NCBI RefSeq assembly: GCF_002831565.1
Contig: NZ_CP025096.1
Location: forward strand, 806,001 to 870,000
Length of the DNA stretch: 64,000 nucleotides
Source: Spirosoma pollinicola
GTDB taxonomy: Bacteria > Bacteroidota > Bacteroidia > Cytophagales > Spirosomataceae
Direction of reading: 5' to 3'
The position numbers and the translations under genes were made by a program. The notes under the pieces are model-generated. The model ran no database searches and was not told where the DNA came from. It saw only the letters and a program-made list of their open reading frames with translations. Shown here in pieces: positions 1 through 64,000 of the stretch. Numbering within the stretch: position 1 is the first letter of the stretch; every line of letters starts with the position of its first letter.

Positions 1-1320
1 AACACCAAAGTAGCCATGACAGCGCCAACCGATCGGCAGGTAAAAAACATCATGATGCCCGAGATAGCCAAGCTGTTTAGGCGGGCTAAAAAGAATGGTG
101 TATTACTTCCGGGCAGGCTCAACGTGTATGATATCCGCACTGATTACGAGGAGTGGTTTCTGACGGGCTTTAAAGCCAGTGAGCACGATCATGAAGCCTG
201 GTCGGGGTTTCACGCCGTCAACACCATGTTTGTGGTCACCGAGGCCAGTGGTATATCAGATGATACGTTCGGGGCCATTGAAGGAAACCTGCAAGGCAAT
301 TCACGCATCCTGCTGGTGTTTAACCCCAACCGGACGGTAGGTTATGCCGCCAAATCGCAGAAGGGCGATCGCTGGAGCAAATTCCGCCTTAACTCCATGA
401 CGGCGCCCAACATTGTTCAGCGCCGTCAGGTCATTCCCGGTCAGGTCGATTACAACTGGATTTTGGATAAGCTGGAGAACTGGTGTGAGATTATTCCCCT
501 CAGCGATGTCAAGGAGGAAATGGATGATTTTCTCTTCGAAGGCGTCTGGTATCGGCCCTCGGATATCTTTCGCATCAAGGTCCTCGGCAAATTTCCTAAA
601 GTCGGTCAGGATAGTCTGATTCCCGAGCAGTGGATTGAATCGGCTCAGCAGCGGTGGGTCCGCTACCACAAAACCAAACGCGTGGAACAGTATCCAAAAC
701 CGCTCCGGTTGGGCGTCGACGTGGCCGGTATGGGCCGCGACAGTTCGGTATTCTGCTTTCGACACGGCAACATCGTTCCCGAATTCATTAAAAGCAATTC
801 AGGTGGTGAAGCTGATCACATGGAGGTAGCGGGCCGGGTGGTGCGTATTCTCAAAGCCAACCGAAAGGCGTTGGCCTTCATCGATACGATTGGTGAGGGA
901 GCTGGAGTCTATTCGAGGACCAAGGAACTGGGCTTTGACGAGCGGGCCCTCTCGTGCAAATATTCCGAATCGGCCAGTGATGAAGACACCGGGGATCCGC
1001 TTACCGACATCACCGGCGAATACACCTTTGCCAACATGCGGGCGTACCTGTTCTGGGCCGTCCGCGACTGGCTTAATCCGAAGAACTATGCCGAAGGCAC
1101 CCTGGAGATGTATTTGCCGATGCTGCCCCCCGGTGATAATCTGATCGAGGAGGCTACGGAGATCAAATGGAAATTTCAGTCCAACGGCAACATCATCATT
1201 GAGCCTAAGGAAGATATCAAAGCCCGGCTGGGCCGCTCGACGGATGAATTTGACGCCCTGGCCAATACGTTTTATCCCGCCCAAAGCTTCGAACCACAGG
1301 ATTTATCTGGATTTTTTTAA
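1..1320 (+). CDS. Phage terminase large subunit (5' truncated by window edge)
   Basis: This ATPase-nuclease motor packages phage DNA into proheads through the portal. The reading frame is open from base 1, so the Walker A region lies outside the window. Visible parts are the Walker B-like strand FVVTEASG followed by a typical NPNRT turn at about residues 72-107. The RNase H-like nuclease has acidic residues in DVAGMGRD (about 234-241), in AFIDTIGEG, and in the C-terminal DEFDALANTF. An internal ATG at base 16 would give 434 residues but would remove part of the ATPase, so it is not the start. The portal gene follows after 12 bases. The family assignment is firm; the length is incomplete only because of the window edge. 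Confidence 0.93.
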   Translation, partial: NTKVAMTAPTDRQVKNIMMPEIAKLFRRAKKNGVLLPGRLNVYDIRTDYEEWFLTGFKASEHDHEAWSGFHAVNTMFVVTEASGISDDTFGAIEGNLQGNSRILLVFNPNRTVGYAAKSQKGDRWSKFRLNSMTAPNIVQRRQVIPGQVDYNWILDKLENWCEIIPLSDVKEEMDDFLFEGVWYRPSDIFRIKVLGKFPKVGQDSLIPEQWIESAQQRWVRYHKTKRVEQYPKPLRLGVDVAGMGRDSSVFCFRHGNIVPEFIKSNSGGEADHMEVAGRVVRILKANRKALAFIDTIGEGAGVYSRTKELGFDERALSCKYSESASDEDTGDPLTDITGEYTFANMRAYLFWAVRDWLNPKNYAEGTLEMYLPMLPPGDNLIEEATEIKWKFQSNGNIIIEPKEDIKARLGRSTDEFDALANTFYPAQSFEPQDLSGFF

Positions 1321-1332
1321 CGACACAACTCC

Positions 1333-2784
1333 ATGAATGTAACAGACCTTAAAAAGCTTCTAACCCCACAGGCTGACCAGCAAGCCGACATTGCGGCCAT
1401 TGTTCAAACCCTTAAAGCCCGGCAGGAGCCACTTGACATTGCAGAGTTTGTCAAACAGTACAATCCAGCCAACCATAAAGCGCTGGATAAGACCATCCGA
1501 AAGGACAAGCTGATCAAGCGACCAACGGGCAAAGTATCGGAGGATGGCAAAGAGGAAACCCAGACTTCGTATGTGGCCGTTAACCGGCAGGTGTTTCCTC
1601 TGCAAAAGCTGATTGTGGAACGGGCCGTGTCATTTTTGTTTGGCAACCCCGTTAAACTTAATGCGGAGGCTAAAAGCGATAAACAAAAGAAGGTAGTGGC
1701 GGCTATAAACCGGATCCTGTATGACAACAAGATCAATTCATTCAACCGGCGTATTGCCCGCGAAATGTTCCGCTCTACGCAGGTGGCTGAATGCTGGTTT
1801 TCGGTTGAAGGGGATGAAGCTCACAGTGATTACGGCTTTGAGACCAAATTTAAGATTCGGTGCGTGGCGTTCAACCGGTGGGACGGGAACGAATTTTATC
1901 CGCTTTATGACGAGACCGGTGATTTGATCGCCTTTAGCAGGGCCTTCAAACGCCATGATGATGAAGGGCGAACCATCAATTATTTTGAGACATACACCGC
2001 TGCGGAATTCATACTGTGGTCCCAAAATAATGGCACCTGGGAGCAGGCTGACCGGATCGCGAACGTCATTAAAAAGATTCCGGTAGTCTATGGCCATCAG
2101 GAACAGGTCGAATGGCAGGATGTGCAGTGGTCGATTGAGCGACTGGAGTATTTGCTAAGCAACTTTGCCGATACCAACGATTACCACGCGGCTCCCAAAA
2201 TCTTTATCGAAGGAAAAATCGATGGCTTTGCCGCCAAAGGCGAGCCCGGACAGATCATTCAGGGAACCAAAGACAGCAAAGCGTATTACCTCAGCTGGAA
2301 TCACGCTACGGATGCAGTCAAGCTGGAGATCGAAACCCTGTTGCGGTTTATCTTCTCCTTTACCCAGACACCGGACATTAGCTTTGACAGTGTGAAGGGC
2401 CTTCGTGAGATTAGCGGAGAGGCCCTGAAGATGCTGTTTTTGGATGCGCACCTGAAAGTGCAGAATAAACGGGAGGTATTCGATGAGTACCTGCAACGAC
2501 GGGTCAATATCTTAAAATCATTTGTGGCCTTTATGGCTGTTGATTTAAAAAAGGAATCTTCTACCCTACAAATCGAGCCCGAAATTCAGCCCTTTATTAT
2601 AAACGATGAAAAGGCCACCATTGATAATTTAATGGCAGCTACGGCGGGCAAACCCATCATCTCCCAAAAGTCAGCCATTGCCCAATCGGGACTCGTCGTC
2701 GACGTCGATGCGGAATACAAACAAATTCAGGAAGAGGAAAAGATAGCCCGCTCCTTTGACATCCTCAACCCGTCGACCATTTAA
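1333..2784 (+). CDS. Phage portal protein, SPP1 gp6-like
   Basis: The portal forms the dodecameric ring at one capsid vertex through which terminase pumps DNA. The 483-residue product has the SPP1 gp6/DUF1073-type layout: an N-terminal alpha/beta wing opening with conserved SYVAVNRQVFPLQKL and FLFGNP segments, a central region with FNRWDGNEFYPLYD, and the stem/clip region near residues 330-370 with the conserved GLREISGEALKMLF helix. The C-terminal crown is helical and charged. It starts 12 bases after the terminase stop, and its TAA overlaps the ATG of the next small gene, consistent with one late operon. Position, length and motifs agree, so confidence is high. Confidence 0.93.
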   Translation: MNVTDLKKLLTPQADQQADIAAIVQTLKARQEPLDIAEFVKQYNPANHKALDKTIRKDKLIKRPTGKVSEDGKEETQTSYVAVNRQVFPLQKLIVERAVSFLFGNPVKLNAEAKSDKQKKVVAAINRILYDNKINSFNRRIAREMFRSTQVAECWFSVEGDEAHSDYGFETKFKIRCVAFNRWDGNEFYPLYDETGDLIAFSRAFKRHDDEGRTINYFETYTAAEFILWSQNNGTWEQADRIANVIKKIPVVYGHQEQVEWQDVQWSIERLEYLLSNFADTNDYHAAPKIFIEGKIDGFAAKGEPGQIIQGTKDSKAYYLSWNHATDAVKLEIETLLRFIFSFTQTPDISFDSVKGLREISGEALKMLFLDAHLKVQNKREVFDEYLQRRVNILKSFVAFMAVDLKKESSTLQIEPEIQPFIINDEKATIDNLMAATAGKPIISQKSAIAQSGLVVDVDAEYKQIQEEEKIARSFDILNPSTI

Positions 2785-2984
2785 TGAAAATAGATAACGC
2801 TTTCGGTCTCAAACAGACGGTCTATCTCAAAACCGATAAGGACCAGCTTCCCCGCCTGATTACGGCCATCAAGATCTGTCCGGATGGGCTGTTGTATGAG
2901 GTTATTTCCGGCATAACCAGCTCCTATCATTATGATTTCGAGCTATCGGATGCCCCGGATGTGATGCTGTCCTCTACCAACTGA
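2784..2984 (+). CDS. Small phage protein downstream of portal
   Basis: A 66-residue protein of unknown function. Its start codon overlaps the portal stop codon as TAATG, indicating translational coupling, and it is the last gene before a strong intrinsic terminator. It has a short beta-rich pattern (QTVYLKTDKDQLPRLIT, then LLYEVISG) that recalls small SH3-like or head-completion-size proteins, but no family could be named. Reality is supported by the tight overlap and the immediate terminator. A role in head assembly or portal function is only inferred from position. Confidence 0.7.
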   Translation: MKIDNAFGLKQTVYLKTDKDQLPRLITAIKICPDGLLYEVISGITSSYHYDFELSDAPDVMLSSTN

Positions 2985-2990
2985 GAAAAT

Positions 2991-3019
2991 AAAAAAGCCT
3001 ACGCATTGGTAGGCTTTTT
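2991..3019 (+). terminator. Intrinsic terminator after the portal operon
   Basis: A 7-bp perfect stem (AGCCTAC/GTAGGCT) with a 6-base loop is flanked by an A-run on the left and a T-run on the right, so it may act in both directions. It would end the terminase-portal transcript before the minor head gene, implying that the latter has its own promoter in the 3020-3266 gap. Confidence 0.85.
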
Positions 3020-3027
3020 CGTGGGGT

Positions 3028-3143
3028 GAGCCTAGTCATAATCGACAGCACAAAAGCTTATCGGCTCATTTGCCAACACCTGTAAACAGGATTTTTACGT
3101 TAGCGAAAATTTCCCCCTCAAAAGGAGCCTGTAGTCATAATCG
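3028..3143. repeat. Direct repeat in the gap between portal and minor head genes
   Basis: The motif GAGCCT followed by AGTCATAATCG occurs at 3028-3044 and again at 3125-3143, the second with two extra bases (GT) in the middle. The two copies are 97 bases apart in the same orientation. The surrounding 250 bases hold no convincing gene. A regulator binding pair for the head gene promoter is possible but unproven. Confidence 0.5.
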
Positions 3144-3266
3144 TTGTTCGTGCACGTTCAACGGCTTGCCTAAAAGTCCTATTTTCTATAGCGTGAGGGA
3201 CGCTGTTCCTTTTCAGGATCATTGCAAATATACAATAGACAATAACGCAGGTCAATAGTAAATTTC

Positions 3267-4883
3267 ATGAGTAACCGCAACCTGACGCCCGACGAGTGGG
3301 ACAAACTGCACTTTGCCCGAACGGAAGAATACTCCCACCGGGTCGAGCTCATCTACCGATCAATTCTAAAAGAAGCGGCCCGGCTGGCCATTGAACTGAA
3401 GGTAGATCCGGACAAAGCGTTTTCCTTCTCTTCCTTTCCGGCGACCGCCCAGCGCGTCAATGCCCTGATGAAATCGCTCTCGAATCAGCTGCTGGTGACG
3501 ATTCAGAATGGACAAACTAATGAATGGAATCTGGCCAATGACAAGAACGATACGCTGGTGGGCACACTCAGCCACATTGGCCTCTCGCAAGACACGCTGA
3601 GCCACTACATGGGCCGCAACCTGGAAGCATTGTCCGCCTTCCAAACCCGCAAAACGAATGGGCTGAACCTCTCCGATCGGGTAGTCAAGTACACCGGTCA
3701 GTTCAAACGGGAACTGGAGATGGGCATCGATGTGGGCCTGGGCAAAGGTATCAGCGCCGATCAGCTGAGCCGGGACCTCAGGGCCAATCTGAAGGAACCC
3801 GACCGGCTGTTTCGGCGGGTCAGATCCAAACATGGCAGTCTGGTCCTCTGCAAACACGCCCAGGCCTATCATCCGGGAAGTGGAGTCTATCGTAGCTCAT
3901 ATAAAAACATGATGCGGCTTACCCGGACGGAGATCAACACGGCCTACCGGGAAGCGGACTTTCAGCGCTGGCAGAGTTTAGACTTCGTGGTGGGCATCGA
4001 GGTCAGGCGGAGCAATAACCCCTACGATTGTGATATCTGCGGACCACTGGCGGGCAAATACCCCAAGGAGTTTAAGTTCATTGGCTGGCATCCCCAGTGT
4101 AGGTGTCATGCGGTGAGCATACTGGCCAGTCCCGAGGAGATGCGCCTGCTCAACAAACAGATCCTGGCTGGTCAGGATCCGTCGGGCTTTGAGAGCGTCA
4201 ATCAGGTCAGTGCCACGCCGGCCGGCTTCGATGCGTGGGTACAGACAAACCGGGACAAGCTGATCAACGCGGTTAAACTGCCGTTTTTCCTATCGGATAA
4301 TAAAGCCTTCTTTGATCTGAGTAAACCCGCTGCGCCCTCATCGGAACAAATCCTGCTGGCCGATGAGACGTTCAAAAAAGCGATGGAGGACATGAACCAG
4401 CGGATCGGCATCGGCCTGCCTGCCAAACTCTCATTGGTAGAAAAGGCGGCCGTCAACAACTATACCCGATCCATTTATTATGATCTGAACCGGTACCTGC
4501 GCGGGGTGAGTGTACCGAATCAGGAACTGGTAGAAGCGATGAGTGAAACGCTGTCGACGGCCCTTGCCAAACTGCCCTCCACCAAAAAACGAGTGTACAG
4601 GATTGCGGATTATTCCTCATCCGACATTGAGGCCATCCGGCAGGCAATGCTTAAGAAGCTACCGTTGAGTTTTCCTTCTTTTACCTCCACGTCAGTGAAT
4701 CCGGGCCTGATCTTTGAGGGAAATGTCCGCTTTGTCATCACCGGCAAGCGGGGCAAAAACATCGTCAAACTAAGTCACTTTCCCGGTGAGCAGGAGGTTT
4801 TGTTTGATAAAAACGCTAGCTTTCGGGTTGACTCGGTGACTAAAGGCGTTGACAAGACAATCATTGAATTAACGGAACTCTGA
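3267..4883 (+). CDS. Minor head protein (SPP1 gp7 / Mu gpF-like) fused to an ADP-ribosyltransferase
   Basis: Residues 1 to about 290 form a phage minor head (head morphogenesis) protein: a long helical region, then RLTRTEINTAYREAD, and the family cysteine/histidine cluster CDICGPLAGK with HPQCRCHAVSI. Residues about 345-538 look like an R-S-E class ADP-ribosyltransferase: Arg445 in VYR, STS at 474-476, and a Glu508-x-Glu510 pair in PGEQEVLF. Such fusions are known in phages; the enzyme is injected or released and modifies proteins, with target unknown here. The gene lies after the portal but is separated from it by a terminator and 280 bases. It overlaps a leftward small gene by 15 bases. All three catalytic signatures are present, so activity is plausible. 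Confidence 0.9.
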   Translation: MSNRNLTPDEWDKLHFARTEEYSHRVELIYRSILKEAARLAIELKVDPDKAFSFSSFPATAQRVNALMKSLSNQLLVTIQNGQTNEWNLANDKNDTLVGTLSHIGLSQDTLSHYMGRNLEALSAFQTRKTNGLNLSDRVVKYTGQFKRELEMGIDVGLGKGISADQLSRDLRANLKEPDRLFRRVRSKHGSLVLCKHAQAYHPGSGVYRSSYKNMMRLTRTEINTAYREADFQRWQSLDFVVGIEVRRSNNPYDCDICGPLAGKYPKEFKFIGWHPQCRCHAVSILASPEEMRLLNKQILAGQDPSGFESVNQVSATPAGFDAWVQTNRDKLINAVKLPFFLSDNKAFFDLSKPAAPSSEQILLADETFKKAMEDMNQRIGIGLPAKLSLVEKAAVNNYTRSIYYDLNRYLRGVSVPNQELVEAMSETLSTALAKLPSTKKRVYRIADYSSSDIEAIRQAMLKKLPLSFPSFTSTSVNPGLIFEGNVRFVITGKRGKNIVKLSHFPGEQEVLFDKNASFRVDSVTKGVDKTIIELTEL

Positions 4884-5060
4884 TTCGCTCTGCATCCGGT
4901 CTTTAATGGACCGCCGGCTAACATCTTCCGCCTGCCGCTGCTGTGGGGTCAGCGATTCCCGGCGCTTCTGTTCAGCTTCCGTTTCCCAGGCATCCCACTG
5001 GGCCAGCATGCCCGCTTTGGGGCCACCGTCTTTATCGGCATAGGGGTTTTTGGTATTCAT
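4869..5060 (-). CDS. Small charged phage protein
   Basis: A 63-residue highly charged, probably helical protein of unknown function. It begins with ATG at 5060 and its 3' end overlaps the 3' end of the head-ADP-ribosyltransferase gene tail to tail. The composition (many E, R, Q; motif TPQQRQAEDVSRRS) suits a small soluble helical protein. No membrane segment or known motif is seen. The only support is a clean reading frame with phage-like composition next to phage genes, so it stays hypothetical. Confidence 0.5.
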   Translation of the reverse strand: MNTKNPYADKDGGPKAGMLAQWDAWETEAEQKRRESLTPQQRQAEDVSRRSIKDRMQSESEFR

Positions 5061-5122
5061 AGACTGGTTTGTTTAATGGAGATAACCCCCTTTCTATAGA
5101 ACAAATAAATAGGCTGTTTTAG

Positions 5123-5137
5123 TCGGTAGTTTACCGA
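5123..5137 (-). terminator. Weak hairpin at the end of the TIR operon
   Basis: TCGGTA and TACCGA flank a 3-base loop immediately beyond the stop codon of the leftward small gene at 5138. On the minus strand it is followed only by a short mixed A/C tract, so termination strength is doubtful. Confidence 0.35.
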
Positions 5138-5407
5138 TTATCCCTTCAAGGGTACCTCCACTAGTACCTTGTGCGTACAATCCCCTTTCAGGTAATCAAC
5201 GCCCAATACTGCAATGGCCCTCCCCTGCTGGGTAGTCAGCTTGTCAATACCTATGTAATCAGATCGATTCTCCACCAGAATGTCGATCACTTCAGTATAC
5301 CCTTCTTTGACTGCCCGGTTAATGGGTTTGTCCATCCGGGCATCTTTCAGGCGTTTTCTAATGGCCTGAATGGTCTGTTTGATTTTGCCTTCTGAAATAC
5401 TATTCAT
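5138..5407 (-). CDS. Small partner gene of the TIR protein, ankyrin-like segment
   Basis: An 89-residue soluble protein. The ATG at 5407 is preferred over the longer frame because it lies only 7 bases after the TIR stop codon, as expected for an operon. The N-terminal third is basic and helical. The segment PINRAVKEGYTEVIDILVEN resembles one ankyrin-type helix pair (PINxAxxxGxxxxIxxLxE). The C terminus is beta-like (KVLVEVPLKG). No function can be assigned. Its place directly behind a TIR effector makes a partner, sensor or inhibitor role conceivable, which is inference only. Confidence 0.62.
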   Translation of the reverse strand: MNSISEGKIKQTIQAIRKRLKDARMDKPINRAVKEGYTEVIDILVENRSDYIGIDKLTTQQGRAIAVLGVDYLKGDCTHKVLVEVPLKG

Positions 5408-5414
5408 AAATAAA

Positions 5415-6260
5415 TTAAATCTGAGTGGTTCCAGGATATTTTCGTTTAGTCCCCAGTTTAAAATTGGCAAGTACATTTTTTACTGTATTATCCATAACAT
5501 CTTTTCTAAAGAACTTTTTAATATCGTTATCGATCAGGTTTAGAAGTATTCCTACTTCAGGTATTGATCCCGTGATTTCAAAATGGTGTTTTATTATTTC
5601 GTTAAGGTATATCTCTAAATCACTTTGTTTAAAAGTGTTAAATTCTGCATTTGATATAGTTACAGTAGGGTCTATTTTCTCCAGCTGTCTAATACGCTTA
5701 TCAAATCCTCTTACAGTCAACAATATTTCGCTTAAAATATCTTTATCTTTTCTACTTTCGACCTTTTCTGGCTCGGGCGTTTCATTTAGAACCTTTGCAA
5801 AATCAGCTTCAAACTGAGGCCAATACGTTTCGAAAACACGTGCAAAAACTTCGGACGTAAGTTGCCCCTCTTTTAGCTGAAGGTTAATTGTTTTAGCCAG
5901 TGCATACAATCCAGTTTTATCGGGAGAGGTGGCATTAAGCTGCGAAAGCGGCGGCATCAAATCCTGCGGCATCAAATCCACTAAAAAAGGTATAACCCTA
6001 CTGGTAGAAAGTCCTTTTGTCAAGGCTCCAGCTTCGAAGAGTATCCATGGCTTATCTTTATTTTCTTTTGTCAGGCAAATAATACCGATAGACGTTTCGG
6101 ACAGCTGGTTACCAATTTCCGTAAACCAAAGCGAGCCGCTCTCTATATCCTGCGTGGATACCCACGGATCCGAAGCCTGAAGCACACATTTTAACCATAC
6201 TTTAAATATTTCAGCAACATGCTGACTTCGAACGCCTGACCAACTAATAAAGACTTTCAT
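5415..6260 (-). CDS. TIR-domain protein, probable NADase-type defence effector
   Basis: The N-terminal 130 residues are a bacterial TIR domain: opening strand MKVFISWSG, the SLWFTEIGNQL and GIICLTKEN segments, and WILFEAGALTK, whose Glu is the position used for NAD cleavage in active bacterial TIRs. The C-terminal half (about 160-281) is helical and unassigned; in other systems such regions sense infection. The gene is visibly AT-rich compared with the phage backbone. It follows the 100-residue gene ending at 6296 by 35 bases and precedes a small gene by 7, forming a leftward operon whose promoter region carries an inverted repeat also found at the adjacent XRE gene. An antiphage or superinfection-exclusion role is likely but inferred. 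Confidence 0.85.
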   Translation of the reverse strand: MKVFISWSGVRSQHVAEIFKVWLKCVLQASDPWVSTQDIESGSLWFTEIGNQLSETSIGIICLTKENKDKPWILFEAGALTKGLSTSRVIPFLVDLMPQDLMPPLSQLNATSPDKTGLYALAKTINLQLKEGQLTSEVFARVFETYWPQFEADFAKVLNETPEPEKVESRKDKDILSEILLTVRGFDKRIRQLEKIDPTVTISNAEFNTFKQSDLEIYLNEIIKHHFEITGSIPEVGILLNLIDNDIKKFFRKDVMDNTVKNVLANFKLGTKRKYPGTTQI

Positions 6261-6295
6261 GAGGATTGATTAACGGGTGAATAGGAAAAGTAAAG

Positions 6296-6598
6296 TTAAT
6301 TCAACTGACTTGGATACGCCACAAACGTAGCCTGGTGGTTATAATCGATCAGCATGAGCATATACCGAAGATCCGTAACGGTACCAATGCCCGGATTGAA
6401 GCCGTGAAAGAAGAAAAGCCCAGCTTCCACCGATAAGCGACCAGTTACCCCTTTGTAAGCGTAGCGGGTCTTTCGGCCACTCAGTTCGACAAAGCCCAGG
6501 CTGATCAGAATGTCATGATTGATTTCCATGAGTAAATAACGTTTCGTCATCCGTATTGATGTTGTCGAGATAGAAATGAATTCTTCGTTTAACCTCAT
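6296..6598 (-). CDS. Hypothetical protein, first gene of the TIR operon
   Basis: A 100-residue soluble protein without recognisable family. It contains conserved-looking phrases LGFVELSGRKTRYAYKG and GIGTVTDLRYMLMLIDYN that suggest a compact alpha/beta fold of the kind seen in small Bacteroidota phage proteins. The start is ATG at 6598; in-frame ATGs at 6550 and 6529 are alternatives. An operator-like dyad at 6618-6632 and a TAAATTTG -7 element at 6639-6646 lie just upstream. The TIR gene begins 35 bases downstream, so both are probably co-transcribed. Confidence 0.6.
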   Translation of the reverse strand: MRLNEEFISISTTSIRMTKRYLLMEINHDILISLGFVELSGRKTRYAYKGVTGRLSVEAGLFFFHGFNPGIGTVTDLRYMLMLIDYNHQATFVAYPSQLN

Positions 6599-6617
6599 CG
6601 GATTCTATCGCAAATTA

Positions 6618-6646
6618 ATACGCTAAGAGTATATTATCCAAATTTA
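6618..6646 (-). promoter_or_regulatory. Promoter and operator-like dyad of the TIR operon
   Basis: Read leftward, a TAnnTTTG -7 element (TAAATTTG, 6639-6646) is followed by the dyad ATAC-N7-GTAT (6618-6632), 20 bases before the ATG at 6598. Nearly the same dyad and geometry occur at the neighbouring XRE gene, so XRE control of the TIR operon is likely. This is inferred from pattern only. Confidence 0.55.
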
Positions 6647-6862
6647 TTGAGAGATATTAATTATGCTTTGCAATTTCTCTTTTAAAAGCCGGTTCTCCTC
6701 AATCAACCGGCATGCGGCAACTATTTGATTAGAAACCTCTTTCTTACCATTTTCCAGTTCTGAAACCCTAACCTGTGGTTTTTGATAGCCTAGTATTTGG
6801 CCAAATTCTTCTTGGCTTAAACCTAGCTTGAGGCGTAGATTTTTAATCTCAAACCCTTTCAT
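6644..6862 (-). CDS. XRE-family helix-turn-helix regulator
   Basis: A 72-residue Cro/CI-type DNA-binding protein. The helix-turn-helix spans residues 8-45 (NLRLKLGLSQEEFGQILGY, then VSELENGKKEVS). A short leucine-rich helix (LIEENRLLKEKLQSI) follows and could dimerise. ATG at 6862 is chosen because the longer frame would run through its own promoter (TATATTTG, 6893-6900) and the operator dyad at 6868-6882. It is divergent from the GIY-YIG gene and upstream of the TIR operon, whose promoter carries a matching dyad. It probably represses itself, the nuclease and the TIR operon. Confidence 0.8.
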   Translation of the reverse strand: MKGFEIKNLRLKLGLSQEEFGQILGYQKPQVRVSELENGKKEVSNQIVAACRLIEENRLLKEKLQSIINISQ

Positions 6863-6867
6863 ATTAT

Positions 6868-6900
6868 ATACTTTTAGAGTATGTTTGTTGTGCAAATATA
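6868..6900. promoter_or_regulatory. Divergent promoter with perfect inverted-repeat operator
   Basis: ATACT and AGTAT arms with a 5-base spacer make a perfect dyad at 6868-6882. A rightward -7 element TATGTTTG (6880-6887) overlaps it, and a leftward -7 element TATATTTG lies at 6893-6900. A protein bound here would block both the XRE gene and the GIY-YIG gene. Confidence 0.6.
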
Positions 6901-6912
6901 AGCAACGTAAAT

Positions 6913-7272
6913 ATGAAAACATCCCATATATACCTACTTATAGACCCACGAACGGGTGATGAAAAATACATTGGGTATACCAATAAATTGAAACGTCGGT
7001 TATACCAACACGTTAACGGCGCTAACTTAAAACCTTACTTTCCGAATACTGTCAAGCGAAACAACGACCCAGACTTATGGATGTGCAATACAGAAAAGTC
7101 AAAGTGGATACGCGAACTATTGAATTTGGGTCTTACGCCTACCATTCAACTATTGGTAACAGTCGCCGATAGCCACAAGGCTTACTATGAATGGTTTTGG
7201 GGACAGATTTATGCTGATGCTATACTAGTGAATGATAAGCCATTTAACAAAGAATCTATAACGGGCATCTGA
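6913..7272 (+). CDS. GIY-YIG superfamily nuclease-like protein
   Basis: A 119-residue protein that opens with the GIY-YIG core: a first strand HIYLLIDPRTG in place of the GIY signature, YIGYTNKLKRRLYQHV with the YIG signature, the following Arg and a helix, and the acidic residue of YYEWFWGQI at the expected metal-binding Glu position. This is a minimal catalytic domain without an obvious DNA-binding extension. Family members cut DNA in homing, repair, restriction or phage exclusion. It is divergent from an XRE regulator and shares its operator, and it is closed by a strong terminator. The first tyrosine signature is altered (YLL for GIY), which is common in subfamilies. Confidence 0.75.
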   Translation: MKTSHIYLLIDPRTGDEKYIGYTNKLKRRLYQHVNGANLKPYFPNTVKRNNDPDLWMCNTEKSKWIRELLNLGLTPTIQLLVTVADSHKAYYEWFWGQIYADAILVNDKPFNKESITGI

Positions 7273-7307
7273 ATTTGACAATCAAATAAATATAGTATGG
7301 TAAATGC

Positions 7308-7342
7308 AAAAAGCCCGTTTCGTGATGAAACCGGGCTTTTTT
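7308..7342. terminator. Bidirectional intrinsic terminator
   Basis: AAAAAGCCCG-TTTC pairs with GAAAC-CGGGCTTTTT, with one bulged base and a short loop. A-run and T-run on both sides allow it to end the rightward nuclease gene and leftward transcripts from 7.5-8.5 kb. Confidence 0.85.
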
Positions 7343-7454
7343 ACATCTGGCAAGATTCTATAAATGGCTCCTCCGTTCGAAGTTTAAGGTCACGTTCCAC
7401 TTCGGATTTGAACTCTTCCAGCCACTTAACTTTACCCGGTATACTGTTTAAATT
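7341..7454 (-). pseudogene. C-terminal fragment of an unknown gene
   Basis: Leftward frame encoding about 37 residues (KVKWLEEFKSEVERDLKLR in its middle) that ends with TAA at 7341 inside the terminator. It is preceded in frame by a stop codon and has no start codon. The helical, charged composition looks like real protein rather than chance. It is probably the tail of a gene whose front was lost when the 7.5-8.5 kb gene arrived. Confidence 0.35.
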
Positions 7455-7479
7455 TTAATTGAGCTCATAGGGCTAAGGA

Positions 7480-8463
7480 TTATTTGACTTTATTAATAAT
7501 CATTAGCCATAATTCTCTCCAAGTAGGCAAAACATCAAGCCGTCTGGTATCTACAGATTTAAGCGTCTCTATGTATTCTTTTAAAGGTACTAGTTTGGGG
7601 CTTTCTGAATTATAGGCATTATGCATTTCAGAAATCATAGAATGTAAAGCACTAATATGCGTCTTATTCTGGTGGACAATAAGAATCTGTCTATTGATTA
7701 GGTTTTGTGCCTCCAGTCTTAAGCTGGCAATTTCATTAACATGATCAAACTCTTCGAATAACTCCCGAATTGGATAAAGGAGTAGATTGGGTATTCGTTG
7801 ATGATCATGCCTATCCTTACGGTCCATTAGGGCCCAAAATCTGTTTAGTAAAGAATTAAATTTTGTACTTATATCTTCATGCCTACCCTTCAAATCGTAC
7901 TTAGCTAAATTACGTCTAACTTCTTTACACTGATTCACAAACTCATTCATTGCACCGGCCTGCTCCACTCGCAATCTTTCCGTATCAGAAGCTACCTTAT
8001 TGTGGTGTTTTTGAAATTCAATTAATGAGTTATCCAGGAAATCGAATAATATAAAAATGTTAGATATATCATCCCCTGGTATTCGATTGATAGAGGCATG
8101 ATAATAGTCTTCTTGGGTGATCTTATTGGCAATTCGTTGTATACTAACAGGGGGCTTTTCTGTGATTGATGGTATTTCCAGTGGATCTTTGGCATGCTCG
8201 GTATATATTCCAGGCATAATCTCAAACGTAGTGCCCAATGACAGTACAGCATCGTTAACTAAAAATTGCAAATACTTAAGCCGACTTTCTTCTAATTCTG
8301 ACTTGCGTTGTCTTTCATTTTTGATTTGGTCTACTTGCCCTCGCCAATAGATGTATAGTGGAACTCCAACGGCTGTTATTACGGTAAGAAATTGAAAAAA
8401 ATAGTCCCAAAATTTACTTTCTTCAGCTGCAGCAAACTCGCCAAATTGAAAAATAATGTTCAT
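7480..8463 (-). CDS. Membrane-anchored helical protein of unknown function
   Basis: A 327-residue protein with one N-terminal membrane helix (about residues 20-40, FFQFLTVITAVGVPLYIYW). A long, charged, mostly helical cytoplasmic part follows, with coiled-coil tendency at 45-65 and 155-200. No catalytic motif is evident. The gene is AT-rich, stands alone between a terminator and umuC, and looks like acquired cargo. This arrangement (one membrane helix plus a large helical domain) is common among phage-exclusion and other defence proteins, but no such family could be recognised. Confidence 0.7.
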   Translation of the reverse strand: MNIIFQFGEFAAAEESKFWDYFFQFLTVITAVGVPLYIYWRGQVDQIKNERQRKSELEESRLKYLQFLVNDAVLSLGTTFEIMPGIYTEHAKDPLEIPSITEKPPVSIQRIANKITQEDYYHASINRIPGDDISNIFILFDFLDNSLIEFQKHHNKVASDTERLRVEQAGAMNEFVNQCKEVRRNLAKYDLKGRHEDISTKFNSLLNRFWALMDRKDRHDHQRIPNLLLYPIRELFEEFDHVNEIASLRLEAQNLINRQILIVHQNKTHISALHSMISEMHNAYNSESPKLVPLKEYIETLKSVDTRRLDVLPTWRELWLMIINKVK

Positions 8464-8590
8464 ACTTGATGGTGTGGACGTTAATAGCCTTAATTCAGAA
8501 AGAATTTTAACAGATAAACTTAGGTCTGTATACCATTAAAATAAATATTATACAGATAAAGCGTTCTCCTAGTTCGTAGTAAAATGAAAA

Positions 8591-9871
8591 TTAACGGACG
8601 CTCAATATGTCATTCCACTTTGTTGTGTAACACGGAGATAGATACTTACGATTTTGTTCCCAGTCGGGACTGAAACTCTGATTGGCCAGCCGAACGGTTC
8701 CCCGGCCGTGGCGTTGATTGAGCCGATCCATCACGCCCGAGAGTTTGACCAGCCGCTCATCGGGCCCATCGATGAAAATTCCCTTTTGCCGGTAATCACT
8801 CGGCACAAAGCCCGATAAAATAATCCCTACTTTCTGATAGGCATAGCCGAACATAAAAATAGACTTCAGTACCGACTCGCCGTAGCGAACGAGTTCTACC
8901 GGACTAGCCGTCGGATGGGGCAAGGTAATCGAGCGTGAATTATAGTACTGCTTGGCGGGCTGGCCATTAGGGGATTTTTTGAACCGGTTGGTGTGCAGAA
9001 ACACCGTCAGGGTACTGCACAATGAATCCTGCTTGCGAAGCTTCTCACTGGCTTTAATCAGATACGTGGTCATCGCTTCGGTAATGGTTTTGAGATCAGG
9101 CACCAGTCGACCGAACGAAGGAGCCGTGCAGATCACTTTTTTGGGCGGCTGGCCCACCTCCAGCATTCGGCAGGGAAACCCACGCAGTTCGTGAACAAGC
9201 CGGAGTCCGTTGACGGTCATGACCTGATTGATCCAGTCGTCATTGGCATCGCGCAGCTGGGCAGCGGTGGCAATCCCATTTCGCTTGAGCATACCAGCAT
9301 ACCGACGGCCCACGCCCCACAGATCACCCACGGGAAAGCCGGAAAGAACCTCCTCGATGAACTCGGGTGTATCCAGTACGCACACTCCGTTTAATTCGGG
9401 TCGTTGTTTAGCCGTTCGGTTAGCGACCTTGGCAAGCGTTTTGGTTTCGCCAAAGCCGACGCTGACCGGAATCCTCAGCCACTGCTGGGCCGTGGCGCGA
9501 ATGGATTCACCCAGCCCCCGGTACGTTGGGTACAGTCCTTCGTAACCATCAGCCTGAATGAACGCTTCATCAATGCTATAAACCTCCACATCCTCCACAA
9601 AATGCGTGAGTGTGCTCATGAGCCGTGCACTCATATCGCCATACAAGGTGTAGTTCGAGCTAAACACGGCGACGCTATGCTGATCGATCAACTCCGCCAG
9701 TTGAAAGAAGGGTGCCCCCATTTTGATGCCGAGCGCCTTAGCCTCGTTGGAACGGGCCACCACGCACCCGTCGTTGTTGGAGAGTACCACGACGGGCCGA
9801 CCGATCAGGCTCGGATCGAAGCTGCGCTGACAGCTTGCGTAAAAATTATTGGCGTCAACAAGGCCCAGCAT
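8591..9871 (-). CDS. umuC: Y-family DNA polymerase, UmuC subunit of Pol V
   Basis: Error-prone translesion polymerase that works with cleaved UmuD. At 426 residues it matches UmuC length. The catalytic N terminus has [17 protein letters not shown] and the SIDEAF metal-binding motif (about residue 100). Then come the [16 protein letters not shown] finger segment, the helix-hairpin-helix region ([17 protein letters not shown]), and a UmuC-specific C-terminal domain. The gene is the second of a umuDC operon, separated from umuD by two bases. Prophages and conjugative elements often carry such cassettes. Confidence 0.95.
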
Positions 9872-9873
9872 GA

Positions 9874-10320
9874 TCAGAATTTTTGAAGGTTATAGGTCAC
9901 CACGCCAGTGACCGAGAAATTCTCGCCCGGATGCACGTAAATGGGTGTGTAATTGGAGTTAGAAGATTCCAGCACGATCATTTTGTCCACGTACCGAATG
10001 CGTTTGACGGCGTGGCCCCCATCATACCAGACAATCACGATTTTACCATCACTGGGCGTTCGCGAGCAGTCCACGATCAATACATCGCCCGGCTCGATAC
10101 GATCGCCAATCATGCTGTCACCGGTCACGCGCACAAAATAGGTCGCTTCGGGGCTGGTTATGCACAGGTCGTTAAGATCACAGACTTTATCCAGATAGCT
10201 CTCAGCCGGTGAGGGAAAGCCACCCTGAACGAGCGAAGAAAAAAACGGCATCAGGTAGCGGGTGGAGGCAGTTACCTTCACCATTGCGTCTGGCTCAAGG
10301 TGGTCTATCCTGTCAATCAT
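9874..10320 (-). CDS. umuD: UmuD-like S24 peptidase, Pol V accessory subunit
   Basis: A 148-residue UmuD homologue. It self-cleaves on RecA filaments, and the product binds UmuC. The Ser-Lys dyad is seen at Ser69 (GDSM) and Lys106 (AVKRI). The cleavage region [11 protein letters not shown] lines up with the E. coli LVQCGFPSPAA segment, so the scissile bond would be Gly33-Gly34 rather than the usual Cys/Ala-Gly. The first 24 residues are longer than the minimal UmuD and contain no DNA-binding domain. It is the first gene of umuDC, divergent from a small KOW-like gene across a dyad-rich promoter region. Confidence 0.93.
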
Positions 10321-10351
10321 AGCGGGTCATTACGTGACAAAACGCTATATT

Positions 10352-10401
10352 ATACTTTTGTTATATATATTGCAACTATGGTATAGTGAAAAATATTTTT
10401 G
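10352..10401. promoter_or_regulatory. Divergent control region of umuDC and the 10.4 kb gene
   Basis: For the rightward gene, TTG at 10370 and TATTTTTG at 10394-10401 (21-base spacer) fit a Bacteroidota promoter. A dyad ACTAT-N3-ATAGT (10375-10387) sits between them. A degenerate copy of the XRE-type box (ATACTTTTG then TATAT, 10352-10366) lies on the umuD side, together with a leftward TATAAT. Binding by LexA or the S24 repressor is plausible but unproven. Confidence 0.45.
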
Positions 10402-10419
10402 ATATAGGGCTAACAAGCG

Positions 10420-10626
10420 ATGAAAACAGTAATATCGCCGGGTGACCGGGTGCGGGTAATTAAACTGGTGAACGGTTATGGGCGGGGTTATTATGCGGGT
10501 ACGGTGCTGACCTGGACCAAATCGGGAAGACTCAGGGTCAAAGCGGACAGCGGTACTGTAGCTGTTGTGTCGGGTGATTTAGTCAAAAAGATAGCCGATG
10601 GAGTAGCTAAAGACGTCAATGCATAA
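10420..10626 (+). CDS. Small SH3/KOW-like protein
   Basis: A 68-residue beta-rich basic protein. GDRVRVIKLVNGYGRGYYAG followed by SGRLRVKADSGTVAVV reads like a small SH3/KOW barrel of the type that binds nucleic acid or partner proteins. It begins 18 bases after a TATTTTTG promoter element and faces umuD divergently, so it may share damage or repressor control with umuDC. Function is unknown; the gene is supported by its promoter and composition. Confidence 0.6.
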   Translation: MKTVISPGDRVRVIKLVNGYGRGYYAGTVLTWTKSGRLRVKADSGTVAVVSGDLVKKIADGVAKDVNA

Positions 10627-10716
10627 AAACGGGGTAGATCTATATCGTAATGGTCTTTTTGAGTCTGTTGACCGTATTATGCATTGATCCACTCGTTTAA
10701 ACATTGTATCCCTTTT

Positions 10717-11814
10717 ATGGTAAGAAAACTTTTACTTATAATTCTGTTGGGTCTCTGCACGGGCTATTCAACTTTTGCTCAGGATCCGTTTGTAGGTATA
10801 CCCGTTATTAACCCTCCCGATCTGGTTACCGGCCATACCGCTGTTGTTACTTTCCCGTTTGGCAATGCGAGTGCAAACCCGGTTTCCGTTGACAAGGCGG
10901 ATCAACTTGTCTACACGTTTATTGTATTACCGTATGAATGTCTTAGAGTAACTAGTTTCAGTCTGACAGCGTCTGCAGGTGCAACCTATACCCCTGATAA
11001 CCTAATTGTGACCTCAGACACCGTTTTTATTCCTTATAACCCCCCTATAATTACTTTTGGAGGTAATGTCACCCGGTTCACCATAAAACAAAAAGATACT
11101 TCTCTGCCCATACCTGGTCAGGCTACTTATAATTTGGTTATATCCATGCTGGCTATTGCCCCTTTTTACAACGGTGCTTATGTGCAAGGAGCTGTGACCT
11201 CTAGTGGAATCAGTACAAATATCCCCACCAATGATTACGGGACAACTTCAGTTAGAATACAGGGCCCTATGCCCGTATCGTTGGTTTCCTTCACCGCAAA
11301 GGCTCAGCCAGATCATTCTGTTAAGTTGGCGTGGACAACTTCCTTGGAAACCAACAACAAGGGCTTTTTGATTGAGCGCAGCAAAGACCTGAAAGCCTTT
11401 GAGAAAGTTAGCGAGCTAAGTGAGGTAGCTGCCAACAGTCATGCCGAGCAGCATTATTCCTTGACTGACCAGTTCCCTTATACGGGTACCAGCTATTACC
11501 GACTGACTCAGATTGATCTAGGTGGTAGAACAACAAGTTTCCCAGTCGTATCGGTGGTGTTGCGAGACGGTGCCTATGGCGTATTCCCCAATCCAGTTCT
11601 TAGTGACCAGCCATTTCGGGTGAGTATGGATGAGCCCGAAACGGCCAGTGTGAATATCTACGGGGCGGATGGCCGGGTAGTGCCGTTTCAGAAAGTGAGT
11701 GTAGAGCCGAACAAGCTATTGTTGAAAGCGTCGGGAAAGCGCGCCAAGGGTGTTTACATATTGACGGTTGAAGAACGGGGTCAAACTCGCAGGCATCGGT
11801 TAGTGATTGACTAA
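10717..11814 (+). CDS. Secreted protein with type IX secretion (type A) sorting domain
   Basis: A 365-residue exported protein. ATG at 10717 is chosen because it places a signal peptide right at the N terminus (KLLLIILLGLCTGYSTFA, then QD). The middle is beta-rich with no recognised domain. From about residue 190, PVSLVSFTAKAQ begins the usual Ig-like linker of Bacteroidota. The last 80 residues (YGVFPNPVLS... to the final KGVYILTVEERGQTRRHRLVID) form a type IX secretion C-terminal sorting domain that is removed after export. Such a gene inside a prophage is unusual and may be a lysogenic-conversion trait. Confidence 0.85.
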   Translation: MVRKLLLIILLGLCTGYSTFAQDPFVGIPVINPPDLVTGHTAVVTFPFGNASANPVSVDKADQLVYTFIVLPYECLRVTSFSLTASAGATYTPDNLIVTSDTVFIPYNPPIITFGGNVTRFTIKQKDTSLPIPGQATYNLVISMLAIAPFYNGAYVQGAVTSSGISTNIPTNDYGTTSVRIQGPMPVSLVSFTAKAQPDHSVKLAWTTSLETNNKGFLIERSKDLKAFEKVSELSEVAANSHAEQHYSLTDQFPYTGTSYYRLTQIDLGGRTTSFPVVSVVLRDGAYGVFPNPVLSDQPFRVSMDEPETASVNIYGADGRVVPFQKVSVEPNKLLLKASGKRAKGVYILTVEERGQTRRHRLVID

Positions 11815-11957
11815 ATTCTTTACGCTGACTGGATGTTTATTCTTGTGAGAGCGAAAGCTTAAGCGCAGAGCGGATACCGGAACGTTATGAGTCGTTTCCA
11901 GCGATCTGGTTAAGAAGGTGGCTATCTAGAAGGAGTCGTTTATTAAATAAAAGCCTA

Positions 11958-13775
11958 TCATCCTATATCTTGTACACTTTTAAAAGCGTCTAAGATATCA
12001 ACAGATACTAACATCGGAATTTCATCTATTATTTTATTAATTATTTCAAGTTTTAAAGCTTCCTCCTTTCCTCTCTTGATCTCATGAAGTTTAGGAAATG
12101 CTTTAATAATTAACTCTTCCAAATCATGACCTTGAAATTGCAAATACCAAATTGGAATTTCTATTTGTAAATTGTTTATTAGTTGAACGGTTTTTTTTTC
12201 ACCCGCTTGAGCTGATGCTACTGATTGCACTTTGTCTACTATAAAGTCTGATATCGCTTGAAGTCTTCCTACAGGCAATGTCTTGAAATCTGTATGATTT
12301 TGATCATTCTGTAGACCCAAATCACTCCTATCTATAAGTTTACTTCGTAAAAGTAAAGCACCTACCAAAATGGGATCTAACAGGTAGCTTTCAATACTAT
12401 ATCTATTACCATCTCCTAAAACTTTTATGAAATCATTACTTTTATTAGTGCTATCATAATCTATTATTCCCCAAACAAAGTTATTGCCAAATTTTCTTAA
12501 AATAGTCGTTATGTTTTTTACTTGGTCACAATTTGGAACTTTGGTACCATTTTTATCTGTCCTACTATCACCAGATGATATAAAAGATAAAGACACTTCA
12601 GGCATTAAGAGATATGATAATTTTTGGTATAGATTTTCATAATACAAAACATCATTAGGACTTTCTACAAATACTTGTCTTCTATTCTCATAATTAATAC
12701 TAAAGGAAGGGACACCTGATGTAAGTATTTTTAGCGCCTTATCTTTAGTGACCTTCTGAACTCGTTCACCAGTTTTATTTACAATAAAAATACTTTCCTC
12801 TGGTGCAAATGCAACTGTAGAGGGAGAATGTGTGGTGAGAATAACCTTAACACCTTTTGCGGCCAAAAAGACATTTTGAATGACATCAATAAATTGTTTG
12901 GACATAGCAGGGTGAAGCGAGGCATCAGGCTCATCCATTAATAATAGTTTTGGAAATGTAAGGTCAAACTCAGAGTTGTACTGGGCTAGAGCTAAAGACA
13001 TCAATATCTTTTCGCCTGAAGAAAGTTCGCTGAATTCAACCTCTGCTTTTGTTAAGTTATTTGTTAATTTTATTTCAAATACGTCATCTCTACGATAGAC
13101 GCTTGGTGTACTAATACGATAGTCTAACCGAGCTTCTGAAATTATTTTATTGGCGAAGTCCCAGGGAGCTTCACCATAAATAGCTATAAAATCTTCTTCT
13201 TCTAAATATGGATAATTATCAATTTGATTATTTTCTTTTAAAAACTTACGGTAGCGATTTTCGTCAAGCTTATCTTGATAGCTTTTGAATAGTAGTGAGA
13301 AAGATTGATGAAAAATATCTGTCCCTTTAATGCCAGCATCTAATGGTATATGAAATAAGTAATCATCTATCGTTAAATCTATTATATTCTTTTGGGCAAG
13401 TATTGATATTTTTCTTGCTGTTTTTTTGTCTTCATCTGATAACATTCTATCAAGATGAGGCGGAGCCATAAATCCATCATCGGTAAAATACTTTTTAACT
13501 TGGTTAAATCTTTGCCAGTATTCTACTACAATTTGCCTTGCAGCTTCTTTTGTTGTAATTCTATTGCTATTTGGAGCAAGACTTTGTGATGTAACAAATT
13601 TCTTAGGATTAATTTCTATACCATCATCATCATATACCGTCGAAATCTCCTGTTCAATACTATTAAGTAACTGAGTTTTTCCAGCCCCGTTTAGGCCAGT
13701 TAAAATTACTAAATTAGGGAGTTCGATAGCAAAAGAATTAAAAGATTTAAACTTCTGCTCTAATATTAATCTCAT
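11958..13775 (-). CDS. ABC-type ATPase fused to TOPRIM/DUF4435 domain (OLD/PARIS-like defence protein)
   Basis: A 605-residue protein. The N-terminal ABC ATPase (AAA_15/21 type) has Walker A GLNGAGKT at about 26-33, signature ELSSGEKILMSLAL, Walker B PKLLLMDEPDASLHP and an H-loop LTTHSPSTV. From about residue 360, VFVESPNDVLYYENLY and GIIDYDST supply the Glu and DxD acids of a TOPRIM fold, most like DUF4435. This order matches OLD nucleases and single-chain versions of the PARIS pair AriA-AriB, which respond to phage proteins. The gene is clearly AT-rich against its surroundings, stands alone, and is probably acquired cargo used against competing phages. The exact class is undecided. Confidence 0.8.
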   Translation of the reverse strand: MRLILEQKFKSFNSFAIELPNLVILTGLNGAGKTQLLNSIEQEISTVYDDDGIEINPKKFVTSQSLAPNSNRITTKEAARQIVVEYWQRFNQVKKYFTDDGFMAPPHLDRMLSDEDKKTARKISILAQKNIIDLTIDDYLFHIPLDAGIKGTDIFHQSFSLLFKSYQDKLDENRYRKFLKENNQIDNYPYLEEEDFIAIYGEAPWDFANKIISEARLDYRISTPSVYRRDDVFEIKLTNNLTKAEVEFSELSSGEKILMSLALAQYNSEFDLTFPKLLLMDEPDASLHPAMSKQFIDVIQNVFLAAKGVKVILTTHSPSTVAFAPEESIFIVNKTGERVQKVTKDKALKILTSGVPSFSINYENRRQVFVESPNDVLYYENLYQKLSYLLMPEVSLSFISSGDSRTDKNGTKVPNCDQVKNITTILRKFGNNFVWGIIDYDSTNKSNDFIKVLGDGNRYSIESYLLDPILVGALLLRSKLIDRSDLGLQNDQNHTDFKTLPVGRLQAISDFIVDKVQSVASAQAGEKKTVQLINNLQIEIPIWYLQFQGHDLEELIIKAFPKLHEIKRGKEEALKLEIINKIIDEIPMLVSVDILDAFKSVQDIG

Positions 13776-14010
13776 ATATTTATAGCATAATTGGGTTAAA
13801 ATGACACTTCATTGTGAATGATCTTAAAAGCGAATTATTATAACACTCTACTGTGTAATCAATATGTCTTTCCAGCGCATCATAGGCTGGGGTTTGACCC
13901 ACTTACTGATCCAAATAAGATGATCTCCCCCTTTCCTCATTAAATAACCGGTTTTGATTGGTATATCGTTTAGAGTAGATCTTGTGGTAAATTAAAGGAA
14001 CTTGTTTCCT

Positions 14011-14043
14011 ACAGCAGTTACTCCTTGGGTGGCTGCTGTTTTT
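14011..14043 (+). terminator. Rightward terminator-like hairpin in the 13.8-14.07 kb gap
   Basis: ACAGCAG and CTGCTGT pair around a 15-base loop and are followed by TTTT on the plus strand. No rightward gene precedes it. Nothing else is recognised in the 13776-14071 gap, which separates the ATPase-TOPRIM gene from the leftward early operon. Confidence 0.45.
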
Positions 14044-14071
14044 ACAATACGTGGGTATTGAGCTTACCAGG

Positions 14072-14272
14072 TTACTGTTCATAGAAAAATTCCTGAAACG
14101 CTTCCTTGACCGATTTGCCCTCAGCAAAGTAGTCCTCCCGCAGACTTTTCCAGTCAGTGTTATTGATCGAGCCTTCAATGAAGTTATCGGCCTGCTGCAA
14201 GGCGATAAACGCATCCCGATACTCCAGCCAGTTGGTGATGTTTTTCTTAATCACCGGTACCACATCGGCCAC
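14072..14272 (-). CDS. Small helical phage protein, last gene of the early operon
   Basis: A 66-residue protein starting at GTG 14272; no ATG is available in frame. The sequence (NWLEYRDAFIALQQADNFI, SLREDYFAEGKSVKEAFQEF) is amphipathic and protein-like. It lies in the same frame as the YopX gene, separated by its TGA and seven codons, so the two may once have been one gene or may be read through. Function unknown. It is the final gene of the leftward operon. Confidence 0.5.
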   Translation of the reverse strand: MADVVPVIKKNITNWLEYRDAFIALQQADNFIEGSINNTDWKSLREDYFAEGKSVKEAFQEFFYEQ

Positions 14273-14293
14273 GTGGGCAAAGCGGGCATCATC

Positions 14294-14743
14294 TCAACGA
14301 TCAAACTCCTCCTCATCCTGATGCTCGGGAGCGATCAGGGTATAGTTCTCAAAGATGTTGCCCACTATAACCGCATCGGGTAGGGTCGATAAAATTTCCA
14401 GATTATAGAACGTTTCAAGCTCATTTGCGTGGTATTTACTGACTAGACCAAAAGCCCCGTTTATAAAGCCAATAGCGTTGTACTCGAAACTCTGGCCTTT
14501 AACAACGCCTAAGTCCTCAAACGTGGATTCAATGATGTGGCCTTCGTAGATCTCTTTTCCATTCTTATCGGTGATGCCGGTGAACTGGAGCAGGTGGCAA
14601 TCACTTCGTTTTACAGGATCTGCTACCGTAGAAAAGCCATCTGAGTCGGCTTCAAAGATTCTGTAGGTGTCAAAGCCGTAGACCCGGAAGAGTCGTTTGG
14701 TCGGGGTATGCCAGGCCATAAATTTGATAGGTCGCTGATTCAT
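14294..14743 (-). CDS. YopX family protein
   Basis: A 149-residue YopX-type phage protein. It opens with PIKFMAWHTPTKRLFRVYG, has the family phrase LLQFTGITDKNGKEIYEGHI, and ends with a segment giving DAVIVGNIFENYTL. YopX proteins are frequent in phages and conjugative elements and form large oligomers; the biochemical role is unknown. The start codon overlaps the stop of the preceding gene (4-base ATGA overlap), tying it into the early operon. Identification is confident from the two signature phrases. Confidence 0.9.
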   Translation of the reverse strand: MNQRPIKFMAWHTPTKRLFRVYGFDTYRIFEADSDGFSTVADPVKRSDCHLLQFTGITDKNGKEIYEGHIIESTFEDLGVVKGQSFEYNAIGFINGAFGLVSKYHANELETFYNLEILSTLPDAVIVGNIFENYTLIAPEHQDEEEFDR

Positions 14744-14913
14744 TTGGGAATCTGTCTTAATAGTTTACGTCGAATACTATTGGCCTTCTCCAGATCGACC
14801 AGGCTAATGCCCGTTCGCTTACGCAGGGAGGGACTGGCCATGTAGAGCTCGATGCCGACCTTGAGCAGGTAGGCGGCTGTTTTGAGGTCATTGGGGGAAG
14901 GTGATTTGCTCAT
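14740..14913 (-). CDS. Small early-operon protein
   Basis: A 57-residue basic helical protein. ATG at 14913 is preferred because it overlaps the stop of the upstream zinc-binding gene by 4 bases (ATGA). Its own stop overlaps the YopX start in the same way. The sequence (DLKTAAYLLKVGIELYMASP, then basic RRKLLRQIPK) has no known motif. Two coupling overlaps make it a credible gene of unknown function. Confidence 0.65.
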   Translation of the reverse strand: MSKSPSPNDLKTAAYLLKVGIELYMASPSLRKRTGISLVDLEKANSIRRKLLRQIPK

Positions 14914-15377
14914 CGCTTTTTTTGCTTGATTTTGGGGGTAGGCGGGCAATAGTAACAACTCATAATGGGCCGAATCCAGACCGGATCCCCGTTCTCTGCC
15001 ACCTCATCCGATTTTTCCCAGCCAAAGCCCCTCATCCGATCATCGTGGTGCACCTGGGGGATGTGGCTGGCTTTGCTGACATGCCCACAGGCTTTACAGC
15101 GAAACTTTTCCCAGATCGTGCCCGTCGGCTTTGGTTGAAACAGACCACAGGCCTGGTAACGGCTGTTATGGTCGGTCTTGGGGGAGGAAGAAACTTCACG
15201 CTTTTCACACTTGGAATAACTTTTGGCGTACTGTCTGAAAAACTGAAACTGGCAGTCCTTACACTTTTTTCCCGCAGGCCCCTCCCCATACACCGGAATG
15301 AGCGGATTCGTTTTGGGCTTGCCGGGCTTGCCCGATTTGACGGGCATAGGAATCTCCTCACCAAACAGGTTTTTCAT
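14910..15377 (-). CDS. Cysteine-rich zinc-ribbon-like phage protein
   Basis: A 155-residue basic protein. It has several metal-binding pairs: CKDCQ and later SKCEK in the first half, CKAC with CYYC in the second, plus a HHDD segment. This suggests one or two zinc-bound knuckles and a nucleic-acid-related role, similar to NinG-type or HNH-adjacent early phage proteins, but no nuclease motif is certain. It overlaps its neighbours on both sides by 4 bases within the leftward operon. Confidence 0.65.
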   Translation of the reverse strand: MKNLFGEEIPMPVKSGKPGKPKTNPLIPVYGEGPAGKKCKDCQFQFFRQYAKSYSKCEKREVSSSPKTDHNSRYQACGLFQPKPTGTIWEKFRCKACGHVSKASHIPQVHHDDRMRGFGWEKSDEVAENGDPVWIRPIMSCYYCPPTPKIKQKKR

Positions 15378-15619
15378 GGCTGTTTAGGGGTTGCGGGTTT
15401 GCGATAGCCAAAGGAATACACCATGAAGCCCAGTGATTCAGCCCGTTTGTCCAACGCATCCAGAACGGCCTGAAAGCTGTTATCCATTAGCGGATGAGGG
15501 GACTGGCGTTTGTTCCAGGCGAGCACCGTAATGCGCACCTCGTTCAAATCCATCCAGTCGTCGATGGTGCTGATTTCAGCTTCGAACTGGTCAAGTGTTT
15601 TAATGCTGGAGAAGATCAT
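15374..15619 (-). CDS. Small early-operon protein
   Basis: An 81-residue protein beginning at ATG 15619 (the longer frame would extend into the promoter-like gap). The sequence TLDQFEAEISTIDDWMDLN and the C-terminal GFMVYSFGYRKPATPKQP look like genuine protein with mixed helix and strand. Its stop overlaps the start of the zinc-ribbon gene by 4 bases. No family is recognised. Confidence 0.6.
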   Translation of the reverse strand: MIFSSIKTLDQFEAEISTIDDWMDLNEVRITVLAWNKRQSPHPLMDNSFQAVLDALDKRAESLGFMVYSFGYRKPATPKQP

Positions 15620-15686
15620 CGTTATATTGTTTACTACAGTTGATGGCAGGTATGTGACGCTTCCCCGCCCAGTCAGTCTATTGTAT

Positions 15687-15845
15687 ATGACACGCACCTA
15701 CGACTGGCTTCTGGTCTCCCTGCTTGGGCTGGCCTACACCTTGATTGACGCATTGGAACCCGAGCAGATAGGCTCTGAGAAGCAAGACCCGGATTGGCTA
15801 ATGGGCTATTCGGGCAATAGTTCCAAGTCCTATATTCTCCCATAA
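15687..15845 (+). CDS. Possible small membrane protein on the opposite strand
   Basis: A 52-residue frame starting at ATG 15687, with one hydrophobic segment (WLLVSLLGLAYTLIDAL) and an acidic tail. It is the only plausible gene in the 15620-15943 gap and runs against the early operon. A leftward reading of the same gap gives a short helical stretch ending in RIMGEYRTWNYCP without a good start, so either strand could hold a decayed gene. Support is weak. Confidence 0.28.
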   Translation: MTRTYDWLLVSLLGLAYTLIDALEPEQIGSEKQDPDWLMGYSGNSSKSYILP

Positions 15846-15943
15846 TCCTGTTCTGGTAGTCCTGCACGGTTTTGACGAACGCCCAGCGGACAGATAAGCA
15901 AACATGGGCTCATTACCTGTTGGGTAAATCGCTGGTTCTTGTC

Positions 15944-16474
15944 TTATTTACCCATCGGTAACAATTCGCCGGGGTACGTCCAGTTCATATCGGCCTCCGC
16001 CTGGGTAATTTCTTCCGGAGTGGCGAAGCGAAGTCGCCGGCCTTTGCACTGAGCGCCTTTGCCCGACAGGTGGTAGTTGAGGATCTGGGTGCTGAGTTTA
16101 TAGGCATTGGCTACCTGGGAGACCGAATCGAAAAAGCGGCCCGTGTTCAGACAGATCACGGGTCTGGATTTAGCGTTTCGAGCGGGCCGTGGCCTGGGGG
16201 CAGTGGGTTCCGCAGACGGCAGGGTCACTGCGGTCGGCTCGAGCGTGTCCACATCGTAGCTGGCCGGCACTCGAAACCCTTCATTCAGCGCCTTGTATTT
16301 CTCCATCTGGTAGCGCACGTGGCCGGGTCTGACGTAGATCACCCCCGATTTGATGGGCCCAAAATGAATACAGGGAATCAGGTTTTCGATACTGGATTTG
16401 GGCAGGTGTTTTTCCCCTGCCGGAGTGTAGGGTTTGAAACTGGAGGTTCCAACCCGGTTGGTTGTTGCGGGCAT
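15944..16474 (-). CDS. NUMOD1-domain protein
   Basis: A 176-residue protein. The C-terminal part is a NUMOD1 DNA-binding module: RPVICLNTGRFFDSVSQVA, then LSTQILNYHLSGKGAQCKGR. This module usually follows a homing nuclease domain and contacts DNA, but here no HNH or GIY-YIG core precedes it. The N-terminal 90 residues have a short alpha/beta segment and a Pro/Ala-rich linker. It may be a stand-alone DNA-binding protein or the remnant of a homing enzyme. It lies 24 bases after the 270-residue gene in the leftward operon. Confidence 0.7.
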   Translation of the reverse strand: MPATTNRVGTSSFKPYTPAGEKHLPKSSIENLIPCIHFGPIKSGVIYVRPGHVRYQMEKYKALNEGFRVPASYDVDTLEPTAVTLPSAEPTAPRPRPARNAKSRPVICLNTGRFFDSVSQVANAYKLSTQILNYHLSGKGAQCKGRRLRFATPEEITQAEADMNWTYPGELLPMGK

Positions 16475-16498
16475 GATGAAAAGTTGGTTTATGGGGAT

Positions 16499-17311
16499 TT
16501 AGTCACTAAATTGATTTCGCCGGGCCTTTTCGGCTTCCACAATGGCCAGTACATCCGGTATATTCTGGGCCTTTGCCCTTTTCTCCAGATCATCCAGAAT
16601 CTCAAATTCGATGTCCTCGGCGTGCTCAAGGAGGTAAGCCGAAAACTGTTTATCCGAACTAACAGGCGTACTGATGTCGGGCGTACGCTGTAGTTTGGCC
16701 CGCTGGATGAACAGCTTGATTTCTTTTACTTTTTCCTGACCCAGACTGCCCAGCAGGTTATTACCCGCCTGAATCATGTCCGATTTGTACTGCCGGTTCT
16801 GATCTTCCCCCCACTGGGCTTTTTCGGCCAGATACTTCTGAAAAAAATCCGATACGACCGTGCCGTCAATCCGATTGAAGATGGGCCCGTAGCGCCCTGC
16901 TTTTACGCGCTTGAGGCACAAAATCAAATCTTTTAGCGTCTCATTCTCAAACTCGCCACACCACACCAGCGCGTATTCGAACAGCTGACGGGCATCCATC
17001 CGAAGGGAGGTATTGAGCCCGTCATTGAAGAGTTTCAAAATGGCGCAGACCAGCTTGAGCACCGTTGGCTTGCCATGAAACCCAATGACCTGCTGCACCG
17101 TAGAAGCGGTAGCGGCCGTGGACAGCGTAATGGTTTCCTGAAGGGCGATCAGGGCCATGTACGATTCCTCCGAAAGGGACTGGGCTTCGCTGAGCTTAAG
17201 TGCCGAAGTATTTTTCAGCGAGTTCATCAATTCCAGTTCCGGTTTGGGTGCCGCTTTGCTGATGGCCTTTTTTTGAGCGGCCGGCGTGGTTAACTCCTGA
17301 TTGTTGTTCAC
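16499..17311 (-). CDS. Phage protein next to the replication initiator, function unknown
   Basis: A 270-residue soluble helical protein. It starts with GTG at 17311, overlapping the initiator gene by 116 bases in another frame; an ATG at 17227 would leave 32 bases of overlap. Segments such as GKPTVLKLVCAILKLFNDGL and FIQRAKLQRTP suggest an all-helical fold. No ATPase or nuclease motif is visible. Position directly after the initiator fits a helicase-loader-like or replication accessory role, as in lambda where P follows O, but this is inference; similar proteins in Bacteroidota phages are uncharacterised. Confidence 0.6.
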   Translation of the reverse strand: MNNNQELTTPAAQKKAISKAAPKPELELMNSLKNTSALKLSEAQSLSEESYMALIALQETITLSTAATASTVQQVIGFHGKPTVLKLVCAILKLFNDGLNTSLRMDARQLFEYALVWCGEFENETLKDLILCLKRVKAGRYGPIFNRIDGTVVSDFFQKYLAEKAQWGEDQNRQYKSDMIQAGNNLLGSLGQEKVKEIKLFIQRAKLQRTPDISTPVSSDKQFSAYLLEHAEDIEFEILDDLEKRAKAQNIPDVLAIVEAEKARRNQFSD

Positions 17312-18167
17312 GATCTTGCTGGGCTTGAAGTTTTTTTCCGATCCACCGCTGACAATGCAAAATCAATTCAGCGTCGTTTTTTTTACTTAGTTCGTCAGCC
17401 GTCCATTGTTCCAGGACAAAGCATTGAATCCACGTCTGGGCAAACTCCCCTTTCAAATTCAAGTGGGAACTCAGCTTGAAGAGCAGCCGGCTGTGCTGTT
17501 GAAGTTTTTGCGTGAACCGCTCGAGCTCCGCAAAGTCAGCCGGTGACAAATCGGGGGAAGGGGGCGAGCGGAAAGAGGGGTTGGGGGTATTTTTTTTTGC
17601 GTCAGCAACTACTTCCTCCACCTCAACTTCCAAAATTTCGCTTTCCGCCCCTTTATTAGAGTTTAACTTATTCTCTTCTTCTATTATATTCTTATACATC
17701 GGATTATTTTCCGATGCCCCATCGGATTCTGATCCGATGGCCTCCGGATTTTTTTCCGATGGTTCGGATTTAAATCCGGAGGTTTGGGCTCCTTTCGGGC
17801 TACCCATCGGATCAGAATCCGTACCATCGGATTTTTTTCCGATGGCACTTTCGATAAGGTAAGAATTTGGACATAGTGCATACCAACTTTGGTTGTGTTG
17901 TTTGTTTTTGGGATGTGCTTTTAGAAATTCTTTTTCACAGAGCGCCTTCATCCGGCGGTACATCGTGTCGGGTTTTATGCGCAGAATGGGCAACTGCTTA
18001 CAGATATTCTCGTGCTGAAACCAGTAATAGGTAACCCCCTCATCCACCCAGGACCGACACGAAGCCGAAAAATTCAAACAAAAGTCAATAATCGCCCCAT
18101 CAACCAGATCGAGGTCGAAACCATGCTCAAGGATGGCCCGCTGGTTGATATTTAGATCGAACTTCAT
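17196..18167 (-). CDS. Phage replication initiator with internal origin
   Basis: A 323-residue protein. Residues 1-105 form a winged-helix-like DNA-binding domain of the phage replisome-organiser kind (DGAIIDFCLNF; NICKQLPILRIKPDTMYRRM). Residues 110-160 are a repetitive low-complexity linker rich in S, D, G, P and K, because the DNA there is a tandem array of six inverted repeats. The C-terminal part (about 205-275) is helical and contains FVLEQWTADELSKK. The layout equals lambda O: DNA-binding domain, iteron-encoded linker, helicase-contact domain. It is the likely origin-binding protein of this phage. Confidence 0.75.
   Translation of the reverse strand: MKFDLNINQRAILEHGFDLDLVDGAIIDFCLNFSASCRSWVDEGVTYYWFQHENICKQLPILRIKPDTMYRRMKALCEKEFLKAHPKNKQHNQSWYALCPNSYLIESAIGKKSDGTDSDPMGSPKGAQTSGFKSEPSEKNPEAIGSESDGASENNPMYKNIIEEENKLNSNKGAESEILEVEVEEVVADAKKNTPNPSFRSPPSPDLSPADFAELERFTQKLQQHSRLLFKLSSHLNLKGEFAQTWIQCFVLEQWTADELSKKNDAELILHCQRWIGKKLQAQQDREQQSGVNHAGRSKKGHQQSGTQTGTGIDELAEKYFGT
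17660..17844. other. Probable replication origin: six 20-bp iterons plus AT-rich tract
   Basis: Six 20-bp units of the form CATCGGA-N6-TCCGATG lie at 17697, 17720, 17742, 17762, 17805 and 17825 (start positions). Units 1, 2 and 6 are perfect dyads and the others are close variants. An AT-rich tract at about 17660-17697 flanks the array and could be the unwinding site. The array is inside the initiator gene, as in lambdoid phages. The spacers differ while the arms are kept, which argues for protein binding rather than coding constraint. Confidence 0.78.
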
Positions 18168-18256
18168 GTACCCTTCTCTTCGTTAAATTTCCCATTAAGT
18201 GCTTATAATTAAAGCACTTAATGGGCGTATCATTCTCTAACGGTCCAGTCTATACG

Positions 18257-18364
18257 CTACTTAATTTTGATGAGCTGATAGTTCTCATCGACCATCGGTG
18301 CGGTGAACACTTCATAGGCCATCACAACCTGAAGCAGCGCATACCCTACCCAAAACCAGATCAT
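18257..18364 (-). CDS. 35-residue membrane peptide
   Basis: A short gene whose ATG overlaps the stop codon of the HU gene by 4 bases. The product begins MIWFWVGYALLQVVMAYEVF, a single hydrophobic segment, and ends with the polar tail NYQLIKIK. The overlap and membrane-like composition support it despite its size. Function unknown. Confidence 0.5.
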   Translation of the reverse strand: MIWFWVGYALLQVVMAYEVFTAPMVDENYQLIKIK

Positions 18365-18687
18365 GCCGGAGACGAGTTTGGCAGGCTCGTCGACTGACGA
18401 ACCCGCTGGTAGAACTCATCGGATGGATTGAAGCGGGGGGCCGTATGGGCCGGAATCAGCAGCGTTTCACCTTTAGCGATGTTGCGGGCTTTCTTGGCCG
18501 CTTTTCGGGCCGGCACGAAGCTGCCAAAGCCCCGAAGGGTAACGGCATCCCCGCCGGCCACGGTAGCCGTCACCACCTCGGCAAAGGCATTAAGGACTGC
18601 TTTGACCGTGGTCTTATCGACATCCATAAGGGTCTCATCTTTATCGATGGCCCGTACTATTTTCTGGGCAAGCTGATCTTTGGTCAT
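18361..18687 (-). CDS. HU/IHF-family DNA-binding protein
   Basis: A 108-residue histone-like protein. It has the helical N terminus (TKDQLAQKIVRAID), the conserved VTLRGFGSFVPARKAAKKARN segment leading into the DNA-binding arm, and the final PRFNPSDEFYQRV strand-helix. HU or IHF bends DNA and assists origin melting and integrase reactions. It lies directly upstream of the initiator and origin in the early operon, so a role in phage replication or excision is reasonable. About 15 C-terminal residues extend past the usual end. Confidence 0.92.
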   Translation of the reverse strand: MTKDQLAQKIVRAIDKDETLMDVDKTTVKAVLNAFAEVVTATVAGGDAVTLRGFGSFVPARKAAKKARNIAKGETLLIPAHTAPRFNPSDEFYQRVRQSTSLPNSSPA

Positions 18688-18712
18688 AGAGTTGATTGAA
18701 TTAAATTGAAAG

Positions 18713-19447
18713 TTATTTATCGATGATCACGAAGGGTTCAAACACAGGCCGCTGTTCATCAAACAGGGCCTTTACGGCATCATCATAGAATTCCTGAAAC
18801 GTCTCCGATACCAGGTAGATCAAAACCGTTCCGTTGTTTGGCTCGATCTCAATGGTCAGATCAACTGGCGCAGGCTCATACCCCTCAAACAGGGGCACCA
18901 TCAGCCGGATGTTCATGCCGGTGAGTGATGACTGGGCCCGGGTGAACTGGCGATTCTCTACGGTTCCCTGCCGATCGTTCTGGGCCTTGTGCTCAGTGTC
19001 GGTCTTGACCTCAAAGTTTTGCAGGCCAATGACCAGCTTCTTATGATCCTCCCGTAGAGCAAAATAATGGGGCACGAACCGGATCAGGGTTAACAGGTCC
19101 GAATGCTTATGGCCACGACCATTGATGTTTAGCGAGCTTAAAAAGGGGTTGATGGTCAGCTTGCCCACCACCGTGATGGTATCCCGCTCCTGTTCCCCGG
19201 CGACCAGGGTAATCGACAGATCGCCTTCGTTAAATAGTACGTGGCACTCCTCTGCCGGGTATTGATCCAGCATCTCATTGACCGACACAAACCGTTTGGC
19301 CACAAACTCAGCCGGGGCCTTAAAGTTGCCCGAAAGACTGATGGGTTTGGGCACGTGAATGGGTTCGGCCTGGCCATGCCGGATAATGACCTCATTCCCC
19401 GAGGCTCCCTCAAATTTGATGTGTAATGACTCTTTTTCCTCTGCCAT
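18713..19447 (-). CDS. Early phage protein, function unknown
   Basis: A 244-residue soluble beta-rich protein. ATG at 19447 is chosen over a longer frame that would overlap the previous gene. It contains repeated strand-like segments (GNEVIIRHGQAEPIHVPKPI, TITVVGKLTIN) and a C-terminal half with MNIRLMVPLFEGYEP. No catalytic motif is obvious. It sits between RecT-like genes and HU, so involvement in recombination or DNA binding is suggested only by position. No family recognised. Confidence 0.65.
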   Translation of the reverse strand: MAEEKESLHIKFEGASGNEVIIRHGQAEPIHVPKPISLSGNFKAPAEFVAKRFVSVNEMLDQYPAEECHVLFNEGDLSITLVAGEQERDTITVVGKLTINPFLSSLNINGRGHKHSDLLTLIRFVPHYFALREDHKKLVIGLQNFEVKTDTEHKAQNDRQGTVENRQFTRAQSSLTGMNIRLMVPLFEGYEPAPVDLTIEIEPNNGTVLIYLVSETFQEFYDDAVKALFDEQRPVFEPFVIIDK

Positions 19448-19475
19448 GCTTGTAATTGATAAAAAAGTGAATTGA

Positions 19476-19838
19476 TTAATCTTCTTTGATCTGCCGGGAA
19501 TTAAACCGGATCTTGTACTGGCGACGCTCGTCAATGGTCATGGCCCGGGTGTGAATCAAGAGACCGTCTTCGCCGAAATAATCCACCGTAGCCTCATCCT
19601 CGTTATAGTATTCCGATGCGTTGACCAGTTCCATCTGGTAGCCCTGCCGAAGCGTCTGGAGGTTGTTCTTTTTCTCCTTGGCAATGCCCTCCGTTTTCTC
19701 CTTATAGATGCCTTTGGCGGCATCGAGCTGCTCTTTAGCCACGATCACATCAATATCAATGGTGGCATTTCGTTTCTCCAGCTCCGTGCGCTGTTCATCC
19801 GTCAGTTTGACGGGTAGTTTAAACTCCTGTTGGTACAT
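19476..19838 (-). CDS. Coiled-coil early phage protein
   Basis: A 120-residue protein with a charged coiled-coil region at about 13-70 (TDEQRTELEKRNATIDIDV; AKEKKNNLQTLRQ). A short beta-like tail with DYFGEDGLLIHTRAM follows. It lies 28 bases upstream of the 244-residue gene in the leftward operon. No enzymatic motif or family is recognised; it could be a structural partner of the recombination proteins. Confidence 0.6.
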   Translation of the reverse strand: MYQQEFKLPVKLTDEQRTELEKRNATIDIDVIVAKEQLDAAKGIYKEKTEGIAKEKKNNLQTLRQGYQMELVNASEYYNEDEATVDYFGEDGLLIHTRAMTIDERRQYKIRFNSRQIKED

Positions 19839-19856
19839 ATTGACGTTGGTTAGAAT

Positions 19857-19976
19857 TTACACCTCCTTATCTTTTCGGGCTTTTTCGCGGCCTTGCCAAT
19901 CCTGAGCTTCCTGCCGGATTAGCTGTTTACGGACTTTCTCGGCCAGTAATTCAGCCTTGTGTGCGCTGTTTTTCAT
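19857..19976 (-). CDS. 39-residue basic helical peptide
   Basis: ATG at 19976 overlaps the stop of the RecT-like C-terminal frame by 4 bases. The product is a single charged helix (KAELLAEKVRKQLIRQEAQ). Coupled start and operon position are the only support. Confidence 0.45.
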   Translation of the reverse strand: MKNSAHKAELLAEKVRKQLIRQEAQDWQGREKARKDKEV

Positions 19977-20464
19977 TGGTGTTGCCGCTCGAGTAGATAA
20001 AATGCATGGTACTCTGAATCGTAACCTATCCCCAATGACTCGGCGTGCTTTTTGTACTTGCGCCACAGGTCCTTTAGCTCATCCTCGCCCAGAAAAGTAA
20101 GCGTTTGCATAGCCTGCGCGTGATCATGCCACTCAGCTGGATCATTGGCATTGAGCTGATCAATTTTATTCTGCCAGTCCAGTAAAGCCTGCGAGTGCTC
20201 CGCTAGCTGCTTTTTGGTGTAGCTTAGTTTAGGTGTTGCCGGCAGAGTGGAAGCTTCAACAGGCAATGGCAAACCCGCCTGCTGCATGATGGCGTTGACC
20301 TTCGCTTTAGCCGGGGAATGGTCGAGGGGTTTAGCCGGGTCAGTCGAGGGAGCGGGCGCCTGGGGAATCTCTTTGGTGATAAGGAACTTAGAGCCAAACA
20401 GTTTAGGATAGAAGGTACGGGCCCCCTTGGCCATGGTCAGCTGATACAAAAGCTGCTTATCCAC
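19973..20464 (-). CDS. C-terminal part of a split RecT-like recombinase
   Basis: A 163-residue frame starting at GTG 20464. Its first 30 residues (LLYQLTMAKGARTFYPKLFG, then ITKEI) match the end of RecT-type single-strand annealing proteins (RAxSxGARxFxPDxxGxxYTxEE). The rest is a Pro/Ala-rich linker and a helical tail. The N-terminal part is the gene at 20483-20815 in the same frame, with one TAG and seven codons between. Either the recombinase gene is broken by a nonsense mutation, or the two parts are made separately, or TAG is read through. The tail with WRKYKKHAESLG is unassigned. Confidence 0.6.
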   Translation of the reverse strand: MDKQLLYQLTMAKGARTFYPKLFGSKFLITKEIPQAPAPSTDPAKPLDHSPAKAKVNAIMQQAGLPLPVEASTLPATPKLSYTKKQLAEHSQALLDWQNKIDQLNANDPAEWHDHAQAMQTLTFLGEDELKDLWRKYKKHAESLGIGYDSEYHAFYLLERQHQ

Positions 20465-20482
20465 CGGTGAGCGGTGAGTTAC

Positions 20483-20815
20483 CTATTCCCGTTTAAGGAG
20501 GGCCTGCCCACAGATCTTTCCACCCGCAAAAAAATTAAGGTCGCACACCTCTTCGCTGCTGGTAACGATCTTTACCTCGTAGCCGTCCGATCGGTTAATG
20601 ACCCTTTCGATCAACAGGGGTTCAATGATCACTTTGCCATCGGCAAGAATAACCCCGTGCAGACTCTCGGTAACCGTCAGGCTCAGTACAGCACCAAACA
20701 GGATCTTCGCGTAAAGAACCGGCGCGGGCTCTTGGCCAAACAGACCCGACTGGGCCAGATTTCTGGCCAGAATATCAACCTCCGCATGGGAGGTTGGTTG
20801 TAAAAGCGGATGCAT
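20483..20815 (-). CDS. N-terminal part of a split RecT-like recombinase
   Basis: A 110-residue frame resembling the front of RecT-family annealing proteins: LAQSGLFG, then AKILFGAVLSLTVTESLHGV, an ADGKVIIEP strand, and SDGYEVKIVTSSEEVCDLNF. Known RecT proteins continue for 100 or more residues. Here a TAG at 20483 stops the frame, and the matching C-terminal segment follows in the same frame. The ATG overlaps the preceding stop as TGATG. RecT anneals single strands in phage recombination with an exonuclease partner; no such exonuclease is visible in the window. Confidence 0.65.
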   Translation of the reverse strand: MHPLLQPTSHAEVDILARNLAQSGLFGQEPAPVLYAKILFGAVLSLTVTESLHGVILADGKVIIEPLLIERVINRSDGYEVKIVTSSEEVCDLNFFAGGKICGQALLKRE

Positions 20816-20991
20816 CAGCGTCTAAGCGTTTTTAAGGTGTCGTAAATCGGAGTCGAAAAATGATGCCGGTGGTGAGGAACACCAAAGCGTGCGGAAAACT
20901 GCATCAGGTACACCTGAACGCAGAAGATCAGAATCACCATGATCAGGGCTGGAATCAGGTAATTGATCAGAAAGCGAGACAACCGGCTCAT
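20815..20991 (-). CDS. 58-residue membrane protein
   Basis: Starts at ATG 20991, overlapping the upstream gene stop by 4 bases, and ends overlapping the RecT-like start by one base. It has a basic N terminus (MSRLSRFLINY), one strong membrane helix (LIPALIMVILIFCVQVYL) and a basic His-rich tail (GVPHHRHHFS). The competing longer frame at 20822-21016 has poor composition. Function unknown; size and topology recall small phage membrane proteins. Confidence 0.6.
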   Translation of the reverse strand: MSRLSRFLINYLIPALIMVILIFCVQVYLMQFSARFGVPHHRHHFSTPIYDTLKTLRR

Positions 20992-21323
20992 CGCTTGAGT
21001 ACGTTAATAAGCCCATATACGATCCACGAACCTACGCTGGCGATAACGCCCCTGGCCATAAGAGACACCCGGTCATAAATCGACTGGGGTTTATGAACCG
21101 GTTTGGCCGATCGCACGGGCCTAACCGGCCGCTCCATCGACAGCACCAGTTTTCGGTTCAGGCCCGGCATCGTATTTTCGACCTGGCAGGTCAGCTCACT
21201 GACGGTGTGGTCCGCGATGAGCAGTAAGGTCGTTTTCTGACCAGTCAGCCGCATCATTCGGCGGTATTCAGTGGCCATTTTGAGCTTCAAGGCGGCCGGG
21301 TTGGACAGATGGTTCTTTTTCAT
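20988..21323 (-). CDS. Early phage protein with C-terminal membrane segment
   Basis: A 111-residue basic protein starting at ATG 21323. The N-terminal half is helical and basic (KLKMATEYRRMMRLTGQKTT). A hydrophobic stretch near the end (GVIASVGSWIVYGLINVL) is likely a membrane anchor. Its stop overlaps the next start by 4 bases. It is the first gene of the segment that begins after three hairpins at 21.36-21.57 kb. No family recognised. Confidence 0.55.
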   Translation of the reverse strand: MKKNHLSNPAALKLKMATEYRRMMRLTGQKTTLLLIADHTVSELTCQVENTMPGLNRKLVLSMERPVRPVRSAKPVHKPQSIYDRVSLMARGVIASVGSWIVYGLINVLKR

Positions 21324-21340
21324 TAGGTTTACGATTGATA

Positions 21341-21394
21341 TAACTTTGAAATTCTGCACTGACCCCGGACACCTTGTCTGGGGTTTTGTCTTTT
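21341..21394 (+). ncRNA. Candidate short RNA 1: promoter element plus terminator hairpin
   Basis: A perfect TAACTTTG -7 element (21341-21348) is followed within 15 bases by a 9-bp hairpin (CCCCGGACA/TGTCTGGGG, 3-base loop) and the tail TTTTGTCTTTT. There is no rightward gene to terminate. The unit resembles its neighbour at 21421-21514, so a short terminated transcript is likely. Confidence 0.4.
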
Positions 21395-21420
21395 ATGGGG
21401 AAAGGGATAATTGTAAGTGG

Positions 21421-21514
21421 TTGACTTTGTGGGGATTAATGCATTATTTTGAGTGAATTATATTGATTATGGATCGTGTACGGACCCGGCTCAATGGGCC
21501 GGGTTTTGTCTTTT
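21421..21514 (+). ncRNA. Candidate short RNA 2: promoter-like elements plus terminator hairpin
   Basis: TTGACTTTG at 21421 and a near -7 element (TATTTTG, 21445-21451) precede a hairpin (ACCCGGC/GCCGGGT, 7-base loop, 21484-21504). This is followed by the same TTTTGTCTTTT tail as candidate 1. The predicted transcript is about 60 bases and contains no gene. Confidence 0.4.
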
Positions 21515-21532
21515 GGCGGGTAGAGAAGAAGA

Positions 21533-21566
21533 CCGGGAGCGAAACACTCCCGGCTTACTTTTTTCT
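21533..21566 (+). terminator. Third rightward terminator hairpin
   Basis: CCGGGAG and CTCCCGG pair around a 7-base loop and are followed by a T-rich tail ending in TTTTTT. It points toward the 3' end of the leftward excisionase-like gene, and may shield the early operon from rightward transcription. Confidence 0.55.
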
Positions 21567-21620
21567 ATCCACACCATTAATCGGAGTTACCCGACCACAT
21601 ACCCCTTCGGGTTGTATTGG

Positions 21621-21893
21621 TTAGCTTTTGCGCCGATGGGCGGCAATGAAGCTGTCAAGTTCTTTTTGCGTGATCCACACCCGGCTGCCGTATTCAGAGG
21701 GAGTGATGGCTCCGTTCCTGATATACTCCTTCAGGGTTGGATACGACACGTGCAAATACGCAGCGGCCTGTTTAAGGGTCAGCGGCTGGTTACCCGTAGC
21801 CGCCTTTTGCGCTTTTTCAAGTTGCAGCCGGGCCGCTTCCAGCGTGGCTTGCAGGCTGATGGCCAATTCTGAATCCAGGGCGATGTAGCTCAT
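21621..21893 (-). CDS. Excisionase/AlpA-like helix-turn-helix protein
   Basis: A 90-residue protein. A MerR/excisionase-type helix-turn-helix (HTH_17) occupies residues 37-85: LTLKQAAAYLHVSYPTLKEY, then GSRVWITQKELDSFI. The first 35 residues form a helix that could dimerise. Such proteins direct integrase toward excision or act as phage regulators. It shares a 4-base overlap with the upstream 58-residue gene. Together with the integrase at 27.9-29.2 kb it may form the excision system. Confidence 0.82.
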   Translation of the reverse strand: MSYIALDSELAISLQATLEAARLQLEKAQKAATGNQPLTLKQAAAYLHVSYPTLKEYIRNGAITPSEYGSRVWITQKELDSFIAAHRRKS

Positions 21894-22066
21894 GCGGGTA
21901 CGCCTTTTTTAATGTTGTCAAGCGTGGATTTACTGATGCCAAACTTTTTCATGATGATGGCCCCGCAGGCAGTTTTCATAGCCCCCGGAACAGCGATTAG
22001 TTTCTGGTATTCGGCGAGAATCTTCTGTTGTCGCCGGGCCTTTTTTTTCTGGAAGGCTGTCTTCAT
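21890..22066 (-). CDS. 58-residue basic regulator-like protein
   Basis: Starts at ATG 22066, overlapping the antirepressor stop by 4 bases, and ends overlapping the excisionase-like start by 4. The N terminus is very basic (FQKKKARRQQKILAEYQKL). The C-terminal part (IMKKFGISKSTLDNIKKGVP) reads like the recognition half of a helix-turn-helix. It is too short for most gene finders but well supported by the coupling on both sides. Confidence 0.6.
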   Translation of the reverse strand: MKTAFQKKKARRQQKILAEYQKLIAVPGAMKTACGAIIMKKFGISKSTLDNIKKGVPA

Positions 22067-22824
22067 AGCGCATAGGAGGGCTGATTAACGGCAGGTAGCG
22101 CTGGGCTGAGGGTTGGATTGAGAAGCGAATGAATGAACTGACGGCCGGTTTCAGTCCAGACCAATAAATGCTCCGTTCGATTGGTACCGTCCCGCCCCGG
22201 ATGGTGAAACGTGCGCAGTTTGGCATAGCCTTTGCCATTGTAGGCCCGGTGCAGATTCCAGATACCCGACTGTTTATACTGGACTCGCTTATCACGTAGC
22301 AGTTTGTTGAGCTTCTGGGCCGTCATTCCCAGATCCTGGGCGACTTTGGTCGTGGTTAGCTCCGTCGCACTCAGCAGCACCGCTTCGGCGTAGTCCGCCT
22401 TGGGCTTTAGCTCGGCATTCTCAAAGGCAAGCGCCTGTTTCTCCCTCTGTTCGGCAATCCACCGCTGGGCCCGTTGAATGGGATCCTCAATCTGGTAAGA
22501 AGGTGAGGGTTCCAGTGACTTAATGACTAAATCCTCCGCCCAGTCCCGAAACCGTTTAGCCCGCTCCGACTTGATCAGAAAACCCAGTCGAACAACCCCT
22601 TTCTTCGTCCAGTACGTATCTGCCTGATTTCCTACGGCGTGACTATTTGTCACGCTGACGAAATGCTTTCCTTCAATCAATTCCTCCGAGTTTCTGGATT
22701 TATGTTGACGAATAGTACTACCATCAACGCCAAATCCATCAGCAACCTCAGCCGTTGTTAACGCCCATTCATGCACCTGGTGCGGACGGACATTGAGCGT
22801 AATGTTGTCGAACTGGATTTGCAT
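22063..22824 (-). CDS. Phage antirepressor with KilAC domain
   Basis: A 253-residue protein. ATG at 22824 is used; a TTG two codons earlier is less likely. The C-terminal third is a KilAC/ANT DNA-binding domain: LLSATELTTTKVAQDLGMTA, QKLNKLLRDKRVQYK, and the closing LLVWTETGRQFIHSLL. The N-terminal region (TTAEVADGFGVDGSTIRQHK) resembles Rha/ORF6N-type regulatory domains. These proteins counteract the phage repressor or regulate early genes. It follows the Cro-like gene by two bases at the start of the early operon. Confidence 0.88.
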   Translation of the reverse strand: MQIQFDNITLNVRPHQVHEWALTTAEVADGFGVDGSTIRQHKSRNSEELIEGKHFVSVTNSHAVGNQADTYWTKKGVVRLGFLIKSERAKRFRDWAEDLVIKSLEPSPSYQIEDPIQRAQRWIAEQREKQALAFENAELKPKADYAEAVLLSATELTTTKVAQDLGMTAQKLNKLLRDKRVQYKQSGIWNLHRAYNGKGYAKLRTFHHPGRDGTNRTEHLLVWTETGRQFIHSLLNPTLSPALPAVNQPSYAL

Positions 22825-22826
22825 GA

Positions 22827-23069
22827 TCAAAGGGCTATCCGGGCAGCTTTACGTTCGTTGTCAATCTTCCGATCTGCTTCAGCCCGTTCCAGGCGGGTAA
22901 TGCCTTCACAAAAAGCATCATACGTAGGCTGAGTGACGTTCTCAAAGCGCATGACCTTTTGGGCTGCCCGTTCCGAGATGCCACCCAACGCAGCAGCAGC
23001 TTTTATGCCTCCTTCCGTTTTAGCCAGCCGCTTACGAAGGGATTGCTCGATTTGCTTGCTTACTATCAT
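22827..23069 (-). CDS. Small helix-turn-helix protein, Cro/CII-like position
   Basis: An 80-residue basic helical protein starting at ATG 23069. GGIKAAAALGGISERAAQKVM is suggestive of a helix-turn-helix and is followed by VTQPTYDAFCEGITRLERA. It is the first leftward gene from the shared operator region, where lambda has cro. It probably binds the operators at 23.12-23.17 kb or acts as an early activator, which is inferred from position. Confidence 0.68.
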   Translation of the reverse strand: MIVSKQIEQSLRKRLAKTEGGIKAAAALGGISERAAQKVMRFENVTQPTYDAFCEGITRLERAEADRKIDNERKAARIAL

Positions 23070-23120
23070 CACTTATATATATTTGTGTACATTCAAACGT
23101 GCATTTGTCCGTTTGTCAGA

Positions 23121-23173
23121 ATTGTGAATCAAAGTAAATCACAAATTTTCACATTTGAAAGAAATTGTGAAAA
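23121..23173. promoter_or_regulatory. Repressor operators between divergent early and repressor genes
   Basis: Two inverted repeats share a TTGTGA half-site. TTGTGA (23122-23127) pairs with TCACAA (23139-23144), and TTTTCACA (23146-23153) pairs with TGTGAAAA (23166-23173). Each arm spacing is 11-12 bases. They lie between the start codons of the divergent genes and are the expected targets of the S24 repressor. Confidence 0.65.
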
Positions 23174-23179
23174 ATAAAT

Positions 23180-23875
23180 ATGAGTTTAGCACACTTAATA
23201 AAGCAAGGGCGCAAAAATAGAGGCTGGACACAGCAGCAGTTAGCCGACGCATCTGGAGTCAAAAGAGAAATTATAGCAAAAGTTGAAACTGGAAAAAGTG
23301 GATTTGGTGCTGATAATCAGAAAGCAATCGCTGATGTATTCGGAATTTCACCAGTAATGCTGGAATTTGTAAAATCTGATTCACAAATTATCACAAAAGA
23401 TAAACAGAGTTCGGAAGTAGCGAAGAACGTTAAGCCGTTGGTTTATTTTTCACAACTTCCTGAAAAAGACGCCGATCTTTACATCCCCTATTACGATGTT
23501 GAGATTACTGCCGGCCGCATTGAACTGTACTTTGATGATGTTGATGAGATTCCGGAAGGATATATTTATGCACCCCAGTACCGGGATTGTATTGCCTGCA
23601 ACGTGAAGGGAGATTCGATGTATGACCGGATATTTCCCGGATCAAGATTATACGTCTACCACCTGCCGAATAAGAAGTACATTGATTTCGGGCAAATTTA
23701 TTTGGTCGTTCTGGATGGGTATCGCTTGCTCAAGTACGTCCACCCCCACCCTAGTGACGAGACCAAGATTGTCCTCTCCTCTTATAATAAGCACTATAGC
23801 GATTGGTCAGTAGACCGTGTTGATATTTTGAACTTGTTTTTGGTAAAAGGCTATGAGAATCAAAATGCTATTTAA
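23180..23875 (+). CDS. LexA/CI-like phage repressor (XRE + S24 peptidase)
   Basis: A 231-residue repressor. Residues 5-62 form the XRE helix-turn-helix (GWTQQQLADASGVKREIIAK). The C-terminal part is an S24 self-cleaving domain with Ser146 in GDSM, Lys185 in RLLKY and an Ala111-Gly112 bond in ITAGR as the likely cleavage site. It would hold the prophage silent and be inactivated by RecA after DNA damage. It is transcribed away from the early operon over paired TTGTGA operators. All key residues are present, so the switch appears intact. Confidence 0.92.
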   Translation: MSLAHLIKQGRKNRGWTQQQLADASGVKREIIAKVETGKSGFGADNQKAIADVFGISPVMLEFVKSDSQIITKDKQSSEVAKNVKPLVYFSQLPEKDADLYIPYYDVEITAGRIELYFDDVDEIPEGYIYAPQYRDCIACNVKGDSMYDRIFPGSRLYVYHLPNKKYIDFGQIYLVVLDGYRLLKYVHPHPSDETKIVLSSYNKHYSDWSVDRVDILNLFLVKGYENQNAI

Positions 23876-23918
23876 TAGTATGGATATTTGCCTACGCAAA
23901 CCTTAAACCACACCCTAC

Positions 23919-24452
23919 ATGAAAATACTGTTTACTCTCCTTCTTTTTTCAGTATGCTTACCCTTAGTTCAAGCTCAAAAGAATTTCGTCGAAAATGGTA
24001 AACTGAATGGCATTCTACCTTTAGATGAGTCAGGGAACGTAGTATATCAGATCGTCAAATCGGTTGAGGGAGTAAGTAAAGATGAACTCTATAAGCGGGG
24101 CCGAAAGTGGTTTGTCAAAAGTTTTTCATCAGCAAAAGATGTTTTACAGGTAAGCGATGGCCAGAGCGGAGAATTGTCTGCTCAGGCCATCACTCCACTG
24201 CTTACTAAAATCCTCCGCGTAACGCTCGACACCGATCTGAGCTATACGCTCCTGACGGAGCTTAAGGACGGCCGCTACCGGCTCACCTTAACCAATGTTC
24301 GGCTCAACAATCAGCCCCTGCCTCTTTTTAAATTACCCTATATCGGGACTACGCAGACCATGTACACCACGCTCTACACGTCGGTGGATACTCACCTGAC
24401 GGGTTTACTGGCTTCTCTGGAAAAGGCTCTACAAACAGCCGATGATTTTTAA
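23919..24452 (+). CDS. DUF4468 domain-containing exported protein
   Basis: A 177-residue protein with a signal peptide (MKILFTLLLFSVCLPLVQA, cleavage before QK). It is followed by a DUF4468 domain with a TBP-like fold, marked by VEGVSKDELYKRGRKWF near residues 50-66. Function of the family is unknown; it is common in exported Bacteroidota proteins. It begins 43 bases after the repressor, in the position where lysogenic-conversion genes are found, and may be co-expressed with it in lysogens. Confidence 0.82.
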   Translation: MKILFTLLLFSVCLPLVQAQKNFVENGKLNGILPLDESGNVVYQIVKSVEGVSKDELYKRGRKWFVKSFSSAKDVLQVSDGQSGELSAQAITPLLTKILRVTLDTDLSYTLLTELKDGRYRLTLTNVRLNNQPLPLFKLPYIGTTQTMYTTLYTSVDTHLTGLLASLEKALQTADDF

Positions 24453-24500
24453 TTTTTCAAGTCTTACCCCGATTCCTTACTACTTATTTTTCCACAACAC

Positions 24501-25337
24501 ATGAAATCATTCTTTACTTTACTTCTGCTGGCCTTGCCGCTCTTCGGTTTCGCCCAACTGGATACGATTTACACCAACACCGAAAAGATTGCCTGTACGG
24601 TAAAGGAGGTTACTGCTGACGCTGTCCAGTTTGTTTACCCCGGCGAAACGTTATCAAACTCATTGTATAAAAACACAATCAGCAAAATAGCTTTTCGATC
24701 TGGAAGGACTCAACTCTTTTCTGAGTCAACATCGTTAAATACGATACGCTCCATCGAGGATTTTGACAAGGTGACAATCACCCAGGTTGAGGGTGATACA
24801 AAGGGACTTTTTAAACTCGGTGAAGTAAGCTCATCGGCTCGTGGGGGATCTGTTTATTCCAATGTCGATAAGGTAAAGGAACGAGCCATGAAAAAATTAA
24901 AAATGGAGGCCGCTATGCGGGGAGCCAATCTGGTTTATATGGCTTATCAAAAAACAGATGGTAATCAGTATGGGGGTTACTTTCAAGCTGCCAAAGCTGC
25001 TGAAACGATTTATACCGGCGTAGCTTATTCAAACGTAATGCCGAATAAGGATGAATTCCTAAAAAGAATGTCTGGAATTTCTAAAGTGGTTTCTCCACAA
25101 CAGATCGTATTAATGAAAGGAATGTCAATTTCAAAATCAGAGTATGAAACAATAAACTTTAATGTGCCCATTCTTATAAATAGATCTTATATAGAGGGTG
25201 GGCAGATTTATTTAGAGGCAAAAATACAAGGATTTGAAGCTACGAGCTTTAGAGTTGTTCGGTTTGACGATAAATCATTTTCCCTATTAAATGAAGACAA
25301 AAAGAAGGTTGTAAATTTCATAGTACCATTTAATTAG
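24501..25337 (+). CDS. Exported protein of unknown function
   Basis: A 278-residue protein with a signal peptide (MKSFFTLLLLALPLFGFA). The mature part starts with a short motif typical of Bacteroidota periplasmic proteins (DTIYTNTEKIACTVKEVTAD... YKNTISKIAFRSG). A middle region with KLKMEAAMRGANLVYMAYQ resembles heavy-metal-binding-like YbjQ/RcsF-type segments, but no family is certain. It follows the DUF4468 gene by 48 bases in the same direction. A cell-surface role in lysogens is possible. Confidence 0.7.
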   Translation: MKSFFTLLLLALPLFGFAQLDTIYTNTEKIACTVKEVTADAVQFVYPGETLSNSLYKNTISKIAFRSGRTQLFSESTSLNTIRSIEDFDKVTITQVEGDTKGLFKLGEVSSSARGGSVYSNVDKVKERAMKKLKMEAAMRGANLVYMAYQKTDGNQYGGYFQAAKAAETIYTGVAYSNVMPNKDEFLKRMSGISKVVSPQQIVLMKGMSISKSEYETINFNVPILINRSYIEGGQIYLEAKIQGFEATSFRVVRFDDKSFSLLNEDKKKVVNFIVPFN

Positions 25338-25458
25338 ATCTTTAAGGAAATATATAAATTACAAGGACGGATTTACCATTAAAGGTTATATGTTCTTACT
25401 ACCCTTATCGGATACCTATAAGCAAAGTTAATATCAAACTTTATTGAAATATTTTTTT

Positions 25459-25971
25459 ATGGAAGACTTTCTACCAACAATTAGAGAAATAATTTCGGGA
25501 TTAGTTTTAGCTGGTCTATCCTGGACAGGGTCTTATATTTGGAATAAATATATTAGGCGTATCAACATTCGACAATTACCTTCATGGGCTACCTATGGAT
25601 TAATTATTTACGCTTTTTTATCAATTACAATACTAGCTTTTCAGTATTATCAGCTACATAAACCATTAAAAAAGCATATCAATGAAGTTTTTGATCATCA
25701 AACAGTTGTTCTTGATGGCAATTCTTATCAAAATTGTGTTTTTAATAATTCTTTGTTAGTGATAGAGGGTGTTAGGCGATTTGAACTCTCTAGTCCAGTT
25801 CTATCTAATACTCAATTTAAACTTGACAAAAGAGCTAATATTGGTTTAAGTATTTTATTAATGATGAAAGAAGATAAGGCAATGGAGCCAAATGTCATGA
25901 ATTTTTTTGAAAGTCTTAAATATGCAAAAATTAATGATAGTTTACCCGGCGTAACAATAGAGGATCTTTAA
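25459..25971 (+). CDS. Two-helix membrane protein with beta-rich tail
   Basis: A 170-residue protein. ATG at 25459 is preferred to a TTG 15 bases earlier. Two membrane helices (about 9-27 and 46-66) are followed by a tail with DGNSYQNCVFNNSLLVIEG, a pattern like a short beta-helix or pentapeptide-type strand, and a helical end. It is visibly AT-rich and followed closely by a coiled-coil gene. Function unknown. The topology suits an accessory or exclusion protein. Confidence 0.6.
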   Translation: MEDFLPTIREIISGLVLAGLSWTGSYIWNKYIRRINIRQLPSWATYGLIIYAFLSITILAFQYYQLHKPLKKHINEVFDHQTVVLDGNSYQNCVFNNSLLVIEGVRRFELSSPVLSNTQFKLDKRANIGLSILLMMKEDKAMEPNVMNFFESLKYAKINDSLPGVTIEDL

Positions 25972-26021
25972 TGAAAAGCTTTACCAAATCACAATTATTT
26001 TTAAAAATAACTGCTAAGTAA

Positions 26022-26288
26022 ATGAGCATTCCATTAATTGAATTAGAAAACAAAAAAAATGAACTTGAAAATAAAATTGCGAAGGCAAAATCTTTAATAG
26101 ATCAATTGGGAGAAACACTAGAAAAAGATGTTAATAATATATCCAAAAGTGAAGAAATAATTAATCTGAAAAATCAAATATATCGTGATATTGAATTTCG
26201 CAAAAAACAATGTGAAGAATTTGAACAAACCTATAACGCAATTTTGGATGAAATTAAACTCGAAAAACTTTTATTTAATTTAGATTAA
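26022..26288 (+). CDS. 88-residue coiled-coil protein
   Basis: Almost entirely charged heptad-like helix (LIELENKKNELENKIAKAKS, ILDEIKLEKLLFNLD). It lies 50 bases after the two-helix membrane gene and may be its partner. It is AT-rich. No family can be named; coiled-coil proteins give weak similarity to many others. Confidence 0.5.
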   Translation: MSIPLIELENKKNELENKIAKAKSLIDQLGETLEKDVNNISKSEEIINLKNQIYRDIEFRKKQCEEFEQTYNAILDEIKLEKLLFNLD

Positions 26289-26308
26289 TAAATAGAATTT
26301 TTAAGTTA

Positions 26309-26380
26309 TCAATCATCCTCAATAATAACCCCCATCGCTGAATCCAGACCCTCCCTTCAAAGCAGTTCATTTACCGCTGT
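26309..26380 (-). pseudogene. Remnant of a tyrosine integrase 3' end
   Basis: Read leftward, the last codons give REGLDSAMGVIIEDD and stop. This nearly repeats the end of the intact integrase at 27905 (REGLDSAMGAIFGED and stop). The DNA shares CCCCCAT-GCTGAATCCAG with one differing base, and ACCGCTG about 30 bases further on. Further in, the frame is broken. The intact copy has the same orientation 1.6 kb to the right, so the intervening two-gene module is bracketed by integrase ends. Confidence 0.72.
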
Positions 26381-26492
26381 GATTGATGGAAACAAAATCT
26401 CATTTCCAAGTTAAAATTTAATTATTGGCTATACAAAAGAATGATTTAGCTTAAAACTTATTGAGTTTTCAATAACAGCCACACCATAAGAT

Positions 26493-26969
26493 ATGATTTT
26501 GTACTCAACAAACGTTTTCTTAAAATATCATATTCAACAAAAATATTTTAATGACGTTCATTATGTCTGGTGTAGCGAACTCTTTGATAGTAAAACTGCT
26601 TCTATTTATTCGCCAGGATCACTAGTGCCGCCAAGTTCCAATCCAGCAGACATATATCGACAATTGAAAGCAGATGTTTCAGGTGGAGATTCGCATAGTG
26701 CTAAAATTGTTGAACAACGAGCTTCAATTATAGCCCGGGCAACTGAGTGGGAGATAAATGGCGTAATTAATAGTTTGGTTAAAGATGACATTATTTATAT
26801 TGCGACCAATGGTTCTATTAACTATTGGAGACCCTTAATATATGTAATACCCAAAGCGCCATTGATTACTCGCTTACATACCGTACCAGCAAGCAAGTGT
26901 GCTGGACTAGGTACAGAATATATAATAAATGATTTAAACAGAGCTGAATTTGATATTATCGAATTATAA
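26493..26969 (+). CDS. First gene of an AT-rich two-gene module, function unknown
   Basis: A 158-residue soluble protein. It has the segments KYFNDVHYVWCSELFDSK, EQRASIIARATEWEING and IYIATNGSINYWRPLIYVIP, suggesting an alpha/beta fold. No membrane segment, signal peptide or known catalytic motif is seen. It is followed after 2 bases by a 308-residue gene, so the two are surely co-translated. The pair is AT-rich, sits next to the integrase, and is bracketed by integrase 3'-end copies. The setting is typical of phage-borne defence or toxin modules. No known family is recognised. Confidence 0.65.
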   Translation: MILYSTNVFLKYHIQQKYFNDVHYVWCSELFDSKTASIYSPGSLVPPSSNPADIYRQLKADVSGGDSHSAKIVEQRASIIARATEWEINGVINSLVKDDIIYIATNGSINYWRPLIYVIPKAPLITRLHTVPASKCAGLGTEYIINDLNRAEFDIIEL

Positions 26970-26971
26970 TT

Positions 26972-27898
26972 ATGTTACAATCATTAAGAAATATAGAGTC
27001 GGTAAAAGCTCAATCTGTTTTGGCTGATATTACCATTTCTTTTCTACCCAATCCTTATGAAACTTCCTATATAACTAATTCTTTTGGAGATATACACAAG
27101 TTAGTTTTACAGGAGGTAAGAAAAAGGACTTATGTTAAAGAAGATGACAATTCATTAAAAGCTCGAACAAAAATACTCTCATTTCTAACAACTGAAATGA
27201 CAAACCTTTCGTTAACGCCTGAGCGAAAGAAGAAAGCAAAGGAGCGTTTGGGCGATATCGGGATCTTACCAATACATGATTATAAAGTGAAATTTACAAA
27301 CACTTTTAAATCATTTGAGGATATGGGAATAAAGACTTCTCATATTTCTAATGCTATATTAAGATCAGACAAATATTTTCACGTTGAGGATATTAAAACA
27401 CCGATAAGTTTTTTTACAAAAAAGATTAATACTGAATTGCCGGAAGATGTATTCATTCTTCTGATAATTACATCAAGGGAAAAAGCTTCGCTCGTGGTTA
27501 GGGGTGCTTGGCGAGTTTATTTATCGGAAGTTAATGCATCAGATGACTATAACCCCTATCAATTGTTTCTAACATTTCTAGAAAGATATGGCTTGACAAT
27601 ACGTGTATCAAATTCGGATTGGGCAAAATTTATACCGTTTGAAGTGGTAACTTCACAATCTGAAAATTTACCTTATCTAGTAAAATATCAAAACCTCGAC
27701 ACCAATACTCAACAATTTATGTCATGTGCGGTTGTCAAGAAAACATCTGTTATAAATGTGTATGAAGTGTTTTGTATTTATTCTGTTGACATTGATATGT
27801 ATCAGCATGATTTAAGAAAACATGGTATCGAGTTTTCAAATAAGTTTGATATTAGAAATCAGTTTGTTATTCACACCGAAACATTTCAACTACCCTAA
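26972..27898 (+). CDS. Second gene of the AT-rich two-gene module, function unknown
   Basis: A 308-residue soluble alpha/beta protein. It has a basic helical region at about 60-105 (LTPERKKKAKERLGDIGILP) and a beta-rich C-terminal half (EDVFILLIITSREKASLVV; VVKKTSVINVYEVFCIYS). No nuclease, ATPase or TIR motif could be found. It starts 2 bases after the 158-residue gene and ends 7 bases before the convergent integrase gene. Its size and strict pairing suggest a two-component system in which one part may sense or restrain the other. This is speculative. Confidence 0.65.
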   Translation: MLQSLRNIESVKAQSVLADITISFLPNPYETSYITNSFGDIHKLVLQEVRKRTYVKEDDNSLKARTKILSFLTTEMTNLSLTPERKKKAKERLGDIGILPIHDYKVKFTNTFKSFEDMGIKTSHISNAILRSDKYFHVEDIKTPISFFTKKINTELPEDVFILLIITSREKASLVVRGAWRVYLSEVNASDDYNPYQLFLTFLERYGLTIRVSNSDWAKFIPFEVVTSQSENLPYLVKYQNLDTNTQQFMSCAVVKKTSVINVYEVFCIYSVDIDMYQHDLRKHGIEFSNKFDIRNQFVIHTETFQLP

Positions 27899-27904
27899 CT
27901 TTTC

Positions 27905-29227
27905 TTAATCCTCCCCAAAAATTGCCCCCATTGCTGAATCCAGCCCTTCCCGATCGAAGCTGTCCAGATACCGCTGAGTGGTATCGAGCTTGGTATGACC
28001 CAGGGCCTGCCGGATATCATCAATCGAAATGTTCTTTGACTCCTTCATCATCCGACGGGCTTTATCGGCAAAGCTGTGGCGGGCCGTGTGGAACGTTAGC
28101 CGTTCGGCAATTCCGGCTTTTTTAGCCAGGGTCTTTAGCTCGCCATTGATCTCGGCCTGCACACTGGAGATATCATTATACAGCTGAATGGCCAGCTCCC
28201 TGGGCATTTTCTTTTTCTGCTCGTAACTAACGTACGAAGCATAGTCAGCCTCATCCGAGAGCACGCCAAACAAATAGCTATCAGTCGTCGTACCGGGCCG
28301 TTTGAAGAGCTCAATGATGCCCCTGGCTTTTTTGTTAAGCCTTGTCGACATAAATTCACCGGTTTTGCTCATCTGGTACTCCAGCCGTTCACTACCCGTC
28401 TCCCCCACGATATTCGAATACCGTAGCTGCAGCACATCTCTGGAACGGATGCCCCCCATCTGGTAGGCAAACAGATAGAGCCACTTGGCCCGAAAGAGCC
28501 AGACACCTGCGCTATAGGTTCGGCCCAGCGTATCGGTTCGGGGTGCTTCCACGTCAACAGATTCCAGGGCGGCCACCTGTTTATCACTGAGCTTTAAGCG
28601 GGGCGCTGGCTTTTCGACGGGCATATCAAAATGCAGAAACGGATCTTTGTCCAAAAGCTCCAGCTTCATGGCCTCCAGGGTCATTCGCTTGATTCGGGCA
28701 AAATAGGTTTTCTGGGTGCCGCCCATCATGCCCTCCGCCTGAAGTTTTCGCTTGAAGCGGTTGAGCAGGTCCAAATTAATACTGGTTAGGGGAATGTCTT
28801 TTCCCGCAAACTCGACAAAACTGTGCAGCCTGGATTTAACGTTTCGTTCATACCCAACCGAGTTGGTACCCACCTCCGCAATAATGCGGTCGGCGAAGCT
28901 GCCCAGCGTCCAACCCCCATTGGGCCGATTGCCCGTCATGCGCTCCACCAGGCCGGTTCCGGTGGCCACGCCCGTCGCGTTGAGGTCCAGGTGTTCATCT
29001 TCAGCTTTACGGAGCAGGTTTAACAGCGTCAGGTTAAACGCTTTTCGTTCGGGGTTTTTACTGATCCAGTTGCCCCGGTCGGCGTGGGGATTGAATTCGC
29101 CTAACTTTACCGAGATCCCGGTTTTAACCCGCCTGGATACCCGGTCTGCCACGATGCGAAGGAAAATATCGTAGGTGCCGTTTTTTCTGGGCTTATTGTT
29201 GAGGCTGAATTTGTAGGTGATGCGCAT
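27905..29227 (-). CDS. Tyrosine-type phage integrase
   Basis: A 440-residue site-specific recombinase with an arm-binding N terminus (RITYKFSLNNKPRKNGTYDI), a SAM-like core-binding domain (about 100-205) and a catalytic domain. The active-site set is complete: Arg in GGIRSRDVLQL, Lys in YQMSKTGEF, His-x-x-Arg in LTFHTARHSFADK, His in QALGHTKLDTTQ, and Tyr in QRYLDSF. It would integrate and excise the element. A tandem 12-base repeat lies just upstream of its start. An integrase 3'-end remnant lies at 26.3 kb. Confidence 0.95.
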   Translation of the reverse strand: MRITYKFSLNNKPRKNGTYDIFLRIVADRVSRRVKTGISVKLGEFNPHADRGNWISKNPERKAFNLTLLNLLRKAEDEHLDLNATGVATGTGLVERMTGNRPNGGWTLGSFADRIIAEVGTNSVGYERNVKSRLHSFVEFAGKDIPLTSINLDLLNRFKRKLQAEGMMGGTQKTYFARIKRMTLEAMKLELLDKDPFLHFDMPVEKPAPRLKLSDKQVAALESVDVEAPRTDTLGRTYSAGVWLFRAKWLYLFAYQMGGIRSRDVLQLRYSNIVGETGSERLEYQMSKTGEFMSTRLNKKARGIIELFKRPGTTTDSYLFGVLSDEADYASYVSYEQKKKMPRELAIQLYNDISSVQAEINGELKTLAKKAGIAERLTFHTARHSFADKARRMMKESKNISIDDIRQALGHTKLDTTQRYLDSFDREGLDSAMGAIFGED

Positions 29228-29239
29228 GGCTAAATGTAG

Positions 29240-29263
29240 TTTACTGCAACATTTACTGCAACA
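29240..29263. repeat. Tandem 12-bp repeat upstream of the integrase
   Basis: TTTACTGCAACA occurs twice head to tail immediately before the integrase start. It could be an arm-type integrase binding site, part of the attachment site, or an operator. The left end of the element would have to be inspected to decide. Confidence 0.55.
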
Positions 29264-29399
29264 TTCCCTTTTGTTTATTTTCTACTATCTTTACTAGCGC
29301 ACTTTACAAACTTGCTTAATCGCCTTTAATTGATGTGTTTAGCTTAGTTAAGCGCAAATGAACCTAATATGTTGTAACTTCCCCATGGTCACACAGAAA

Positions 29400-29447
29400 A
29401 ACAAATAATGCGCTGGTAACGAATAAGTTACAGCGCATTATTTGTTT
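29400..29447. terminator. Long bidirectional terminator hairpin
   Basis: Arms of 20-21 bases (ACAAATAATGCGCTG-GTAAC and its complement) pair with a single bulge around a 6-base loop. T-runs or A-runs occur on both sides. It insulates the element from host genes to the right. Confidence 0.8.
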
Positions 29448-29469
29448 TATAACCAGAACATTACTGAAA

Positions 29470-29655
29470 CTTATGGTGGTGGACATACACAACAAGTATA
29501 ACTCGTGCCAGCACCAAGCACTACCTATATAATGACTGTGGCCAAACTCCTCAAACGTTTCCTGAGTCTGGAACCTAAACACCCTATTCTTCGAGCACAA
29601 CTAAAAAGACTGACCCACCAGGCATTTGCTTTTTGAAGTCGTTCGCTGTCCATGT
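29470..29655 (-). pseudogene. Possible decayed small-protein gene
   Basis: Leftward, three short protein-like stretches follow one another in different frames: NDFKKQMPGGSVFLVVLEE, then FRFQTQETFEEFGHSHY, then VVLGAGTSYTCCVCPPP ending in TAA at about 29470. Joined by two frameshifts they would make a peptide of about 60 residues with a Cys-rich end. No intact frame exists, so this is a weak call. Nothing else is seen between 29228 and 29658 besides the repeat and terminator listed. Confidence 0.22.
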
Positions 29656-29658
29656 TGA

Positions 29659-30090
29659 CTAATGAATTAAGCTTGTAGAGTAGCCTTTTATCGTGATGGT
29701 CTGGCTTCTTGCAGGCGGTATATTTCTGAGCCTGCTTTTACGGTCAAAAATTGACAGAAGATATCGCTTCTGCGTTTTCAAGTCGTCAATAACAAGTTCT
29801 TCTTCATACTCACCAACCAGGTATACGTTAGCTCTATCAATGTTCCGGGTCAGCAATTCCTGTTGTGTTTCTCGGTCTAAAATAAATTCGTACTGCAAAT
29901 TTTTTCCCTGGAATACCCTGGCCCTAACGCTGCCATGGGGTTCCAGTTTGATAATGACTCTCCCGTTTAAGGTTTGTACAACGGTCGAACGATCAACACT
30001 TGAGGCTTCCTGATAGGAAGCCAGCGTGAAAAGTGTGAGTATGCAGACCGATAAAAAAGATGACCTACGGTTGAAGAGAAACCCTTTCAT
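29659..30090 (-). CDS. Small exported protein of unknown function
   Basis: A 143-residue protein starting at ATG 30090 (a TTG lies three codons upstream). The N terminus is a signal peptide or membrane anchor (SSFLSVCILTLFTLASYQEA). The rest is a compact beta-rich domain (GRVIIKLEPHGSVRARVFQG; DRANVYLVGEYEEELVIDDL). It is the first clear host-type gene right of the prophage. No family recognised. Confidence 0.62.
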   Translation of the reverse strand: MKGFLFNRRSSFLSVCILTLFTLASYQEASSVDRSTVVQTLNGRVIIKLEPHGSVRARVFQGKNLQYEFILDRETQQELLTRNIDRANVYLVGEYEEELVIDDLKTQKRYLLSIFDRKSRLRNIPPARSQTITIKGYSTSLIH

Positions 30091-30208
30091 AGTCGACAAT
30101 AGTTAAAGGTTTTAAATTTCAGAGGCCAATATAAACAATACATTAATACAAACTAAATTTATAGTTTTAGTGGATATTATAGACGTTTGATTGTGTAGAG
30201 TATCGTTA

Positions 30209-30727
30209 TCATTTAGAGGAACTATTCGACCGTTCGCCTAACTGACTTTTACTTTGTTTGATCAAGCCTTGTTGATAAGCTCGTTTCATCAAGGGAAGAT
30301 ACCGTTTCTGGAAATCCGGTTTCGCATGCCAGACGATCAGCCAGGCGGTTAAAGCCCCCTGCTCACCATACTCTCGTTGAGTAGGCCAGCCAAATGTCTC
30401 GACCAATTTACGGAGCAGCACTTGGTTGGCCTGATCATTGGCAACCATTTTATGGCTAAACAATTGCTGTTTGCAGGTTAAACGGGATCCGTTCTCCAGA
30501 CTATCCCGGTATTGTTGATCGATCTGATAAAGCTGCTTGAGTAAGTTTCGACGCTGAACCAGGGAATAATGCTTGATAGATACCGAACTATCTGTATCGG
30601 CTATTCGACTAGTCAATTCGAACATTACGGTATGACTGCTTACAGGCAATTTACCTTGGGCATCTAAAGGAGAACCAGCTACTAAAAGAAGTATTACCGA
30701 TACACTTATGTTTCTGATACCTCGCAT
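30209..30727 (-). CDS. Exported DUF6624-like protein
   Basis: A 172-residue protein with a signal peptide (ISVSVILLLVAGSPLDAQG). The domain contains the DUF6624 signature: Asn/Asp residues in NDQANQVLLRKLVETFGWPT, then EQGALTAWLIVWHA and a closing MKRAYQQG helix. The family function is unknown; it is widespread in Bacteroidota. The gene stands alone and is divergent from nothing recognisable. Confidence 0.78.
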   Translation of the reverse strand: MRGIRNISVSVILLLVAGSPLDAQGKLPVSSHTVMFELTSRIADTDSSVSIKHYSLVQRRNLLKQLYQIDQQYRDSLENGSRLTCKQQLFSHKMVANDQANQVLLRKLVETFGWPTQREYGEQGALTAWLIVWHAKPDFQKRYLPLMKRAYQQGLIKQSKSQLGERSNSSSK

Positions 30728-31198
30728 GGCATTCCTGGTATGTAATCAACACTATCTGAAGCCGGGAAAAAACCATAATGGCAATATTACCCAACCTAAT
30801 AGCTCAACGAATAATGTTTACCTTCGATTGCTTAACTGTATTACCGAAATAGAGGATCGTATTGCCTGGTTAGTGGAGTACCAACTATACCTCTATACAC
30901 AGTGGCCTGTTTTATTCTTTTGGATGCGTTTAAAAAAAGCATGATACAAGCCGCCCAGATAAATCACGGTCTGCCATTTCGGTTGTTAAAATGTTGAAAA
31001 CTTTATCACATACTCAAACGCGAATGTCAATCTGAGACGTTGATTCGTGAGATGGCAATTTGCGACATTATTTGACTCCAGTAGGTAGTCGTGTAATCCT
31101 ATCAGCCATCGTCGTTTAAAAAGGGCATTTCAAGAGACGGCTTGTTTTTAATACCTGTCAAGTGGCCCGCCACCGCGGTACAGTTCGTAGCCTACGAT
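30728..31198. other. Intergenic region without a supported gene
   Basis: About 470 bases. A rightward 78-codon frame (30708-30944) overlaps the upstream gene start and has poor composition; it is not called. No terminator, repeat family or RNA structure was recognised. Confidence 0.6.
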
Positions 31199-32179
31199 TT
31201 ACCTGTCTAATGCGAAGCGTTTTGGCTTAGCACCATAGTGTTTTTCGAACAACCGGCCGAAATGACTCAGATTACTGAATCCCAGCCGGTGGCCTGTTTC
31301 TGATACAGAATAGCCCGCCTGTCGAAGTAAACGCCCCGCTTCGGCCATCCTGGCTTGCTGATAATAGTCGTAGATGCTCTCGCCGAATACCTGCCGGAAG
31401 AGGGCCGTCAGTTTGGAGGTACTCATGCCAACTGACTGAGCCAGTTGGGTCAACTGAGGGGGTACACTCAAGTCGGCAACCACCGCGGCCCGAACCTGGC
31501 TCAACCCGTCGGCATCCGCCCGGTGAATAGGCCGCTGGTGGCGGGTATCCCGCGTCAGTAACCGCTCAAACAGCCAGCAAATCAGTGTCTGTACCTGTAG
31601 CCAGATGCGAAGTTCGGCCAGGTCTTCTCGGGTATCAACAGCAACGAGCGTCCTGAGGAGTTGATGCGCATCGGCGCTCAGCGTTTCGTAAAACAAGAAA
31701 GCCTGAGTGCCCCTCAAGATCTGCTCCACCACCCCATTCACGCGGCTAAGTCGAAGCAGGTCATGCAGTGCAGCGCGGTTCATGGACAGCACCAGGAATA
31801 CGATAGGACGACCCGTCGGGAAATAGAGTTCCGAATTAATGTCCGGCGAAGTAACGCGAACCGAGTAATCCGGGCGATGAGTAGTGGATGCCGGGTCTTT
31901 GGCATCGGTTTGCTCACCCCCGTGGTCACTGGCTTGAAAGAGTAAGTTGACTCGATCAGCCGTGTTATCGGCTGCCATGCGTCGCAAAATCAGTTCATCG
32001 GCCAGGGTGTACTGATGAATTAACAATGAGAAACCGGGGGCCAGTCTCACGCGCCTGATCGAGCCAACCCCTAACCAGTGCGGTAACGTGACAGTATGAT
32101 CCAGCAAGGCCGTGCCGATATGCTGGGCGAAAGCCGCCAGAAAGTCAAACCGTTCATCAGGAGAAAATTCGAAGACCAT
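31199..32179 (-). CDS. AraC-family transcriptional regulator
   Basis: A 326-residue regulator starting at ATG 32179; the longer frame begins with TTG and lacks support. The C-terminal 100 residues carry both AraC helix-turn-helices: LTQLAQSVGMSTSKLTALFR, then VSETGHRLGFSNLSHFGRLF and the closing HYGAKPKRF. The N-terminal 200 residues should sense a ligand. It is divergent from the DoxX/monooxygenase/NmrA-like operon starting at 32333, which it probably controls in response to a small organic or redox signal. Confidence 0.93.
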   Translation of the reverse strand: MVFEFSPDERFDFLAAFAQHIGTALLDHTVTLPHWLGVGSIRRVRLAPGFSLLIHQYTLADELILRRMAADNTADRVNLLFQASDHGGEQTDAKDPASTTHRPDYSVRVTSPDINSELYFPTGRPIVFLVLSMNRAALHDLLRLSRVNGVVEQILRGTQAFLFYETLSADAHQLLRTLVAVDTREDLAELRIWLQVQTLICWLFERLLTRDTRHQRPIHRADADGLSQVRAAVVADLSVPPQLTQLAQSVGMSTSKLTALFRQVFGESIYDYYQQARMAEAGRLLRQAGYSVSETGHRLGFSNLSHFGRLFEKHYGAKPKRFALDR

Positions 32180-32332
32180 GACAATTGGAGCTGGCAAGAT
32201 TGGTCGATAAGACTATTTTTAGCAATAATACGACTATTTTACCTGTATAGATAAGCCCACCTTTGTGATGGCGTCAGCAGGTGCTGCCGGTCGCCAGTCA
32301 ATACACAGCACCAGACGAATCGACTCAACTAA

Positions 32333-32692
32333 ATGGAAACGACACCTGTAATCTATTGGATTACCACCGGCCTGCTGGCCGCAGCCATGACCTTCTCGGC
32401 CTATGCCTACCTCACGCAGCCCGTGATGAAAGCGACATTCGAGCACTTAGGGTACCCGGCCCACTTCCGCCGGCAACTGGCCGTAGCCAAGCTGCTGGGG
32501 GCAGTCTTACTGATAGCGCCGGTAGGACCGTTACTCGAAGAGTGGGCTTACGCCGGCTTTGCGTTTACCTTTATTTCGGCTTCGGTGAGCCATATTGCGA
32601 TGAGCGATCCGTTGTCCGAGCGCGTAGTTCCACTGGTTATACTGGTGGTGCTGGCAGTGTCTTACGTGACCTACCACAACGGCCTGCTCTGA
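32333..32692 (+). CDS. DoxX-like membrane protein
   Basis: A 119-residue protein with four membrane helices (IYWITTGLLAAAMTFSAYAY; VAKLLGAVLLIAPV; YAGFAFTFISASVSHIAM; VVPLVILVVLAVSYVTYH). The phrase LGYPAHFRRQLAVAKLLGA is typical of the DoxX-like family. Family members are tied to respiratory or redox stress functions; the reaction is unclear. It is the first gene of the operon divergent from the AraC regulator. Confidence 0.88.
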   Translation: METTPVIYWITTGLLAAAMTFSAYAYLTQPVMKATFEHLGYPAHFRRQLAVAKLLGAVLLIAPVGPLLEEWAYAGFAFTFISASVSHIAMSDPLSERVVPLVILVVLAVSYVTYHNGLL

Positions 32693-32752
32693 GCCGATAA
32701 TGCAATCCGTCAGATTAACAACTAACTTTCACAAGTCAACTCAATCAATGCC

Positions 32753-33124
32753 ATGCTCAACGTACAGGAACTAGATCAATTTGTGGCGCATCAGGACCAA
32801 CTCAAAGACGACAATCAGGGGCCGGTCGTCCTGGTAAATATTTTTCATGTGGCCCCCGAAAAAGGCGACGATTTGCTGGCTGTCTGGGCCAATATCCTCC
32901 AGACGTTCAAGTCCCAGTCCGGGTTTATTTCGGCCCAGTTTCACCGGGGAACGGCGGGTAGCGGCACGTTTCTGAATTACGCGGTCTGGGAAAGTACAGC
33001 TGCTTACCGGGCAGCTTACGAAAATCCGGCTTTCCGCGAACGGCTTCCCGCTTACCCTGAGTGGACAACGGCTACCCCGCATCTGTTCCGTAAAGTAGCC
33101 ATCGAAAATGTTTGTGTCGCTTAG
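32753..33124 (+). CDS. Antibiotic biosynthesis monooxygenase (ABM) domain protein
   Basis: A 123-residue ABM-type ferredoxin-like protein. The core is PVVLVNIFHVAPEKGDDLLA, SQSGFISAQFHRGTAGSGTF and LNYAVWESTAAYRAAYENPA. Members oxidise quinones or related aromatics without cofactor, or act as small stress-response enzymes. It is the second gene of the AraC-divergent operon, 60 bases after the DoxX-like gene and 45 before the NmrA-like gene. Confidence 0.9.
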   Translation: MLNVQELDQFVAHQDQLKDDNQGPVVLVNIFHVAPEKGDDLLAVWANILQTFKSQSGFISAQFHRGTAGSGTFLNYAVWESTAAYRAAYENPAFRERLPAYPEWTTATPHLFRKVAIENVCVA

Positions 33125-33169
33125 TTAAATCAATTATTAGCCTATTATAAGGCTTTATCGAGGTATAGT

Positions 33170-34087
33170 ATGAACAAGACAATAGGGGTGGCGGGTGCCA
33201 CGGGCGATCTGGGCCAACGAATTGTTCGGGCGTTGGTGGCCCGGGGTGCCGACGTTCGGATACTGGTCCGCGCCAGCAGCAGCAGCACGACCATCAGCGA
33301 GTTAGAAAAACTGGGGGTTCAGGTCGTTACAATCACGAATTGGACGGTGCCCGAGCTAGCCGAAGCCTGTCAGCGGCTTTCCTGCGTGGTATCGGCGTTG
33401 TCGGGCCTGCGGGATACGGTGATCGATACTCAGAAAATCCTGCTCGATGCCGCTGTGGCTGCGGGCGTGCCCCGCTTCATCCCGTCCGACTATTCGATTG
33501 ATTTCACCAACCTACCGGCGGGTCGCAACCGTAATCTGGATTTACGACGGGAATTTCATGCGTACCTCGACAAGGCGCCGATTGCTGCCACGACCATTTT
33601 TAACGGTCCCTTTGCCGATATGGTCACCGGGCAAATGCCGATCATTCTTTTCGGCTTAAAACGGGTAATCGTGTGGGGCAATGCCGATCAGCGCATCGAC
33701 TTTACGACCAAAGATGATACGGCAGCGTTCGCGGCAAGCGCGGCTCTGGACGATGCGACACCCCGTTTTTTGCGCATCGCCGGGGATGAACTTAGTATTC
33801 GGGAGTTGACGACGGTGGTTAGCGAGGTTACCGGCCAACCCTACCGGTTAGTTCAGCTGGGCGGGTTGGGCGTCCTCAGCACACTTATTCGTATGGCCCG
33901 ATTTGTCGCTCCCGGATCTGACGATGTGTACCCAGCCTGGCAGGGAATGCAATACATGCGTGACATGCTCGATGGGCGTGGTAAAGCCAGCGTTCTGGAC
34001 AACAATCGTTATTCGGGCATACGCTGGCATACGGTAAAAGACGTACTGGCCGCGTATGTCGCTAACTCTAATCAATCAGTAGCGTAA
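33170..34087 (+). CDS. NmrA-family NAD(P)-binding protein, aromatic alcohol reductase-like
   Basis: A 305-residue atypical short-chain dehydrogenase. The NADP motif GATGDLG is at about 9-15, and the second strand ends VRILVRAS. RFIPSDYSIDFTNLPAGRN is the segment typical of isoflavone-reductase/NmrA-like proteins, and VWGNADQRIDFTTKDDTAAF follows. Such enzymes reduce quinone-like or phenolic compounds or sense NADP. Together with the ABM and DoxX-like proteins it suggests handling of quinones or electrophiles under AraC control. Confidence 0.88.
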   Translation: MNKTIGVAGATGDLGQRIVRALVARGADVRILVRASSSSTTISELEKLGVQVVTITNWTVPELAEACQRLSCVVSALSGLRDTVIDTQKILLDAAVAAGVPRFIPSDYSIDFTNLPAGRNRNLDLRREFHAYLDKAPIAATTIFNGPFADMVTGQMPIILFGLKRVIVWGNADQRIDFTTKDDTAAFAASAALDDATPRFLRIAGDELSIRELTTVVSEVTGQPYRLVQLGGLGVLSTLIRMARFVAPGSDDVYPAWQGMQYMRDMLDGRGKASVLDNNRYSGIRWHTVKDVLAAYVANSNQSVA

Positions 34088-34261
34088 GGCTCATGTGCGG
34101 GACCAAGGGACAACTAGTAACGTATATGGCTGCAATCCCAAAAAGAATAGTCGCCAAAAAGACTTTCCAGGGCGAACCCGAAGGATGGCATCAATGCTCT
34201 GTTTAGATGAGTGTTTAACGACTGCGAATGCTACCAGGTCTACTATTTACACAATCTCCGG

Positions 34262-34324
34262 AAACGCTCCCTCCTGAGACGAACGAGTGTTCATGCATCT
34301 GCTCGATTAATTGGGCATTTTTTT
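34262..34324 (+). repeat. Dispersed intergenic repeat, copy 1
   Basis: Begins AAACGCTCC, has the core TGAGACGA (34275-34282), a short imperfect hairpin (CGAG...CTCG), and ends TTGGGCATTT with a T-run. Three further copies on the same strand are at 45.9, 49.7 and 51.8 kb. The rest of the 34088-34488 gap has no supported gene. Confidence 0.65.
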
Positions 34325-34488
34325 AAAACCGCTTCTATGAACTGCTTGAAAAAACTCAACTTGCTGGTCTCGTCTTCTGTTTGACAGCTGTCAGATAGAA
34401 CTTGTTTTTGTCTTACATTTTGTAGTACTTAACCTACAAGAGATTAGTTAACAAAAAAGAAACCGTTACAGAGGTAGCGACATTCGTA

Positions 34489-35757
34489 ATGTCAAATACT
34501 GTTAAGTACATCATTTTTTTTTCACTCTGTTTTCTACAGAAAAGATCGTTTGCTCAAGTTGATCTTCAGAAAGGTTTACTCGCTTGTTTCTCTTTTGAAG
34601 GATCAGCAAGAGATCTAACGGGTAATGGACATGATGGGATCACGGAAAATGCAGATTTGGTCTCTGACCGCTGTGGCAAGGCTAAAGCTGCTTACCAATT
34701 TAACAGTGATGCAGAAATCGAACTACAGAATCCAGCTTCTTTGGCAACTACCTATTATAGCTATGCTCTATGGGCAAAAAGCACTCGCAACCCCAAGACA
34801 GGGGAAGTCTTGATTTTGTATTCTATCGGCTCGCCAGGAGGTGATCAAAATATATCAAATAGTAATAACTCGGCCTTAAATGGAGCCTGCATCGGTTGGG
34901 CGGGATGGGGTTATAATACTACTAATAATGGTGACGTGTCTTGTCTTAACACATTAGGAAGCACACCTACTCTTAATCAATGGTATCACACTGTTTTTAC
35001 CCGTGATAATCATGACAAAAAATTATATGTAGATGGTAAATTAATTAATGCCGCTCCCTCCCATGACGATGCTTTCTATGGCATCGGCACGTTGAAGGCC
35101 AAAATTGGCAACCGAAATGCCAACGGAACACAAAATTATTTTAACGGCATAATTGATGATTTACGAATCTATAACCGAGTCTTAAATGCAGATGAGGTAA
35201 AGGCTTTATATAATCAGCAATGTCAACTAGTTGATATTATTTCCCCTTCAACTAGTTGCAGCAATCAAAACATTGTTTTTGTCGCAAAAGGAATAGCAAA
35301 AAGTTATTCCCCTACTTATCAATGGCAAGTAAATGGTCAATTAGTGGGGAGTAACGATTCTACATTAAACTATAATTTTTTGCCAAGGCTTAGTAGTTAT
35401 TCGGCTCAACTAGCCGTTGTAGTAAACTATCAATTAGGTTGCAGTGAAACCTTTCAGACAAGCGATGAAATTACGATTGTTCTTAAAGACTGCTCAACGA
35501 CTCCTGTTTATATACCCACGATTTTTACCCCAAATGGAGACGGCTTAAACGATACCTGGCAGTTATTCAATGTTACTTCCGTTCTGGAAGTAGTTATCTA
35601 CAATCGTTGGGGAGAACTAGTTTTTCACTCAAATGGGTACGGGACTGCTTGGGATGGTACATATGAAGGATCCCCTTTGTCAACTGGTTTATATGCTTAT
35701 AAAATACAATTAGTAGATGGTTTTGTCCATACTGGATCAGTCATGCTTACCAGATAG
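34489..35757 (+). CDS. LamG-domain surface protein with gliding-type (T9SS type B) sorting domain
   Basis: A 422-residue exported protein. The N-terminal hydrophobic segment (YIIFFSLCFLQKRSFAQ) is a signal peptide. Residues about 28-245 form a LamG/concanavalin-like lectin domain (GLLACFSFEGSARDLTGNGH; GIIDDLRIYNRVLNADEVKA). A short Ig-like or PKD-like part follows. The last 85 residues are the CHU_C gliding-motility-associated domain (IPTIFTPNGDGLNDTWQL, YNRWGELVFHSNGY, GLYAYKIQLVDG). It is exported by type IX secretion and may bind glycans at the cell surface. Confidence 0.92.
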   Translation: MSNTVKYIIFFSLCFLQKRSFAQVDLQKGLLACFSFEGSARDLTGNGHDGITENADLVSDRCGKAKAAYQFNSDAEIELQNPASLATTYYSYALWAKSTRNPKTGEVLILYSIGSPGGDQNISNSNNSALNGACIGWAGWGYNTTNNGDVSCLNTLGSTPTLNQWYHTVFTRDNHDKKLYVDGKLINAAPSHDDAFYGIGTLKAKIGNRNANGTQNYFNGIIDDLRIYNRVLNADEVKALYNQQCQLVDIISPSTSCSNQNIVFVAKGIAKSYSPTYQWQVNGQLVGSNDSTLNYNFLPRLSSYSAQLAVVVNYQLGCSETFQTSDEITIVLKDCSTTPVYIPTIFTPNGDGLNDTWQLFNVTSVLEVVIYNRWGELVFHSNGYGTAWDGTYEGSPLSTGLYAYKIQLVDGFVHTGSVMLTR

Positions 35758-35781
35758 TATTTCATAATTCGGATAAAATCT

Positions 35782-35814
35782 ACTTTTGCTACAGCCACTG
35801 CACTTATACAACAG
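35782..35814 (-). repeat. Solitary terminal inverted repeat of the 129-bp element family
   Basis: ACTTTTGCTACAGCCAC followed by TGCACTTATACAACA. This is the reverse complement of the left ends at 36.85 and 37.46 kb, including their outer TGTTGTATAA extension. No partner end was found 129 bases away, so it may be a leftover of an excised or decayed copy. Confidence 0.6.
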
Positions 35815-35838
35815 ATAAAGAAGCCATTTGCTGAACAG

Positions 35839-36264
35839 CTAAAGCCTGAGATCCATTAGAGCTTGTCCATTCTTGGGGTCGAAAGGAACCGAACTGTGCT
35901 CATGAGTAATCAACCATTCTTGCTCTCTTTTCTGATAGCAAACTGTTGCCCGCCAACGCATATTGATGGTATTACCTGTGCTAGTCATTCCATTGACGTG
36001 GTTAATTGAAGTGCAGTAAGCTAACGTCTCACCAGTTACTACGAATAGGTTCTCAACGTCAAAAGTGATGTCTCCTGGAAACTGAGCTAACCAATCCTGG
36101 AGTCGTTTACGACACTCTTCAAGACCTGTTTTCTGTAAAGAATTGACCACATCGAAGGAAAGAATATCGGGAGCATACTGCCGCATGGCAGTCTCAATAT
36201 CCTTGTTACGGATAGCCTTCTCCTGTTGGCGGACTAATTGCTCAATGTACTCTTGATTGTTCAT
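35839..36264 (-). CDS. SnoaL/ketosteroid-isomerase-like protein
   Basis: A 141-residue NTF2-fold protein. ATG at 36264 is preferred because it lies 29 bases after the VOC gene stop. The helical start (EYIEQLVRQQEKAIRNKDIE) and the cone-fold strands (DILSFDVVNSLQKTG; MRWRATVCYQKREQEWLITH, EHSSVPFD) are typical of SnoaL_3-type proteins. The substrate cannot be told. It probably forms a two-gene operon with the VOC protein upstream. Confidence 0.88.
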   Translation of the reverse strand: MNNQEYIEQLVRQQEKAIRNKDIETAMRQYAPDILSFDVVNSLQKTGLEECRKRLQDWLAQFPGDITFDVENLFVVTGETLAYCTSINHVNGMTSTGNTINMRWRATVCYQKREQEWLITHEHSSVPFDPKNGQALMDLRL

Positions 36265-36293
36265 GAGGGTTAAGAGATTTGGCTGAAGAATGC

Positions 36294-36692
36294 CTATTGT
36301 GGTTTGCGATAGAATACATTCCAACGATGATCATCCAGATCGGCAAAAACCAAATTATACCCCTCCGGAATTTCGGTTGGCTCAGTAATAATCGTGCCTC
36401 CAGCCTCAACTACTTTAGCGCGCCATTCGTCCACAACGGTTTTACTTTCAGCTGCAAGTGTAAAAAGGATTTCTGAGCCGACTGGCGGGTTGGATACGGT
36501 ATTACCAACGTTCTGAGCAAAGCGATCATATTCAAAAAAATGAATTACAAAGTGATCCTTGCTAAAAATGAAACTGGCTACCTCGTTGCTTTCATGCGGC
36601 CCATTGACTTTAAAACCCAACTGCTTAAAAAAGCGGTGAGTTTTTTCGATGTCTTTTACGGGCATGTTTGCCCATACTTCCATTTTTGCCAT
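36294..36692 (-). CDS. VOC-superfamily (glyoxalase/bleomycin-resistance-like) protein
   Basis: A 132-residue VOC protein with paired beta-alpha-beta-beta-beta modules: WANMPVKDIEKTHRFFKQLG with FVIHFFEYDRFA, then EILFTLAAESKTVVDEWRAK and NLVFADLDDHRWNVFY. The metal site is incomplete compared with glyoxalase I, so binding or an untypical reaction is possible. It is followed by the SnoaL-like gene. No substrate is predicted. Confidence 0.9.
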   Translation of the reverse strand: MAKMEVWANMPVKDIEKTHRFFKQLGFKVNGPHESNEVASFIFSKDHFVIHFFEYDRFAQNVGNTVSNPPVGSEILFTLAAESKTVVDEWRAKVVEAGGTIITEPTEIPEGYNLVFADLDDHRWNVFYRKPQ

Positions 36693-36860
36693 CCGATAAA
36701 GAATTTAATTTAAGGACACGACTCTAACTATTTACTTGTACTGAAAACACCTCAATAATGTTTTTCGTGTATGCTAAAAAACAAGCAAAGTACAACTAGT
36801 ACGGGTTGCAACATATGACATCACCACCTGTACATTTCCCAGACCTGTTGTATAACTAAC

Positions 36861-36989
36861 GTGGCTGGTGCAAAAGTCTGGATGGATTTAAGATGCTTTA
36901 TTCAGTACATTGTTTCCGGCTAAAAAGCGACCTATACTGACCCCTTTTTTGGGCTTACTAATGCCCTAAAAGACTTTTGCAACAGCCAC
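36861..36989. mobile_element. 129-bp inverted-repeat element (MITE-like), copy A
   Basis: GTGGCTGGTGCAAAAGTC at the left and its complement with one mismatch at the right enclose a 93-base core without a gene. TGTTGTATAA lies just outside the left end. The ends resemble those of IS5/IS427-type elements. Copy B has the same length but an unrelated core. Confidence 0.7.
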
Positions 36990-37071
36990 TATAATTATGT
37001 TATTCAACTATCAGAACATTTTGATATCATCAATCTGTTTTTCAATAGCGGAATAATTAAACGTCTCGTCA

Positions 37072-37440
37072 ATGTCAGTAACGATTGTCAAAGCTATACT
37101 GCACCTAGTCCTGTTGCTGTTTTTCGTAATCGTCTTGCTTTGGATATTGTTCTTCTTTCACGGCACAGGACTTAACAGTTTACTTATTCCAGATAATTTA
37201 CGGTGGCATAGAGGTGCCAGTAGTCAAGCCAATAAATTCTGGTACGTTCTTTCGTGCGTAATCAGTTATCTTGAGTGGTTTGGATTAATGTGGCTAGTCA
37301 ACAAATTTAATTACTGGTATGGTCAAGAATGGTTAAGGCCAAGTCAAATGCATGTTGCTAAAACTGCCACTGTTGTAGTGGGCCTAATCACAGCCATTTG
37401 TGTAGCGGCTTATTATATCACATCAGCTGCGGCTCTCTGA
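37072..37440 (+). CDS. Small membrane protein between two MITE-like elements
   Basis: A 122-residue protein with three predicted membrane segments (LHLVLLLFFVIVLLWILFFF; WYVLSCVISYLEWFGLMWLV; ATVVVGLITAICVAAYYITS) and a polar loop with FNYWYGQEWLRPSQMH. No family is recognised. It is flanked on both sides by 129-bp inverted-repeat elements in the same orientation, which could have mobilised it. Confidence 0.68.
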   Translation: MSVTIVKAILHLVLLLFFVIVLLWILFFFHGTGLNSLLIPDNLRWHRGASSQANKFWYVLSCVISYLEWFGLMWLVNKFNYWYGQEWLRPSQMHVAKTATVVVGLITAICVAAYYITSAAAL

Positions 37441-37468
37441 GCTAGTTCAAGTGTGTTGTATAAGTGAG

Positions 37469-37597
37469 GTGGCTGTTGCAAAAGTAAATGGGTCGCTCCT
37501 TTGGTCAGGTAGTAGCCCGTATTTCTGCGTATTTCGATATAGAAAACAGAGGCAAACTGCCTCATAATTGGTCGATTCGGACTTTTGCCACAGCCAC
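37469..37597. mobile_element. 129-bp inverted-repeat element (MITE-like), copy B
   Basis: GTGGCTGTTGCAAAAGT at the left pairs with ACTTTTGCCACAGCCAC at the right (one mismatch). TGTTGTATAA is again just outside the left end. Length equals copy A but the core differs. The following 37598-38169 stretch is AT-rich and holds the susC promoter and leader but no gene. Confidence 0.7.
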
Positions 37598-37955
37598 AAG
37601 GCTATAGAATTATATAGTAGAAATTAGTTTACAGAATGGTCAAATAACAAGATTCGAATACAAACAAGAACAGGAAGAACCTCCGCATCTGGGGTATCAT
37701 TCGTTTGGGTTTCTTCAAAAGATAAATCCTGAGCGCTCTTCTTCGCTTGTTCTGCATATGGCCTACTTAGTACGTTTAAATTTTGCTTATAGAACCCTAT
37801 AAGCGACTATTCGCGATGGAGATTTCAGCGGTTTTAGCTCTGTAATAATATTTGAAATGTTAGAATTGTCATGCATTTCGTAGTTAGGAGACCACACGCG
37901 TCATTAGAATATACCGTACTATTATTTTAATTTATTTTAACATACTAGAATAATA

Positions 37956-37986
37956 TTTGGCCGCTTTGTCTAAATTCATACTTTTG
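37956..37986 (+). promoter_or_regulatory. Promoter of the susCD-like operon
   Basis: TTTG (37956-37959) and TACTTTTG (37979-37986) with a 19-base spacer match the Bacteroidota -33/-7 consensus exactly. It implies a leader of about 175 bases before the SusC start. No anti-sigma/sigma gene pair is adjacent, so the regulator is not in the window. Confidence 0.65.
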
Positions 37987-38169
37987 CTAATAATTGACAA
38001 TATATTCATATAACATTGTTTTATCCGAATAATTAATAGTACTACCACAGTATGATGGCTTTTTAAAGGAGCTAATACTCATGTAATGGCATAGTAATAA
38101 ACCACGCCACGTCCTTCAGTACAAGACTCATTCTGCCAATTAATACAACCGACTAAACAGGTAAAAAGC

Positions 38170-41100
38170 ATGCTTAAACAACTATATCTCCCTAAAGAGT
38201 GGCCTAACCTTAGCGTGATCATTCTAACATTACTGATAACGTTGACTGGTAAAGCCACCTCGTATGCACATACCGGTCATGGACTATTTACACGTCACAG
38301 GATGTCCACTTGTAAAGCCTATGCAGCGACGGCCTATCCGATTACCGGGCGCGTACTGGATGATACGGGTTCCCCACTTCCTGGCGCATCGGTGGTGCTG
38401 AAAGGCAGTGTCAAAACCGGTACCACAACCGATGGCGAAGGAAAGTTTACACTGAACCTGCCTGAGAGTCCCGATCCCGTTCTGATTATTTCCTCGATTG
38501 GTTATGCCACCCAGGAAGTAGTCTTGAGCAATCGGACTACGGTGGAAATCCGGTTAGTAGTCGACGCCAAATCGCTGGGCGAAGTGGTGGTCATTGGCTA
38601 TGGTACCCAAAAGAAAGCCGATCTGACCGGATCGGTAGCCGTGGTCGATATAAATGAATTGAATCAGCAACCAACGGCCCAGATAACCGATCAGTTACAG
38701 GGCCGTGCATCGGGGGTTACCATCCAAACATCAGGCCAGCCCGGTCAGGCTCCCCAGGTGCGCATTCGGGGGATTAACACGTTCGGTAATAACTCCCCTC
38801 TATACGTGGTCGATGGCGTACCAACATCCACGATTAACGACCTCAACCCGAATGATATTGCCTCCATGCAGGTACTCAAAGATGCTGGTGCAGCGTCAAT
38901 CTATGGCGCACGTGCCGCCAACGGGGTCATTATTCTGACAACCAAACGGGGAAGCAAGAATGAAAAGGTTAAAGTTAGTTACGATGCCTACTACGGATCG
39001 CAGCGGGTTAAGCAGGGGAACGTCTGGAACATTCTGTCTCCGCAGGAAATGGCCAACCTCAAATGGGTAGCCTTAAAAAATACCAACCCCAACGACCCGA
39101 TCAATGATGCCCAATACGGAAACGGGGCTACTCCCCTACTGCCTAATTACATTGCGCCGGCGGGTGCGCAGACCGTAGATGAGTCGATTTATAATGTTAA
39201 TCCAACTTACTCGAATCCAGATGATGTCAATAATTTCAACCGGATTGTCAAAGCCAATAAAGAAGGCACAGACTGGTTCCATGCCATTTTTAGACCGGCA
39301 CCAATAAGCAGTCATAACCTGTCGGTGACAGGCGGCAGTGATCGGGGAAGCTATTTGTTTTCGGTTAACTATTTCAATCAGCAAGGCACCTTACTGGATA
39401 CGTACCTCAAGCGCTACACGATTCGCTCCAATAGCCAGTATAATGTTAATAATCACATCCGGCTTGGCGAAAATCTGGCGTACTCGATCACGGATAATCC
39501 CCAGATTTCTATTAATGATCCCGGCGGAACCATTGGCATGGCCTATCGGTCACAACCCATTATCCCGATTTATGATATTCGGGGAAATTATGCGGGTGGA
39601 TACGGCCCGGGCCTTGGTGATGCCTTCAACCCGGTAGCTATGCAGGCCCGGACACTCAACAACCGGGGCTTATCCAGTCGGCTTTTCGGAAATGTATTCG
39701 CCGAAGTTGATTTCCTGAAACATATTACGGCCCGTACCAGCTTCGGGGGTGAAGTTGCCTCATCCAGCTATCATTCGTTTTCTTACCCTCAATATGAGAA
39801 TGCGGAAAACGCCAAAACGAATTCCTATAATGAGAATGCCAGTAGCGGTAATAACTGGACCTGGACCAACACACTAACCTATCGAAATAGTTTTAAGGAC
39901 ATCCATAACCTGACGGTATTGGTGGGAACCGAAGCGTACAAAAACCACTACCGGGAAGTTGGTGGAACTACTCTGGGCTACTTCTCCTTCGATCCCAACT
40001 ATGTCAATTTATCAACAGGCTCGGGCACGAAGAACAATTATAGTTCCTTTAGTCAGGATGCCTTATTTTCATTCCTGGGTCGGGTAGACTATAATTTTAA
40101 GGAACGCTATCTGTTGAGTGCTACACTCCGGCGCGATGGTTCGTCACGGTTCTTAAACTACCAATACGGTTGGTTTCCAGCCATGACCGCTGGCTGGCGC
40201 ATCTCCGGAGAGCAGTTTATGCAGGGGATCTCCTGGTTGGATGACCTGAAAATCCGGGGGGGCTATGGCGTAATGGGAAATCAGATCAATGTCGATCCGG
40301 CGAATGCCTTTACTACGTATGCCAGCAGCCGTGGGTCGTCCTATTATCCGATCACCGGCTCCAATTCAGTAATTAACGAGGGATTTGAGCGAAATCGAAT
40401 CGGCAATCCGGACGCGAAGTGGGAAAAGAACGCCAACGCGAACTTGGGTATCGATGCATCTTTGTTCAAGGGAAAACTTCAATTATCCGTTGATTATTAC
40501 CGCAAAGACATTCGCGATCTACTCTATGCGCCGGAGCGCTCTGGTACAGCAGGTCAGGGCCAGGTACCGTTTGTCAATATCGCTCACATGAAAAACGATG
40601 GAATCGACTTGTCGGCTACGACCGACTTTGATCTAACGCGAGACCTGAAGTTAAATACAACGCTAACCTTTACCTCGTATCATAATACCATTGTCAGTAT
40701 TTCGAATGATACCCCCTATTTTGATGAACAATCGCTTAATTTCAACGGAAGCTACGTTGTGCGCAATGCTGTCGGCCACCCGCTGAGCCAGTTCTTCGGC
40801 TATCAGGTAGCTGGATTCTGGAATTCCCAGGAGGAAATAAATGCGGCTAATACCACCCTTCAACAAGCGACCAGCGATCCGAATGCGGTCTATCAAACCG
40901 ACGTAGCCGTTGGCCGTTTCCGTTATGCGGATACCAACGGCGATGGAAAGATTACGGACGATGACCGAACATTTCTGGGCAACCCAAACCCTAAATTTAG
41001 CTACGGGCTCAACGTGGGGGCAACATTTAAGAACTTCGATTTCAGCATCTTCTTATACGGCGTATCGGGCAACAAGACCTGGAATAACTTGAAATGGTGG

Positions 41101-41508
41101 CATGATTTCTCCAGTTCGTTCTACTCAGCCAAAAGCCATACTGCTTTGTATGACTCCTGGACACCCGATCACCACGATGCCAAAGCGCCCATTCAGGAAA
41201 CGGTAGGTTCCTTTAGTACGGCTAGTGTACCCAACTCGTATTTCATAGAGAAGGGAGGGTATTTACGGGCCAGAAACGTTCAGGTAGGGTACACGCTCCC
41301 CGGTACTATGCTTCAGAAAATAGGCTTGACAAGGCTCCGAATCTATGTACAAGCAGCTAACTTATTCACCATCACAAAATATACAGGTATAGATCCGGAA
41401 CTGACAGGTATAACGAATACGGCCAATAACAACACCAGTATCGGTATTGATACCGGTGTTTATCCAAACCAGCGCCAGTATCTGGTCGGCCTTAATCTCT
41501 CCTTTTAG
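38170..41508 (+). CDS. SusC/RagA family TonB-linked outer membrane receptor
   Basis: A 1112-residue outer membrane importer. A long signal region is followed by a carboxypeptidase-regulatory-like domain at about 57-130 (ITGRVLDDTGSPLPGASVVL). The TonB-box/plug region comes next (SLGEVVVIGYGTQKKADLTG; LQGRASGVTIQTSGQPGQAP; DAGAASIYGARAANGVIILT), then a 22-strand barrel ending in RQYLVGLNLSF. With its SusD partner 30 bases downstream it imports an oligosaccharide or other polymer fragment. The substrate is unknown because no degradative enzyme is directly attached. Confidence 0.97.
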   Translation: MLKQLYLPKEWPNLSVIILTLLITLTGKATSYAHTGHGLFTRHRMSTCKAYAATAYPITGRVLDDTGSPLPGASVVLKGSVKTGTTTDGEGKFTLNLPESPDPVLIISSIGYATQEVVLSNRTTVEIRLVVDAKSLGEVVVIGYGTQKKADLTGSVAVVDINELNQQPTAQITDQLQGRASGVTIQTSGQPGQAPQVRIRGINTFGNNSPLYVVDGVPTSTINDLNPNDIASMQVLKDAGAASIYGARAANGVIILTTKRGSKNEKVKVSYDAYYGSQRVKQGNVWNILSPQEMANLKWVALKNTNPNDPINDAQYGNGATPLLPNYIAPAGAQTVDESIYNVNPTYSNPDDVNNFNRIVKANKEGTDWFHAIFRPAPISSHNLSVTGGSDRGSYLFSVNYFNQQGTLLDTYLKRYTIRSNSQYNVNNHIRLGENLAYSITDNPQISINDPGGTIGMAYRSQPIIPIYDIRGNYAGGYGPGLGDAFNPVAMQARTLNNRGLSSRLFGNVFAEVDFLKHITARTSFGGEVASSSYHSFSYPQYENAENAKTNSYNENASSGNNWTWTNTLTYRNSFKDIHNLTVLVGTEAYKNHYREVGGTTLGYFSFDPNYVNLSTGSGTKNNYSSFSQDALFSFLGRVDYNFKERYLLSATLRRDGSSRFLNYQYGWFPAMTAGWRISGEQFMQGISWLDDLKIRGGYGVMGNQINVDPANAFTTYASSRGSSYYPITGSNSVINEGFERNRIGNPDAKWEKNANANLGIDASLFKGKLQLSVDYYRKDIRDLLYAPERSGTAGQGQVPFVNIAHMKNDGIDLSATTDFDLTRDLKLNTTLTFTSYHNTIVSISNDTPYFDEQSLNFNGSYVVRNAVGHPLSQFFGYQVAGFWNSQEEINAANTTLQQATSDPNAVYQTDVAVGRFRYADTNGDGKITDDDRTFLGNPNPKFSYGLNVGATFKNFDFSIFLYGVSGNKTWNNLKWWHDFSSSFYSAKSHTALYDSWTPDHHDAKAPIQETVGSFSTASVPNSYFIEKGGYLRARNVQVGYTLPGTMLQKIGLTRLRIYVQAANLFTITKYTGIDPELTGITNTANNNTSIGIDTGVYPNQRQYLVGLNLSF

Positions 41509-41538
41509 TCGTTAGTCCAACTTCTCAAAAACTGAAAC

Positions 41539-43314
41539 ATGAAACGGTTTTCCTATACTATTCTTGTACTGACCAGTTTAACCGGTGGTACGTTCCTTTA
41601 TTCCTGCAAAGACGATTTTTTAAAGCAACCCGCACTTGGGGCGTTGAGTGATCAGGTCCTGACCGATGCGAAAGGGGTGGAAACGCTTTTAGTAGCCGCC
41701 TATGCGGCTTTGGATGGGCAGGCCAGCGATGCAACTGCCTTCGGCGGGGGCGGGGCCTGGGAAGCCTCTCCCGACAACTGGATTTACGGCAGTCTGGCGG
41801 GGGGCGAAGCCCATAAAGGCAGTGACGGGTCCGATCAGGCCAGTATTGACCCGATTGTCAAGTTCACTGCCGATCCTAGCAATGGCTTTTTTAATAGCAA
41901 ATGGAAAGCCGTATTCGAAGGTATCACCCGTACGAATAGCGTTCTACGGATTTTAAAGGGCGTAACCGATTTATCGGATGCTGAAAAGGCAAATATTGAG
42001 GCACAAGCCCGGTTTTTGCGGGCTCATTATTACTTCGACCTGAAGAAGATGTTCAATAAAGTTCCCTGGATCGATGAGACGACAACGAACTTTAATCAGC
42101 CGAATACAGACGATATCTGGCCAAAGATCGAAGCCGATTTCAACTATGCCTTTAAAAATCTATCTGAAACACAGGCGGACATAGCCCGGGCTAACAAATG
42201 GGCTGCTGGCGCTTACCTGGCCAAAACGTATCTGTATGAACATAAATATGCCGACGCGCAGGCGCTTTTTACGCAGGTCATTAGTCAGGGCAAAACAACG
42301 AATGGACTGGCTTATGGTTTACTACCCAAGTTCTTCGATAACTTTAATCCTGCCATGGAAAACGGCCCTGAATCGGTCTTTGCCATTCAGAATGTAGCCA
42401 ACGATGGCACGAATACCATCGCGAATGCAAATCAGGGCGACATGTTGAACTACCCGTATAACGGGCCATTCAGTTGTTGCGGATTTTATCAGCCTACGCA
42501 GGATCTGGTCAATTCGTTCCGTACGGATGCCACGGGACTTCCCTATCTGGATACGTATAATCAACACGCCGTCAAAAACGATATGGGCATAACATCCATT
42601 CAACCTTTTACGCCGGACGCCGGACCAGTAGACCCCCGCTTGGACTGGACGGTTGGTCGTAGGGGACTGCCGTATCTGGATTGGGGCAATCACCCAGGTC
42701 AGGATTGGGTACGTGCGCAGAGTTACGGAGGACCTTATGCGCCCAAGAAGAACATTTACTGGCGAGCCACGCAGGATCAATATTCAGATCAGAACAGTTG
42801 GGCTCCGGGCAGTGCCATCAACACGATGCTGATTCGCTTCTCGGACGTATTGCTGATGGCCGCCGAAGCCGAGGCTCAGGTTGGGAATTTAAGTAAAGCC
42901 CAGGACTATGTTAATCAGGTACGCAAACGGGCCGCCAACAAAGAGGGCTGGGTTTACAAATACGCTAATGAAGCTGACCCATCAGCCGGATTTTCGACGA
43001 CACCAGCCGCCAATTATTCCGTTGGGTTATATCCGGCAAGTACGTTTGCTAGCCAGGGGAAAGACTACGCGTTGAAGGCAATTTATTTAGAACGGAAATT
43101 AGAGTTGGGTATGGAGGGACACCGTTTCTTCGATTTGGTTCGGTGGGGTATTGCCGAGCAAACCCTGAATGCCTATTTCGTATATGAATCGACCATTTCA
43201 ACGGATATCCGGGGTGGTAAATTTGTCGCTGGCACTAAAGACTATTACCCAATTCCTCAACGCCAAATCGATTTAAGCGGTCAGGGTGTGCTGACCCAAA
43301 ATCCAGGTTATTAA
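41539..43314 (+). CDS. SusD/RagB family nutrient-binding lipoprotein
   Basis: A 591-residue surface lipoprotein that caps the SusC barrel. The lipobox cysteine is in FLYSCKDDF. The TPR-containing SusD fold is indicated by LTDAKGVETLLVAAYAALDG, ANIEAQARFLRAHYYFDLKK, LLMAAEAEAQVGNLSKAQDY, and the C-terminal LERKLELGMEGHRFFDLVRW, ending with the PIPQRQIDL motif. It forms an operon with the SusC gene. Ligand unknown. Confidence 0.97.
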   Translation: MKRFSYTILVLTSLTGGTFLYSCKDDFLKQPALGALSDQVLTDAKGVETLLVAAYAALDGQASDATAFGGGGAWEASPDNWIYGSLAGGEAHKGSDGSDQASIDPIVKFTADPSNGFFNSKWKAVFEGITRTNSVLRILKGVTDLSDAEKANIEAQARFLRAHYYFDLKKMFNKVPWIDETTTNFNQPNTDDIWPKIEADFNYAFKNLSETQADIARANKWAAGAYLAKTYLYEHKYADAQALFTQVISQGKTTNGLAYGLLPKFFDNFNPAMENGPESVFAIQNVANDGTNTIANANQGDMLNYPYNGPFSCCGFYQPTQDLVNSFRTDATGLPYLDTYNQHAVKNDMGITSIQPFTPDAGPVDPRLDWTVGRRGLPYLDWGNHPGQDWVRAQSYGGPYAPKKNIYWRATQDQYSDQNSWAPGSAINTMLIRFSDVLLMAAEAEAQVGNLSKAQDYVNQVRKRAANKEGWVYKYANEADPSAGFSTTPAANYSVGLYPASTFASQGKDYALKAIYLERKLELGMEGHRFFDLVRWGIAEQTLNAYFVYESTISTDIRGGKFVAGTKDYYPIPQRQIDLSGQGVLTQNPGY

Positions 43315-43718
43315 TAGAAATTCACCTAGCTTACGGCAAGAAAACAGATGGTTAGTTTAGCCCAAACATTCTATTGATAACGTGCATTGCGTTTACTTTT
43401 TCAAACCTCAATTAGACCTATGAGAAACGTTCCCCTGCGTGGCTTAAGGAAGGGTCAAGTTTCGATACGACGCTGTTTTGACCTGATTTTTCTGCTCAGT
43501 ACAGCGCCAATATGTGGTTTGCCAACTCAAATTAGTTACGATTTAATGACTAGTTAGATGCGTTGTCAATTAGAGGGCCAATCCGATACATTCCTTGGTT
43601 GGCCTGACAAGTTTGAAATTGAGGGGGAAACATTTATTATTTACCCCACGCTAAAATTGTATGATAAAAGCCAAATCCAAATTAATACTTGACATAATTT
43701 AGATTACAGAACCGAAAA
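43315..43718. other. Intergenic region after susD-like gene
   Basis: About 400 bases with no supported gene. A 45-codon frame from ATG 43420 (starts MRNVPLRGLRKG) has no upstream signals and is not called. No clear terminator hairpin with a T-run was found. Confidence 0.55.
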
Positions 43719-43997
43719 ATGGAGGGTATAACCGGGATTTGGGTCTTCCATGGGGAAGGTGGTCGATTCTCTAGTGGTGTGTTTTCCAGTAAAGCAAAGG
43801 CGGAATACTGGATTAGTCAACATCAGCTTTCAGGTATGCTTACTCTATATCCACTCGATACAGGCGTATACGATTGGTCGCTTGAAAAGGGTTATTTCGA
43901 GGCAGAGAAAGAAGCGGACCCCAAGGCCACTTTCATTCAGCGGTTTACTACAGCTAGCCAAGAACACTACCATTATGAAGATGGTAAATCAGGCTAG
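43719..43997 (+). CDS. DUF7710-like small protein
   Basis: A 92-residue protein. The pattern WVFHGEGGRFSSGVFSSKAK, AEYWISQHQLSGMLTLYPLD and TGVYDWSLEKGYF is that of the DUF7710 family, small proteins of unknown function that often lie near immunity or toxin genes. It lies 36 bases upstream of the deaminase gene in the same direction, so co-transcription is likely. Confidence 0.78.
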   Translation: MEGITGIWVFHGEGGRFSSGVFSSKAKAEYWISQHQLSGMLTLYPLDTGVYDWSLEKGYFEAEKEADPKATFIQRFTTASQEHYHYEDGKSG

Positions 43998-44033
43998 CTG
44001 GTCAACCTAATTACCGCTTATACAACAGTTGAA

Positions 44034-44432
44034 ATGACCCGTCTTCCTATCAATGACAGCGATTATAAGCTGATTCAACAAGCCCGGGATTTGATCGCCC
44101 TTCGGCATAAACCTGACATTCATGCCGTCAGCTCAGTACTCAGAACTAAGGCAGGAAACGTCTTCGAGGGCATTCATTTGGAAGCTTACATTGGCCGAAT
44201 AGCTGTCTGCGCAGAAGCGGTTACGATTGGCACAGCCGCTACGCAAGGCGATAGTGATATTGATTCAATTGTAGCTGTCTATCATACCGGGAAAATAGTA
44301 GCTCCTTGTGGTATGTGTCGAGAGCTAATCTCTGATTATGCGAGTGATGCCTTAATAATCTTAGAAGATAATTCAGGTATTTTCAAAACGCCGGTCCTCG
44401 ATCTCCTACCAATGAAGTACGAGAGAGAGTAG
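44034..44432 (+). CDS. Cytidine-deaminase-fold enzyme, blasticidin-S deaminase-like
   Basis: A 132-residue zinc deaminase. The active site is CAEAVTIG (zinc Cys and catalytic Glu) with PCGMCREL (two zinc Cys). The segments EAYIGRIAVCAEA, PCGMCRELISDYASD and the C-terminal LLPMKYERE closely follow the remembered sequence of the Bacillus Bsr blasticidin-S deaminase. Deamination of a cytosine nucleoside or a nucleoside antibiotic is expected; the exact substrate is not proven. It forms a small unit with the DUF7710-like gene. Confidence 0.88.
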   Translation: MTRLPINDSDYKLIQQARDLIALRHKPDIHAVSSVLRTKAGNVFEGIHLEAYIGRIAVCAEAVTIGTAATQGDSDIDSIVAVYHTGKIVAPCGMCRELISDYASDALIILEDNSGIFKTPVLDLLPMKYERE

Positions 44433-44548
44433 AACTATTTTTAGAAGCGAGCTTAGTCTTCAAACTGCCTTTTTTCTTAAATATATCTCTTAACATAATC
44501 CGTCGCATACGATCCGGAGCATACGGCTATGGTTGGTCAGTCACCCGT

Positions 44549-45577
44549 TCAGGTGGAGGCCTGCGACACTTTTTGCTGGGTGGGGATGTTGCTTACCTCC
44601 CGTTCCCGCTCCGTCTGTTCAATATAAACCGCATTTTCGGCCGGTTCAATCTTAATGCCGAATTGGTTGGCGTAGGCCTGGGTAAACTCGGCCCCAAAAT
44701 ATAAAATGGCCGCTGTGTAATAGATCCACGTCAGGATCACAATCAGCGAGCCAGCCGCGCCGTAGGTCGATTCGGTGCCGGTCGTCTCGATATACAACCC
44801 AATCCCATACCGGCCCAGCATAAACAGCAGGGCGGTAAAAATAGCGCCCCATCGCACATCCTTCCAGCCAATCTTAGCATCGGGCAGCACTTTAAAAATG
44901 ACGCCGAACAGCACCGTTACCACGGCGGTGCTAAGGGCAAAATTAAGTGCACTGATCAAATATACACCCAGACCCGGCAAGAAACGCGTCAACTGATCGC
45001 TTAGGGCCAGCACAACCCCGTTGACGACCAGCGATACCAGCAGAAGAAATCCCAGACTCACCACCAGGGAAGACGACAAGAGTCGATCTTTGATTAGTTT
45101 GAGCCAGCCTTGCTTGGGTTTGGCTTTAACCCGCCAGATCAGATTGACCGAATCCTGGATTTCCACGAAGATGCTGGTAGCCCCGATCAGTAAAGTAATA
45201 ATACCAATGACCAAAGCCATACTGGATTTTCCCGACAGGCCCACATTCTTGATCATATCCTGAATCTGCTTAGCAGCCTGATTGCCCACCAGGCCATTAA
45301 GCTGGCCAAAGATCTGGCCCCGGATAGCTTCTTCACCCAGAAAGATACCAGCTAGGGCAATCATTAGCACCAGTAGAGGGGCTAGCGAAAAAATGGTATA
45401 ATAGGCCAGGGCCGCACTAAGCTTCAGACAGCGATCATCCATAAACCCGTTGGCCGCATTGCGCAGCACGGCCCAGGCATTTCCCCAGAATCCCTTTTTA
45501 TCCGGTTCTGGGGGAGCGGCCATGGGAATGGAATCGGCAAAGAGGTTTTTGTAGAAACGGGTCAGTAGCGTACTCAT
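44549..45577 (-). CDS. YihY/BrkB-family membrane protein
   Basis: A 342-residue inner membrane protein, start at ATG 45577. The family core is clear: KLSAALAYYTIFSLAPLLVL, then GATSIFVEIQDSVNLIWRVK, and the late helices with GRYGIGLYIETTGTESTYGA and LTWIYYTAAILYFGAEFTQA. Six membrane helices are expected. The biochemical function is unknown; it is not RNase BN as once thought. The C-terminal 40 residues are a charged tail. No operon partner is visible. Confidence 0.93.
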   Translation of the reverse strand: MSTLLTRFYKNLFADSIPMAAPPEPDKKGFWGNAWAVLRNAANGFMDDRCLKLSAALAYYTIFSLAPLLVLMIALAGIFLGEEAIRGQIFGQLNGLVGNQAAKQIQDMIKNVGLSGKSSMALVIGIITLLIGATSIFVEIQDSVNLIWRVKAKPKQGWLKLIKDRLLSSSLVVSLGFLLLVSLVVNGVVLALSDQLTRFLPGLGVYLISALNFALSTAVVTVLFGVIFKVLPDAKIGWKDVRWGAIFTALLFMLGRYGIGLYIETTGTESTYGAAGSLIVILTWIYYTAAILYFGAEFTQAYANQFGIKIEPAENAVYIEQTEREREVSNIPTQQKVSQAST

Positions 45578-45923
45578 GCGGGTAAGGGTTTGTGATGAAT
45601 CAAGTGACAGGCTATTCCGAAAGGCTGAAAACCAACACGCCGACATAACCCAGCCAAAGCCGGGTTGTTCCAAAAACAGGGCGAAACCTCGTCAAGCGGT
45701 CCGTATCGATAGGATTTCGGTCGGCAGGGCAACCCCTCTGGAAAATAAGCTAATAAGCTGATAAGACGGGTTGAGGACTCAGGAACAGCCTAAAACTAGG
45801 CATCTTTGTGATTTATGTTTTTCCTACTTCGCTACGAAGGGCTAGAAGCAGCCTGGTCTACTTTTTGTTAACTCACTTTTATTGGCTCATGACTGTGTAA
45901 AGCCATCCCGACAAAAGACTCAT

Positions 45924-45980
45924 AAAAACGCTCCTGATTGAGACGAAGGAGCATGCATGTATTTGCTTCAAAATATGGAC
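45924..45980 (+). repeat. Dispersed intergenic repeat, copy 2
   Basis: Starts AAAACGCTCC, contains TGAGACGA (45939-45946), a hairpin (GAAG...CTTC) and a degenerate end ATATGGAC. It lies between two leftward genes. The rest of the 45578-46003 gap has no supported gene. Confidence 0.6.
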
Positions 45981-46003
45981 GATTAATTTAATAATCTCTT
46001 TTA

Positions 46004-46840
46004 CTACCTGTTTACGGCTACCCGTTGCATACCCTCCCTTTCCAGAAAGAGAGCCTGCAGCTTTCGGGTCACTGGTCCCGGGTAGGGTTGGGGTAATACG
46101 TGCTGATCAATTTGGCGAACCGGCATAATCCGTTGGTTGCTGGAGGTAATAAACACTTCGTCTGCCGCAAAAACTTCCGCTAGCTGAATGGCTCGTTCTT
46201 CGACGGCAAAAATTCCCTGACAGACCGATAAGACATGTTTTCGGGTAATGCCCGGTAAGATACCAGTGGCAGCCGTACTCACCGTTTGGTTTTTAACGAT
46301 AAAGACGTTGCTCCGCGACGACTCTGAGATAAGGCCGTTCCAATAGTATAAATAGTCATCCGTGGCCTGACGCTTTAATTGTGGCAGCATTTGGATGGGG
46401 GGCAAGTAACTGAGCGTTTTAACCCCCGGAATCTCCCGATGATATTCGTAGGACATCAAGCTTACCCCCAAGGCGGCATCGGGGAAACTGAATGGACTGG
46501 CCCAAGCCAGCAAATTCGGTTGCTCAGCCGGGGTAAACCCATCCGCTGAATAGCCACCCGTCAGAATCATTTTAAGGCCCAATAGCTCATGCGGGTTTAA
46601 CTGAATCAACTCGGCAATCAGTTGCTGCAGACACTCCCGGCTTTCGGGCATCTGTAAACCCATGACCTTGGCGGCCTGCTCAAAACGGTCCAGGTGGTCA
46701 TCGACGAAAATGGGGTGGCCTTTTACAACCCGCAAAAAATCAAAGATGCCGTACCCCCGCAGAAAAGCCAGGTCAGTGACCTGAAGGCGGGTCTCTGCCA
46801 GGGGTAGGAACTCACCGTTCAAATAAGCGTAGGCGTCCAT
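46004..46840 (-). CDS. Class IV aminotransferase (branched-chain/D-amino acid type)
   Basis: A 278-residue PLP enzyme. It has the opening YLNGEFLPLAETRLQVTDLA, FLRGYGIFDFLR, the catalytic lysine in GVKTLSYLPP, the conserved SESSRSNVF segment, and GILPGITRKHVLSVC for phosphate binding. It transfers amino groups or acts as aminodeoxychorismate lyase; the sequence alone cannot decide. It stands alone with the start at ATG 46840. Confidence 0.92.
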   Translation of the reverse strand: MDAYAYLNGEFLPLAETRLQVTDLAFLRGYGIFDFLRVVKGHPIFVDDHLDRFEQAAKVMGLQMPESRECLQQLIAELIQLNPHELLGLKMILTGGYSADGFTPAEQPNLLAWASPFSFPDAALGVSLMSYEYHREIPGVKTLSYLPPIQMLPQLKRQATDDYLYYWNGLISESSRSNVFIVKNQTVSTAATGILPGITRKHVLSVCQGIFAVEERAIQLAEVFAADEVFITSSNQRIMPVRQIDQHVLPQPYPGPVTRKLQALFLEREGMQRVAVNR

Positions 46841-46969
46841 GTCAATAAACTGATTATGATTTGTCTGTTTTCCTAACCCCTATCTGGGTTCAGAGGTAGG
46901 GCGTTTGCTTTTCAATACGGGTTCAATGGAACGAATTGGTTCCAGTAGGGTAAAATTAGTCATCCCTTA

Positions 46970-47398
46970 CTATCTCCCGGCCAGATCAGCGATTCCGTTC
47001 GGAAACATGCTTTTGGCCACCTGTGCCATATCCAGTGCCTCTCGCAGTAGTTTAATCTTACCCTGTTCAGCTATTAATCGACCCATATACGTTTGATGGT
47101 AAGGCCGACCGGTTGCCGCCACTTGACACCGGACATCGTATTCCCCAAAAGCCTGATCGGGCGTATCGATATGGATCCGAATATTCTCAAACTCAAAACC
47201 AGGAAAGGTTTTGGGCAGGTTTTTCAGGAATTGGTAGAGGACGTCTTTTCCGTGCCATTGCCAGGGCATCCCCAGCGTAGCTAAATAAGGTAACTCAAGG
47301 GTGGCATCCTCCGCGAAGAGCTCAATCGCCTTGTCGGCATCGTTAATCGAATGAAGATAATCTAGCAGCAGTTCTTTTGCGGTTTTCATTGAATTCAT
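46970..47398 (-). CDS. SnoaL-like NTF2-fold protein
   Basis: A 142-residue protein with the NTF2/SnoaL pattern: KELLLDYLHSINDADKAIEL, FAEDATLELPYLATLG, then WHGKDVLYQFLKNLPKTF and FGEYDVRCQVAATGRPYHQT. Start at ATG 47398, or ATG 47389 three codons in. Likely a small hydrolase or isomerase. The 47399-47670 gap upstream holds no recognised signal. Confidence 0.88.
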   Translation of the reverse strand: MNSMKTAKELLLDYLHSINDADKAIELFAEDATLELPYLATLGMPWQWHGKDVLYQFLKNLPKTFPGFEFENIRIHIDTPDQAFGEYDVRCQVAATGRPYHQTYMGRLIAEQGKIKLLREALDMAQVAKSMFPNGIADLAGR

Positions 47399-47670
47399 GG
47401 CCTTGTTTGGTTTATAGTTGTACGAATGAATTGAGTCGTGGGTACCCCTTTGGCACGCACTCGCTCCCGAAGCACGGGGCTCTACGTGATCCGATTAGAT
47501 CGTTTTACCTAGTGGGGGCAGTTGTCTTGTCGGTACGGCCAACTTAGTATCGATGGTTGATCGCGTGTTTTTTCTAGCGGGTACTTTTGGCGCGGGACAA
47601 AACCGGTTGAGTCGTGGGAAACAGGTATGGTAAGCAAAGACAAGCGACGAATGGTATCCTCTCTAGTACC

Positions 47671-48036
47671 TTACTGGTTTTTCTTTCTATCCAGAAAAAC
47701 CAGCAGTGACTGAATCTTCCCCGCTTCGAAGGTAAAAATGTCCTGGCCCGTAACCCGTGCCGGATCAGCGGGTGGTCCGAATTGCCAGTTCACTCGGGCT
47801 ATGTTATGATGCGATTCGACGGGTGTCCGTTGCGCAAAGCGGTAATCGGGTCGTTCAGCCAGCAGATCGCCAATATAAGCATCGATGTTTGGCAGGCCAT
47901 CAAATCGGTAATGAGCAATGACTAAACTATCCTGACTGTATAACTTCTCGATGGCCGCTCTTCGGGTTAACCCGTTTCGGTCGCTCCATACGGTAAAGTG
48001 CTCCGCGATTAACGTATTTATTTCGTTTTCTTCCAT
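47671..48036 (-). CDS. NTF2-fold (SnoaL-like) protein under probable Crp/Fnr control
   Basis: A 121-residue protein. ATG at 48036 is preferred over an upstream TTG. It has NTLIAEHFTVWSDRNGLTRR, AAIEKLYSQDSLVIAHYRFD, and GQDIFTFEAGKIQSLLVFLD, typical of SnoaL-like NTF2 proteins. A 14-base TTGA-N6-TCAA box lies at 48113-48126 in its leader, identical in type to two boxes upstream of the F420-reductase-like gene. It therefore probably belongs to the regulon of the adjacent Crp/Fnr protein. Confidence 0.86.
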   Translation of the reverse strand: MEENEINTLIAEHFTVWSDRNGLTRRAAIEKLYSQDSLVIAHYRFDGLPNIDAYIGDLLAERPDYRFAQRTPVESHHNIARVNWQFGPPADPARVTGQDIFTFEAGKIQSLLVFLDRKKNQ

Positions 48037-48112
48037 GCCAGTTGATGGGGTCAATGTTGTGCTTAGTCCGTTTGTTTAGGCGCAAAGTTGCGGCTATCGG
48101 ATAAGCTCATCA

Positions 48113-48126
48113 TTGACATTTATCAA
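48113..48126. promoter_or_regulatory. Crp/Fnr-type box upstream of the NTF2-fold gene
   Basis: TTGACATTTATCAA, a TTGA-N6-TCAA palindrome followed by an A-run, about 77 bases before the ATG at 48036. It matches the two boxes at 48931-48966. Confidence 0.6.
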
Positions 48127-48198
48127 AAAAGAAAGAAACCCAACTATGGCTGGTGAAAAGTAGCCCGAAAGCGGTTCTGCTAGTCGCCGTACGGGTGC

Positions 48199-48792
48199 TT
48201 ATCGCTTTCGGGCAACCTTATTCCTCATTCGGCTTAGTGTTTCGGCACTGATGCCCAGATAAGACGCAATCATACTTTGCGGCAGGCGAGTATTGAGGCT
48301 GGGGTACTTCCTTAAAAAATGAAGGTATTTTTCTTCCGCACTGTAACTGATGGCGGCATGAATACGTTGCTGAGCGGCTATAAACCCCCGATGTAAGATC
48401 TCGTTGACCATCTGGTCAAACAAGGGTATCTCCCTTCGAAGTCGCTCAAAATGTTCTTCTTTGATGATGACTAAGACAGAATCTTCTACCGCGTCGATGT
48501 TAAAGGTAGATGGCTTGCCCGAAAGGAGGCTTGCCCGGTCTCCGGTCCACCCGTTCTCTACCGCAAAATTGAGGATATGTTCCGTGCCTTTATCATCGAC
48601 GGAATAAATGCGTAAACAGCCACTGGCCACAAAAACATTCAGTTGCCAGACGTCTCCTTGCTGCAAAAGAAATTGTTTCTTTTTCAGCTTTTTTATCACG
48701 CTGTATAACCGGATGTGCTCCAGTTCTTCCTCCCGGATAGCGATTTTGCTTTTTATATAGCTGGCTAATTCATCAAAAGGCTCAGTATTCAT
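48199..48792 (-). CDS. Crp/Fnr-family transcriptional regulator
   Basis: A 197-residue regulator. The N-terminal part is a cyclic-nucleotide-binding-type beta roll (KKLKKKQFLLQQGDVWQLNV; FVASGCLRIYSVDDKGTEHI). A long dimer helix and a short winged helix at the end follow (RLPQSMIASYLGISAETLSR MRNKVAR region). Ligand unknown; no Fe-S cysteines are seen. It is divergent from the F420-reductase-like gene, and matching TTGA-N6-TCAA boxes flank it on both sides, suggesting a small local regulon. Confidence 0.92.
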   Translation of the reverse strand: MNTEPFDELASYIKSKIAIREEELEHIRLYSVIKKLKKKQFLLQQGDVWQLNVFVASGCLRIYSVDDKGTEHILNFAVENGWTGDRASLLSGKPSTFNIDAVEDSVLVIIKEEHFERLRREIPLFDQMVNEILHRGFIAAQQRIHAAISYSAEEKYLHFLRKYPSLNTRLPQSMIASYLGISAETLSRMRNKVARKR

Positions 48793-48930
48793 CGAATGCC
48801 TCTTACTGGTAAACTTAGTAAAGATACATGAAATAAACCCGTTCTGGAAAGGAAGGGTGCGCTAATTCCAGCACCCATAAATTGCCTTGGCTGGATCAAG
48901 ACGGCCGCGGGTGAATCGCTGTGCGTTTGC

Positions 48931-48966
48931 TTGACATTGGTCAAAAAATTATTTGATAAATGTCAT
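48931..48966. promoter_or_regulatory. Tandem Crp/Fnr-type boxes upstream of the reductase gene
   Basis: TTGACATTGGTCAA (48931-48944) is a perfect palindrome. TTGATAAATGTCAT (48953-48966) is the reverse form of the 48113 box with one change. Their centres are 22 bases apart, two helical turns. They lie 50-90 bases before the ATG at 49019. Confidence 0.65.
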
Positions 48967-49018
48967 CGGGTTCTGGTGGCTCAATCCATCAACTTTGCCG
49001 CAACAAAATGGTACTACA

Positions 49019-49615
49019 ATGAAAAAAACAGTTGGGATTATAGGAGCGGGTAACCTCGCCCAGACCGTCGCTACGTATCTTATTCGCTCTGGCTATGCGG
49101 TTACCTTGAGCAATACAAACACCGACAAGCTTTCGGCAATTGTCCGTTCCCTGGGCACGGGGGCAACAGCAGGTTCAGTAACCGAAGCGGCCGCTGCCGA
49201 CATTGTCTTTTTAGCCCTTCCCTGGTTGAGCGTACCCGAGTTGGCTAGTCGCATCAATTCATGGGACAATCGGATCGTTGTGGATGCGACCAATCATTTC
49301 ATCAGTCCTGATTTTCAGGTTGCCGACTTAAACGGGCGCACTTCTACCGAAGTGGTCTCGGACTATCTTCCCGGGGCCCGAGTGGTCAAAGCCTTCAACA
49401 CGCTTTACTTTAAGCTTTTAGAACAGCCCCCGCAACAAACCGGAGGCAGACGCGTGCTTTTCCTGTCAGGCAATGATCCGGAAGCGAATGCCGAAGTAGG
49501 TAGTCTTATTGAGGAATTTGGTTTTGCGGCCGTCAATTTAGGCTCCCTTTCGGTGGGTGGCCAACTGCAGCAGGCTAAAGGCCCTCTTGCTTCCTTGAAT
49601 ATTATTAAAGTTTAA
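49019..49615 (+). CDS. NADPH-dependent F420 reductase-like / NADP oxidoreductase
   Basis: A 198-residue Rossmann protein starting at ATG 49019. The motif VGIIGAGNLAQTVATYLIRS binds NADP. AAADIVFLALPWLSVPELAS and PGARVVKAFNTLYFKLLEQP are typical of the F420H2:NADP reductase/coenzyme F420-dependent oxidoreductase-like family. In Bacteroidota without F420 the real substrate is unknown. Two Crp/Fnr-type boxes lie upstream, and a perfect palindrome follows the stop codon by 9 bases. Confidence 0.9.
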   Translation: MKKTVGIIGAGNLAQTVATYLIRSGYAVTLSNTNTDKLSAIVRSLGTGATAGSVTEAAAADIVFLALPWLSVPELASRINSWDNRIVVDATNHFISPDFQVADLNGRTSTEVVSDYLPGARVVKAFNTLYFKLLEQPPQQTGGRRVLFLSGNDPEANAEVGSLIEEFGFAAVNLGSLSVGGQLQQAKGPLASLNIIKV

Positions 49616-49623
49616 GTTTCCAT

Positions 49624-49657
49624 ACTGTTTTCGTAGGCATATGCCTACGAAAACAGT
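49624..49657. terminator. Perfect 34-bp palindrome after the reductase gene
   Basis: ACTGTTTTCGTAGGCAT followed directly by its exact reverse complement, with no spacer. It could form a hairpin ending transcription in both directions, though no flanking T-run is present, or be a protein-binding dyad. Confidence 0.5.
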
Positions 49658-49685
49658 GGGCTGGTAGTAAAATCAAGTGTCCCAT

Positions 49686-49740
49686 AAAACCCTCATTTGT
49701 GAGACGATAGAACATTCATCATTGATGAAGTGGGCATTTA
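49686..49740 (+). repeat. Dispersed intergenic repeat, copy 3
   Basis: Starts AAAACCCTC, contains TGAGACGA (49700-49707), a perfect hairpin (TTCATC/GATGAA around ATT) and ends TGGGCATTTA. Same strand as the other copies. Confidence 0.65.
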
Positions 49741-49842
49741 GTAAGACAGTTTATATTTACTTGCCCTTATTTAACAAATCTTAACTTGGAGACAAAAGTC
49801 TGGCCGTCCACCTTTGCTTGACCACTGAGACCGTCTAAGCTT

Positions 49843-50883
49843 GTGAAGTTCTTCCAGATTTCCGCTTACCTAATTTTCTCGGCAATTAACAGCCTGTATG
49901 CCCAATCTACGCCACGGGCGGTTGGGAGTTATGCCGTCTTTACCATTCCTTTCGAGGGCGATTCGGTCACATTTGCCGTCGTTGCTAAGCCTGGCGAGCT
50001 GAAAGCCAAAAAGTCGGTTTTTTTGTTTCGACAAGGTTCACTTCCAATTCCACTTTTCACTATCAATCCCAAAAATAATCGGCCTTCGTTAACGGAGTTG
50101 CCGATTAGTTGCTACGATCATGAATCGGACTACTATAGCATCATGATTGCCAAGCCAGGTGTTCCAGTTATTGAGAATGATGCCTATTTAGATACCTTGT
50201 TTACTACGCGAAATAACCCTAAACCAGCTATGTATCCACCCCAGTACCAGGCTCATAATTACCTGGACTACTATGTACGTCAGACTAACGCAGTTCTGAA
50301 ATTTGTGCTTCAGCAACCCTGGGCTGATGCTAAACGAGTGGTGTTGGCGGGTGGTTCGGAAGGGTACGGTGTGGCGATCAAGACCGCTTACGCCAACCCT
50401 ACAGTGACTCACTTGATTGCTTTTTCCGGCTTTCTGGATGGTCGCCAACAAGGCATTATACGGGAGGAACGGATGAAAGGGTATACAGGGGAATATACAC
50501 AGGAGCAGGCGCAGCAAAGTGTAGAAGGATTACAGCAACAGTGGAGCCAGATTTGTGCTGACTCCTTAAACACATCGGCTAAAGTGGGGGATCCAAATCG
50601 GACGCACTATTCGTTCTCGATTGACTTTAGAGGCTATCTGCTGGCATTGACGATACCCATTTTAATCATCTATGGTACGGCCGATATAGGAGCTACCTCG
50701 AATGATGTTTTACCGCTTGAATTTGCCAAGCGGGGCAAGAAAAACTTAGAAATCAAAGCTTATCCCAATCACGATCACACCTTTTACAAGCTAACGTTTG
50801 ATGATAAAGGCAAGGTCATCAGCAAAGTTTACAACGGGGTAGCCGTTGAAAAAGATTATTTTCAATGGTTAAAGGAGCATTAG
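49843..50883 (+). CDS. Exported alpha/beta hydrolase
   Basis: A 346-residue protein starting at GTG 49843, which places a signal peptide (FFQISAYLIFSAINSLYAQS) at the N terminus. The hydrolase fold carries the nucleophile elbow GGSEGYG (about residue 170-176), the acid strand LTIPILIIYGTADIG and the His in YPNHDHTFYKL. It is an esterase- or peptidase-like enzyme of unknown substrate. A second alpha/beta hydrolase follows after 24 bases, so the two may form an operon. Confidence 0.87.
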   Translation: MKFFQISAYLIFSAINSLYAQSTPRAVGSYAVFTIPFEGDSVTFAVVAKPGELKAKKSVFLFRQGSLPIPLFTINPKNNRPSLTELPISCYDHESDYYSIMIAKPGVPVIENDAYLDTLFTTRNNPKPAMYPPQYQAHNYLDYYVRQTNAVLKFVLQQPWADAKRVVLAGGSEGYGVAIKTAYANPTVTHLIAFSGFLDGRQQGIIREERMKGYTGEYTQEQAQQSVEGLQQQWSQICADSLNTSAKVGDPNRTHYSFSIDFRGYLLALTIPILIIYGTADIGATSNDVLPLEFAKRGKKNLEIKAYPNHDHTFYKLTFDDKGKVISKVYNGVAVEKDYFQWLKEH

Positions 50884-50907
50884 GCGGATTGATTACCTAA
50901 TCATTTT

Positions 50908-51765
50908 ATGAAAACAATTGTCCTGCTACTAACGGCTGCATTTAATAATCGGCCAATGAGACTGTATCATTTTCTATTCTTCTGCTTGCTAGCCTTGACC
51001 ACTAAGGCCTATAAACCAGAACCGGAGTATTGGACACGGCCTGATTCACTAGGATTGACATACGTTGAGAAGCGATTGATTACGCCGGATAAAGCACAAT
51101 TACTGTCGTGGTTCTTACCGACCTCCTCACTAAAACCGTTAAAAAAGACGTTAATCATTGCGTATGCCGCCACCGGTAACATGGCCAATTGTGTCTATTA
51201 CGCCAATGAGTTTTTGAAGGCTGGCTTTGATGTTGTGTTATTTGATTATCGCGGCTTTGGCCATAGTTCCCCCTTCGAGATAGATCCTAAACGCTTGTAC
51301 TATACTGAGTTTGTAACTGACTTTCAGACAGCCATTAAAGCGGCTAAAACGCAGTTCCCGACCAACAAGGTCGGGGTTTTATCGTTTTCACTAAGCACGC
51401 TTTTAGCGACGCTGGCTTATCAACAGGAGTCCTTTGATTTTATGATCGGTGAAGGGTATGTACGTGATCCAATCGCTGTTGTTGCATACTGGAAGCGGGT
51501 AGCGGATCGGGAGCTTACTTTACCTACAGGAGTGGAGGCTTATCCAAATGCAACTCGTAAGCTGAAGTGTCCCTTGCTACTACTTGCCGGCACCAACGAT
51601 GAAATAACCCCACTTTCCACCAGCCAGGCGGTGGCTGCACAACGACCGAATCGCAGCCTTTTGACTTATGAGGGCGATCATTTGCAAGGCACCACTGTGT
51701 GGAAAGAGAGGGTGTTTGCTGATGGCTACGTTCGGCGAATCAAGGAGTTTGCAGAGAAAATTTGA
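50908..51765 (+). CDS. Alpha/beta hydrolase with degenerate nucleophile elbow
   Basis: A 285-residue exported protein. ATG 50908 or ATG 50956 are both possible; the second gives the cleaner signal peptide (RLYHFLFFCLLALTTKA). VVLFDYRGFGHSS is a typical oxyanion strand region, and GVLSFSLSTLLA is the elbow, where Ser replaces the usual Gly two residues after the nucleophile. LLLLAGTNDEITPLS and EGDHLQGT supply the acid and His. Activity is likely but the altered elbow is noteworthy. It follows another hydrolase gene by 24 bases. Confidence 0.85.
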   Translation: MKTIVLLLTAAFNNRPMRLYHFLFFCLLALTTKAYKPEPEYWTRPDSLGLTYVEKRLITPDKAQLLSWFLPTSSLKPLKKTLIIAYAATGNMANCVYYANEFLKAGFDVVLFDYRGFGHSSPFEIDPKRLYYTEFVTDFQTAIKAAKTQFPTNKVGVLSFSLSTLLATLAYQQESFDFMIGEGYVRDPIAVVAYWKRVADRELTLPTGVEAYPNATRKLKCPLLLLAGTNDEITPLSTSQAVAAQRPNRSLLTYEGDHLQGTTVWKERVFADGYVRRIKEFAEKI

Positions 51766-51774
51766 CTTCTTATC

Positions 51775-51826
51775 AAACGCTTCCATATGAGACGAATGAG
51801 AGTTATATACTCGTAAGTTGGGCGTT
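51775..51826 (+). repeat. Dispersed intergenic repeat, copy 4
   Basis: Starts AAACGCTTCC, contains TGAGACGA (51788-51795), a hairpin (GAGT/ACTC) and ends TTGGGCGTTAC. It begins 9 bases after the hydrolase stop codon. Confidence 0.65.
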
Positions 51827-51954
51827 ACAGGCGATGTATAACAGGCCAGAATTTAACGAAATAAACAGGTAGTATGCAATGGCTTATACTTGCCAGATAC
51901 TAAAGAATTACTGACCTATAAAAATCCTGGCATTTACAGGACCAGAATTTAACT

Positions 51955-52347
51955 ATGGTCAAACGGATAGAAATTGATGGCAACTCAATCAACGATATAG
52001 CCTCCTTTTATGAGGAGATCAACCGGGTATGTATGATTGGAGAAAGCTGGTTGATCGGTCATAGCCTCGACGCGTTCAATGATTTGCTGTTTGCGGGCTA
52101 TGGCACCCTGCAAGGAGCCCAATCGGTTGAGTTAGTCTGGCATCATATGGATCATAGCCGGAACGCATTAGGCTATCAGACGACCCGAGCTTATTATCTG
52201 GAAAAGCTGCGGCCTGGATCGCCCTATAATAAAATCATGTTTAATGAAAAGCTGGAAGCCCTTGAGAGAGGCAATGGCGAAACGTACTTTAACACTATCC
52301 TGTCCATTATTGCCGAGCATCCAAACATCAAATTAATTTGTGATTGA
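51955..52347 (+). CDS. Barstar-like ribonuclease inhibitor family protein
   Basis: A 130-residue protein with the barstar pattern: RIEIDGNSINDIASFYEEIN at the start and WLIGHSLDAFNDLLFAGYG in the middle, the helix that plugs the barnase active site. The usual barstar is 90 residues; about 40 extra C-terminal residues are present. No barnase-like RNase gene is adjacent, so it may be an orphan immunity protein against toxins of neighbours or have another partner. Confidence 0.85.
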   Translation: MVKRIEIDGNSINDIASFYEEINRVCMIGESWLIGHSLDAFNDLLFAGYGTLQGAQSVELVWHHMDHSRNALGYQTTRAYYLEKLRPGSPYNKIMFNEKLEALERGNGETYFNTILSIIAEHPNIKLICD

Positions 52348-52376
52348 CGGTGACTTTTATCTTGTTAAAATAAGAA

Positions 52377-53369
52377 TTAATTAACGATAGTTATCTTCTT
52401 TCCAAAATCCGAAGGGAAGTAAAAGTTCATTCCCGTTTGAGACTGTAAATCAATCAGACTGTTGGCTGTTTCAACGCTAATCATCCCAATTTCTTCTCGT
52501 AACTGATTTACCTTTTCCAACTCTTTGCGGGTCAGAGAACTGATCAGATGGCCAAAATGCTTTTCCTGTCCACTACTGGTGGAAGCTATATACCAGTCAT
52601 CTATTCGCACAAATTCCTCGGGGGTTAATTCACCTGACTCGATTGCCCTCAACAGCTTTGGTCTGATAGCTGGATACAGGCTATCGTTCAGGTTATAAGT
52701 TCTACTAATCGAATTATGGTGACTCAGGATAACGGATGCCCAATACCTATTATGGATTAACCTTTCCCCAGGATAGCCATAGGCATTGATAATCCGCCTA
52801 AGTTCGGCGAATTGCTTCTCGCTATGAGGAGCAAATTTCTTTTCGGCATACCGGTCCTGTCGTTTGGCGCTGAACGTAAATAGAGCTAAGAGTGCTTTTC
52901 GCTGGTCCTTGTTGAACATTCGTTTGACTATGCTCCGCAGTTCCCCGTTTCCGCTCTTTTGATAAACGGATTGGAGTGAATCACGCTGTTTTTCAACCAT
53001 CTCCCATGCAGGATTGCGTTGCAGGTTCTTAAGAAAGTTAACTTTCTTGACCTCTTTCAACTTCCATCCGGCAGCCATTCCCTTTTTCAGGTAAATAAAC
53101 GCGACTTCTTGTTTCCCAAGTTGTAGCGCCAATTGTGTGGCTACTTTATAGTCTTTCAGGAACACAAAGCGGTACGACTTGAACACCTGTTCGTAGAGGT
53201 CCAGCGCTTCCTTGTAGTCTTGATGGGCAATCCGTATATGAGCCTGAGCGATAGTCCGATGATAGGCGCTATAATTTTCTTCACTTGATACCGGCTGTCT
53301 TTTATCTGAAAACGTCTGCAGAAAGCCAGTTGAATTGAAAGCTAAACAAAATGCGAAGATATAGTTCAT
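52377..53369 (-). CDS. Exported DUF6624-like protein with TPR-like region
   Basis: A 330-residue protein starting at ATG 53369. A short signal peptide (MNYIFAFCLAFNSTGFLQ) is followed by TPR-like helices (AHIRIAHQDYKEALDLYEQV; YLKKGMAAGWKLKEVKKV). A C-terminal DUF6624-type domain is marked by AYGYPGERLIHNRYWASVIL, then HHNS and a helix with IRPKLLRAIESGELTPE. It is a larger relative of the 30.2 kb protein. Function unknown. Confidence 0.75.
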   Translation of the reverse strand: MNYIFAFCLAFNSTGFLQTFSDKRQPVSSEENYSAYHRTIAQAHIRIAHQDYKEALDLYEQVFKSYRFVFLKDYKVATQLALQLGKQEVAFIYLKKGMAAGWKLKEVKKVNFLKNLQRNPAWEMVEKQRDSLQSVYQKSGNGELRSIVKRMFNKDQRKALLALFTFSAKRQDRYAEKKFAPHSEKQFAELRRIINAYGYPGERLIHNRYWASVILSHHNSISRTYNLNDSLYPAIRPKLLRAIESGELTPEEFVRIDDWYIASTSSGQEKHFGHLISSLTRKELEKVNQLREEIGMISVETANSLIDLQSQTGMNFYFPSDFGKKITIVN

Positions 53370-53643
53370 GGTGTTCCTGTTTATCACAGAGACATCAGCA
53401 TAAATGAATCGGTTGGAACCTGTTAAGTTTATTTAACAATTTAGGTTCAATCCTGAAAATGTAGCCGCTTCTTTTTTAAGACTAACAGCGCCAATACTAC
53501 CTTTGAGCCCAGTGAATGATAGGCGGTTGCCTGCCTAACTAGACTTCTTCGTGAAAAGTCAGTCAATCTTCGTAATCCGTCAGCAGAACCGCGATTTCGC
53601 TAACCTACTTTTAACGTATAGTTTAACTCTTCTACCAACGTCC

Positions 53644-54306
53644 ATGTTTCTAGGTCATTTTGGGGTCGCATTCGCTACTAAGCCCCTTCAACCACGCGTC
53701 TCATTAGGAACTTTGTTTCTGGCGACACAACTCGCCGATCTACTCTGGCCAACCCTGTTACTGCTGGGTGTTGAACGGGTTCAAATTCGCCCCGGTCTGA
53801 TGGCTGCTTCACCCTTCGACTTTATCTTCTACCCTTTCTCCCATAGCCTGTTAGCTCAACTACTGCTCGGCTTGCTATTAGGCACTATCTATGGCCTAAT
53901 CCAGCGTAATTGGCGTGGAGCGTTGCTGGTGGGCTTAGTAGTGCCTAGTCACTGGTTGCTGGACCTGATAGTCCACCGCCCCGATCTCCCTCTATACCTG
54001 GGGTCATCACCCAAACTGGGGCTGGGCCTGTGGAACAACTTACCTGCTACGCTAGCCCTCGAAGTAGGCTTGCTCGCTCTGGGCCTCTGGCAGTATGCCC
54101 GCACCACCCGGTCCCGAAATCGTACCGGTCGTTTTGCGCTGTGGGGGCTGGTTTTGTTTCTAGTGGCAATCTACTTAGGTGCGGCCTTTGGCCCACCGCC
54201 GACCGACGTATCCACCCTGGCCTGGAGTAGTCAGACGCTATGGCTGACCGTACTGTTGGGCTATTGGGTAGATGCAAATCGAGCGCCAGTGGGGAACATT
54301 GGGTAG
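53644..54306 (+). CDS. Multi-pass membrane protein, metal-dependent hydrolase-like
   Basis: A 220-residue protein with about six membrane helices; ATG at 53644 is used because the longer frame adds a poor N terminus. The start MFLGHFGVAFATKP with its His, LADLLWPTLLLLG with Asp, FYPFSHSLLAQL and LVVPSHWLLDLIVHRPDLPL place conserved His/Asp residues in membranes as in YdjM-like hydrolases. Activity has not been shown for close relatives. It stands alone. Confidence 0.78.
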   Translation: MFLGHFGVAFATKPLQPRVSLGTLFLATQLADLLWPTLLLLGVERVQIRPGLMAASPFDFIFYPFSHSLLAQLLLGLLLGTIYGLIQRNWRGALLVGLVVPSHWLLDLIVHRPDLPLYLGSSPKLGLGLWNNLPATLALEVGLLALGLWQYARTTRSRNRTGRFALWGLVLFLVAIYLGAAFGPPPTDVSTLAWSSQTLWLTVLLGYWVDANRAPVGNIG

Positions 54307-54489
54307 TTAAGAACGAATACTGGCTGAGAAGTCGATTGAAAACATGTAGCCTGTCACCCTCGGAGTTAGTAACGCATCAACAGAGTAAATTTTGCAGGAA
54401 ATAGCCTCTATTGACAATAACCCCCTTTAGTGCCAACCTGTGTTTTTCAAGGGCCGCCCACGTTGGCTCTAAGTACCCCGAACAGAAAT

Positions 54490-56415
54490 ATGATCAATGG
54501 ATTGATGTACAAAGTGCTGCCCGTTTTAGCCGGTGCAATTTTTCTTTTCAGCGGTTTCGACGCAGCGAGCCAATCGATGGACCTCAGTTCGAAGCTTGGA
54601 CCAAATAAAATTACCTTGTCGTTGACCAAAAATGGCGAATTGCGGTACAGGGTAACACGCCGGGATAAAATCATAATCGCCGATTCTCCGCTTGGCCTCA
54701 CCTGCGACGATCAGAATTTTACGTCCGGGCTCTCCCTCGTTAGCGTTTCACCCACCGAGGTAAGAAGGGAGATATACAATTTGACGGTAGGCAACGTCAA
54801 AACGATAAATCATGCGCTTGAACGTAAAAGTATAACGGTCAAAAATAGGTCGGGCGCGCTCATGATCATTGATTTGGTGAACGGACAGGAGGGCGTTGCT
54901 TTCCGCTACCGGTTTCCTGATCAGGATAAGAAACTACGCGTAATCAATGCCGAGATTACAGGATTCCAGATTGAAAAAAAAGCCAGGGGCTGGTTGCAGC
55001 CTTATAACAAAGCGGGAAAGGTTACCCCAGGCTATGAAGATTTTTATGTCAACATACATCCCGGCGACTCAATCAGTAATCCCCGTAACCCATCTGTAGG
55101 GTGGTGCATGCCTGCTCTTTTCCAGGTAAATGAGAAGAAAAGCTGGGTTTTACTAGCTGAATCCGGAACGGATGGGTCGTTTCCAGGTTGTCATCTGCAA
55201 CCCGACTCAAAGGGTGGGTTATACAAGATCGCTTTTGCTGAAAAAGATGAAAAATATAACCTTCCTTTGGGCAACGACAACCGGCCAACATTCAGCCTTC
55301 CCTGGACGATGCCCTGGCGGGTAATCATCATGGGTGATCAGGCCGGGGACATCCTGCTGTCAAGCCTGATTACGGATTTGGCTCCTGCCTCTAAACTTGA
55401 CGATACATCCTGGATCGAACCGGGAAAAGCCACCTGGTCATGGTGGTCACATCCCGAGGATCAATCCCCTGACATGTACAACACATTCACGGATCTAGCG
55501 GCCTCTGTCGGGTTTGGGTATACACTGTTTGACGCTGGCTGGGAGAAAGCCAACGCAGAAGGGGGCATCATTGCCAAGGCGACAGCCAAGGGCATCAAAC
55601 CCATGGTGTGGGCCTATTCAGCTGCCTATTTCGACGCAGAAAAACGAAGATCGAAATTTAAAGAATTGGCGGCTATGGGCGTCAAAGGGGTTAAAATCGA
55701 CTTCTGGTGCTCAGATCGGCAGGAGGTGATGGCCTGTTTCCAGTCACTTTTTGAAGATGCCGCCAACGAGCATTTACTGGTCAACCTGCATGGCACAACT
55801 GTTCCCAGAGGCTGGCATCGAACCTGGCCAAATTTCATGACAGCCGAAGCGGTATTAGGAACGGAACATTATTTTTACGAAGCTAGATATCCGGCTTTAG
55901 CCGCCGAACAGAATACCGTATTGCCATTCACCAGAAATGTAGCCGGTCCAACAGACTACACCCCGTTTGCCCTGACCATCCGAAAATTTCCCCGATTGAA
56001 CACGGCGATTCATGAGCTGGCTACGGCTATGATCTATACGTCGGGGATTATTAATTTTGCGGATTCAAAAGAGATATTTGATTCACTCCCTTTGCCGGTT
56101 CGACAATTATTGAAAGACATGCCTGCAACCTGGGATAAAACGGAAAGTATTGTTGCTGAGCCAGGGGAGCAAATAATCCTCTCCCGGCAGAAGGACCGCC
56201 TTTCTTACATTGTAGGAATCAATGGTACGAATAAAGCAGTACCAGTCAAACTGAATCTGGTCAAGTATGCTAAGGGCTTTTCTAAATTCAGAGTCATCAG
56301 CGAAGGCGAAAATCCATTGATGAGCTTTAAAACGGAAACATACCCAATCACGTCTACCTGGCAATACGTTTTTGCGCCCAAAGGAGGCTTTATTATCCAG
56401 TTTACAAATGAGTAA
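54490..56415 (+). CDS. Glycoside hydrolase family 97, probable alpha-galactosidase or alpha-glucosidase
   Basis: A 641-residue exported enzyme, start at ATG 54490 (54505 is also possible). A signal peptide (KVLPVLAGAIFLFSGFDAAS) is followed by an N-terminal beta-sandwich, a TIM barrel from about 290 (TWSWWSHPEDQSPDMYNTFT; GYTLFDAGWEK) and a C-terminal sheet. GVKGVKIDFWCSDRQEV has an Asp at the place of the retaining GH97 nucleophile, which argues for the alpha-galactosidase branch rather than the SusB-like inverting branch. TAEAVLGTEHY may hold the acid/base. It acts in the periplasm. Confidence 0.92.
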   Translation: MINGLMYKVLPVLAGAIFLFSGFDAASQSMDLSSKLGPNKITLSLTKNGELRYRVTRRDKIIIADSPLGLTCDDQNFTSGLSLVSVSPTEVRREIYNLTVGNVKTINHALERKSITVKNRSGALMIIDLVNGQEGVAFRYRFPDQDKKLRVINAEITGFQIEKKARGWLQPYNKAGKVTPGYEDFYVNIHPGDSISNPRNPSVGWCMPALFQVNEKKSWVLLAESGTDGSFPGCHLQPDSKGGLYKIAFAEKDEKYNLPLGNDNRPTFSLPWTMPWRVIIMGDQAGDILLSSLITDLAPASKLDDTSWIEPGKATWSWWSHPEDQSPDMYNTFTDLAASVGFGYTLFDAGWEKANAEGGIIAKATAKGIKPMVWAYSAAYFDAEKRRSKFKELAAMGVKGVKIDFWCSDRQEVMACFQSLFEDAANEHLLVNLHGTTVPRGWHRTWPNFMTAEAVLGTEHYFYEARYPALAAEQNTVLPFTRNVAGPTDYTPFALTIRKFPRLNTAIHELATAMIYTSGIINFADSKEIFDSLPLPVRQLLKDMPATWDKTESIVAEPGEQIILSRQKDRLSYIVGINGTNKAVPVKLNLVKYAKGFSKFRVISEGENPLMSFKTETYPITSTWQYVFAPKGGFIIQFTNE

Positions 56416-56516
56416 AACCGGTTGAGGCAGGCATTACATCGTCACATTGTCTATCACTACTCTCTTCTCTGTGAAGCTTAAATTTGGCTTGAATTTTAGA
56501 CATTACGACTTGTCAA

Positions 56517-57848
56517 TTATGGCCACGTTTCCATGAGTTTTTTGTATAATTCCTGAACCTGTTTCTTCTCGTAGTCGGTGGTCAACGTTTCTTTCGCATA
56601 GGTCAACAGCAAGCTTGCCTGTTCCCTCAGTACAGGCAAGCGGTCACGGGAACAGGCCGCTGAGGCTACCAGCGCAAGGGCTCTCAATAATCGTCGGAAT
56701 ACGGCAAAGTTTCCTTTGGCATTGATTCGGGGTAAATCGAAGGCCAGCCGCATGTAGCTCTCAAAATCGTCGGCACGGACCAGCACACGCAGGTGTTGCC
56801 CGTCGGAACGTAGCCGCGCCGGAAACTCGCGTTTGGCCAATCGTTCACCAATGGCCCCCAGGTAGTCAATTGCCATAATAGCCGTAGTTGTGTCATTAAT
56901 GCCGGGAGAAAGGGCTTTCAGTGTAATATCGACCAATTGCTGAATGCCAAACCCTACATCCTGCTCGATGTTACGGTGCCGACCAATGCTAACATAGTTC
57001 ATCAAATCATCTGGCCAGTCGACTTCCGTTGGGTCGGGTCGTTCCATGCCGCTACGCACGCTGAATAGCACGGTACCGTTGCCTACGAAAGCGCCCATCG
57101 GGCGTTCAATACGCAAAACCACGCGATGGCGTTTTGCCCAATTCAGCAATTCCTCAGTATTAATCTGTTGCAGATAACCCGTTTTTTTCGAGAGAACGGG
57201 TTGCCAGCCAACCTGTTCGTCGGCATAGGCCAGGGCGGCTTTGGCTTTAGCCGGATCATCGATGGGTTGGCCAAACTGCTCGGGAAACAGATCAATAATA
57301 GCGTGGTCGATTTCCTGAAAAACACGCTGAACAATGGTGCCTGTCTGGAGTGATTCGGCAATATGATGAATAAAGAAAATCAAGGCAGCCACACCACCCA
57401 GGGCTAACAGTAACCCAACCAGTACCGCCGTGGCCGGAACAAACTTAATTTCGTCGGTTCCGCGAATAGTGCCAAGAACAATCAAACAGTAGGCAAATAC
57501 ACTTACGAAATAGCCCATAACAACCTGATTGACACGGTCGCGCATGAAATTTCGAAGTACTCGGGGCGAATACTGGCTGCTAACCTGTGAAATCGTTGCC
57601 AGTGTAAGCGAAAAAGCCAGCGTGGCAACGGTGAGCATGGAACCTGCAATGGCTGAGAGCATGCCTCTGGCTCCATCGGCGCCGTTGCCAAACAGAAACG
57701 GATAACGCTTGGCCCCCTGCCAGTTTGTTGTTGCATCAAACTCCACCAAGCCATAGGCCATGCCAAAAGAGGTCAATACCATCAGACCCGGCACAAACCA
57801 AAGTGATTCCTGAAGTTGCTGCCAATACTGACGAAATCGGGTATTCAT
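56517..57848 (-). CDS. DUF2254 membrane protein
   Basis: A 443-residue protein with four N-terminal membrane helices (LWFVPGLMVLTSFGMAYGLV; AIAGSMLTVATLAFSLTLAT; VVMGYFVSVFAYCLIVLGTI; LVGLLLALGGVAALIFFIHH). A long soluble C-terminal part follows with GALVGNGTVLFSVRSG-like and DVGFGIQQLVDITLKALSPG INDTTTA regions typical of DUF2254. Function unknown. It is divergent from the trehalose synthase gene across a 270-base gap in which only weak promoter-like sequence is seen. Confidence 0.92.
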   Translation of the reverse strand: MNTRFRQYWQQLQESLWFVPGLMVLTSFGMAYGLVEFDATTNWQGAKRYPFLFGNGADGARGMLSAIAGSMLTVATLAFSLTLATISQVSSQYSPRVLRNFMRDRVNQVVMGYFVSVFAYCLIVLGTIRGTDEIKFVPATAVLVGLLLALGGVAALIFFIHHIAESLQTGTIVQRVFQEIDHAIIDLFPEQFGQPIDDPAKAKAALAYADEQVGWQPVLSKKTGYLQQINTEELLNWAKRHRVVLRIERPMGAFVGNGTVLFSVRSGMERPDPTEVDWPDDLMNYVSIGRHRNIEQDVGFGIQQLVDITLKALSPGINDTTTAIMAIDYLGAIGERLAKREFPARLRSDGQHLRVLVRADDFESYMRLAFDLPRINAKGNFAVFRRLLRALALVASAACSRDRLPVLREQASLLLTYAKETLTTDYEKKQVQELYKKLMETWP

Positions 57849-58119
57849 GTAGGGAAGAAGTTTTGTAAAATATCAAACCCGCCCCATAGTAATTAGTTAT
57901 AGCACTGTAAGAAAAGCTTAAAAAAACACAAACTAATCCGGAAACGAATTTATAAGGCTCCCAGATTTTAACTTTTGTACACCTGATTTGTGCAGTCACT
58001 TCTAATTAATTTCTAAGCAGATTGTAAGCCAAATTTCAGGTCAAGGCAGGAGATTGTTAAAAATTTGAGGGTCAGCACAACTACTAATCGGTCTGGTAAC
58101 TATTTAGCTCAACGCAACC

Positions 58120-61100
58120 ATGATAAACAACAAGCAGGAATTACCCGATAATCTCTATTGGTATAAAGATGCCATTATCTATGAATTACACATCAAAGCG
58201 TTTTGCGATGGAAATGGCGACGGAATAGGCGATTTTCAGGGATTGCTTGAGAAATTAGATTACCTCCAGGAATTAGGCGTTACGGCCATCTGGCTATTAC
58301 CATTTTATCCATCGCCCCTGCGCGATGACGGCTATGATATTGCCGATTATTATAAAATCAATTCCTCCTACGGAACCATCGACCAGTTCAAAACCCTGCT
58401 TTCCGAAGCCCACCAGCGGAATCTGAAAGTCATTACCGAACTGGTCATTAACCACACCTCCGATCAGCATCCGTGGTTTCAACGCGCCCGAAAAGCGCCC
58501 AAAGGATCGCCCGAACGGGATTACTATGTCTGGACCGATGACCCTACCCAATACAAAGACGTTCGGATCATCTTTCAGGATTTTGAAAACTCCAACTGGA
58601 CCTTTGATCATCAGGCCCAGCAGTACTACTGGCACCGTTTTTTCCACCATCAGCCCGACCTGAACTTCGACAACCCGCTGGTAAAGAGTGAGATAATTAA
58701 ACTTATTGATTTCTGGTGCGAGTTGGGTGTCGATGGTTTCCGGCTGGATGCCGTGCCTTACCTGTTCGAACGCGAAGGCACTAACGGTGAAAACCTGCCC
58801 GAAACACATGCCTTTCTAAAAGAACTGCGTAAACACATCGACGACCATTTTCCGGGCGTAGCCTTCCTGGCCGAAGCCAATATGTGGCCCGAAGACTCGG
58901 CGTCCTACTTTGGTGAGGGAGATGAGTGCCATATGAACTACCATTTTCCGGTCATGCCCCGCATGTTTATGGCCCTGCAAATGGAAGACCGGTATCCTAT
59001 TACCGATATATTCGATCAGACGCCCGCTATTCCGGACAATTGCCAATGGGCCATTTTTCTTAGAAACCACGACGAACTAACCCTCGAAATGGTGACCGAC
59101 GAAGAGCGGGACTATATGTATAAAACCTATGCCAAAGACCCCAAAGCTAAAATTAATCTCGGCATTCGGCACCGGCTGGCTCCACTTCTGGATAACAATC
59201 GGAAGAAAATAGAGCTTATGAACAGCCTGCTGTTTTCGCTGCCGGGCACTCCGGTTATCTACTACGGCGACGAGATTGGGATGGGCGACAATGTATATCT
59301 GGGCGATCGCGACGGGGTTCGTACGCCCATGCAATGGTCGCCCGATCGTAACGCCGGGTTCTCCAAGGCAAACCCTCAAAAACTTTATCTGCCCACTATT
59401 CTCGACCCGGCCTATCACTATGAATCGGTCAATGTTGAAACGCAGCGGGCTAATACCTCGTCGTTGTTCTGGTTCATGAAGCGGATGATTAATTTGCGCA
59501 AACGGCACAAGGCGTTTGGGCGGGGTGATATGAAATTTCTGCCCGTCGAAAATCCCAAAGTGCTGGCGTTTACCCGTACCTACGAGGACGAAACGCTGTT
59601 GATCGTGGTCAATCTGTCGAAGTATGCACAACCGGCCGAGGTGGAATTAAGTGACTTTAAAGGCTATGTTCCTGTAGAGGCATTTAGTAAAAATTCGTTT
59701 CCGGCCGTTCCCGATAACGAATCGTACTTTTTTACGCTGGCTCCCCATGATTACCAGTGGTTTGTGCTGGAGAAGGTCGCATCGACAACAGTCAACCCAT
59801 TATCATTGCCAACGCTCAACGTAGCTATCTGGAGTCAATTGATGAATCATGGCACCCGCGAACGACTGGAAACAAAAGTCCTTCCCGATTATTTACTTAA
59901 AGTCGACTGGTTCAGCGAGAAAAAACGAACCATGCGGAGCGTGTCGATTCTGAATTATGCGACACTCCCCCTGACTGAAGAGTCGGCTTACATTCTCCTG
60001 CTGGAGGTGTCGTATGAACAGGGGTTACCTGAAATTTTCCAGTTGATCATCGCCTTCGCCAGTGAACCACTAGCCACCAAATTAACCAATAACTGTCCGC
60101 AGTCGGTACTGGCCAAACTGGAAGTTAGTCACCAGATGGGAATTCTTTGCGATGGTTTATACATACCTGAAATTCAGCAGGCACTGCTCCACCAAATGGC
60201 AAGTGAAAACACACGCTCAAGTGGAAATCTGCTCTTTCAGCGTAAGCCTGCTCTAAGTACGTATGTGCAGACACACAGCGATATAAAATCGAAACTGATT
60301 ACCGATGGTAATGGCTATGTGTCAATTGTTTACGATGCCTGTTATCTGTTAAAGCTTTACCGAAAGGTAGAGCTGTCCATCAATCCTGATACTGAACTCA
60401 CGCGGTTCCTGTCCGAAACCGCCCAGTATGAATACGTACCTGCCTTTGCCGGGTCTATTGAACTGTTGGCTTCCGGCGAGCCGGTCATGTTAGGTACGAT
60501 GCAGGTACTGGTGGCTAAACATGGCGATGGTAAAAGCTACGTACTGGATCGAGTCAACAATTTTATCGAACGAATTCTGGCACGGGACAATAGCCAGCTG
60601 GCAACGGCTATGGCGGCCCGGCGCGGTACGTTAAGCCAGCCAGTTGCGTATAGCAAACTACCGGTCGAAACGCAGGAACTGCTGGGAAGCCGGGCGGCTG
60701 AACAGGCTCGGTTATTGGGTATTCGTGTAGGGCAGATGCACCTGGCTATGGCCTCCGAAAAGGACCTGAAGGACTTTGCCCCTGAAGAATTTTCCCTTCA
60801 TTATCAACGCTCCCTGTTTTCAGGCTTACAGTCGCTGGTTCGTGAAAGTTATCAGAGCCAGAAACGAAACCTGCAACGGCTACCCAGTGACATTCGGCAG
60901 GACGTTAACCAAATGCTGGACCGCAAAGACGATGTATTAACGACACTCAAACGGATCTACGCGAAAAAGTTAGATGCTACGAAAATCAGGATTCACGGGG
61001 ATTTGCAGCTGGAAAAAATTCTGCTGACAGGCAAAGACATTGCCATTCAGGATTTTGGTGGTGACCCTAGTCGTAGTTATAGCGAACGGCGTTTAAAGCG

Positions 61101-61485
61101 GTCGCCCCTGCGTGATGTAGCGTCTATGATCCGTTCGTTTCATTACGTAGCTCACGAAGGCTTTTTGAGGAATAACCAGGTGTCAGTCGATGAAACCACA
61201 CAATTGATACCTTATGCTGAATTCTGGGCGCACTACATGAGTGGTTTTTTTGTCCGGGCTTACCTGGAAACGGTTCAGAATAGCTCATTTATTCCCAAAA
61301 GTACCGACGATCTGCAAATGATGCTCGAAACGTATCTGCTCGAAAAAGCCATTTCCGATCTGAATTACGAACTGAATCATCGCCCCGACTGGGTGCGCGT
61401 ACCCTTGCAGATGATCAAGACAATCATTGCCGGTCAGCCTACTCAAGAGGTACTGGCTACCTATGAAGCCCAGCCTGCAAGCTAG
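58120..61485 (+). CDS. treS: Trehalose synthase-maltokinase fusion (TreS-Mak)
   Basis: A 1121-residue fusion. Residues 1 to about 550 are GH13 maltose alpha-glucosyltransferase: YELHIKAFCDGNGDGIGDFQ, nucleophile Asp in DGFRLDAVPYL, acid Glu in FLAEANMWPED, and third Asp in FLRNHDELTLEM. The rest is a maltokinase (Pep2) with the aminoglycoside-kinase-like fold: IRIHGDLQLEKIL holds the catalytic HGD, and IAIQDFGGDPSRSY the metal-binding Asp. It interconverts maltose and trehalose and makes maltose-1-phosphate, the donor for GlgE glucan synthesis. GlgE and GlgB are not in the window. Confidence 0.97.
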   Translation: MINNKQELPDNLYWYKDAIIYELHIKAFCDGNGDGIGDFQGLLEKLDYLQELGVTAIWLLPFYPSPLRDDGYDIADYYKINSSYGTIDQFKTLLSEAHQRNLKVITELVINHTSDQHPWFQRARKAPKGSPERDYYVWTDDPTQYKDVRIIFQDFENSNWTFDHQAQQYYWHRFFHHQPDLNFDNPLVKSEIIKLIDFWCELGVDGFRLDAVPYLFEREGTNGENLPETHAFLKELRKHIDDHFPGVAFLAEANMWPEDSASYFGEGDECHMNYHFPVMPRMFMALQMEDRYPITDIFDQTPAIPDNCQWAIFLRNHDELTLEMVTDEERDYMYKTYAKDPKAKINLGIRHRLAPLLDNNRKKIELMNSLLFSLPGTPVIYYGDEIGMGDNVYLGDRDGVRTPMQWSPDRNAGFSKANPQKLYLPTILDPAYHYESVNVETQRANTSSLFWFMKRMINLRKRHKAFGRGDMKFLPVENPKVLAFTRTYEDETLLIVVNLSKYAQPAEVELSDFKGYVPVEAFSKNSFPAVPDNESYFFTLAPHDYQWFVLEKVASTTVNPLSLPTLNVAIWSQLMNHGTRERLETKVLPDYLLKVDWFSEKKRTMRSVSILNYATLPLTEESAYILLLEVSYEQGLPEIFQLIIAFASEPLATKLTNNCPQSVLAKLEVSHQMGILCDGLYIPEIQQALLHQMASENTRSSGNLLFQRKPALSTYVQTHSDIKSKLITDGNGYVSIVYDACYLLKLYRKVELSINPDTELTRFLSETAQYEYVPAFAGSIELLASGEPVMLGTMQVLVAKHGDGKSYVLDRVNNFIERILARDNSQLATAMAARRGTLSQPVAYSKLPVETQELLGSRAAEQARLLGIRVGQMHLAMASEKDLKDFAPEEFSLHYQRSLFSGLQSLVRESYQSQKRNLQRLPSDIRQDVNQMLDRKDDVLTTLKRIYAKKLDATKIRIHGDLQLEKILLTGKDIAIQDFGGDPSRSYSERRLKRSPLRDVASMIRSFHYVAHEGFLRNNQVSVDETTQLIPYAEFWAHYMSGFFVRAYLETVQNSSFIPKSTDDLQMMLETYLLEKAISDLNYELNHRPDWVRVPLQMIKTIIAGQPTQEVLATYEAQPAS

Positions 61486-61548
61486 TTTTTTGCAAGCTAC
61501 CCACCGTAGCAACTACTTTATAGAAAATGCATTGAACCCGTATTAGTT

Positions 61549-61580
61549 AAGCTGACTCCAAACTGGAGTCAGCTTTTTTT
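61549..61580 (+). terminator. Intrinsic terminator of the TreS-Mak gene
   Basis: A perfect 12-bp stem (AAGCTGACTCCA and complement) with a 3-base loop, followed by eight T. It lies 64 bases after the stop codon. Confidence 0.92.
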
Positions 61581-61775
61581 TGACAAAACGAGTGTACCCG
61601 GCAGGTGCCGGTAAGCACCAATAATCAGCTTGGAACGTTGCCTGGTGCCTTTCAGTTGGGCCATCCGGGCAATAAATTGGCACCTATTATTTGTTTCTTG
61701 ATATCGAATTCTGTTGGTCAGCTTGTCTTTAATTTGACGTTTGTTCTGCACTAAGTCGATGCGATTTTCTGACAA
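61569..61775 (-). CDS. Possible small basic protein
   Basis: A 68-residue leftward frame (MSENRIDLVQNKRQIKDKL at the start), highly basic and without a family. Its last codons run into the TreS-Mak terminator hairpin, which weakens the case. It is the only candidate in the 61486-61837 gap besides that terminator. Confidence 0.25.
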   Translation of the reverse strand: MSENRIDLVQNKRQIKDKLTNRIRYQETNNRCQFIARMAQLKGTRQRSKLIIGAYRHLPGTLVLSKKS

Positions 61776-61837
61776 TTCGCTAGACGTATTGACCTCCGGT
61801 TACTGAGGGTTCCAGTATCCGATTTCAACCCTTCGCC

Positions 61838-62269
61838 CTAAGGGACATCGTTTATAATAGACAACGTGCGCTGATCAAGTGCTCCCTCATAGTATTTGTT
61901 TAAAACAGCCTGAAAAACAGGATCTGCATTGTCCAGAGAGCTAAACAACGTCATGCTCGACTTTAATTTCATATCATCTGGACTACCAAGTAGTTGATTG
62001 GCCGATTTACCGGCTACGCCAAGTAAGGCATTTGAAATTTCAAGCAGCCGACTTCCCAGGATTGGATGATCCAGGTAGGCTTTGGCTTCCCGTTTATCGT
62101 TCAGGGAATAAAATTTCGCCGTTTCACTGATACCAAGACCTTTAATTTGTGGAAATATATACCACATCCAGTGGCTCTGTTTTCGTCCGTTCTTTATTTC
62201 CCTTAAGGCTGTGGAATAATCGTTTATCTGGGCGTCTAAAAATCGCTTCAGGTTTGGTTCTGATTGCAT
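61838..62269 (-). CDS. DUF1810 family protein
   Basis: A 143-residue cytoplasmic protein. The family signature is KRFLDAQINDYSTALREIKN, then GRKQSHWMWYIFPQIKGLG and SETAKFYSLNDKREAKAYLD, with SSMTLFSSLDNADPVFQAVL near the end. The role of DUF1810 is unknown. It lies upstream of, and in the same direction as, nothing obviously related; the GH28 gene upstream ends 45 bases before its start. Confidence 0.93.
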   Translation of the reverse strand: MQSEPNLKRFLDAQINDYSTALREIKNGRKQSHWMWYIFPQIKGLGISETAKFYSLNDKREAKAYLDHPILGSRLLEISNALLGVAGKSANQLLGSPDDMKLKSSMTLFSSLDNADPVFQAVLNKYYEGALDQRTLSIINDVP

Positions 62270-62314
62270 AAGAGATCCGTTTTATGACGGTAAACTGAGA
62301 AGAGTCAATCTTGT

Positions 62315-63643
62315 TTAGTCCATGATCCTGTGGTTGACGTTCACATTTTTGAGCGTAAATCCATTAACAACTTTTTTATTGATAGCCGCGTTTTTACTCT
62401 CAACTTCGAAATTTTCAAACGTAAAATTTGAAAGCTTGTCGTACTCTGAAATAGCCACGTCGAAGAAGGTATCACAGCGAAGCTCGATATTTTTGAGGCT
62501 CACATGGTCGCAGTAGGAAAGAGGAACATCCGGTCGTCCCTGTAAATCAAAAAACTGTGTCCAGGGCTTTACATACAGAAGGCTGTGCGCCTGGCCTTTT
62601 ATGTTTTCAACCAGAATGTATTCGTAAAGCTGTGGTGTATCGGGCCTCATCTTAAGCCATAACACCCGGCTAGCCTCCTTCACAAAACAATTTCGCATAA
62701 CGATGTTTCGGTTATGAATCGCTTCACTCCCACAGGTAAGCGCCGAATGGCAAAACCCGAATTCACAGTCTTCGATGATGATATTGGTATTCGCGCCGTT
62801 GCTCGGCACACGGTCGGCCCAGGGGCCTTTGCCGCCTTTCAGCGCAATTGCGTCATCATTAACCGACATATAGCACCCTTTAATCAGTACGTTTGTGCAG
62901 GCGTCTATATCTATGGCATCCGTACTTGGTGCTTTCACCGGCTGGTAGGGCGAATAAATATGGGCATCCAGAATTTTCACATTCTGGCATTGATAATAAT
63001 GACTTGTCCAGAAACCCGAATTATGCAGGTTTACATCCTGAACCTGTACATTGTTGCATTTCCAGATAAACACAAGGCGTGGGCGGGATACCTCCAGATT
63101 CGTGCAGTTTGGATCTTGTTTTCGTCTGGCCCAGAACGCTTCCCAGAAGCGCAACCCATTCCCATCTATCGTCCCTTTTCCTGATATCGAAAACCCATTT
63201 ACCTGGTAGGCATTAACCAAGGCCGCGAAGTAATCCAGGCTTTGCCCTTCCATTCGGGACGGTAATTTTGGGTAGTCGGCAATGTTGTCAGAGCCTTTAA
63301 GAACGGCCTTTTCTGCCAGGTGCAAATGGGTTTTGTTCTTGAAAAATAAAGCGCCACTCATAAATGTACCCTTCGGGATCACGATGACACCCCCACCCTT
63401 CCGGGCTGCGAGATCAATCACCTTCTGAATAGCGTCGGTCTGAACAAGTGTGCTGTCTGATTTTGCGCCAAAGTCAGTAATGACATACGTCTTTCCAAGT
63501 TGCGCCAGGCTCATTTTCAGGGTAGTTGTAAACCAGCTGCTGATCGGACTGCCATCCGGAAACGATGGCTTCATCACTTTTTGCGCAAAAAGTTGTTCGC
63601 TCAGGAACAACATACACATCAGGGCCACTGCTATTGATTTCAT
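62315..63643 (-). CDS. Glycoside hydrolase family 28 (polygalacturonase-like)
   Basis: A 442-residue exported parallel beta-helix enzyme. A signal peptide (KSIAVALMCMLFLSEQLFAQ) and an N-terminal cap with VITDFGAKSDSTLVQTDAIQ are present. The catalytic region has APSTDAIDIDACTNVLIKGC (the NTD position), NDDAIALKGG with the Asp pair, FCHSALTCGSEA keeping the active-site His, and LWLKMRP in place of the RIK motif. It cleaves galacturonans or related uronic or rhamnose linkages in the periplasm. It precedes the DUF1810 gene by 45 bases and may be co-transcribed. Confidence 0.93.
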   Translation of the reverse strand: MKSIAVALMCMLFLSEQLFAQKVMKPSFPDGSPISSWFTTTLKMSLAQLGKTYVITDFGAKSDSTLVQTDAIQKVIDLAARKGGGVIVIPKGTFMSGALFFKNKTHLHLAEKAVLKGSDNIADYPKLPSRMEGQSLDYFAALVNAYQVNGFSISGKGTIDGNGLRFWEAFWARRKQDPNCTNLEVSRPRLVFIWKCNNVQVQDVNLHNSGFWTSHYYQCQNVKILDAHIYSPYQPVKAPSTDAIDIDACTNVLIKGCYMSVNDDAIALKGGKGPWADRVPSNGANTNIIIEDCEFGFCHSALTCGSEAIHNRNIVMRNCFVKEASRVLWLKMRPDTPQLYEYILVENIKGQAHSLLYVKPWTQFFDLQGRPDVPLSYCDHVSLKNIELRCDTFFDVAISEYDKLSNFTFENFEVESKNAAINKKVVNGFTLKNVNVNHRIMD

Positions 63644-63844
63644 ATTTAATTACGTTCTGCCCAAAATATTTATTGATAATTCAGCAATATGCTCATCTTT
63701 TTGACATCGTCTTTCATACCCATTCCCTTACAATAAGCCCTTGATGAACAAAAACCCATAAAGTTAGTAGTCATAGCAGTAGAACGTTTGGTTCAGTTGA
63801 GGGCATATCACAGACGAAGTACAAGTTAATCGAGGAGCAAGAAC

Positions 63845-64000
63845 ATGGGTAAAGGAAGTAAACTCTATAGTATTTTTTTCAATAAATGTCCCCGTTGTCA
63901 AACTGGCAATTTCTTCGCCGTCAACAACCCCTATATCCTTAAGCGATTTGACAAAATGAATGATCAGTGTCCCTGCTGCGGGGAGCGATTCAGCCGCGAA
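63845..64000 (+). CDS. DUF983 family protein (3' end outside the window)
   Basis: A frame open from ATG 63845 to the window edge, 52 codons. The start MGKGSKLYSIFFNKCPRCQT and the second Cys pair in DQCPCCGERFSRE form the zinc-ribbon-like N terminus of DUF983 proteins, which continue with two membrane helices. Function unknown. It is divergent from the GH28 gene. Confidence 0.85.
   Translation, partial: MGKGSKLYSIFFNKCPRCQTGNFFAVNNPYILKRFDKMNDQCPCCGERFSRE

Follow-up and report, generated by a model that had tools for sequence, protein, structure and literature searches.

A low-GC prophage gene pair of Spirosoma pollinicola with a predicted ADP-ribosyltransferase-fold protein and a RelE/ParE-like partner

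Background

ADP-ribosyltransferase (ART) toxins that are accompanied by antitoxins are already known from DarTG, CmdTAC and RES-Xre. For CmdTAC it has been described that a capsid protein causes the loss of the antitoxin, whereupon the ART is freed and modifies mRNA (PMC11618068). DarTG consists of an ART-fold toxin and a partner gene (PMC9967889), and RES-Xre/ParST (VPA0770) likewise combines an ART-fold toxin with a partner (PMC12457610). DUF4258 is listed as one of 13 toxin families with the BECR fold (PMC11980606).

The gene pair described here is found in Spirosoma pollinicola, a congener of S. aerolatum and S. terrae. Within the window, i.e. the whole stretch of 64,000 nucleotides that was analysed, gene A (26493..26969, plus strand; 158 aa) is followed on the same strand, after a gap of 2 bases in the list of open reading frames (ORFs), by gene B (26972..27898, plus strand; 308 aa). 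A is a predicted ART-fold enzyme with Glu142 as candidate catalytic residue, and B is a multidomain partner. The lengths and the spacing given in a preliminary description of the locus were exact.

The pair resembles CmdTAC in the predicted arrangement of an ART effector that would be held by a neighbour-encoded partner and freed on phage infection (PMC11618068). It differs in comprising two genes, with no SecB-like chaperone found by Pfam among nine window proteins, in having a 300-aa RelE-like multidomain protein as the partner, and in A, which lacks the H-Y-[EDQ] pattern described in CmdT (PMC11618068). From DarTG it is distinguished by A, which does not match PF14487 and aligns to DarT over 16 columns, and by B, which has no macrodomain match. 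The gene order of darTG, toxin and then antitoxin, corresponds to A followed by B. In comparison to RES-Xre/ParST, A has no RES match and B no HTH/Xre match. Regarding the RelE/ParE (BECR) toxins and DUF4258, the core of B resembles them in its predicted fold and gives a low-probability profile alignment that spans almost all of DUF4258; however, B adds a helical N-terminal domain and a C-terminal extension, and its partner is an ART-like gene and not a DNA-binding antitoxin.

Results

The pair belongs to no family that could be named, as had been claimed before: neither A nor B gave any match to PADLOC or PHROGs at E ≤ 1, and the matches to Pfam and NCBIfam were scattered and all under the cut-off. 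Sequence searches of the PDB gave no match at E ≤ 1 for either protein. Homology to a housekeeping or structural family, named in the preliminary description as the finding that would speak against a new system, was not found for the pair. The low GC content was borne out as well, with 35.0% for A and 31.9% for B, whereas the 64-kb window has 46.1% and the integrase gene 53.1%. The same applies to the absence of membrane segments, since the highest Kyte-Doolittle mean over 19 residues is 0.94 in A and 1.21 in B, which is below membrane strength. Two other AT-rich genes lie beside the pair. One (25444-25971) encodes a protein of 175 aa that contains a hydrophobic stretch and matches phrog_26297 at 9.1e-08, the other (26022-26288) a coiled-coil-like 88-aa protein with weak matches only.

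The pair had been placed at the integrase end of an acquired element, and the integrase is indeed genuine. This tyrosine integrase (27905..29227, minus strand; 440 aa) matches PF00589 (3.7e-12), PF13102, PF17293 and phrog_1. The right end of the prophage lies beside it, at a probable att core of 16 bp (29380..29395) that has an exact copy at contig positions 775831-775846, with approximately 59.6 kb between the two copies. An IMG/VR provirus covers nearly the same stretch and stops at the start of the integrase, 153 bases before the att core. A perfect inverted repeat with 18-nt arms and a 15-nt spacer (29398-29448), 2 bases past the att core, might be a host terminator or a part of the integration site.

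The cargo slot that holds the pair extends from a CI-like repressor with HTH_3 and Peptidase_S24 domains (23180..23875, plus strand) to the integrase. In one family of Vibrionaceae prophages, defence genes have been reported from the gap between cI and integrase (PMC9122126). A close integrase (E ≤ 1e-60) is present in five of 36 Spirosoma genomes, four times at full length, and the slot beside these four varies: it contains the A-B pair in the window and in S. terrae, other genes in genome G014 and two small genes only in genome G007. In S. terrae, an ATPase gene in the same slot ends 24 bases upstream of A and matches the AriA, AbiL and GajA models. A 259-aa gene without a family above the cut-off lies there between B and the integrase (locus L017, 9690-10469, identical to L008, 11690-12469). 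The G014 prophage, whose integrase is 70% identical, carries slot genes of 346, 172 and 185 aa (L091, 6784-9041), for the first two of which PADLOC gave no match at E ≤ 0.01 and Pfam none above the cut-off. Elsewhere in the prophage of the window, an AT-rich patch with 32-33% GC harbours the gene for a defence-type AAA ATPase of 605 aa (11958-13775, minus strand; PADLOC ATPase-Toprim_I-B 4.7e-23, also PtuA and AriA models).

The preliminary description counted repeats bracketing the pair among the hallmarks of acquired defence modules. Such repeats exist (26306-26355 and 27902-27951), but they are weak, with 50 nt at 80% identity, and do not have the implied meaning. The right copy corresponds to the 3' end of the integrase gene. 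The left copy belongs to a 78-nt alignment to the same gene end (26302..26379, minus strand) with a local score of 81, whereas the best of 500 shuffles reaches 31. On the minus strand it reads REGLDSAMGVIIEDD followed by two stops, similar to the integrase C-terminus REGLDSAMGAIFGED. Since the minus strand thus reads as integrase C-terminal residues and then stops, the left repeat is, judged from its sequence, the fossil tail of another integrase. The simplest reading is that a block comprising the pair and an integrase was swapped in for an older one via recombination near the integrase gene, and that the old tail was left behind. The acquired two-gene unit at the integrase end stands; the repeats do not mark it as mobile.

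The pairing of A and B is conserved. A B-like ORF directly follows a close A in all eight testable distinct genomes, with a spacing of -8 to +4 nt. These are the window, S. terrae, S. aerolatum, Geomonas limicola and MAGs labelled Thiomicrorhabdus, Acidobacteria, Rhodospirillales and Gemmatimonas, which, going by these labels, we take to represent five phyla; four of the loci are MAG contigs, one of only 3.3 kb. Duplicates of the window (L015, L085) and of S. terrae (L002, L017) were not counted separately, and spurious matches were left out, namely L013 and L014 (within a glycosidase-like ORF of 345-479 aa) and L006 (30% match within a 1013-aa ORF). L016, where A is present and the contig ends, did not enter the pairing count. 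The preliminary description had asked for neighbourhood statistics near integrases and would have abandoned the idea of a system if pairing were absent; with eight of eight, the pairing is kept and is more than chance.

Across the eight genomes, the identity is 39-60% for A and 18-38% for B, and in all 28 comparisons it is A that has the higher identity. The distances of A and B correlate (Pearson 0.64, reached by 19 of 5000 Mantel permutations), therefore the pair travels together. A and B are two adjacent co-inherited genes, as in type II toxin-antitoxin systems, and in each of the eight genomes the GC content of the pair is lower than that of its own locus. Some pairs are found where no phage genes can be recognised, next to ORFs that by eye resemble IS transposases. 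In the Thiomicrorhabdus MAG, the gene divergent from the pair (L009, 369-1583, minus strand) may encode an RtcB-like RNA ligase, which would be a hint of RNA damage.

The A-B pair is rare. In a set of 99 relatives, the genomes with B are precisely the three that have a close A; a diverged A was found in two more and a spurious match in one. Within the genus, five of 36 genomes possess A, two of them in diverged form. Among 395 sampled Bacteroidota and among 396 genomes of the phylum of the Acidobacteria MAG, A was seen in the respective starting genome only. The search with A yielded 111 proteins including itself (110 homologues), mostly of 140-170 aa, 48-67% identical and located on short contigs; one full-length relative is only 35% identical. 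Phage records searched with A gave zero matches, and plasmid records one, which is diverged.

In all five diverged A-like genes examined, B is missing and a same-strand gene follows close behind. In two Spirosoma genomes this is a gene for a cold-shock-domain protein, with gaps of 41 and 64 nt; in the other three cases, one on a Sinorhizobium plasmid and two on viral contigs that also carry phage structural genes, the A-like gene overlaps the gene of a 120-125-aa protein by 4-8 nt. The A-like and cold-shock-domain genes lie between the same neighbours in genomes G035 and G026 (L079, 7956-9079; L080, 9263-10412), and the cold-shock version therefore looks vertically kept. No RelE-like family was found in the partners of the diverged A-like genes. 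An exchange of partners is as expected of one toxin with different antitoxins. An N-terminal antitoxin domain common to the three partner types, suggested by eye, was not supported: the respective scores, over 16-27 columns, are equalled or exceeded by 3, 29 and 3 of 100 shuffles. B and the whole cold-shock protein align over 64 columns with an E-value of 0.084, a figure without shuffle control.

The structural model of A predicts a split beta-sheet as in the ART core fold. Its top structural matches are DUF952, PTS_2-RNA, Pertussis_S1, AvrPphF-ORF-2 and RES, which are ART-clan families (PMC7955679); weaker ART matches score level with unrelated folds. The conservation pattern is enzyme-like, with the invariant residues S5 (96/96), H23 (106/106), W26 (107/107), D66 (108/108) and E142 (107/108). 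In the model, E142 is positioned at the start of strand 143-149, which we take as the fifth core strand, and would occupy a candidate place for the catalytic Glu. A catalytic Glu on this strand defines the H-Y-E and R-S-E classes of ARTs (PMC7827354). Strand 1 of A (residues 2-8) has Y4, S5 and N7 and lacks the His or Arg of these classes, so that A is placed in neither of them. Deviations are also described for Tpt1 and ParT, and DarT lies outside both classes (PMC7827354). Overall, the model predicts an ART-type fold for A, with Glu142 at the position of the catalytic Glu.

No assignment of A to a known ART family was obtained by sequence; the profile comparisons stay at or near shuffle level. 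For DUF952, represented by 20 of its 56 matched sequences, as good a score is obtained with 48 of 100 column shuffles. The alignment to 11 DarT sequences (of 17 matches; those with stops, fragments and a very long frame were left out) lies off the catalytic region and scores 21.72, compared to 21.6 for the best of 100 shuffles. The KptA comparison (13 of 13 sequences) does not rise above noise, since 41 of 100 shuffles reach its score. These results decide neither way on a kinship of A with ARTs, because accepted ART families miss each other likewise. Pfam scans of A gave no match to the profiles PF14487 (DarT), PF01885 (Tpt1/KptA) and RES.

The AF2 model of B has a pLDDT of 81.0 and a pTM of 0.72. 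It indicates a helical N-terminal domain with a conserved LPxP (residues 1-96; 26972..27259, plus strand) and a RelE/ParE (BECR)-like core (residues 102-214; 27275..27613, plus strand) which appears to have the BECR fold and resembles the fold of RelE/YoeB/HigB. A Pfam search with hmmscan gave no match of B to any RelE/ParE family. Approximately residues 113-181 align to DUF4258: using 22 of 27 matches (of the loci left out, three are fragmentary and two were not retrieved), hhalign aligned 65 columns (6-71 of 72) with an E-value of 8.7e-4 for a single comparison and a probability of 23%, equalled by none of 100 shuffles. With whole B the probability goes down to 7%. A subset of six DUF4258 sequences scores 18.9, compared to 16.6 for the best of 100 shuffles, over 22 columns and over 68 once realigned. 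In view of the low HH probabilities (23% and 5%), the prediction of a remote RelE/ParE-like domain as the core of B is based on the shuffles and the fold.

Among the conserved residues of B are H137, R169, Y277 and H284. A macrodomain was not matched in ten B sequences at E ≤ 0.5, nor does this fold appear among the VIA-align matches, where absence does not exclude a fold; HTH/Xre was not matched in B either. A single-sequence search with B finds three proteins including itself, and five are found with an alignment. Given the neighbours of A, this near-orphan appearance suggests a limit of the search.

Discussion

We tentatively favour, with a probability of about 0.4, that the pair is a conserved prophage cargo and a toxin-antitoxin-like defence module, with A as an ART effector and B as its fast-evolving restrainer. 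Several features agree with this: A stays constant while its partners change, B evolves fast, the two genes are tightly spaced, they are located in a defence slot, and A has a predicted ART fold. B would bind A directly and hold it inactive until phage infection removes or displaces B. Released A, as a predicted ADP-ribosyltransferase, would then spend NAD+ on the modification of a conserved target and poison the infected cell. An RNA or a translation component is our guess for this target, as this fits best to the RelE-like and cold-shock-domain partners. The outcome would be an abortive infection by which the prophage is guarded from rival phages. Two observations speak against this reading, namely the antitoxin-first listing of DUF4258 (PMC11980606) and the weaker ART matches of A, which score level with unrelated ones.

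The main rival explanation, though an unlikely one, reverses these roles. The RelE/ParE-like core of B would be the effector, i.e. an RNase or gyrase poison, and A its activator or inhibitor, perhaps by modifying B. The resemblance of B to the RelE/YoeB/HigB fold and to DUF4258, a BECR toxin family, is in favour of this, and DUF4258 modules are listed with the antitoxin first (PMC11980606), so that a toxin as second gene is usual there. Multidomain BECR defence proteins have also been described (PMC11980606). However, it is A that is constant and highly conserved while B evolves fast, and the diverged A-like genes have partners without a detected RelE-like family. It is rather improbable, too, that A is no ART at all and the pair a non-toxic unit for the binding or processing of nucleic acids, the predicted fold merely resembling that of ARTs.

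Less probable is a role in counter-defence or takeover of the host, comparable to the phage ART AcrIF11, instead of defence. The pair is carried by prophages, host macromolecules are thought to be the targets of many viral ARTs (PMC9503650), and the ART AcrIF11 is encoded by phages and plasmids (PMC12421852). On the other hand, A has a partner gene wherever this could be checked, also away from recognisable phage genes, and a role like that of AcrIF11 would need no fast-evolving partner. An RNA-repair pair related to Tpt1/KptA, finally, is very improbable. PF01885 is not matched, the KptA comparison is at noise level, and A lacks the N-terminal lobe of Tpt1, its matches beginning at Tpt1 residue 91 at the earliest.

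Going beyond the restrained ART effector favoured above, the pair might represent a new class of immunity by ADP-ribosylation, in which a RelE/ParE-fold B is both the sensor and the lock of an ART-fold A. The locks (RelE-like, cold-shock and 120-125-aa proteins) would be exchangeable and would each respond to its own sign of infection, probably at the level of RNA or the ribosome. We regard this extension as doubtful. To our knowledge, it would be new for the RelE/ParE superfamily that a protein of this kind locks another enzyme. An ART-like gene together with a RelE-like multidomain partner was not found in the accessible parts of the literature searched.

Conclusions

The slot between repressor and integrase in Spirosoma prophages is a place to seek further defence genes. 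If A is an ADP-ribosyltransferase, it adds an as yet unnamed, widely scattered family, whose active site is divergent and whose partner is unusual, to the ARTs used in the conflict between bacteria and their viruses.
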